From: Pomacea canaliculata
Taxonomy: Eukaryota > Mollusca > Gastropoda > Architaenioglossa > Ampullariidae
Length of the DNA stretch: 64,000 bases
Direction of reading: 5' to 3'
Assembly (NCBI RefSeq): GCF_003073045.1
Contig: NC_037597.1
Span: forward strand, 28,015,927 to 28,079,926
Shown: positions 1 through 64,000 of the stretch, in pieces
Layout: the number at the start of each line of letters is the position of its first letter
How positions within the stretch are numbered: the first letter of the stretch is position 1
Notes under the pieces: model-generated
Database searches by the model: none
Told to the model about the DNA's origin: nothing
Seen by the model: the letters and a program-made list of their open reading frames with translations, nothing else
Made by a program: the position numbers and the translations under genes

Positions 1-99
1 TGAAATCATCCTACCACCCCACAACAACTCCAATCCACATTACTTTCATTATTATCACCATGTCTCTACATAAAAGTGTTGCTCTTGTCTATAGCTTAC

Positions 100-3000
100 C
101 GTCTACTTCACAAAACATATCCAATGAGTCATCATAATCCTTCCAGTTAGCAAAAGCCTGTTTGCTCTCATCACTGAAAAAAATAAGACATTGCAGCATG
201 ACATCTGTAATTATACCAAAAAAAAAAAAAACTGCTGCAAACACAGAATACTTGGGCCTTTACAATCAGTCAGGGAACAAAATTGTCAAGACTGCTTTAA
301 ACCAGTTAAAGGTCTAGTGAGGTGCAATTTTCTTTTAACATTAGGGTAAAGGTCAGTGAGGAATATTTTCCCCCTGATCTGAGTAAGCACCCCATTTCTG
401 TTCTGTAGATACACATCTACACACATCACTGTGCCAAGAAAGAGGTCAACAGCACAGATGTCAGGATTGTACATGACATCGCAAGTTTTACCTTTATCTG
501 TGTATGGTGATGTTTGTAACCATGTATCTCAAGAACGGAGAGGAGGTATTCACCAAAATTCTATCACAAAAAGAAAAAAAAAAAAAAAAAAAACAAAAAC
601 AAAAAAAAAAAAACACTCCACTATGCCTTTAATGCCAGTTCTATGTCTACACTATGCAACTTCTGTGTATAGATAACAATATGCCTTTGTTTTAGAAGTA
701 GAACAATGGCAACAAGGAAATACTCTATCATAAAACTAAAGAAGTTTTTTTTCAAAACTAACCTTAAGGTTGTGTCAAGGGCACTAAGTTCTCGTTCTTC
801 TTCACAGGTGTGTTCAATCTGTGCTGATTTTGAATACTGAAACACAAGCACAAATATAAACACACAACTTATCACATCCAAAACACACACAATGAATTTG
901 CATGATTAAAGCAGAACAGTTGAGGTTTGGAGGTTTTCTTCTGAAAGTTTTTGTTTTGAAAATGAATGAAAAAATACAAGCTGAATTTAGAAATGGATAT
1001 CTGACAGCAAAGGAAAATGGCGTATGAAGAAGTCTGAGAACAAATTTCTAGATATTTCTCTTTTTCGGGATCCTGGCTGTTTTTTTATTAACACTACTGG
1101 GAAGACCTTCATTTCTTTCAGATAAAATCTTAGCAAAATAATACAAAATTAACAGTCTCTTATGGGACAACATGCAGACCTCTTGGTAGCACAGCATCAA
1201 ACTTCACAAAAACTTGTCTACAGTAAAATAACAAATAACGAATTAACAAATAAGGGAAACAACTCTGCATGTCATAGCGACATAGCCCATTGTTCAAATA
1301 TTGCCCAAGTGAACCACAAATATAATCTGCTGTAGCTAAACATCAATGATTTAAAACGTAAAGTAGAACAGTAAAACATGTTCAGCCCCTGAATATAAAT
1401 TTGGCAAAAAAACAAAACAAAACAAAACAAAACAAACTTGGACTGATGTTTAAAAAAATAGCACAGCACTAGACCCTTAACTGTTTTAAAGCAATCTTGA
1501 CCCAAACATGCGTTTGGGTACACTAAGAACTCTTCACTGTAGTCAACATGTATATGTGTGTGTAGACATACTAAAAACTATCCACTATAGTCAACATGTA
1601 TATGTATGTGTGTGGACATACTGAGAACTATTTGCTGTAATCAACATGTGTGTGTGTGTGCTAAGAACTATTCACTGTAGTCAACATGTATATATATGTA
1701 TGCACTATCATAAGCAAATGTAAATTTTGCCTGTAATTGACCTAGAGGATTAATAAAGCTGTATTGCACTGACACGAGCAACTGTAAATATTGCTTATAA
1801 TTGCCCTTGAGGATTAATAAAACTGTATTGCACTGACACGAGCAACTGTAAATATTGCTTATAATTGCCCTTGAGGATTAATAAAACTGTATTGCACTGT
1901 CAACACTATTTTCAAATCAGCAGTGAGCATCAAAGAAAAAGAACTCTTTTCATAAAATGTGTATACAGAGATATACTAGTATTACTTTCATAAAAAGAGA
2001 ATTTAAAATGCAAAAGAAAATTATTTAGTCAGCAATTCATACCTCACTTGTATCACGATTATATTGATGTATAGACTCTTTCATACCTTGGTCAAAGTTA
2101 CACACATCTATGACTCCTATAGAAACTATAATACTCTGCTGACAGGCAGAATCAAATCATTTGTAAAATGCAGCTGATCAGCAACACAGAAAATAGAAAA
2201 TACCTACCTTGTTTTCCCTTTCATGTTTAGTCTCTTTTACATCATCTGGAAGCTCATCCTGCTCAGGAAAAAAAGGACAAACTTTAAAAGCAATTTTATT
2301 TCTGCAATTTGAAACTTATACAAATCATAATGACAAGATAAGTTATGAAAGTGATTATTGTATACTGTTACGAGAGAAACAATTTGTGGCTAATCTACTC
2401 ATGTAATACATCAGTGTACTAAGAGAATCTACAAGGAGTCAACAAATTTTGGGAGAAAAGTGTGAACATAAAATTAAAACATCACATTCTTCTCTTTAAA
2501 TATAAGAAGAATATACTCTTTGTGAATATGGCCTCTATGTTTGTTTTGAAGGACTGAAAGCAGTTTTTGTACACAATAATTGGCTATATATATGGTGGTT
2601 TTTATATTTTCCACAGAATATGATTGATCTGTTATTTCAAGTATCAATTTTTAACATTTTTTTGTATAGTAATTTTTATGTATGATGAATGAAAGAAAGC
2701 ATACCAATTAGGATCAGACACAAAAACATTTGCACAAACTATAAACGACTTTAGTCTTCAGCTCATCCCATCAGGTAATATAGGGCACCAAGAAACCAAA
2801 TTGTTCCTGCTGTCATGACACACACCTGAAATGTCAAGAAAGACTCACCTGTGTGCAAACATCTACATGGCAGTCCTTGAGGGCACACTGACTGTCATCA
2901 CTCCAAAATGGACAAGGCTTTTGGAGATTAACCTATAGATTAGATAAAAACTGGCACTTTAATCATTTCCCAAAGCTATATGCCTTAAGCAGAAATATAA

Positions 3001-4452
3001 AGTCACATTTACATAGTGATAAAGGATTGTAAAGGCAAAATATAGGATGACTTCAAATTTCAGTAAAGAGCAGTTGAGTGAAACGGTAATCTTCCCATAA
3101 AATAGTGTTATGATCTTGGGTTTATATATGCAACAAAGTTGAAGGAAAGCATATGCATTAGACAACTAGAAATTTCATACCAGTCTTCACTACATTCAAC
3201 TTACCTTGAAATATCTGAAATAATTCTTGCTCAACAGGCTTTGAAGCCTTGGGTAAATTTTATTGTTGTTCAAAGAGTCCAAGCTCTCTACCTTACATGA
3301 ACAGTCATCAACTTCTCCTTGCAACTGCACAGCACATTCAGTCAACAAATATACTGAAAAGCAATTATAAATTAATGCATTAGAAACCACAACATCTCAC
3401 AAGCAAATGTGAGAGTGGTGAAACAATTCTGATAATAACCATACACACATGTAAATCAATGAATTCCATGTCTAAGCAATGAAAACAGATTCAAAATACT
3501 TTTCACATACTGCAGTTTTTGTCTCTGAAATTCTTTGCAAAAGTCGGTGAACTTAAATCAATTTAAAACATAGTCTAGTTACCTTATTAAGATTACATTG
3601 CTGAAGCCAACAGAAAGGAAAATATATAGTAACCAAGCGTTTCAGAAAGCTCTCTACATATTGTCATAGGTTGTTATGGGTGTCATAACATACATTCTGA
3701 AGCTGGAAATACTCCCTCCCTCATATCCCTAATCCAACCTCTAATCCTAAACCTAAATTCTGGCCCATTCATCTGGTTTATAAAAAGTGTCATGGGATCA
3801 TTGGCCCTCCTAAATTGCATATGAGAACAAGTAATTAAAGCTGTATAAATCTTAACTAAAATGTTGTCATATTTAATATGTTATTTAATATCTTATTATC
3901 ATATATCTAATCTGTAGAATGCTGGCTTTTTGGTGCCTTAGTTCAAAAGAAAATTCTGAACTCATGCACAGAATCCATTATAAATCTTTGCAAAAATGTA
4001 TAGTTAATGGAAATCACTACTTGATAGCAGAAGATGAAAAAAGAACAACGAAATATACGGAAGAAGGATGTGTGCCTGATCGTATGAGACGATACCTATG
4101 GGTGACAACGTAAACAAACTAGTAAAGTCCTCTAAAATTAAAACGCTGCTACTGCGTTCATACATTCACACTGATTATTTTACAGCGTGCTGCTGTCAAT
4201 AAGAAAAACAGGCATAGGTCCTGTGCAGTGTTGTTTTTGGTGTCAGACCAGGAACAAGGAACACCTCACTTTAACATCCTGTCGTAACGGGTGAACTGAA
4301 ACTCATTAGCGGTACAAATATGTCAACAGAGAATAATACGAGCACGAACCAACCTTGCAAAAGCATCTGTCAGCTACATTATCACTCCACTGCGCTGATG
4401 TGACGTGATGTAAAGAAATGAAAATCGCAAACAACCACTGACTCAGCCACAT
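100..4452 (-). CDS. ERO1: ERO1, endoplasmic reticulum oxidoreductin 1 (5' part; gene runs past base 1)
   Basis: FAD-dependent oxidase of the ER lumen that reoxidises protein disulfide isomerase and so drives disulfide formation. Six exons are visible: 4452-4354, 3324-3205, 2932-2849, 2258-2208, 836-763 and 173-100. All have GT-AG borders and matching phases. Exon 1 starts at the ATG of MWLSQWLFAIF, a good signal peptide; an upstream in-frame GTG is not needed. Exons 1-2 give CFCK followed by DDCSC, and exon 2 has NNNKIYPRLQSLL and YFRYFK. Exon 3 has PCPFWSDDSQCALKDC, whose CxxxxC pair matches the shuttle disulfide of the family. Exon 6 gives YDDSLDMFCEVD. The FAD site and the inner CxxC lie outside the window. 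Intron 4 carries two minisatellites. The gene is divergent from NDUFAF7. The invertebrate gene cannot be assigned to the vertebrate A or B paralogue. Confidence 0.93.
1523..1702. repeat. minisatellite, four degenerate units of about 40-50 bp
   Basis: Units begin near 1523, 1571, 1621 and 1661. They share ctaagaactattcactgtag followed by tcaacatgtatatgtgtgtg, with an internal TG/TA run of variable length. They lie in intron 4 of ERO1. Confidence 0.8.
1711..1899. repeat. minisatellite, three units of 64 bp
   Basis: Units start near 1720, 1784 and 1848. Each holds gtaaatattgcttataattg and ggattaataaaactgtattg. Copies 2 and 3 are nearly identical, while copy 1 is more diverged, which suggests a recent duplication of the last unit. 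The repeat lies in intron 4 of ERO1, directly after the other minisatellite. Confidence 0.85.
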
Positions 4453-4785
4453 TATTGCTAGTAACGCTGCCACATGCAGAACTACAAAGTACACATGTCG
4501 CCAAACGGATGTTTATAAGCGAGTGACGAGTTGACGGAAGCTCTTCCGCGCAAAGAAAAGAAATCCTTCATTGGTCTGACTTTCTAAATTGTTATTTAGC
4601 AATTTACACCATGAGATCATGACCGAACAATTTAACATATACAGAAATTGTCTGTTTTTATGGATTGAACTCTAGATCCCAGTAGTTTTGTGGATGAATA
4701 TACGACCATGCTGTGCATGTACGTGGCCCAATAGCGTTAAAAGAGGTCAATGACCTTTTATGTTTGGGGTTGTCCTTCCGCCAAG
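4453..4785. promoter_or_regulatory. probable bidirectional promoter of ERO1 and NDUFAF7
   Basis: The two start codons face away from each other across 333 bp. The interval has no TATA box near either gene. It has an inverted pair of ETS-type cores (cggaag 4535-4540, cttccg 4543-4548) and a further ccttccgcc just before the NDUFAF7 ATG. ETS/GABP-type sites are common in promoters of nuclear genes for mitochondrial proteins. Shared use is inferred from the geometry. Confidence 0.6.
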
Positions 4786-23680
<18,895 letters not shown>

Positions 23681-23805
23681 TGCTGCATTTGTGATAAACA
23701 GATATTTACTGCAGCATACTTTACAGGAAAATTCATCTCTATCAGTGTAAAATCTACTTTCTTGCAAGCGACTGAAAGATAATCCACCTTGGCAGTAGGA
23801 CTAAG

Positions 23806-23811
23806 AATAAA
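23806..23811 (+). terminator. polyadenylation signal of NDUFAF7
   Basis: AATAAA 126 bp after the stop codon, followed about 60 bp later by a tgtgtgtgtgttgg-type downstream GT-rich element. The next gene (B9D2) ends about 900 bp further on, on the other strand. The AT-rich stretch between the two genes shows nothing else. Confidence 0.65.
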
Positions 23812-24725
23812 TGTGCTGGCATAATATTATGTATTTTTTATTTAATATGTGTGTGTGTGTTGGTATGATGGTGGCAATGATGATGAAAACAAAAATAAAA
23901 AAATTTAAGAAGTGAACTATTTATGAGTATATAATCAGTAAAACTGTATCATTGCCAAAGACTTTAATGCCAATAATTTTAATACAAAAAAAACATACAA
24001 TAAAGTATTACAAATTATGTATTTCAGATAAATATGATAATGGTTCAGAATAAACAAATTTCTACAAGTCTTCATTAGATAAAGGGTAAGGGAACTGATG
24101 AACTAAGATAAAAATAAGTCGGGGTCTAGTTAACAAATCTTCATTCTCTGTTAGAGCAAGAAGCTCCAGGTTTGCTTCTATTATACATTAAAATGGAATA
24201 TTTTCTGAGTACTTTCTCAGGCAGATCTTTATTAAGATATTTGAAAAAGATTAATGCTGCCAATCTTGTGCCAAAGCCAAGCAGAAGACAGTGGTATATT
24301 AGCTACATTATGTTCAAATAATTCCCGTGGAAATTCCTTGGAAAAAAAATAGAATTTTTTATGTCCTACAGGGTTGAATTATACAGTTATGTATCATACA
24401 ATGATACTGAGCTGGTCTTCGCCACTTTCCACTAATTTTTTTTTTTAAACCCTGTGCTACACCTGACACCCCCCCCCACCCCACCCCCAAGAAAGTGTAT
24501 TTGTACTAAGCATTATGACATAATATATCAAGAAAATAGAAAAAGGAATAATAGATGGGATTATGCTGTGTGAATACATGATGAAAGACTGAGTCAGATG
24601 GAAAGTCTCAGCTTTGTTGGCCTTCCAAAACACAAACAAAAAAATGTTGTTTTCTTCAGGAGTCACATCAGTAAGAGTCATAAGGAGAGTTGGGTCTGCA
24701 AAACTTCCACATGGCTGAATACACC

Positions 24726-26733
24726 CTAACATTCAATACCAAATTTGTCAAAGTTCCTGAGGATGATTCCAATACGCAGATGAACTTTGCCCATGGCTAT
24801 GGTGTGCAGGCGGTACCGGTCAGCCCCACTGTATATAAGGTCAGGATTTTTCAGCTGAGGACTGCCCCCAAGAAAGAACTGTGAGACTGTATCCATAAAG
24901 GAACCTGTAGGGCGCCATGTTGGGCATTCAATCTCATGCATGCCAGGTGATGTTGGAATGTGGCAAAATCCATATCCATACAACTCATTACGCCCAAATT
25001 GATCTTGATGCCAGACCTGGAAATGTATTCGTGGCCAGCCTGAAAGTGCAACAAACAAAACCTATAATAAGAAAGGTCTTACCAGACTTAATGTGTTTAA
25101 AGAGGTGCACATCTGAAACTGCAGCAGACAAATAATATATATTTAAATAAAAAGAGAGAAGCTACCAACCTAGTAACTATAACAGTGTGCCTGTGCTGCT
25201 GCTATTAGATTAGTAAATATTGTTAATAGTATATTTTTGGATTAGTAAATTATTTTCAATTGTAAGTTAACGAAAAAGTAACATCAAAAGACCTCACAAA
25301 AATGAGTTTAAAAGGATCAACATTTAAAAGCAATTTAAAACTTGGTATTACTTTTACCAAGAAAACAATAATAAAATAATGAAGGACAAGTAATGTCAGC
25401 AAATAAAAAATGGTCCAAGGGTAGTAGGAAAACTGTTAGGGGAAAAAAGATAACGCACAGAGGAAATAAAGTCACATAAAAGGATGAATGTTACAAGAAA
25501 AAAATCCACATCTTGGAAGATGAAAGTATACGCTATTTTCAACAAATGCGAATGCCACTGGCTAGAAGACCCACAATTCAACTGATCTCTATTGTTTATG
25601 ACCAAAAAGAAAGATTTGTTCAGATTTCTAATATAAGGAACTAAGTACACCTTCACAAGTGCAATTCCAGTAAAGATACAGGCAGTCATCGACTTACGAC
25701 ATTGTTCCGTTCATACGCCGCGTCATAAACCGATTTTCGCTGTAAGTCGGAACATATGTACATACTGTACATAAATAACATACTTTAAGCACTTCTCATA
25801 TCCTAACACCTGTCCTAACACAGTAATTATCAAAAAACACATATAAAATACGTTTAATTCTTCCACCGCACACACCAAACATGAAGTTCGCATTACGACA
25901 TTTAAACCACTTAAGTCGAAACAAGGCTTTATACAGTGAATGGGAGATGTATCATAACCACGAAACATCGTAACTTGGAGCTGACGTAACCCGAGGACCG
26001 CCTGTACAATCAAAATTAAGATTCCAATAAAAACAACTAAAATATGTCATTACACATGATCAAACCAGCACATCAATGCAAAGCCAATATATAACACCCA
26101 CATACAGATGTCCACCCCATGACTACATCCTTTCATTTAAAGAGAAAAAACGGCAGACCCTGAATGCCCCTTGTAGCAAAGTGAATGTCAATTGGGTGTG
26201 CCCAATATGCTGCTTCATGGTTCTGTGGGTTGTCAACCTGTGTCTGTCCCTCACGTAAGCCAGCCAAAACCTTCCAGGCACCACCTTTGGACAAACAGTG
26301 CCATCAAAAAGATCTTATCTGGGCCATATCACACACCTTCCCTCAGTTAAGGGTAAGGAATGCTTTTCGGAATTAGTACTCCTTAACTGTACTTTTAAAA
26401 CAGATTTTCTTACTTCATTCTCAATGATGAATAAAGTATTTTTGAGAAATGGTTTTCAAAGTAGTTACATAAAAATTCAACTGACGAAACCGTCAGCTTC
26501 TCCTTCTCAAAGCTTATTCTTCTAAACACAACAGAGATTCCTGAAATATCCATTCAATAGCATGCAGCAGTTCACATTGTTTTTATGCATTTTCAAAATG
26601 TTCTGCACAACAGCCAACACATTTACGAAATAAGTTTTAACTTACTAGTATTTATGCCCCATTTGCAAAAAAGACTGTGATCTGGAAATCCTGATGCTCC
26701 AAGAATCTGACCAATTACATGCACTTCTGCCAT
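24726..26733 (-). CDS. B9D2: B9D2, B9 domain-containing protein 2 (ciliary transition zone)
   Basis: Part of the B9/MKS complex (with B9D1 and MKS1) that builds the transition zone at the base of cilia and gates membrane-protein entry. Three exons with matching phases, 26733-26646, 26284-26159 and 25039-24726, give 175 residues, the same as human. The start [16 protein letters not shown] is the family N-terminus. Exon 2 has [19 protein letters not shown] and [18 protein letters not shown]. Exon 3 has [20 protein letters not shown], then [33 protein letters not shown] and the terminal FDKFGIEC. The single B9 domain fills nearly the whole chain. Intron 2 contains a Tigger-like MITE. Weak GT donors (gtctgc after exon 2) are the only oddity. 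The gene is tail to tail with NDUFAF7. Confidence 0.95.
25679..26004. mobile_element. Tc1/mariner (Tigger/pogo-like) MITE in intron 2 of B9D2
   Basis: The left end caggcagtcatcgacttacg and the reverse complement of the right end (caggcggtcctcgggttacg) form terminal inverted repeats of about 22 bp. The element is flanked by TA on both sides (25677-25678 and 26005-26006), the target preference of this superfamily. It is 326 bp long with no coding capacity. Confidence 0.7.
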
Positions 26734-27292
26734 TATGAAATGGAAGACAAAGAACTGTATTGACTGCACACTTTTATTGATGATAATAACATCAACGTCT
26801 TTCAGCAGCCTGCGTCTGAAAAGTATTTAAAATAGTGCAAAAATATATGAATTAAAACACAATAAAAAGTGCTCTTATAAAGTAAACAACCAATAATACA
26901 AAATCTTAAGTTTTTAAAAATAAATTTCAAACAGAAATAAATAAAAGATTTAAAATTTGTGACTTAAAATTCCTGATCGCACGACTCGACATGCAATATC
27001 TGTACTGTTAAAAGGTTATTCTAAATCGTTCCATTATAAACGCAGTTTTGCAAACCTATTTGACAAGTTGAAACAGCGTTAAAGTTGTCCAGAAAAATTC
27101 ATTAAACGAAAAAACATTTCTTTCTTTTCTCTGAAGATACGTTAGGTGGCTTTGTACAAACATGCCTTATGTCACGCCACTTAACCACTGAACTGTTTCT
27201 TCCAATTCGTTTCTTCAGATGAGTTACATACTACAATTTTAGAAGTATTATGCATCTATTACGTCAAATGTTTTGTTTTGTTTTTTCCTACT

Positions 27293-27400
27293 CACTGAAA
27301 GCCAGTTTAAGAAAAGACCACCAACTGTTGTTAGGTACGCGAAGCGCCAGGAACGACCGCCATATTTATTGCTACTTCCGCTCTAAAGCCAGCCAGGCAA
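27293..27400 (-). promoter_or_regulatory. possible B9D2 promoter and untranslated first exon
   Basis: On the minus strand cggaag (27375-27380) and atggcgg (27357-27363) resemble ETS and YY1 sites. A downstream donor-like ca|gtgagtagg (near 27295) and an acceptor-like tgtgcag about 50 bp before the B9D2 ATG would allow a spliced 5' UTR. Between 26734 and 27292 nothing else is recognisable. This is inferred from motifs only. Confidence 0.35.
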
Positions 27401-27604
27401 GAATTATTGAACTGTTTAGAAATCATCGTTCAAATGAAAATTAGATAATGTACGTTGACCTCTTGATTCACCAGTGCTTGTAATCAACTCCGACGGACGA
27501 TCATACAACCCAGCATGTATACAGAACATACCTCTGTGATACAACTAAGGGAATGGATTAATGCACCATGCACTATTTGATGTTTGGAAACTAAGGTTCT
27601 ATGC

Positions 27605-28403
27605 CAGGGGTGGGCAATTAATTTTCCCAAGGGGCCGCATGAGAAATTGGGATGGTTTTAGAGGGCCGAACTAATATAGTTAACTCAGTTTTGCCCAATA
27701 CTGTATATATAGTATATTTACTGGGGGGGGGGGGCGGTCACAGACAGGAGGCGAGGTCTGTTCTATGCCATAGACCAGGGATGCACAACCTCGATCCGGC
27801 CCGCGAAACTTCTGCCCACAGTGCAGGAAATCGGCATGTTAGTAATAAAAGAAGACCTTAAAAAAAAAAAAAGGAAGAAGAAATAGTGGTCTATGGCAGT
27901 GATGCCCAACCTTTTTCGGCCTGCGGGCCATATCCATTTCGGACAGCCGTGTCGCGGGCCATATCCATTTCGGACAGCCGTGTCGCGGGCCATATCCATT
28001 TCGGACAGCCGTGTCGCGGGCCACTTCACCGCAAAAAATACAAAAAAGAAAAAAATAGAGCAGATACCATTTTTTATTAGAAACAAGTTGTACTTACCAT
28101 TAATTATGTAGTAATTAGTGGGATGTTTGAAGTTGTTTTCCCGAAACCAACTTCTGAATGTCCGGCTGCATCGTAGAGACACCAAGTCGGAGCACTGAAT
28201 CGAAATGTTCGTCCATCGAAAAAAAGATTGGGAAACGCCCCTACGTGGGGATAAATACTTCTTCTTCCCCCCCTTTTTTTTTTTTTTTTTCGTTTTTTAG
28301 GTCTTTTTTTATTACTAACATGCCGATTTCCTGCACTGTGGGCAGAAGTTTCGCGGACCGGATGGCACCGCGTCGCCCGCGGGCCGTAGGTTGGGCATCC
28401 CTG
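27605..28403. mobile_element. cluster of nested hAT-like MITE ends
   Basis: The first unit begins caggggtgggcaatta at 27605 and ends near 27760, between two copies of ttctatgc (27597-27604 and 27761-27768). The next unit begins cagggatgcacaacc at 27776. Its first 95 bp recur inverted at 28290-28403, where the sequence ends gttgggcatccctg. A third start, cagtgatgcccaacc, is at 27897. All end types carry the G/C-rich ggcctgcgggcc-like motif usual just inside such hAT termini. No transposase is present. Confidence 0.6.
27923..28022. repeat. 31-bp tandem repeat, three full units plus a partial
   Basis: Units start at 27923, 27954, 27985 and 28016. They are identical, built from gcgggccatatcc followed by atttcggacagccgtgtc. 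The repeat lies inside the hAT-like cluster and is an expansion of its terminal region. Confidence 0.9.
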
Positions 28404-29493
28404 GTATAGACTATGGCGATCCGTCTCAGCACGGACGTGTATAGGACATTAATTAGTTCGTGGTCTCAGCTGCTATGCAGTCCCTTCGCCGACCAGCATA
28501 TAGGTAAGCTAGTACCGATCAAAGGAATGAATGCTTGAGAAGGTGATCTCAGCCTTTGAGTCATTGAAAAAATGTCAGCTCATTCGATAGATTACGGTGC
28601 TCAGCGAAGCAAGCTACTCAACAATTAAGCAGCAAAAACAAAATGACTCGTGCCTATTTGGTTCGTTCTACGATTAGAACTGTGCTGTGGATAGGAGGAT
28701 TGGCAGTCTCCCTGGACTGAGCAAGCTGGGAGCAACTACGGGATACATATCTTTCATCATCCCATTTGTCATACTGTAGACAGCGTATGCACATTAACAT
28801 GCATACATATGTTGTGTGCGTCTGTTTTAAGATTTTTTGTTAAGCGCTTTGAGCTAGCCATTGATGGTGGGATAAAGCGCTATATAAATTAACTTATTAA
28901 AAATGTTCTGTTTGGGGTTTGTATGGTCGTGATGACCAACCGATAGGCTTATTTACATTTTTGAAGTCATGCGTAACAGATAATATATTATGGTACTTCC
29001 CACAATATAGTGTTCCAGCCTGTAGGGGTAATTTGTCAAGCAGCCTCATTGTGCTCAATTTGAAGTGATTTTGAGTTTCAAACAGCATGGTGAGAGACCT
29101 TCACACACACAGAAGGGAAGAAAGAAAAAAAAAAAGTATCTCAGAGTGTAACTCATTTTCGCTTTGAACTTTTGATAAATTGATAACTCATATGCTACCT
29201 TCAATATCCTGGAGACATTGTTCTTTTACCAGGAACCCTGCTAATTATCTTTGTCTGGTTTGAACTTGTAGCATTCCATGTGTGCTATAGGTACACTTTG
29301 TTCATGGTTATTTTTGTGCACTATCAGACTTTTTTCAGCACAAAAAGGCACATGCTGAGAACAAGCACACCTCTCTTCTGCTTTATAATGATGCACATCT
29401 TTGAACTTACATATATCTGTCATCTATAAAAACTGTTTCTCAGTCTCATGGAAGCTTTCAAAGACAAACAAAAAAACATCATAAAAGTCAACT
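28404..29493. other. intergenic stretch with an old retroelement 3' end
   Basis: Around 28835-28890, gttaagcgctttgagct and ggataaagcgctatataaat form the well-known 3' end of L2/CR1-like elements and their SINEs. The rest, up to the RBM34 stop codon, shows nothing recognisable. Confidence 0.45.
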
Positions 29494-32400
29494 TCAATTT
29501 CTTTTTATTTTCTTTGACCTGCCTGAAGAAAACTTTGCCCCTTTCTTGCTGTCCTTTGATTTCCCCTTTCTGCTGACACGCTCATTCTTGTTGCCCTTCA
29601 ATTTCCCCTTTCTGTTGACACCCCTTTTCACGTGTGGTACTGCGGGTTGGCTGGCAGGTCCTAGCACTCGTGTCACTTCGTCCACTTTTTTCTTTTTACT
29701 TTTATTCCGTTTGGCCAGCGTCTTGAAGAAAGATGTTTTTGTTCCTCTGAGAGCCGCAGTAGCGTTACTTGGTCCCCACGACTTGCGATGCTCACGCTTG
29801 GTCTCCTTACCTTTTCCTGTTGGTGTTAAAGCACTGTAGGCATGTCAAGGATGTCATACCACTACTGTCAATCTTACAAGCACCATTTTCACTGTATGAT
29901 TCATGCTGGTACATTGACTAAACATAGTGCATTAATTAACTTGTTATAATTTTTTTTCATAAGAAATGCAACTTCGTCCTATAACAGTAGATTACACAAC
30001 ATGGTATAAGAAAACCTGAATCCAGAAAATATTCATATGGTTGAATAGTGTATGTGGAAAACAAAATCAAAATTCTTCCTTAAAAAACCTGGGGGAAGGG
30101 GAAATCTGGTTTAGGCTGACAGGCATTGCATGTACAATGCAAAACAGCAATGTTCTATGCTCATGAAAGTCAGGACTATTACCATAAAAAACTGGATTTA
30201 TCAGAGAAAGCAAAAGGAAATAGAAGGAGGGGGTTGGATTTTCTCTGCCTTCCACATGGTATACTCTAGTCCAGTGGTTCTTAACCTTGTTTGAGGTACC
30301 GAAGCCACAAGTATCATTTGCACATTCACCATACCCTTCTTTAGTGCCATCGCAAATTTACATAATCAGTCAGGTGTGTCATGACCTCCGTCGCGAAGAC
30401 TCCGCCAAACCCCTGAGACCAACTCACAGAACCCCTAGGTTCGATAGAACCCCGGTTAAGATCCACTGCTCTAGTCATAGTGAACCACTACTCCAAAGTG
30501 CATTCGCCTTAAAGCCATTCAACTATGTGACACTTTATGGAGAAAACTGCTGTGCGATACTCTATTTTACTGCCCTCACTAAACTTGTGGCTTCACTTTA
30601 TTTTGTCATCCTCGCCAAACTCATGATTTGAGACAACATTATTATCATCATCATCATCATCAAGGGCTTTGCTGGGGTGACAGCTGGGCTTAAATGACAA
30701 AAAAAATAAATAAATAAAAAAAAAAAAATAAAATAAAAGGATATTTTCTTCAGCTGCTTTGATTGAGTGGGTTGTTCTGAGCATCTCTGTATACGAAGCT
30801 CTCTTCCTTCAAGTTTTAAGCCTTGTAGTTTCATGGCAAGAGAGACGCTGTCCTTAGACTGGGGAGCAAAATAAGTAACAAGGTAGCATTAGCTTCTCAC
30901 TTGCCTTTGTACCAGCAACTCATAGTGCACACACAGCCAACATTAACTGTACAGCATCTATACCCCACAGATGTTGCTTTACCCCTGATACTGTAGTTAT
31001 AAAGAAATGGCAAAGATGACCTGGGAAAAGTAACATAAAAAAAAAATCCATATGATCTGAAAGCTGCTTTGTAACTACAGAGACAAGACACTTGTCCTTG
31101 AGTTCCCCACTTTGCCCAGGGGTTTTCCATCACTTCACGTCTTTTGCAATTCTCAAGTGTCTAAGCCTTAATAAGCCTCATTGCGGAGGTAGTTATAATG
31201 GAGATGATACTGATATAGTGCAATACATCCGTAAACAATGTTTGGATCATATCTAAGATCTGAATACAGGTCTTAATGAGGATGTTTCACTGTGTTTAAG
31301 CATATAATATAATCATTATAAAGCCAATCATTATAGGAGAAATAAAGTAGGAGAACTAACCTTGAACAAAACATAACAGAATCCCTTGCCAAGGTTTGTT
31401 TTACGATCCCGAATGATACGAACATTGTCTATCTCACCGCAGTCAGTAAAGTGAGAGCGAACTGATTCTTCTTCTATAGCTGAAAAATATAAACAAAATT
31501 TTAAAATATACTTAAATATTGCTGTCTCATGTAGATAATGTAAGAATGCATGTATTATCACAGATAATATAAGAACGCGTGTATACTATTTATAGCTTTG
31601 TGAGCTTTATGAAAATGTAATTGGAATGATTCATTCCTCCAAGGGCATACATTCAGATACAGGATAGGCTGTCTCATATTGCATCCACAAATTCTTTTAA
31701 CACAGCAGGCCTAAACTATGAAAAATTTTGCAGTTAAAACTCACTGAATGGAAGATTTCCCACAAACACCGACCTCGCATTGTCATGCTGCAATATTGTA
31801 AAGAAGAAAAATAATTATGAACACACACTGCATGAATTACTTCAAGTCTGCTCGTGTAAATGAGGTAAGTTTCAACTGTCATGGTAACAGAAAAGTTGGC
31901 CAAAAATTAAAGCATTAACTTATGTATGAAGCTACTGAAATCACAAGATGATAATTACAATATCACATCATACATTTACCATTTGCTGAATTTTCAAATA
32001 GGACATCTACAAATGATTGCCTAATACATGAGTAACACAAAAACCTAAGGACAAATTTAAAATGGATCTTTAAAAAAAAAACAAAAACCAGAAAGAAGCA
32101 TTTCAACAAAAAATTATAATACTCGTTTTAGTCTTAGAAAATTGGATGTTTACTGAGGAAATTGTTTAAAAATTCATAACATGGACACAAATATGCAAAT
32201 GCACTATTAATTTGCATCTTCAAGGGCACCTTTTCTTTGCAGGCAAGGTCTACTCTCAGGTGCAAGCCGTCTACCAAATGTCCATTTCTGTGAAGAAAAT
32301 ATTAACAAGCCTTCAGCAAGCAATGTGAAACTGTTGGAGCAATAAAGAAAAGATAATGGATAGAAAATTTAAAGTGTTAAAAACAAATTATGAGCACTAT

Positions 32401-35400
32401 TGACCATACAGCCTTATAGCAGCATACCTGTTAATATAAACATGCACCTGAGTCAAGTGACCTATAGTGCCAACTCATGCATTTGGGAAAACAGTTTGAA
32501 GAGGGGGAAAAATGCTACACTACTTACAGATTCAAGGCTGTTTTAGCTGCAGCTTCCTGAGTGAAACATATATATGCTGCAATGTTGTGTCGCTGTTCAT
32601 GAAATTCTTTCCTGAAACATTTACCCAAGTCAAATTTACTGTTGCCATAGCAGCAGTGTATGTAGAATAACTGGCCCTGCCACTACCTAGGTATTCTTAA
32701 AGCTTTGTGATGTCTTTAATGACTACTCAACTCTATAAAATATTCTCCCTACAAGAGCCGGGGAGTCATCAGTTTATCTATGCCCATCCTTACCTCTATA
32801 CAGCTCTATAGTTGGAGTTTTCAAGGATCCTTCAAGGTCACATCTTTATTATTTCCAGATATACCTCTGATCAGACTTAATTAGTATACTTGTCTTATCA
32901 TCCCACTAATCTTCAATTATGCTTATTTTGTAAATAAAACTTACTTGATCACTGAAACTCTCTTTGGCAAAGTCAGATCAGCCACAGGCTGCAGCAGAAA
33001 TGATCCAAGAAAAAAATAACTGAAATGTTGTCATGACTTAAACAATTTCATGAAAAATGTAGTATAGTTATTAGTATAGTCCTGGTTTGATCTAGAAGTT
33101 CTTTTTTCCCTGTTCAGTTCTATCACAAACTTGTATTACTGGACTGCTTGCACACTATTTTTTCCAGTCAACTACTAAAACGAGGCTGGTGTATACAAAG
33201 TTTCCTGTTTAGCCACATTTCAGCTTAGATACCAGAATGAGGCTAGTCTATACAAAGCTTCCGGTTTAGTCGTATTCATTGTTTAGGCTCACCGAGACTA
33301 ACAGCGGAGAACTTCGCAAGAGGCTAAGCGTTGGTCTTGGCAGACAGACAGCAGTCCACATACACACGCTCATGGTTCTATAATAAGTTGCTATAGGTTG
33401 CCCAAATGGCATAACCTTTTTACTAATTATCTAACTAAAAAAAAAATTAAAAAAAATAAATAAATAAACCTAGTAAGTGCACAAACTTTGGTTCTCACTT
33501 TATTCTGCATGGTGATTATTTATCACAACCTGCTTTACCTCAATAACAAAATATATTCCATCTAAACTATGATACCAGAGATTTTGCTTCCTTTCTTTCC
33601 TTAGCTGCCATACAGGTAAGAATTTTTATTTGTGTACATCCATTGTAATTAAACAGTTCAAGACTTCTTAATGTCATGTGGTTAGTTTACACATTTTAAA
33701 CCATAGTCAAATACCATTAATCTTATACCTTTGCTGTTTGTATAAAATCTCTTGTAACTACTACCATAAAAACAAGTTATGCAATTACTTGAGTTCACAT
33801 ACCGCACAACGAAAACGGATGCTTTCTATCTCACCAAACTCCCGGAAAAGCTTTGCGAGTTTCTGCAACAAATGAGATCCAAAAGAACAAGAACGATATG
33901 ATGTGGTGTAAGATGGCCAGTTACCTTGCTCTGCACTGTGCAATCCACACATACCCTAATGCTGAACTAATATCTAATGACCTAACCTATAGCCATCATC
34001 TGTCAAACATTTAGCCTGTTATACATGATAAGCATATCTTAAAGGCTAACCCAAGCTGAACATGAAATTAAGCTGAAAGGTGCTATTAACTAATTAACCC
34101 ATTTATGCCAGAGGCTGAAATTCATGTATGTGACCTATAGATATTAAAGGAAAAAGAATTTGAAGAGAAAAAATTATTTTGTTCTTTTGCTGAGTTAATG
34201 ATATGGTGTTCAAAAAATGGAATGCTAGGCAAATCCACTGCTACAATGCACATAACATACAGAACTCTCTTCTCTACTGTTCCAATGATGGAACACGAGG
34301 CATAAACGGGTAAGGTCAGCAGAATGGAATAAATCTCAAATTACTAGCCCATTTCTAGGTGATTACCCAAGCTTTCTGTGACCTTTAGAGTACACAGCTA
34401 TTTGCCTTCTTATCTGACCAAGCATGATTCAACAATATTATATCACATACCCAGCCCTCTTTAAGGTTTGTAAAAGTCTGATGTTAAATAAATATGTCCA
34501 ATTTAAATGACAAGATTAATGTAATGATGTGTTTCTGACTATGATTGCATCTACCAGATTGGTACATAAATTATTCTGCTACAAAACAGTCATCTAAAAC
34601 CTTTCGTCTAAACATAAAAACAAACCTTTTTGTCAAATGACAATGGCACATTTCCCACAAAAATTGTTCGTTTCTCTGTCACTTTTTTCAGTCTATCTCG
34701 CCTTGGACGTTTGAGTTCCCTCCTTTCTTCTTCATCGCTGTCATCTTCAGCAATAGATGACTTTGCTCTCTTTTTTTGAGTTCTATTTTCACACAGATGA
34801 ACAATATAAAATGTATAAGATTTAGCTTACACAGCCATAAGGCATTAAAATATCTTTCCTCATTATATATATGTATGAATATATATATAGCGAGTAGCTG
34901 TATCACACCATCACAAATATAGGAGAATGCAGTTATCATTGACCTTACTCTACCTCATAAATCAGCCATTTTCTTTAAAAAATGAAAGGAAATCACCTGT
35001 CTGCCTTGTCTGCTTTTCGCAAACTTTCATGCACAATACCAGGAGGAGGGTTGAAGCCTGGAATTTTACTTCCACTGGCAGCGCTAGAAATCTTTTCGAC
35101 CTGAAAATAGAGAAGCTTCTTGTCTCTACTTTTCTATGCATGTCTACATTTTACGATGATGATAATAATAATAAATAACTGGGTCTATAGAGTGCATGTA
35201 CCCACTTGTTGTAAAGCTGGTGTTTTATACTGAACTAGCATCTAAGGCTATATCATGGCAAGCACGTCAGCCCTGTAAACAGATTCCACATGCAGAAGAA
35301 CAGCGTGCCCGAGACTAGAGCTGAACTTGGCCACATAAACAATGGAGATGAAACAAAAAGAAAAAAAGGGGGGTTGGCGGAGGTATTCAGAAGAACGGTA

Positions 35401-35642
35401 AAAGAAGAGAGGCTCTTAGCAACTGAAAATAAAAAACAACGTTCTAATGTCTCGTGATAAACACTCAACATTTTATTTACCTGGTTCTTTAACACCGGTG
35501 GACTGGCATACAATGGAGTAGCTAACTTAGTGGCAGCAAAGAGACTGGTCAGCCTTTTATCCGATTTTTCTGATGACTTTTTCTTCTCCTTGTTGCCCAG
35601 TATCTGAGCAACCAGGCCTGGTGTATACTCTGTATCTTCCAT
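29494..35642 (-). CDS. RBM34: RBM34, RNA-binding protein 34 (two RRMs, nucleolar)
   Basis: Relative of yeast Nop12, which acts in pre-rRNA processing. Exons with matching phases: 35642-35481, 35100-34997, 34782-34626, 33862-33803, 32988-32945, 32611-32528, 32287-32230, 31787-31745 and 31479-31361. Exon 10 starts at 30858 and the last exon is 29833-29494. RRM1 begins [12 protein letters not shown] and continues [17 protein letters not shown], then [23 protein letters not shown]2 has SVFVGNLPF (RNP2) and [10 protein letters not shown] (RNP1), then [20 protein letters not shown]. The N-terminus has the short [19 protein letters not shown] block seen in the family, and the C-terminus is very Lys/Arg-rich. 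The donor of exon 10 is not found: the frame runs into an A/T-rich simple stretch. A few residues there are therefore unknown, and an extra exon is possible. Confidence 0.9.
30272..30468. mobile_element. hAT-like MITE with perfect 8-bp target duplication, in the last RBM34 intron
   Basis: 197 bp. The ends cagtggttcttaacct and ggttaagatccactg are inverted repeats. ctctagtc occurs exactly on both sides (30264-30271 and 30469-30476), the 8-bp duplication typical of hAT elements. Confidence 0.85.
35185..35345. repeat. interspersed repeat related to 23115-23245
   Basis: It follows an aat/gat microsatellite and shares with the 23.1-kb copy the order gtgttttaa, aaggct, ctgtaaacagat, atgcagag, gagact/gagaca. 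Identity is low, so it is an old family. It lies in intron 1 of RBM34. Confidence 0.5.
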
Positions 35643-35945
35643 CGTCTTTACCCGACAGATTCTCGATCTTTTCAGTTAATAAGTCGAACACTCACTAAAA
35701 CATTCTTTGTACACACACTCTTACTTCAATGGGGACATAAAATTAAAATAACAGAACAGTTAAACGATCCTCAGAAACTGAACTGCAGTACAACAGTAAA
35801 GTCATAATTCTAAAACCATTCTATAAAGTTGCTACTTGCTCACACCGTGTAAATAACAGAAGCTCACGTGTTAGCCAAAGCGGAAGTGAACAAGGGAGAC
35901 AAGTCTGAACTACTCAGGAGAGGCGGCAGACGACAGAGGTGACCA
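35643..35945 (-). promoter_or_regulatory. RBM34 promoter region
   Basis: Upstream of the ATG there is no TATA box at a useful distance, but an E-box cacgtg (35865-35870) and an ETS-like cggaagtg (35881-35888) are close together. E-boxes are frequent in promoters of ribosome-biogenesis genes. The role is inferred. Confidence 0.4.
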
Positions 35946-37029
35946 CAGACTTTCACAAGACGAGACATTCGATGTCACCGCGAACTTGTATTACACGTGA
36001 TGTTACGACTTGTGTGTATATAATTATATATTTCTTTGATCCTTACTCGTTGGGCTTACAACGTTTAGTTCACGCTCTTTTTTTCATGATTAAAGTGCAT
36101 TTTGTTAAACAAAATCTTGATCGTTACTCTCCTTTGTTTAAAAGACATCTCTGTTTACATTTCCATGCCATCTTCGTTTGTTTGTTTTTTTTTTAAATCG
36201 TCGGTGTTCATCCAGAACATCTTTGCTGAAATTTAATATTGAGGATATTAAGCTGTTTCTGTTGCCTATCACGTGATATGCAAATGAAGGTCATACCCTT
36301 GAGGCTGTATGAAGCGAAAGTCGTTTTCCCATGGTAAAATGGAAACTCAAGGAAAATCTTATTTTTTTAGCAACAATGTAATAGTCAGATCGCGTGCAAC
36401 ACTACTCCATGCATATTTGTCACCGCTTTGGGTGTGAAAAACATCTGCGGGCTCTGGACACCGTTTTGTAACTTCAGAAACAAGAGGCATGTCCTATCGT
36501 TCCCCTTGGACAAATATTTTTTTCAATCTTTAAATTTTTTAAAATTTGGAATTATCGTCCTGATTTACTTCATCAATTTTTATATATAGAGAGAATATCT
36601 GCATGTTTTGAAATGTTTACTTTGATGAAATGATCGAGCCATTTACGCATCTGCATGTTATAATTTCTTATTTTCTAATAAATGAGAGCACTCATGTTTG
36701 CCGTGTTAGAGTAATGAATTTGTTAGGCTTGTTCTACTTCCATAAACAAATTTGACGTTGCTTGTTCTAGTTTTCAGGGCATGGGTAACTTAATAACTTA
36801 ATAAGAATTAGGCATTAGAGGTAGATAATAGGTATTTGCGGTGTAGAAGTTAGGTATGTGTAATGTAGGATGGAACTCGTTTGCACGTGTAATGAGGTAA
36901 ATAAATCAATTTTAAATTTATGCACCTCTCTCATGTGTGACTCAGCATGTGTTATACGTTTGTCCTCGTCGTATAAATGAAATAATTATAAATATATTTG
37001 TTGGACGAATGAAACTTGTGTCGTCTCAT
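35946..37029. other. AT-rich intergenic stretch
   Basis: No coding, repeat or RNA signal recognised. The short open frames here look like chance. Confidence 0.5.
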
Positions 37030-37470
37030 GATTCCAAAATCGTAAACCAAGCAGTTGTGAATCACAGAGCACACATGATGAGAGAATCCATCCAATATGG
37101 AGCTGAACGACGCATCGAAAAGAAACATTTTTTGAGGGTTTTGTTTTGTGGATTCCAAGGCCAAGTGTGGTAGGGTAGTAGATGGAAGAAAAAAAAAAAA
37201 AAAAAAAAAACGCAACGCGAGATATTGGTGAAACCGGACTAACCCGCTTTACCAGGCTAACTATACACTGTGACCGGACCATCAGTTAGTCGCGGCTCCT
37301 AGAAGCCCTGGTGCCACTCAGTCCCTTCCTCTTCGTTGTTCCAGGGAAGAGCAGAGCTTGGAGTCCACAAAAGACCCTGCTTTTTCCAAAAGTATGTTCT
37401 CTTCGGTGTATCGTTCAGCTCCGCATCGGATGGCTTCTCACTCTCAACATGTTTGTGATTCACAATTGCT
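37030..37470. repeat. imperfect inverted repeat (foldback element)
   Basis: The left arm (about 37030-37165), reverse-complemented, matches the right arm (about 37347-37470). Shared blocks are ccacaaaa, tcgttcagctcc, attctc/cttctcac and gtgattcacaa. The spacer is about 180 bp. The arms are diverged, so it is old. It is probably a non-autonomous DNA transposon, but no target duplication was found. Confidence 0.5.
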
Positions 37471-37546
37471 TTCGTCCGCTATTTAACCGTGCACGACTTT
37501 CATAGCGGGCATCCAGACACACACAAGATGCAAGGCAAGATAAACA

Positions 37547-37552
37547 TTTATT
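37547..37552 (-). terminator. polyadenylation signal of the VWD/C8-like secreted-protein gene
   Basis: AATAAA on the minus strand (tttatt on plus), about 165 bp after the stop codon at 37718. Confidence 0.55.
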
Positions 37553-37717
37553 GCAATGATCTGGGTTATTTATTCAATTTACTTTCAGATGACAGAGGAG
37601 ATAAAGAAAAGATCTGTGCTGTTAATGTTTAGCAGGAAGTTTTTAATCTTGTAAAGGCTAGTGTTTTAAGTATTGTTGTGGATGAGGACTCAGCGGGGTC
37701 GCAAGGAAAAGTCAGTT

Positions 37718-40533
37718 TTACTGAGGACAACCCTCCTCTTCTCCATCCAACACCCAGCGGAGACCAGAGTAGCAGTGGGCCTTGTCGATCTTGGTCTTCA
37801 GCCCCGGGAACTCACGGCAGTCATCAACAGCTTCGGCGAGGGCGTTACAGTTCTTCTTGATGTCCTTAGCTGGTGAGGGAAATCCGCTGCAAGCCCAGTC
37901 CACGCATTTCTGACGATACCAAACAGATCGTTATCACTGGTGTAGTCGTCACATGACATACGTTATAAAAATGACAAGCATTAGTCTCGCAAACTGAAGT
38001 ATTAGAATCTGACAAGAAGCATTGAGAGAATGCAGGAAAAGACAGTCCCAACAAGCTAATCGCACTTACCGTAAAGACTTGCATAGGGTCGTAAGTGTAC
38101 TTAGAGAGACACTGTCTGTGTCCGGCACTGCCCACGGTCCGCCAGCAGAGCGCTACCGCCTCCTCTCGCGCCGTGTCGTTGACACAGCTGTTGATGATGT
38201 AGCCCTGGGCCTCCTCACACAACGGGTTGATGCTGCAGGTGAGGGGACACAATAAGCGGCAGGCTGATCAAGGATATAGCATTAGCTCAGACACACTAAT
38301 CACTCACTACCGGGCGAGCTGCCGGAAACTCACAGATACATTTCAAGCTGGATGAAGGGTACGCACACTTTACGTGCCCAAGGAAACTCTCTCATCAACT
38401 AACGAGAAAATGATGTTTACTGTAACGTTAGTTAAGAATAATCCCAACAATTAAGTGAATTATTAACATTCTAAAGTCTAAACGACTGCATGTCATGTGA
38501 TGAAATTATCGATGACGATAACATGCCATGTACAAAAGACAAGGAGATCGTACTTACGTGTCGTACTGGGTTATAGTCGGATTGGTGAAAACGTCGTAGA
38601 TGACAGCGGCCTCTTCGTCTTTAATGATGCTCATTTTATCCGTTCTTTTTCGGACATAGTTGTTGGTACCGTTACCTGTAACACACACACACACACGTGT
38701 ATCAAGAACAAGTAGTCTTGTGTGAGCACTATCAAATATTCTCTACGCGAGTCCTAGCGGAGAAAACTATTTTCCAATAATTAGTCTAGAGATAAGAAAG
38801 AATGGCTCGTTGGTTCTAGTAACGAAGTGGAAAGCTGCTTCATGAAGGTGGAAAGATAACTCGTTGGCGCTACTCACCACAAAGTTGTTGCGGATAAGGA
38901 ACAAGCTTGACATTAGCGGCGTTACAGATGAACTTCCAGTCAGATGACGACTGTCTGTCGCCGGACACCTCGTACAGGCCGAACTCCAAGGAAAAGACGT
39001 TGTTCTTCTCGGTGACGATGACAGACAGGCCGTCACTGGCGATGCTGACATCGAAAATATCTGCCAGCTCAAGGTCGCCTCCCTTTTTGTTATATGGCTG
39101 ACGATTGGTGCTACCTTGACATTGCATCTCCTTCACGTACTGTAACCACCACATATTATATTAAAACATTATTCTCGTTATTACAGTGGTAGGAGCTTAA
39201 CATCACATTACTTTTATCAGGGCCAACTTTTACGTGGGCGGTGCCTATCTCCTCTCCCTCACTGCCTTACCTCCCCCAGCCCTCGACATTGTCAGGTCAA
39301 CATAGGGAAGTAGGCTGCGTCACGTGAGTATAAATCTGGTTCGAAAGCCGTTGTTCTAAAATCTAGGCTTTCCCAACGCAAACAGGTGCGTTTAGTCGCA
39401 AGGTACCAAACAATCGGCAGAGTACAAGCCTTCTGAAGACAGCCTCGTAATGGAGGCGTGTCCCCCTTTCTTTATTAACATTATACCTCTCACAAACCGA
39501 GCTTCCGACTTGGACAGTTTGTAATAAAACCTTGTAATCCCTGTTGTAATAGGGTTAAACCAACTTGCAAACAAATTCATCATCCACCCTTATTATTTAT
39601 CTGCAGCTCACAAACCTGGCCTGCAATCTTGATGGTCGTACGCCCGTACCAGGCCTTGTCGTCCGACAGTCGAGTCACCCCCAGCCAGGCGGAGTAGGTC
39701 AGATACCGGACACCATTCCAGGCATTACCTGGTGTGAAGGTTATCTGGTAGTCGCCGCACACCTGGTTGCGGATGGCGTTGAATTTGCAAGGAAACTCCA
39801 CTTTCACCTTGTCACCAGAGAACTGGTACAGGTAATGTCCCAGCTCACCGTAGCAGACATACTCTGTCTGACCTGTCATATGACAAAGCACTGATGCAGG
39901 CGAGAGTAGCGACAGTGTTCTCACAATCTACATTTTAGTCTGCATGCATGAGAGAGAACAAGGATGCATGTGATGAGCAAAGCTAAGCGTCCCTGCCAGT
40001 CACGTGCCTCGTCAAAACAAATACAATATTTGTCTCGAGAAAGGTCTCGCAAGAGAAAAAAACAAAAACTAATGTCTGTCTCAGGACAAGATCAGAGTCT
40101 GTCTCATGAAGGTTTGCGCCCAAGAAATGGTTTAAAGTTTCAGCTTCAGGAGTGGGACTAGAGTTTCTAAGGAGAGGTTTAGAGTTTCTTTTTAGTGACG
40201 ACTAAAGTTGCTGTCTCAATTAATCAGGAATTCATTACTCAGAAAAAGAATATAAAGTGTCTGTCTCAAAAAAAAGTCTGGAATATCTGTCTCAAGAAAT
40301 GTCTGGAGCATCTGTATCACGAAAAGGTTTAGCGTGTCCGTCAAATAAAAGGTCTGAGGTTTTCGTTTCAGGAATAAAATTGTGGCATCCCAATAAAGAA
40401 TATGCGGAGCCCGCGTGTCAAGAAAAGGGGCAGAGAATATTGATGTCAGCTCATGGTAGGTGCATGTTGGTGTGTCCAGCTCACCTTCAGCGACCCAAAC
40501 GACCAGCAGGACTAACAGAGACAGGGGCGCCAT
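37718..40533 (-). CDS. secreted protein with VWD-like and C8-like regions, 346 aa
   Basis: Six coding exons with matching phases: 40533-40485, 39872-39616, 39139-38878, 38675-38558, 38232-38070 and 37909-37718. Exon 1 starts MAPLSLLVLLVVWVAEG, a clear signal peptide. Exon 2 has YLYQFSGDKVKVEFPCKF, VCGDYQITFTPGN and YSAWLGVTRLS. Exon 3 has DIFDVSIASDGLSVIVTEKN. Their beta-strand pattern resembles a von Willebrand D domain without the usual GDPH start. Exons 5-6 hold about ten cysteines (CEEAQGYIINSC, ALCWRT, RQCLSKY, KCVDWACSG, DDCREFPG), like the C8 domain that follows VWD. The protein probably works outside the cell. I do not recognise the family, and its function is unknown. A TATA box and an untranslated first exon lie upstream, suggesting strong, tissue-restricted expression. 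Confidence 0.82.
40010..40440. repeat. degenerate tandem repeat of about 28-33 bp in intron 1 of the VWD/C8-like gene
   Basis: More than ten diverged units with the core gtctgtctcaagaaa and ggtctgga/ggtttaga. Units are clearest between 40255 and 40400. No protein is encoded. Confidence 0.65.
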
Positions 40534-40855
40534 CTCGAGTCACCTGTAACCACGGGAGTTCTGTTAACCACTGCGGGACTCTTGGCACTAGTTGAGAGAT
40601 CACAAAGTAAGGTCGTCTAACTTTATCGGACATTACTAATAACAGATTTCGCATTCACCCCATCACTGAAACCTGACGCGCATAACGATAGAAAAAAACA
40701 AAAAACAAAAAAAAAAAAACGACGATACTTGAAAAATGCAAGTGTTTGTTAGCTGACTGGAAAATTGAGAGAGATGCAGAATTTAACAGGCACCATGCAG
40801 TTTCTCATTATGGTCACCGTCGGTTTTCGTGGCTAAGATAACGAACAATACTCAC

Positions 40856-40931
40856 CAAATCTTTGGAACGACTAGAAGCTTCTGGTCGGTCGTGAGAGTT
40901 GCTTGGGAGTTCTTGCTCCTCAGCTTTTATA
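40856..40931 (-). promoter_or_regulatory. TATA box and untranslated first exon of the VWD/C8-like gene
   Basis: TATAAAAG on the minus strand (40931-40924) places a start site near 40900. An exon to about 40856 ends in a good donor (gtgagtatt). The coding exon then begins at 40543 after ggttacag, 10 bp before the ATG. Confidence 0.6.
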
Positions 40932-40944
40932 TCAGTTGGTTCAA

Positions 40945-42110
40945 TGGTTTCACCTTGTGCTGAATGACGGATTATTCAGAAAACTTAGATTGAAAGAAAT
41001 GTTTGCTTTAGTTGTGTGCTCCTTCCCAGAACAGATGTTAAGAGTTAAGTACAATCTGTTGTATTTCCTCTCAAAAAAGTAAGCCTGGAGAGGTTGTCTG
41101 GAGTGTTCTGCATGCCATTTGACCATCTGCTGCGTCATCTTGGCCTCCTCAGTGGCGTGGGTCTTGTTGAGCTTTTGACTTTTCGTTAAAAGGAAAAACA
41201 AATGTGTGTATTGAACGAACTCAGCTTTCTTTCTCACATTTCATACGTTCATTGCAGGATCCCCCGTACGCTCATTTTATCGTGTTTTCTGATCGTTGTT
41301 AATTTGATCTCAACCCGGTGCTCTGATCATAATCGCTTACCTTTTTGACAGGACATTTGCTCAGTGCCCCACGTAAAAGATGCAAACAAATTGAAATATT
41401 TGCACGCTTTCTTATCTGATCGACAACTGGTAGGGAAGAAATCCTTCTCGGCTCCTGTATTCTCAAGGGGACGTAAACATTCCGCCACTCCCCGGGAGAG
41501 GCCAACGCTGGAGACGGTCGCCATGGAGTCAGGCAGTAGATGTCCATTCAAGAAGAGGATATTGCACAACTTCGTTTGCTGACGACCGATCAACATCATC
41601 TGACTTTGCCAGGGCTCAAAACAAGGTGCACTCCCTTGATCAACGCAGTTCTTTGCCAGGTTCACTCCCCTTTCTCCACAATTATTGAAACCCACTTTAG
41701 TGCTCCTAATTTGCTTAATTTTCCTTTGCAAAGAGGGTGAGTGGACAGAAACTGACAGCAAAGTGTCCGTCACCAAAATGAGTTGTGGGTCGTTGGTCTA
41801 GTCTCCGAGATAACAGGGGAGAGAAAATCCCAACTAATCCAAAATGCCTTATTTTGTGCTGCTAGCCTGTACAATGAAGAGTATGGGTTTGTGTTTATTT
41901 GGTGAACAATTTGCCGATGACACTGCCTTGCTGTCACTTTTGTATTTTTGTATAACAATGAACATATTCATAGTGGCGCTCTCTCTGACTTTGTGGGCTG
42001 ACACTTCCTTGTCTAAAATGCCTCAAAAACAAAGGAAGTGATCTTCGACTTTCGGATGAACAAGGACTAAAGTAACTAAACTGACTGAAACTTTACATAA
42101 TTAGTTTAGT
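40945..42110. other. intergenic stretch without a recognised gene
   Basis: A minus-strand open stretch at 41776-41327 (about 150 codons) and an overlapping plus-strand one lack start context, splice sites and family motifs. I see no supported feature. Confidence 0.45.
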
Positions 42111-42114
42111 CCTT

Positions 42115-42540
42115 GTTACTCCTCGAGGTACATAGGGTCGCAACACCACCTCGCCAGTGGACCTGGTTTTGGGCAGCCCCCTTCAGTTGGGCCCTTGTGG
42201 TTCCGATGTCCTTTGCCTCGCAAAAGATGAGTCGGCAAGCTGGCTTCCCTAAGGCTTTCACCAGCATGCGTCATGAGCTCTTCTAGAGGGAAATCTTCCT
42301 GACCAGGCCCTTGTTGTAGTATTGTTTCAGTTTCTGTAACAGCTTTTGTTTTTACATGAGTAGGTTGTTAGCCCAAAGCAAAACCCCCAACCTGGAGTGT
42401 CAGGATGCAACACTTTAGTCTGGCCTCTCCCCTGACAGACCCGTTCGGCTTGGTTAGACCTGCCAGGAGAACAAGGCTCCCGCTGACATAGCTCTGTGGA
42501 TCGACAAGGCGCGCAAGCCACCACACCACTACTAGGTAAG
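42115..42540 (-). mobile_element. 5'-end-like fragment of a LINE related to the RTE-like element
   Basis: The stretch tttacatgagtaggttgtta followed by gccc matches the corresponding part of the 5' UTR of the RTE-like LINE (11770-11800, ttacatggtggggttgttag). It continues with a ctggcctctcccctgacag region and acctgccaggag, typical of such 5' UTRs. No coding part follows, so it is an isolated fragment. Confidence 0.5.
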
Positions 42541-43534
42541 TTGCACCAACTGGTGGTGGAAACTTTACATAATTTGTCTGAATATCAGTGAATGCTGTGG
42601 TTATGAGGAAAGCTGTCGTTGCATGAGGGAGGAAGTGAGGAAAAAGAGTGCATATGCCTGCTGTCTAAAGCAGAATGTGTTAATATACATATAAATGTAT
42701 CTCATATAAATGAAATTGAGGACTGACAAGCATTATTGTTACTGAAAATAATTTTTACAGATGTACTAAACTGATGTTTAAGGCACTAAAGCTAGTCTCA
42801 TCTTTTTCTTTCAACATGTACATAACAGGGAGATGATAAAGAAATTGTGATGTAAATTAAAAAAAAAAAAGATACATCTTACTTTCTGTGTTTACTTACA
42901 TGATCTACGGGGGAAAGAGGATGGGAGTGTGAAACTGATTTCCTAGTATAGTAAGCATAGTTGTCATATATATATATAATCTATAAAAGGAATTCTACCT
43001 GGAAATATATTCTACATTTTTGTCTACTTTGAAAAGTCTTCGATGCACATTCAGTATTAATATCATTCTCGTGGCTGTTGAGCATATATTGGAGCGGTCG
43101 GATAGTGTAGTCTTCTATATAGTTGTTCCACATCTGTTTACCCTCGTTGTCTTCAACTCGTTCTTTCTCAGTGCTAACTGTTGCAACGTTCATCAGAACA
43201 AGTCACAACTTTCTCATTTAATTTTATCATCAGTCCTGAAGCACATCCACCTCGGCATTTCTTACTTTCATTGTTCTGAATGAAAGCTTCTGTCACGCGA
43301 GCTAGCGTTTCTCTCGCACGGTCGAGGTCAAGGTTTGTCACCTTAGTAACCACGCATTAGCAGTTCGCGCATGCGTACAAGTCAGTGCACAAAAAAAAAA
43401 AAAACCGTATGCGGGGTGGGGTGGGGGGAGATAGCCGTTGGCGGGACTTTTTTCAAGTGTTTAAATTTTTAAATATTTCAGGGATATGTTGACATTGATA
43501 TAAAGGCCTCCTTCACGTCACCACGAACTAACAT

Positions 43535-43836
43535 CACCAGAAATTCTCAAAGAAAATTTTTCACTGAAAGTTGTAGCACTAACAAACGCAAATCCCATAG
43601 TTCACAGAGGAAGTCGATCCCTTCCAGCTAACATCAAACATGCACCAAATTTGCATAGATTTAAGAAGTCTTTAGGAGACAATATAGATCTTTTCTACAG
43701 ATTTGACAAAAAAATAAAGGCTCTGACTGAAAAATACCTAAACTACATGGAGAGTTTTAAACGATATGACATCAGGCCTAGGCAATCGAAGACAGCTGGC
43801 AGACGATTTTTATTTTTTTTTATTTTTTTCACTTAA
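43535..43836 (+). other. open stretch of about 100 codons, unassigned
   Basis: The frame is open from just after a TAA to 43836. It reads in part KVVALTNANPIVHRG, NIKHAPNLHRFKKSLGDN and KALTEKYLNYMESFKRYD, a believable helical, basic composition. There is no ATG near its start and no known family. It could be an exon or a transposon remnant. Confidence 0.2.
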
Positions 43837-46002
43837 CTGCTAGAACGAGGCTCCACTAGTAATAAAACGATTTCAAGCAGGTCATAGATATTGAAATTAA
43901 TTAGCTGCAAATGAGAAAATTGTATTAAAGCTGGATAGAAGTACCTTACGTTATGTGCACTATAATTTGTAGTTTAACAGGGAGGAAGATATGCACGATG
44001 TACAACGGGCTACATTGAATCAATGTGGTGCCTTTTTTTTTTTTCAAATCTCAGTCTCGCGAGAATCCAGCCCTTTAATTTTTATAAAATAATAACATTT
44101 CATTGAATCTTAATACTTTTTGCTAAATACATGTAATGTAAAACTTTAATTTATAAGGTTTTTTCATTTGACCCTTATTTACACTACATGTAGAAGCAGA
44201 CGACAAAGCTGTTCAGAGACTTTGTGTACATTCTTTGGTTGATAACATTCTCAGATCCCATCACTGAAGTTGCTGCAAAATGGATAATCAAAAAATACAA
44301 CTGTCAGGTGAATCAATTGCATTTCTTTCACTTTAATCATACTCATGTCATTACCATGGATCAACTCTACAGTCAATACATACTGTCACAGCTACCATAG
44401 CCATTTTGAGAAATCGTCAGCTTGTTGATATGGATGTAAATGGATTGTTAATCGATTTGCATTAAAATCGCATTCGCATCATACTGTACAAGTAAAAGAC
44501 ACGAAAGTGCAGAAAATCAGTCATCGAAAAGGTCGTGTGCAGTGAAAGAACAGGCTGCAATCAGGTTTGGAGTTGGCTATCATTCGCATGTATTGAGTCC
44601 ATCCATCGTAGTCGTCTGAGTATTGAATCTGTCATGGCTCGTGAAAGCACCAAATCAGTCGTACTTTGAATGTGTGCTTCAAAAGTGTGTTTACGAAATG
44701 AAGGACATAGTACTGTAGATAACGAATATATCCGTATTGCATGATTTAAGTAAGAAACCTTTTGAAAGCTAAAGAACAAGTGTAAGAGATCCGTGAAAGC
44801 AAGTCATGCACTTTGTTTTCCTGCGTGTGCACACACACACAAAAAAGGTGAAGATTTTTGTAAGAAACATAACCGATACAAAAGCAGTAAGGAGCTGTCC
44901 AATCAAATTAGTTCAGTTTGAAAAAAAATTATTGTTACGGGATTTTTAGGGTTAGGGGTAGCCATGGGTATGGGCAAAGTTACTATTTATGTTTACTTTT
45001 AGGGAAGAAGTACCTTATTCCTGCAGCTCAACCATTTTTGTAACGGTGTTGATGTTAGGTCTGTGATGCTTTTGTGCCAAATAATTTATTTTTTAATATT
45101 GAAATTAAATGTCTGAGGAAAGTGACCCAATCAAAACGCATTTAACAACCTCAGGTAACAGTGCAAGTGGATCTGTTATTTCTGTGTGTATTATTTCAAA
45201 CTTTCATTTTGTACTTGTTATTTATATCAGTGTATGATACTTGGCATGGAAATTGGTGCATTATCAGTTATCCAAGCAATACGTGACCCAAAGTTAACAA
45301 TATACATCTACTGGAGCACATATCATTAAATAATGTTTTATGTTTTTAACCTGAAAATGGGAAGACTGACTATAAATATCCCATTCTAAATGGACTTCAA
45401 AGTCAGTGGATTAATAAGTAGACTTTCATTAAAATAATTCATTAAAAATAGGATTAGTATGTAAGCATTAGGAAAGAACAGTTGAAGAGCAGGCCTGGAT
45501 ATAACCATTGCATTGGGAGAGCTGAGAGGTAAACCCCACAAGGCATTAAAAAACCTATCTTAATGTTGAGTTTATCTCTTTGGGATTGAGATTTTTTGAG
45601 GTTGTCAACCTGACGATGTGAGTTTAAACTTTGTATTAAGATAATCAGTGCCTTTCACAGGTAATTAATCTATTATATGAATATTATCGACACCATATAC
45701 TTTGTAATTGTATTCAGCATTTTTATATTTGAAGATCAAAATTTTTTCCTGATTCCCATGATTTTATTTGTTGATAATAGTAATACTGATGACCCCTCCC
45801 TTGACTTTGAAAGTAAACCCCACATTTCTGAACAGCTTATGGTGCTTCTCCATAGTTCTCACTGTTTGAGGGAAACCTAACGACCCAGCAAATATTTTAT
45901 TTATTTTCCATTGAGCTGTTTTCCCTATCAAATCTTAACTCAGTCACAACTTTAAAAAGCCCAACTTATTTTCATGAATTTTTTTTTTGCTTTAATAATA
46001 AT
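43837..46002. other. AT-rich intergenic stretch
   Basis: Nothing supported. It ends in an aat microsatellite. Confidence 0.5.
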
Positions 46003-46437
46003 AATACTAAAAATTAAATGTATGATTTGCATAGCGCATACTCATGCTCATAAGGAGCATTCTCTTTTTGCACTTGAGACAAAGATGAGACATGGTCAAT
46101 ATACGATGCGAAGGAATGGAGGATGAATGAGAGTACTGATGACTAATAAAAAACAAATATAGAAAAGGCAAAGAAGAATCAGGTAACAAGAACTAAGAGT
46201 GTCATTATTCAGCAGAAGAAGACAGTAGGGAAGTAACAATAAATAATAAAGGAGTAACATTTTGTGTACTGTGTTAGGAGTAATGCTCAAGGAAGAGTTG
46301 TATTTTCAGTCCACATTTAAAAGATTCAATGGTGGATAAGTGGCGGATATGGAAGGGGAGAGAGTTACTTTGTTTTGCTGCACAGTAGAAATCCTGTGAC
46401 AATAATTATGGTGTTGTTCAACTTATTCTGGTGACAA
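46003..46437. repeat. interspersed repeat starting with (aat)n and a gcatagcgcata motif
   Basis: It starts in (taa)n, then holds gatttgcatagcgcatact, a motif common at the 3' ends of L2/CR1-like elements and their SINEs. It ends at a second (aat)n run (46433-46450) where the next LINE copy begins. Confidence 0.45.
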
Positions 46438-47385
46438 TAATAATAATAATGGATACTTCTAATGTGTAGCATCACTACTAAGAGAGGTCGCACTCTCTGC
46501 ACAGACCAGTCCTGATAAATGAAAGATAACAGACAGTGGATGGTGAGATATAAAGATGAAGTACAAGAGTAGAACATGAAGCAACGGATGAATACCATAA
46601 ATAGTGTAAGATGGAGTCTTAATATGATGATTAGCATGACAGACAGTATTGCCAGGGAGTTAAGAATAGTAATTCAGGGATAGTACTTTGTGAACAAATA
46701 TGTTTTCAGAGAGCGTGTGAATGTAGCCTTGTAGTCTGAGTGGTGAATGTGATGGAAAAGAGAATTCTACTGACAAGCAGCACAGAGGCAGGACGTTCGT
46801 TGTCCATATGTGACTGTCTTTGTGGGAGGGAGGATAGAATGTGGTAGTGGGAGAGGCCTTCAAAGAATCCATAGCATAGACTTGAGACCTTGTAGTCCAT
46901 TGTAGCTTTAACTGGTGGCCAATGAAGAAAGTAAAGAGGTGGTGCGACATGTTCACATTTGCGAGTCAGGAAAACGAAATGAGCAGCTGAGTTTCTGAAG
47001 CTTATCAGTGAGGTCCTGTGGACAGCCAGCAAGAAGAGTTGCAGTAGTCTAGTTTAGACAGAACAGATGAGCAGATGAGAATGTTGGTGGTTGAGATGGT
47101 CCGAGCCTGGCAAATGGAACTGATAGTATTATAGCTCATAGTATGCAAAATGACAGATGTGAGAAACATGTTTATCAAGAGACATGTCAGCAGACATTAT
47201 GTAGCGTAAGTCATGTGTTAAAGGAATATCGGCATCGCCTACCAGAAGAGAGACAGGCAGTGAAGGGTACACTCTGGCTTTCCTCTTTGGAAACTTTTTT
47301 TGTCATTAGGTTTTAACTTGTTGAGAGTCATCCATAGTTTAATATCAGAAATACAATCGTGGATGCTGCAGCAACTTAGTTCAAC
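46438..47385 (-). mobile_element. second copy of the old L2/CR1-like LINE (3' part)
   Basis: Colinear with the 8.6-12.7 kb copy: gcactctctgcacagacca, gataaatgaaag, ttagcatgacagac, gtagccttgtagtctgagtg, then catccatagtttaatatcag. It has no counterpart of the 3.2-kb RTE-like block, so it preserves the empty insertion site (around 46620-46640). It keeps part of the C-terminal coding region (YKVSSLCYGFFEG) but is frameshifted and 5'-truncated at about 47385. Confidence 0.85.
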
Positions 47386-47869
47386 CGTTTGATTCATTTT
47401 TTAGGAATAGTCATATAAACAGTTAACTCGTTCATCCACAGTACCATACCAGGTTAATGTTCTCTTGCACCATCGAGGTTCTGAACTCCGATCTCTTGGA
47501 CTGATGTTAGTAGTTCTGGGTGGGAAATCCTTTGAGCAATTGCATAGTTTTATAGTCTTTTTGGAAAGAAAAAGTCGAACTGCAGTTTAGTCAAATAGTA
47601 GATTGATAAAAGAAACACAGCTTTCTCAGTTTAATGAAATTATTAATACTGCGACGTTTAGGTTAACATTAGGAAAAATAGAGAGAGGGTGGTGATAAAG
47701 AACAAATTAGATTCACTACACCTAACAGTACACCTGTACGCGCCTGAAGTTTAAAGTGAAGCTCCATTTTTCTTATCAGATTTATAAACGTGTTGCATTC
47801 ACAGAGACAAATCTTGAACCCTTTTATGGTTCTGCACTAGCGTTAGTCATTTCAGCACATCATATCCTG

Positions 47870-47877
47870 TATAAATA
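47870..47877 (+). promoter_or_regulatory. TATA box of the helical secreted-protein gene
   Basis: TATAAATA about 195 bp before the ATG. The leader between them includes tttcttgcag twice, so part of it may be spliced. Confidence 0.5.
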
Positions 47878-48071
47878 GGTTGACTGGTGAAGCTTCATTT
47901 TTTGTTTCTTGCAGGCTTATCTTCTGGTTCCTGAGTCACTTCAGCCCTCGCGTGCTGATAAAGTAGAATTCGGAAGAGGAGCTGATCTGTTGAGTTTCTT
48001 GCAGGAGTTGCGACACCTATTGAAGTCGTAAGCAGTTTTTTTCTTGATGTATTCTGTCCGCACGGCTCATC

Positions 48072-51000
48072 ATGTCTCTTCTAGTGCTTGGTATGCTGAG
48101 CCTTCTGGCGAGAATGGCGGAAGCAGCTCCTTCTCCTGAAGACACTGTGGTGAGCATGGTCAGAGAGAAGGATCCTTTTTGTTCAGCAGAGGTGATAACT
48201 CAACTGGCGAAGAAGATCGAGGAACTGCAGGTGAAGAGAGACAGGCCATACGTTTTCCCAATCATATGGGAGCAGGATAGGGGGCTATACCCAAGCGAGG
48301 TCAGGGTGAACTTTGTGGGCTCCCCTGTCATGTCAACGGCTCGGGACCTGCTGTCCGTTTTCGACAACAACATGTTTGCCTCGGCTTGGATCACAATCGC
48401 CCTGCTGGAGGGCCACCACTACGCCAGCGCTCCGCGACCCGGGGACCAACAACTGGCGCTCACCTTAGACGCCATCGCCGAGTATCATGACAAGAATCGC
48501 AACTACTCCAACTCTGTCATGACTTTCTGGCCGCAAGCGTTCAATGATACTTTCCAAAATTGGCAGAGCATGCCAGAAAATCTGCTCAAGGCCTTCGGGC
48601 TCTTCGACGTGGTGCCAGCAAAGGTGGTGGAAGAGATTATGAAGCTGTTGGGTCTGGAAAGCCTCGAGCATTTTATGGAGTCCATTCTTTCCATGGAGTA
48701 AGTTTTTTTTTTTTTAAAAAACATTATATTTCTTTTTATTTTCATTGTTCTCTAGTTGATCAACTTGTCCACTAAAATAATTTCTCCTTCCATCCCCTGA
48801 TTACAGAGTTGGACTCAGTACAAGGTAAAGTATTACCCCCTACCCCACATCCTACTTTGAGAATCTGATAGCTTTCCTTTCTTTCCTTTCGCAATTTCGA
48901 CATCGTTTACCTGCTTATGATGACGGTCTGTCTACACAGTCATACAGATACTGTGTATCGAGGGCACCCACCACATTGTCGTCTTCTTCACCCCAATGCG
49001 TTTCTGATCATACGGCAAATGTTACTGTAGGAAACGCTCATCTCCATCTCGCTTCCCGAGTATAATTGCCCACCGAGATAGAGTTGGTCATTGTCATTGT
49101 TCTTGAGTTCTCTTGGTATCCTATGTTAGAATTATGTAACCGTTCTCGGAAAAAATACCACTGTTTCTGTTCAACGTGCACGTTATGTCAGTCAGTACAC
49201 TTTGTAGAACTAAGATACCGCAAATCTTTGTCACATGACACCATTGTTGAAGGGATTCTTTCAAGCGCGCCTTTCACATCCCACCTGACTTCGACGACAC
49301 TTTCGTCAACATCGGCCTGGGAGCCCTGCTGACGGAATTGGCTTCAGACTTTCCTGACGCAGCGTCACGATGGCGTTCCGGTAACTCCAACCTGTCGTCA
49401 GCACTAGAAGCTTTACGCCAGTATGCCTACCGGCCATTTTCCAACGACTCTAACGTCAACTCCATCGATCCCCGCACCTACTACTACATACGCCATTTCC
49501 TGTCTGAAGCCCACGGGCGAGGGGAAGACATCGCCTTGGTGCCGACATGGGTAAGTTAATACTAATCATGAAAGTCCGTGCTTTAATAATCTCATGTTGT
49601 GTCACTTTGTTACAACAGAGAGAAAGAGAACAATGGTAGATAAGCATATACTGAAGAGAAGAGATGGTATTAATTGAATGATATACATGCATGTGACTGA
49701 AGACATAAAATAATGCATGTGCTCTGATTTCTCCAAGATTACGTCTGCTGACAAGCACATTGTATTTACATGGTTTTGGTCGAGTACTGGGCACATGTTT
49801 TGGTGTGAGACTGAACAGGTGTTGTGGTCTTGTACATAGTTCACACCTTGGTCTGCTGTTGACCAGATGTTTCAGTCTTGGACATGCAAGCTGGCAAACA
49901 AGTCATATGTTGCAGGTGCAGAACCTCCAAGACGCGAAGGATGGATATAAGCGTGGCGTGGCAATGCCTTTTGAGATCAACAACGTTGACGTTACAGTTT
50001 CTGCCAACGTTGTCAACGGACTCACTACTGCAGTTCTGAGTGGCCTTCTGCCGGCAGACTCGCTGGATGAACCTCTCCTGAAGGTGAATAAGTGCACAAA
50101 ACTCTGTAAATGATGTGTCACCGGCATTTGCTAGTGGTATGCAGTAAGTCACCAGGATATTCAGGTGAGGCTTTAGGAAATAATGGTGGTCTTTGGGTCA
50201 CCGGGAGCCCACCTATAACGTGTCCAGTAAATATTCCAGATAAAACAATACAACTGCATTTGTTTCAGAGGGATGTTAAAAAGCAGCTGATATTACTATA
50301 ATCAATTGATATGTTTATAGTTCAGTTCAAGTATCAGCTCTTCTAGCACACTGGCGTTGGGGAACGCGACATATTTGGGAGTGGCTTTAATTATTAACAG
50401 CCACGCAGCAGCCACGCATTTCTGTCTATAACTGCAAATATAGAAAGAAAACTCAGTGCCGCATTAATGTTATATGCAATATAAGCCACTCATAGGATTT
50501 TGATCAAGAAGTGTACATGTGGAATTGTAAATCCGTAATCTGACGATAAAGAGAAGAGTTTCGTCAATTGCTTGGGGCATCAGTCGGCTTGGACTGCTGT
50601 GGCCTGCTCCTCCTGGTTCAACCGGTAGACTCGGTTGTTGAATGAGTTGGGGAGGTACAGGCAGCAAGGTACAGGAGATGAGATAGGCACGAGGAAAACG
50701 GGATTTCGAGCGCCTAGTTCTCAGACGACTGAAAGATTTGGGGAGTAATTTTACCATCTTTAATCTTCTATATATAGTAACCATAGAATTCCATCAGCGA
50801 TTTCAAATATAAAATTGTAAACCCTGTGTCTTGAGTGTAGCAAGTCTACGTCAACACGACAGCCATGATCGTCGCTCAGATCTCTGACCACCTGCAGGAG
50901 CGACCGGACCTTGAGCTGACCTACTATCCCTCCGCATTCGAGTTCTACTGGTTTGTCGCCCGCACTCTCTCCGTCATGGAGACGGCTATGCTTAACAGGA

Positions 51001-53349
51001 CATTGCCTCCCGTGAGTTCAGCTCATCAGTCACTACCGATCTGCTAAAAATAATGCGCGACTACAAGTTCGCCTACACATAAGGTGTAACGTGATTTTCT
51101 CTATAGTCCAGAGGGCTTTGTGGCACTTATTTGAAAGATCAACCAATGATCGATAAGAGATGTTGGTGCAGGCGATGCAGGAGGTGTACCCGCTGCTGAA
51201 GGCTGCGCTGGAGACCAGCATGACACAGGACGTCATCGCCAAGGCTCAGCAGGAAGGGGAGGAAATGATCTTCTTTGACGACTTCCTGGGCGACGGAGAT
51301 GTGGATAGTCATAACAGAAGCGTGGTAAGGACCGCCCGGCATTTGCCCTCCTGCATGTGTTTTGACATGGCAAGCTACTAGCAGATGCTTACTTTAGACA
51401 CTGACAGCGCGCTTGTGTGTGTGTGTTAGTGTGTCGGTGTGTTTGTGGTAGGGGGTAACGTGGGGTAGAATACTGGGTTAACGTGTTGTTTTCGTGACCA
51501 GGTCCACGCCGAAGACCGCCTCTTCACTACCGCCATGGCCATCAACGCTTTGGTGACGACATGGACGACATTCGACGCCGCCAAAAGAACCGTTAGTTGG
51601 AAACAATGTGGGTAGTAGTTTCTCCAGCTCAGAGGTTTTATCTTTGTGTGCCTATTGTGTATCATTTAGGACTAGGGCTCACGTTTTCTTTCAGTCAGTC
51701 AGGTATCTTCACGATGACTTTCCCTTCTCGCTGTACGTGTCTCCTCCTTACATACATGCGCACAGACACTCGAACACAAAAGCATACGCGTACATTTGAC
51801 ACGAGTGTGAGTGTGACAAGGGCGGTCAGCAGTTGTTTCAGTATCGGGATCAGATGACTGACGTATATGTCACAGATGTCACAGCAGAGGTGCAGGACGT
51901 GGTGCACAAGTCTGCTCGATGGCTGAACGCCAACATCCTGAAGGGTACCTATAAACCCAACAATGTGTTCTTCTCTGGCTCTTTCAAGGGCAATTCAGTA
52001 AGTCCGCTCCTTCAGATATTACAGAAAGTAGACAGCCTCGGCCATCTGGGAAATGAATTAGTTTAATTACCCTGTAATATCAGACAGTAAAACGTTGGTT
52101 AAAACATAGCACAGTACTTTTGTACAAAACAGTACTTTTAACACAATACTTTTGTGTAACGAAGTGTAAGACTGATACACAGAAGAGATTTAATCAGTGT
52201 CGACATCTGATGTAGCCAGCTATCATTAACCTGTCTTCCTTATCGTCATTGGTACCCTGAGGTATCGTGGGGAGGTGACGGCTCGGTGCGAGGGCTTGGT
52301 GACAAGTGAGAGCGTCTTTGCCACGCCCCCTAACAAATGTCTGTGAGACCGTCTTCTTTTTTTTTTGAGAGTACGATCTGAATGCTGGCTGGTCAGCTAG
52401 AATGCTGGTGTAGTGGCCGAGCCACTTGACTCTCCGCTGTTAGCGCTTTGAGTCCACCGTCACCTCTCTGAAGTTTTCGTTTCTTATCCTTCCTTTCTGT
52501 CATTGCCACCCATCTCGTCACGGTTACTGTTATCTTTTAGGACCTTTGTCTGGCACTGGTCAGGGTAACAAAACTGTTTTTATTATCCCAGTCTTTGATT
52601 TTTTGGGGAAGGGTGGGGTGTCTGAGGAAGGGCGGGTAGTAGCTGACATTGTTTGAAGTTTGGATTCGGGTCTCTATGTTTCCTGCGCAAAAAGTGAGCG
52701 ACGAGCTATTGATGCTGATATACGATCATTAATGAAAAGCCTAAATGCTCCAGGTAGCACATGGCAGTCAAAGTGCATAGCACGTCATCATAACAGCTAA
52801 ACTGCTAATATTTTGTTACTTCTTTCTAGCTTCTAGCGATGACTGTGCCTCACGCCTCCCCCTTCGTAAGATGAAGTACGTGTAGGCGGACGATTATTTC
52901 TGCACCCTGTAGTCCAGTCGTGTACCGCGACAGTCAGCCTGTGACACAGTGGGCAAAGTGTGTTAAGTGTGGACCACTGATTTTACACCATATCATCGCC
53001 AACTAGGGTGAGTCGTTGTAGCAAGCTGCCTAAAGCCATTTTTTTCTGTCCTCACCAGACGATTCCCTTCTTCTACCCATGTAACCGCGTCGAATACCTG
53101 AACGGTACCCGGATAGACCCGCGACAACAGTCCCTCCCGACACCCCCGTTCATCTGCAGCATGCAGGGCCTGGTGCCAGAGACCGATTACCAGGCGATGA
53201 TCGACCAGAAACACTTTGGCTTCAACACACCTACTCACTTCACCACCTTCAACGACCCCAACAGCTACTTTCCCTTCTGGTCCTCGCCCGCCTACACCTA
53301 CGCTACATCCATGCTGGCTTTGGCGCGCGCTGGCCTTGTCGCCTGCTAG
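48072..53349 (+). CDS. secreted helical protein with a DxDD motif, alpha/alpha-toroid-like, 646 aa
   Basis: Family not recognised. Eight exons with matching phases: 48072-48697, 49253-49550, 49916-50083, 50841-51011, 51172-51324, 51502-51591, 51854-51997 and 53059-53349. The start MSLLVLGMLSLLARMAEA is a signal peptide. About seven N-glycosylation sequons (for example NYS, NDT, NLS, NTT, NRT, NGT) fit secretion. The chain is mostly amphipathic helices. Residues 219-228 read PPDFDDTFVN, followed by IGLGALLTEL, like the DxDDTA motif and following helix of class II terpene cyclases. Related helix starts recur: VDVTVSANVVNGL, TTAMAINALVTTW, DVTAEVQDVVHKSARWL and TYATSMLALARAG. That pattern suggests a toroid of paired helices, also seen in complement thioester domains. 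Catalysis is unproven. Exon 1 lacks conserved cysteines and the C-terminal exon has three. Confidence 0.85.
52412..52462 (+). repeat. possible tRNA-like SINE head in intron 7 of the DxDD gene
   Basis: tagtggccgag and gctttgagtcc are spaced like A and B boxes of a tRNA-Ser-like promoter. The sequence does not fold as a full tRNA by eye. Weak support. Confidence 0.25.
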
Positions 53350-53554
53350 TGACGTCATGTGGCACGTGCCTGTGGACAGTCTTGTGACCAAGAACTGATC
53401 AGGTCATAAACTGATGTCTGACAGACGTCGTGCCTTTATCATTCTTCCAGCCTCAGGAATTTCCCATCGCCTCGTTCTTAAGAAAACCAATGTTCTATAT
53501 ATAATATATTGGAATACTTTAAGTGAGAAAGTAAATATATGTATGATCTATTTT

Positions 53555-53560
53555 AATAAA
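53555..53560 (+). terminator. polyadenylation signal of the DxDD gene
   Basis: AATAAA 206 bp after the stop codon, followed by a tgtccagtgttg GT-rich element. Confidence 0.65.
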
Positions 53561-53687
53561 ATATCCTTTGTCAGAAACATTGTCCAGTGTTGATATAATG
53601 GCAGTCATGTCCTCAAACCATGTAGACTCAGCGAGTACTGTCTATATTTAACCATACGGTGCATGCAGCAGCAAAATGCTCAATTAC

Positions 53688-53940
53688 TTTGGTGTACTAC
53701 GTCACGCAAACAGTGTACTACGTCACGTTAGTGCACCATTCACAGCACTGCCTGCAGTCAACACCAAATAGAGAACGTGGATGTGAAAACTGCTACTGTA
53801 GCTCGAGAAATGCAGACTTTCAATAATCCAAACTGTCGCTCATTCTCTCTCTGTTTGGTGTTGACCGCTGGCAACTTTGTGAATGGTGCACTAGTGTGAC
53901 GTAGTACACTGTTAACGTGACGTAATACACCATTACCAGC
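53688..53940. mobile_element. foldback MITE with long terminal inverted repeats
   Basis: The left arm begins tggtgtactacgtcacg and the right arm ends gacgtaatacacca. Each arm also has an inner cagtgtactacgtcac and gtgcaccattcaca, giving about 80 bp of inverted repeat around a short centre. ttac occurs at both outer edges and may be the target duplication. There is no coding capacity, and the superfamily is uncertain. Confidence 0.65.
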
Positions 53941-54925
53941 GCTCGTTGATCGCAGGTACGAATCGCGTACTTTGCGAGCGGATAATTAATTAATGAACTG
54001 ATGGGTTTTGCAAGCTAAAACTTACAGGTTAGGTTTATATCGCTTATATCTACCGATATCTGCATTAAAAAAGGAAATTGTTTATAGTTACTGTTTAAAT
54101 TACAATAACATTACATAACTATGAAACAGATACATGTATATTAAAACTGAATGATTAATAAAATACACAAATAACATTAATAAATATTTTTGCCTAAGGA
54201 ATGAAATAATTATTGACGAGTTAGGTAGTTGTTTCTACTGCTGTATGATAGTACTAGAAAATATTTAGCCCTTGTTTTAGTGGAAAATAACTAATGATGA
54301 AGATCACAATGAATATTCTTATTATCTTTAACAATTTTATAACATTATCATACTAATTTGTACAACAGAGCCTTGTACGAATGATTGAGTAGACAGACAT
54401 GAAGGGGACGCGATTGTAGACGCGGTCCTTGTTAACTGCTTCAACTTTGTAGCACGCGGCTCAGTTCGCTTTGCAACATGTGTGGTGATTGCAGAAGATC
54501 TGAATATTGCAATTATCTGAAATAAAGTAAAAAACACGTTCTAGTCACAACTGCTAGACTCCAGTTTACCCGTCGCCACGTGTAGCTGTACGGGTGGCGG
54601 TGGCTGAGGTGATGACGTAGGGCTCAAGTTCCCGTGACGCTACACGTTGTCGTTGTACGCCTCGAGCCCACGCTCAGCCTCAAACTCTCAGTAACGAGTC
54701 CTCATCCCTGCCTAGATGATCTTCCACAACTCCATCCTGACCTCGGCCATCCAACCTTTGCACGCGCGTACAAACACACACACACACACACGAAAATGAC
54801 ACACGCAGACAAAAACAAACAAACACACAAACACACACGGACTCACTTCACTTGCTATGATATTGTGAGCGAGGAGGGAGAGAACGTGTTCAGCAATTGT
54901 GTCAAGACTGGAGTGTGTGTGTCAT

Positions 54926-55060
54926 AGATGTCACAGGGGAGGTGCGGGACACGGTGCACGTCTGCTCGATGGCGGACTGCCAACATCCTCAGGGGCACCT
55001 TCATGCCCAGCGATGTTTTCTCCTGTGGCCCCACTAAGGACAACGCAGTGTTTGCCGACT
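54926..55060 (+). pseudogene. decayed extra copy of exon 7 of the DxDD gene
   Basis: The DNA matches exon 7 at 51875-51997: gatgtcacaggggaggtg, gtctgctcgatggc, gccaacatcctcaggg and gttttctcctgtggc correspond block by block. A 2-base loss after gtgcac breaks the frame. No copies of the other exons are seen nearby, apart from matching intron sequence before it (cacacacac, then tcatagatgtcacag). It is a leftover of a tandem gene or exon duplication. Confidence 0.7.
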
Positions 55061-55917
55061 TCCCTCCTCCGTTCCTCCAGATAGGACAGAGAGTAGGCTG
55101 TCAGCCGTGTGAGAACTTGATTAGCATTTGATTTTAGATATAAAATCCTTCATTCTGACCGTTACAGGTGGACTGAGACAATAGGAAAGTGGCGTTAATG
55201 CCACGTGGCATGGCCACCCTAGGTAAGGCAGCCTCTGTGGCCGGTGTCTAATAAACAGTGTTTTCTGTTCCCACTCAAAAGCATCGTTAAATGCAGATAA
55301 AATGACAATCGTGATACAGAACATTGAATCGTCACTTCTCTTATTTCTCGCTATCGTACACTAGGGTAGAAGTGTGTTGCAGTACAACAAGGATGGTGTG
55401 TGAGGACATTATAATTGTCGCCCTGCCACCACCTGACTCTAGAGTGGGAAAGTTCACTAGCATCTTTAGCTAAACTCTAGTAACTGTAGTCCCGTTAGTT
55501 GAGGTCAAGTGAACACTTGTGTGGAAGCAAGTACATTTTTAAGGAAACGTTTATAAAATGAAGACAGTTTTGTTTGCACGGTTTTCGCTAAGAGGCCTGC
55601 CTCGTGTAAAAGTTGTGTGATGTGTGGTTGTGAGGCTGGCTGTGTGTTTTCACAACAAGCACGATTGCGTTGCCCGAGCAACACACACACATTAGATTGT
55701 TGTTGTACTTAGCTGACATCACTCGGATACCCAACTGTCCCTGTCACACCTGTTCGCCATTCCAGGTGTGTGTCTGTCAGGGGTGTGTGTGTGTGATGGC
55801 GCTGTTGTTGTGTCCATGGGCGTGGCGCGATGTAGGGCGAGGCGACGCAGGGCGCGGTGGGAATCACACGGTGTGAGAGGGGTGTCCCTACCTCAGTACC
55901 CTGGGTAAACAGGCTGC

Positions 55918-57026
55918 ATGCTGACGTGTTTCTCCGTCGACCCTAACCCTGCTTACCCTCTGCACGTGAAAACTAGAATCCCCGTGCCACGCTACTTCCC
56001 TGTCGACTCGCTGAGCCAGTCTGCGGCGGCGAGACAAAGAGACCAGGTATGAGTACATGACGTCAAGGCTATAAATATCTTCAGATTTTACCGACTCCAG
56101 GACATTAGTTTATCTGGGACCTTGCACACCTCATTGCGTTTGTACCTGCTGTGTACCTGTATTTTTCTTTTCCTCATTTGAAATATTAGATGGGGTACAG
56201 TGGTGGCATCTTTGTGCAGTATTCCTTTAAACATAAAATGACAGTCTGCTTGAGTAATGGAAGACTTCAGGGAGAACCGCACGTGCAACAAAGCAACGCA
56301 GTACACGTGCACTTGGGGTAGGGTGGCAGGGGGCACATGGAGGATACAGTCCCGCTATGGCAGGAGGACGGTGGCAGTGGCGTAGGAACCAGGGGGGCAG
56401 CGGGGGCAGCCCCCCAAAGGAAAATACAGGGGGGGCAGGAATATCCTTTTGCCCCCCCAATATTTGAGACGTAATTCCTCACAAAGAGCAAAGAACAGAA
56501 GAAAGGTAGGGAAACGTAGAGAGGAGACGGTCATCACCGTGCGAGTGCGAACGCCGTTCACTGTCAGCAGGGAGTTTGCCCCCCCCACCCCCAACGCCGA
56601 ACATCTTCCTACGCCACTGCATTACTGATCATTACCCATAATTTGTCACCAAGAGGCTAGCAGGGTGGGAGTACGGAAAAGAAGGTAATAAAAAAAAAAA
56701 AAAAAAAAAAAAAGGTGTGTTGGGGACGGGATCTGATCTCACGGCTACCGACAACTTATAACTTCAAAGAAAGTCCTTTCCTTGTTGTCCTAACGATGGC
56801 GCCGTCAAATATACTCGGTTTAGAAAAAATCCCGAGACTAAGCTAAACATTTGTGTTTGTCTCACCTACTGGTTGCTAAAGAAAGGAAAGGGTGCTGTAC
56901 TTTGAAACATTGTCTGACGGGAAAACAGTTCCAGTCTTGACCCTGGCAGTTCCCCTTCTTCTCAGATTTTATCTCATCGAATGTCTCGCTTCAACAAAGG
57001 CTTCATGACCAGCCGGCCAATTTCCG
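55918..57026 (+). CDS. possible two-exon 5' end of an unknown gene
   Basis: Exon A (55918-56046) reads MLTCFSVDPNPAYPLHV, then RIPVPRYFPVDSLSQS, and ends cag|gtatgag. Exon B (56950-57026) follows ctggcag and reads FPFFSDFISSNVSLQQRL and ends ccg|gtaagt. Both junctions are good and the phases agree (0 into 0). No later exon joins convincingly, no family is recognised, and the stretch is short. It may be an N-terminal piece of a gene that continues beyond the window, or chance. Confidence 0.3.
56043..56374 (+). repeat. direct duplication, copy 1
   Basis: About 330 bp, starting ccaggtatgagtacatgacg. It is nearly identical to 60145-60480 and in the same orientation. Its right end coincides with the start of a MITE. 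Confidence 0.9.
56375..56619. mobile_element. MITE with cagtggcgtagg ends
   Basis: The left end cagtggcgtaggaac and right end cttcctacgccactg are inverted repeats. The inside is G/C-run-rich (ggggggcag, gcccccccaa). No target duplication is evident. A 3' half of a related copy is at 59411-59495. Confidence 0.65.
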
Positions 57027-57039
57027 GTAAGTGGATTAT

Positions 57040-58930
57040 GAAACTGCTATCTTAGGAAATAACGATGATGATGCATTGAGTGGGCTAACTGTGAGTGGTT
57101 TACTGGCTCTAGGCTCCTAGAAGAGCTTTTTTATTGTCACTGGGCCAAGCGAACGTGGAACTGAGAGCTGCTATGAAGTAGTAACCACAAGGCTTTATAT
57201 CAGTTTCATAAGGCTTGATGTAATTTATATCAGCTGCAGGTAATTCTTTTCCGAACTGAAAAGGACAAAATGAATGTCTCTGCCCTGTGACTTATATGTC
57301 CTGCATGTCTCCTTTACAAACATTTCGGAACATCTGACTGCAAATGTTCGACAGCCACAAAGAAATCGCAAACGTCTCACTTTCGAAGAGGCGAACCATC
57401 TGTGATATCATTTGTTTTAAATCGGAGAGGGAATCAACACCACGATGCCCAAACAATAAGGAAAGTGGAGAAGAGAAGACAGAAGAAGAGGAAAGATACA
57501 GGGAGGAGGATACATGGAAAGTGTGGACAGCGCTGGTGTGATTAACTCCCCATGGGGCTTTGAGGAACCGTGAAAAATGGACAGAACTGGTGGCGAGGTC
57601 ACCGTTGGTCAACGAGCATGAAAGCTGGGGTCACATGACAGTGATTTGTCACTGGCCACCTTACAAACTCAGCTTCATCTCCATGTTCCGGTGAGATGGT
57701 CGAGGAACTCGGGAAAATGTGCTTCTGGGGAAGAGATGGAGATGAGAAATGATGTTACAAAACCAGATGCGTAGGTAGAAATAGTAGGTTGCCATGAGAA
57801 CGCTGCGGTAGGTAGAAGTGGTATTGGAATATTAACGTCTCTGTGGTAGGCCTGTAAGTCCAGATGTAACTGTGCTTTCAACATGATCATAGACTTACAA
57901 AATGGTGGAAGCAGCACACACACACATACAAACCCACTTATCTTTTTAGTCTTCTTTGTCCTCCTAGTGCCGCAACCATACCACCCCAGCGGATCCGGTT
58001 CTGGGCCGAGGATCGATCTCCTCCTGGTCTGTCTCCGAACCCTGCGTTTCATCTGTGGGTTTAAGTCCAGAACTTGTCTCGTTAAACTCGGTGTCAAATT
58101 GCAATAAAATCAAATTGTCAACCGTACACTGCAGTCTATGCAAAAACTTATTAAATACATTTTTTACTAAAACAAGGATATCGGCCGGCAGCTCTTCCTT
58201 GCGATGTAAGTGTAGAAGCAGGACTGAAGTATCGTTGGAAGTCAGAGAAACATTGCAGTGTACTGCTGACGTCAAGCAATGTCTGTAAGACACAATAACA
58301 AACACGTTAATGCTTTGTACAAAGCCAGGATCGTGTTTTCACGAGCAAACCGTCGATGTCGCACTTGAAGATGTGAAATATTTTCACGGGTGAGTCCCGT
58401 GCTGTGTCCTGGTGACCGTTAGCACGGACACCTCGTGTCGCGTAGTCACTGGGTCAGTGGAACTTATTCTCTCCCTTGTCTTGCTTGTGTCTTGCCGTCC
58501 ACACAAAGTCCTCGACATTATGGGATAGCAATTGTCATGAACTGTGGAGGACCGGCCATCTTGTCACTTATTTCTTGTTGGTGTTCTTTGTAGGGTACTG
58601 TTGTCCGTTTTCGATGTCCTCCATTGACTGGGCAGGTAACTCTGACCACGCGTACAATGATGTCTGGAGAGGAGAGGATCGGGTAGGTTGTTGCCGTCTG
58701 TCACTCCGATCTTGTTCACTCCATTGAGTATGACGTGTGTGTTCCTGGCAGTTGGAGGTTCCTAGGGGGACAGTAGCAGGGTGTTTGTGGTCCGTCGTGC
58801 ACTAGTCATCTTCGTTAACAGCAACCTCGTTGTCGATGACGTCACCGGTTCTGGGGCGTGTGCGTCTCGGTTCAGCGGATTTGTTCATTGTTGTAAACGG
58901 CGAACTTGACTTTTTCACGAAGTTTAGACA
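57040..58930. other. stretch without a supported feature
   Basis: Open frames here overlap on both strands and lack motifs or splice logic. No RNA gene was seen. Confidence 0.45.
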
Positions 58931-58937
58931 CGTTAGT

Positions 58938-59012
58938 TGGTAACGGCTGAATAGCCTGGTGGTTAGAGACGAGGTCTGAAGACTGAAAGGTGGTGTGTTC
59001 AAATCTGACAGT
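58938..59012 (+). repeat. tRNA-like SINE head
   Basis: tagcctggtggttagaga resembles a Pol III A box region, and gtgttcaaatctg, about 35 bp on, resembles a B box. An A-rich stretch follows and runs into the octamer minisatellite. Confidence 0.5.
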
Positions 59013-59027
59013 GACAAATAAAAAAAA

Positions 59028-59212
59028 ATGAGTGAGTGAATGAATGAGTGAATGAGTGAATGAATGAGTGAATGAGTGAATGAATGAGTGAATGAGTGAG
59101 TGAATGAGTGAATGAATGAGTGAATGAATGAGTGAATGAGTGAATGAGTGAGTGAATGAATGAGTGAGTGAGTGAATGAGTGAATGAGTGAATGAGTGAA
59201 TGAATGAGTGAT
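59028..59212. repeat. octamer minisatellite (gaatgagt)n with gaat variants
   Basis: About 185 bp of gaatgagt/gagtgaat units. Its minus-strand open frame (His-Ser-Phe-Thr repeats) is a by-product of the repeat. Confidence 0.95.
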
Positions 59213-59221
59213 GAACTCAGG

Positions 59222-59286
59222 GCAGCCTACCGTCACTGTATTGGTGACAGGCGCTAACAGCGCTAACCGTTGCGCCACCGGACCGC
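59222..59286 (-). repeat. second tRNA-like SINE head, opposite strand
   Basis: On the minus strand gtggcgcaacggttagcgc is an A-box-like start and gccctgagttcat a B-box-like element. It is a different family from the one at 58938, and the two face each other across the minisatellite. Confidence 0.45.
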
Positions 59287-59410
59287 TCGAGTGAGTGAGT
59301 GAGTGCAAATAAGGTGCAAAGCTTGCACAAAAGAAGTCCAGTTCTTCATCATTTTCAGGAAAGTCGTGGACCCTTAGTGGGGAAGTGAGTGAGTGTTTTT
59401 TTTTATGTAA

Positions 59411-59495
59411 TGTGCGAGTGCGAACGCCGTTCACTGTCAGCGGGGAGTTTGCCCCTCCCCCCCCCCCCTACGCCGAACATCTTCCTACGCCACTG
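59411..59495. mobile_element. 3' end of a MITE related to 56375-56619
   Basis: Shares gtgcgagtgcgaacgccgtt, cactgtcagc and the terminal cttcctacgccactg with the 56.4-kb element. The other end is missing. Confidence 0.7.
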
Positions 59496-60144
59496 TTGGA
59501 GTCTGAAATCAAGTTGCTGTCGATAAATCCAACTACTTTTGAAAATTGACAGGCCCGATGTGTCTGCATGTCTGTCTTTTCAGCACAACCTTGATAAGGC
59601 AATGAAATTTTGTTAGGTGCTCGCTGATGCGAACCATCGGTGACTCTCGTCACAGGGACTCACAGCACTAATAACAGTCGATTTGTCTACATCAGTGAAT
59701 TCTCCACACACTTCTTGATAGTTTAATATGGCAAAATATCGTCAGTCATGAGCACTTGTAGTGACGATGTTAGTGTGCCTTGCCGACTGGTGACAGCGAT
59801 CTCGCATGCCATACAGCGGTCAGCGCTAGAATGTTCTCTTGTCTAAAATGAAGTTTGCAATACAGTTTTTAATTCATTCAACACTTCAAACGGGTGCGAT
59901 CTGTCACCAAACATCCGATTTTGTCTCGACAATCGACGTTGTTGCCAGTAAACACAGTGACGGCCGCCATTTTTCCTCCCGGATAGCGAGTTACACAGCC
60001 CCGGGGCCGCCGATAACTTTATACGCGAGAAGCCAGACCGGACAGCTTCTCCGGGCTCTCGTGCATACGAATTTTTCGCTCCTATTCACCCGGATGAGCG
60101 CTATTACCGATTAGACCCCTTCTCCGGTCTACATGCATACGGGG

Positions 60145-60480
60145 CCAGGTATGAGTACATGACGTCAAGGCTATAAATATCTTCAGACTTTACCAACTCC
60201 AGGACATTAGTTTATCTGGGACCTTGCACACCTCATTGCGTGCGTACCTGCTGTGTACCTGTATTTTTCTTTTCCTCATTTGAAATATTAGATGGGGTAC
60301 AGTGGTGGCATCTTTGTGCAGTATTCCTTTAAACATAAAATGGAAGTTAGTCTGCTTGAGTAATGGAAGACTTCAGGGAGAACCGCACGTGCAACAAAGC
60401 AACGCAGTACACGTGCACTTGGGGTAGGGTGGCAGGGGGCACATGGAGGATACAGTCCCGCTATGGCAGGAGGACGGTGG
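60145..60480 (+). repeat. direct duplication, copy 2
   Basis: Partner of 56043-56374, differing by a few substitutions and short indels. It lacks the MITE at its right end and continues with unrelated sequence. Confidence 0.9.
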
Positions 60481-63236
60481 GTGGAAGCAGGTCCCCCTCG
60501 TGTCCTGTCATCTAAACAACTGTTCACCTTCACCACGACCCTTGTTGTTCGCTGTCTGGCTCTTGTTTCATGAGCGCCGTCGCGCCGTGCAGGTGTGCAC
60601 GCAGGTGTGTGCTGCGTCAGTCGCAGTTCCCGGCACACACGGCAAATAGCTTCAGCCAGACTCCTTCTTGGATCCGGATGTGCACGTGCGAGTGTGGAAA
60701 CACCAGAAAGCACACACACACATTGCGCGAACACACACACACTCACAGAGCCCTTACTAGTGCATGCGAGGTAATCACGGTCTGCACCCGAGTCGACGAA
60801 AACCTGTTTACGTCCCCTTGGCGACGCGCGGGTCGGGTAGATGAGGTCAGAAGTATTTTGATCTTCAGCCCGATGCCGGGGACTGGGGGGCGAACACTGG
60901 CGTGGTGCAGTTCGCAGATTTATACTGCTACTAGCACACCACCACCACCACCACCACCACCAAATGTCAGCCTGCAAAGTGTCACCGTAGACGCGGCAAT
61001 GAAAGCATCAGAGATGTAGTTTCTAAGGCAAGACCAGGTGTTACAGGTAGATTTCCACTGCATGCAGACGTGATTGACAGTAATCGTTGTGCACATTGTT
61101 GTTGCTGGCTGTTGAAAATCTCACTTGCTAATTAACTGTGAGTGTCTTGTGAAGTAGCGTTCCTCAAATTACAAGTTGCCGTACAGTACTCATCTCTCGC
61201 ACAGTTCAAACATCAGAAGGCAGACTAGAAATTTATTATTTATTTAAAAAGGCACAGTCAGTGCTTGTGACATCTAGCGCAGCCAGGGGCAGTTTCTTGG
61301 AGAAATAAATAAATGTTGCCGTGTTGTTGGCCCCCTAACCGACGTCTGTAGGTTTTATGTCTCGCAAGCAAAGGGAATGCCCCCAGTCTCCCCGTCGGTG
61401 GGTGCGTGCACCCGGTGTGCAGTCGCAACTACAAGTCTATAAAACACAGACACACGCTGGCTTCAGAGGCTATAGTTTTCATCATCATCATCATCATCAT
61501 CGTCATCGTCATCGTCATCGTAGTCGTCTTCTTCTTCCTTGGCGATACATCTGTAATGTCCTAAATGATCGAGTGACCCCGTGTCAGCGAGTGCGATGTG
61601 ATGTCAGACTGTACACTGTACACTGTACAGTACACCTCCTCCTGCACTCCATCATTGATATGTAAGTAAAGTCAAGCTGTCTGAAGGCAGGAAGTTACAC
61701 AGGAGGCAAAATACAGGATTTTCCAGAGACCTGAGAGAGGGTCTAACCAATCAGCACGAAGTCTTAAGAAGGAACCCCTAATGAAGTGGGTGCGAGACGG
61801 AGCAGTCACACTTCAATGTCGTCGTAGTCGTAGTGCGACACCGCGCAGGACGTTAATGACCTGTGCAACGCGAGTTCACGTGGAATTAACAGAACTGAAA
61901 GAGGAAGAGCAAGCAAGCAGGAAAGAAAAAGAGAGAAGCTCGCTGCGTGGCTAGTAGAAAACACACTGTGCAACATTGCCATTTGCCTTTTCTGTTCTGT
62001 CTGCACCTCCTCCGGTACAAGTGCAGATCGTCAGGGGCACAGAAATGAGAGGGTGTGAAAAGGGTAGGTGGGGGGGGGGTGACATAAGTAGAGGCATCCC
62101 CCTTCTAAGTGACCTGTGGCACCTTATGCTCTTGCAATGATCGACTGAAGGCAAAGGTCGTTCCCTAACCTTTGTGGTTGTTGGTGGGGAAGGTGTTGGA
62201 CACCCCGCTGTTCTCGGGTCAACCATTGTGTGAGGCCGGCGTCTTGGTCTTCTTCCTGCCTTGCCTTTATAACCTCTATGGGGTTACTTAGTAATCCCTT
62301 AATGTCAGTTTTTCTCATTTACTAACCACTCACGTGTCAGCAACTCTGCGTTCAAGTGATGACCTATGACCCTAACCCTAGTGACCTCACCCTAGAGCAC
62401 TTGTCCTGATGTTTGCAGTCTGTAATATGTTACTGAATGAGGTGTAGATACTAGATATCAAAGTGTAAGCATATTTTTATGTATTAGGGAAATAATTTAC
62501 GATTACAATTACAAGCGGTCCAGAGAAGTCGTCTGTCGCGGTGCCCGAGCTGACTCTCGGTGGCCCTGCTTCAGACCCTGAGCTCTAGCCCCTCGACTAT
62601 CCGCCTCCACGGCTGACTGAAAATAGAAGTAGAAGCTGTCCAGGCTACCTCCAGCAACCATGAAGTCAAGAGATGGCGGGAATTTAATCTTTAATTAAGG
62701 AAAGTTCTCCGATTCTCTTCCTTGGTGTGTGGGTGTGTGGGTGTGTGTGTGGATGTGTGTGTGTGTGTGGGTGTGTGGGTGGGTTGAGGATGTGGTAGTC
62801 CGTCGCGTCAGATGAACTCATCAATGATGTAGCCAACTTGATGTACACCAGGTGGCTCCCGCATTAACTAGAATTGTAGAGTTTTCCAGGGATTGATGAA
62901 GAGTGGGAAAATCCTCTGCTCACCATATTATCTAGCTTCCTGTAATGTGCTTGGGGAATACCCACAAGTAAAAAAAGGTGGGTGGGTTGATTTTGGAGGG
63001 GAGGAGGTTGCGGGAGAGCGGTATCGGACAATCCATGTACTTTTCTTGGATTTCGGTCAACGCCTGCTAATCTTCGAGTTGTTTTTTTATACTTCCAGAA
63101 AAATGATTTTTGGCACGAAAGCTGAATTTTTAAAAATTTGAGTACAGCTTGAGTACTGCCTGCTCGAGCTTGAAGACAGTTCTTACTGGTGTATAGGCGG
63201 TACTGTCCATGTTTACATGTTGTAAACTTGCTGCAG
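60481..63236. other. repeat-spotted stretch without a supported gene
   Basis: Microsatellites: (cca)n at about 60937-60962, (cat)n then (cgt)n at about 61477-61525 and (gt)n at about 62724-62790. A short tgtacactgtacactgtaca palindrome lies near 61610. The long open frames here are GC-biased shadows with no motif. Confidence 0.5.
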
Positions 63237-63307
63237 GCCACGTGGCTCCTGTACCACTCCCCTGATGACATCGTGCTGCTGCTGGTGCCGGACACCTGGC
63301 GGCACAG
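63237..63307 (+). CDS. possible isolated exon
   Basis: Between ttgctgcag and cacag|gtgg the frame reads ATWLLYHSPDDIVLLLVPD, then TWRH, a protein-like stretch with strong codon bias for G/C ends. The phase does not join exon B at 57026, and no family is recognised. Confidence 0.22.
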
Positions 63308-64000
63308 GTGGACCTTCATCACAGAGAGTGCGGTACCTGCCGCTGGAGGCCATGGACTGGGTCTTGTCCGGGTCTGGTCGTGGGCACTCATACTGTCACC
63401 CCATCACGGGCAGGGTGGGGCAGGAAGCAGTAAATTAAGATACTTGTCTGTACTTTGCTGACCTTATTGACTAAGCATCCTTCGTTGATTTGAGGAAGAA
63501 TTTCGGTGGAAGCTGTGTGTTGCCTGTCTCGCACCTGCAGTGTTGTGCACACATGTCACATGGGAATGTCCCCCTCCCCAGCACACTTCCCCTGATTCGT
63601 ACATCACATACTCTACTTATCGGTTTAATTAAACCATAACTTGTTTTTATTATTATCTGTGGTACCCGATGGTTATCAATATTTTTTCTCTGGCTGACTG
63701 TCTTTATCTCGCTGATTATCTTCGTGTGCCTGACTGAATACATAACCTGACGATATAACGTTTGATGCTGCTCTGCACAGTGTTTATCTAATCAAATTTA
63801 GAAAATAATTTTAATTGTAAATGTTTCATTACTGAGTGTTATTGCGGCTTTTAATTTCAACTTATTTTTTATATATTTTCTCGTTCACCAATCTTAAGGG
63901 CTGTTCGGAAGAAGTTTGCTTATTGAGTATTTTTATATTGCTTTTTTGCCGTTTATCTTCGTCTTGCAGCTCCTGATCTTGTTCTTAATTGTATTTCTGT

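Follow-up and report, generated by a model that had tools for sequence, protein, structure and literature searches.

A Pomacea canaliculata gene for a probably secreted protein with a conserved PPDFDDT block belongs to an uncharacterized family

Introduction

The class II terpene cyclases that are known work in the cytosol or on its membranes, and their squalene/oxidosqualene branch is defined by QW repeats. Secreted alpha/alpha toroids of animals include the thioester domains of the alpha-2-macroglobulin/complement family and the cobalamin carriers, and among carbohydrate-active enzymes, secreted proteins commonly have pockets rich in aromatic and acidic residues. Here, we analyze a gene of the snail Pomacea canaliculata, located in a 64,000-nucleotide stretch of DNA (the window) that covers C8:28015927-28079926, for which a sequence-only reading had proposed kinship with the class II terpene cyclases. 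We find that it encodes a member of an uncharacterized family, two full members of which were found in the snail genome.

Results

The window gene lies on the forward strand at 48072-53349. It is intact, with eight exons in consistent phase, GT donors, and AG acceptors; a degenerate copy of one exon lies beyond it:

48072..48697, + strand, exon 1: signal-like N-terminus and SVFDNNMFA block; residues 1-208 plus two bases of codon 209
49253..49550, + strand, exon 2: contains FHIPPDFDDTFVN, its DxDD falling at 221-224, as well as SIDPRTYYYIR
49916..50083, + strand, exon 3: NNVD-x-TV-x-AN, putative helix start
50841..51011, + strand, exon 4: FEFYWFVART block
51172..51324, + strand, exon 5: FDDFLGD-x-DVDS acidic block
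51502..51607, + strand, exon 6: AEDRLFTTAMA, putative helix start
51876..51997, + strand, exon 7
53059..53349, + strand, exon 8: NDPN and FWSSP-x-YTYA block, ending at the stop codon
54957..55049, + strand, decayed additional copy of exon 7, located downstream of the gene and ~3 kb from the original; 74% identical in DNA and, over 36 residues, 50% identical in protein

When exon 2 begins at the acceptor at 49253, the frame stays open, and with the alternative acceptor at 49266, it is broken. The eight-exon structure and its phases had already been claimed from the sequence alone, and they are borne out by the spliced open frame and by the introns of a paralogue. The translation comprises 644 residues plus the stop codon, rather than the 646 residues first given, and PPDFDDTFVN falls at residues 219-228, just where it had been placed.

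A whole-genome protein search, which scored the best candidates only, so that more diverged members may exist, identified one other full copy in the P. canaliculata genome, at C8:20698163-20702802, 7.4 Mb from the window gene. This paralogue has nine exons and encodes 638 residues. Since all seven of the seven introns of the window gene recur in it in the same alignment column and phase, the gene model is independently confirmed; the one extra intron of the paralogue falls inside the region equivalent to exon 1 of the window gene. The two proteins are 52% identical (326/622 aligned residues), and the pair evolves under purifying selection, with a dN of 0.41 and a dS of 2.04 (Nei-Gojobori), the resulting dN/dS of ~0.2 being approximate because dS is near saturation. 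Weak matches on contigs 12, 11, and 14 (E 1.8-3.2, whole genome) were all rejected as further paralogues: on contigs 11 and 14 the match is to a single reading frame, nearly the same in both places and probably a mobile element, and on contig 12 it covers ~50 residues.

The window protein opens with a hydrophobic segment, closed by AEA-APS, that resembles a signal peptide. Both paralogues begin with hydrophobic residues, in support of the signal peptide proposed earlier, and the gene product is, judging from these features, probably secreted. The many N-glycosylation sequons that had been reported were also found, with nine in the window protein, for which 2,000 shuffles average 4.5 (P 0.026), and eight in the paralogue. 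Cysteines are scarce, the window protein having only four.

Several other features were seen in the window. An inverted repeat with 85-nt arms (53690-53774 and 53848-53932, 86% complementary, 73 nt spacer) lies ~350 bases past the stop codon and, spanning 53690-53932, looks like a small non-autonomous transposon. Further downstream, a ~335-base duplication (56043-56374 and 60145-60480) has copies 4.1 kb apart that are 97-100% identical, and a short dispersed repeat occurs at 56539-56619 and 59412-59495; an apparent reverse-complement copy of the latter, noted by eye, adjoins the paralogue (locus L013, around 6480-6580). Retrotransposon reading frames occupy 8851-11428 on the reverse strand, among which the frame at 9401-11428 matches RVT_1 (E 3.6e-29) and an endonuclease (E 1.7e-7). 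Two forward-strand exons at 7938-8366 and 19713-19967 match Methyltransf_28 (E 6.5e-16 and 1.4e-8) and belong to what we take to be the complex I assembly factor NDUFAF7, while a reverse-strand exon at 24729-25061 matches B9-C2 (E 4.3e-38), a ciliary B9-domain protein. A second multi-exon gene, which has a signal-like start and an apparently secreted product, lies on the reverse strand at ~37700-40540; three candidate exons gave no significant Pfam match, the match of one of them (DUF6512, E 0.042) falling short of the cut-off.

We then compared the paralogues residue by residue. The longest run identical between them is FHIPPDFDDTFVN, 13 residues, so that the motif is conserved, albeit in one paralogue only; retention of DxDD among homologues had been set beforehand as a test, and it is kept in the single paralogue found. 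Other identical runs are AEDRLFTTAMA, SIDPRTYYYIR, FEFYWFVART, SVFDNNMFA, ALVPTWVQ, LNGTRID, and FDDFLGD. The length of the 13-residue run is by itself only suggestive, because, when the identity pattern was shuffled 3,000 times, a run of at least 13 arose in 5.5% of cases (P 0.055, at 52% identity). Conservation between the paralogues is highest for tryptophan (10/11, 0.91), followed by proline (0.80) and tyrosine (0.75), and falls to 0.28 for serine and 0/3 for cysteine.

These data bear on the reading in which DxDD is structural, as a helix cap or a metal site, in an unrelated fold, its likeness to cyclases being due to chance. DxDD alone is weak evidence, because it turns up in 13% of 3,000 shuffled versions of the window protein and in 21% of those of the paralogue. 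The longer motif, retained in the paralogue, appears to be stronger evidence, with DxDDT in 0.7% and PDxDDT in none of the window-protein shuffles. Moreover, a scan for the degenerate pattern [ILVMF]PPDFDDT gave at least 120 loci, including at least 107 bacterial reading frames no shorter than 60 residues, with no relative of the snail proteins among the loci listed (best prokaryotic frame among them 10.0 bits on the family profile, E 0.065 in that set), so the block also occurs in unrelated bacterial proteins. Most of the bacterial frames listed, however, contain virtually the same peptide, RRWLSVS-x-VPPDFDDT, with many coming from Amycolatopsis and its relatives, and this peptide may be a conserved gene read in a non-coding frame. 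Also against this chance reading stands the identity of the full 13-residue block in two copies that have diverged at half their sites, and we regard this reading as rather unlikely.

Searches for the family outside animals ran without a known positive, so that an empty result shows little. No relative was found among phages and plasmids; 39 pattern stretches in prokaryotic genome contigs, and 2 and 73 in viral contigs, yielded none that was confirmed; and the family profile found nothing in sampled bacterial genomes of four phyla (0/299, 0/294, 0/296, and 0/296; 0/1,185 altogether).

We next turn to the class II terpene cyclases (SQHop_cyclase_C, PF13243). Their DxDD is present in both snail paralogues, at 221-224 of the window protein. 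PDxDDT ahead of a hydrophobic stretch is common to the snail protein and the squalene-hopene cyclases that we retrieved (YPDLDDTA and YPDIDDTA); in the window protein, hydrophobic 18-residue windows run from 223 to 246, in agreement with the hydrophobic segment claimed after PPDFDDTFVN. Chain length is similar as well (644 aa in the snail, 664-715 aa in the cyclases). The position of the motif differs: it lies at 221 of 644 in the snail, but at 396 of 664 and 453 of 715 in the cyclases, leaving 420 residues downstream as opposed to 258-264. Likewise, the same pattern that detects 6 and 8 QW repeats in two cyclases detects 0 in both snail proteins, and the signal-like N-terminus of the snail protein is unlike class II terpene cyclases.

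Up to E 10, no NCBIfam family and no cyclase or prenyltransferase family of Pfam matched either paralogue, HMMER filters discarding most matches above E ~0.1 in these scans. For a profile comparison, bacterial genomes supplied squalene-hopene cyclases along with more distant relatives. Against six cyclase alignments, the two-snail profile gave E 0.20-0.55, no better than the 0.27-0.99 of 12 unrelated ORF decoys. The test has power within the cyclase superfamily, because a control profile of two squalene-hopene cyclases recovered distant relatives at E 7.3e-17. SQHop_cyclase_C exons were found elsewhere in the snail genome, on contig 5, in what is presumably the snail lanosterol synthase gene. 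Literature searches on cyclases in molluscs and animals returned nothing on the snail family, some of them being dominated by nudibranch or general mollusc papers, and the family's motif strings did not occur in the literature searched.

At the sequence level, we therefore reject the proposed kinship with class II terpene cyclases, given that there is neither a family match nor a profile match, that QW repeats are lacking, and that the motif is differently placed. A secreted, cyclase-like toroid enzyme, in which the central aspartate of DxDD would donate a proton to an isoprenoid or another polyene, either extracellularly or within the secretory pathway, is improbable, even though PDxDDT at the start of a hydrophobic stretch is shared and kept in the paralogue; the putative signal peptide, set against the cytosolic or membrane site of known class II cyclases, and the presence of an SQHop_cyclase_C gene on another contig also speak against it. 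Still less probable, in our estimate, is a secreted animal alpha/alpha-toroid enzyme with a DxDDT proton donor, arisen by convergence or from an ancestry beyond the reach of these profiles, that would cyclize or isomerize an isoprenoid-like substrate outside the cell or along the secretory pathway.

Beyond the cyclases, the snail protein had no significant match in Pfam, NCBIfam, PHROG, or PDB sequences. Three marginal candidates were considered and set aside as chance matches. Likeness to acyl carrier proteins was confined to PDB chains at E 0.34 and more with the window protein alone, the two-sequence profile having no PDB match; Lipin_mid, at E 0.051 and 14.1 bits against a cut-off of 26.7 in both paralogues, and GAP1-C, at E 0.24 in one paralogue, were taken as chance.

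Discussion

As it stands, the window gene defines an uncharacterized, probably secreted mollusc protein family, in which the gene is well supported, selection is purifying, and a clear set of residues is conserved. Our best explanation, put forward tentatively, is that the product is a secreted helical protein with a pocket made up of conserved acidic and aromatic residues, which would take a polar ligand or substrate, probably a carbohydrate. The acidic and aromatic blocks are invariant between the paralogues; the fold, the pocket, and the substrate we infer from them.

The protein would be secreted and N-glycosylated, and its chain would be mostly helical, an assignment made by eye and by crude Chou-Fasman smoothing, in which helix and strand calls are mixed. 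FDNNMFA, PPDFDDTFVN, NNVD-x-T, AEDRLFTTAMA, and FWSSP-x-YTYA may then be helix starts facing one central pocket, in the manner of an alpha/alpha toroid; among self-matches of the window protein, no internal repeat stood out, the best score of 37 being reached by 5/100 shuffles. Within such a pocket, the ligand or substrate, polar and most likely a carbohydrate, could be held by the conserved tryptophans and tyrosines and by the acidic residues in DxDDT, FDDFLGD-x-DVDS, and AED, and one aspartate might serve as a general acid or a metal ligand. Our assignments of substrate and catalysis are guesses. If the pocket reading is right, the DxDDT would be independent of that of the class II terpene cyclases.

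The same conserved aromatic residues, together with secretion and the sequons, are also consistent with a non-catalytic secreted binding or storage protein, of toroid or other helical fold, carrying a small molecule much as cobalamin carriers do. PMC6129957 describes several secreted proteins stored in snail eggs, which fits such a role. On the other hand, the acids are kept in tight blocks, a better fit to catalysis or metal binding, and we consider a binding or storage function possible but somewhat doubtful.

Were the protein to prove a toroid with the three aspartates in its cavity, it would be, to our knowledge, the first protein secreted by an animal to have an acid center of the class II cyclase type.

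The helical pocket protein that we favor can be compared with other toroids. Like the thioester domains of the alpha-2-macroglobulin/complement family and the cobalamin carriers, the snail protein appears to be secreted, and it would resemble them as a toroid only if the proposed fold is right. A comparison with thioester families had been suggested at the outset; in the Pfam scan, neither paralogue matched them or the cobalamin carriers, up to E 10, and the paralogues share no cysteine. Of the (alpha/alpha)6 glycosidases, GH92, GH88, and GH127 likewise had no Pfam match in the paralogues. The snail profile gave E 0.35, 0.34, and 0.41 against them (6/6, 4/4, and 6/7 proteins, respectively), a test without power across toroid families, because the three glycosidase families fail to find each other (E 0.19-0.69; with the cyclases included, six controls span E 0.12-0.69). 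PPDFDDT is present in 1/6 GH92 proteins, from a genome picked by means of that motif, and absent from the other five. What these glycosidases do have in common with the snail family is the presence, in secreted proteins, of conserved blocks rich in acidic and aromatic residues.
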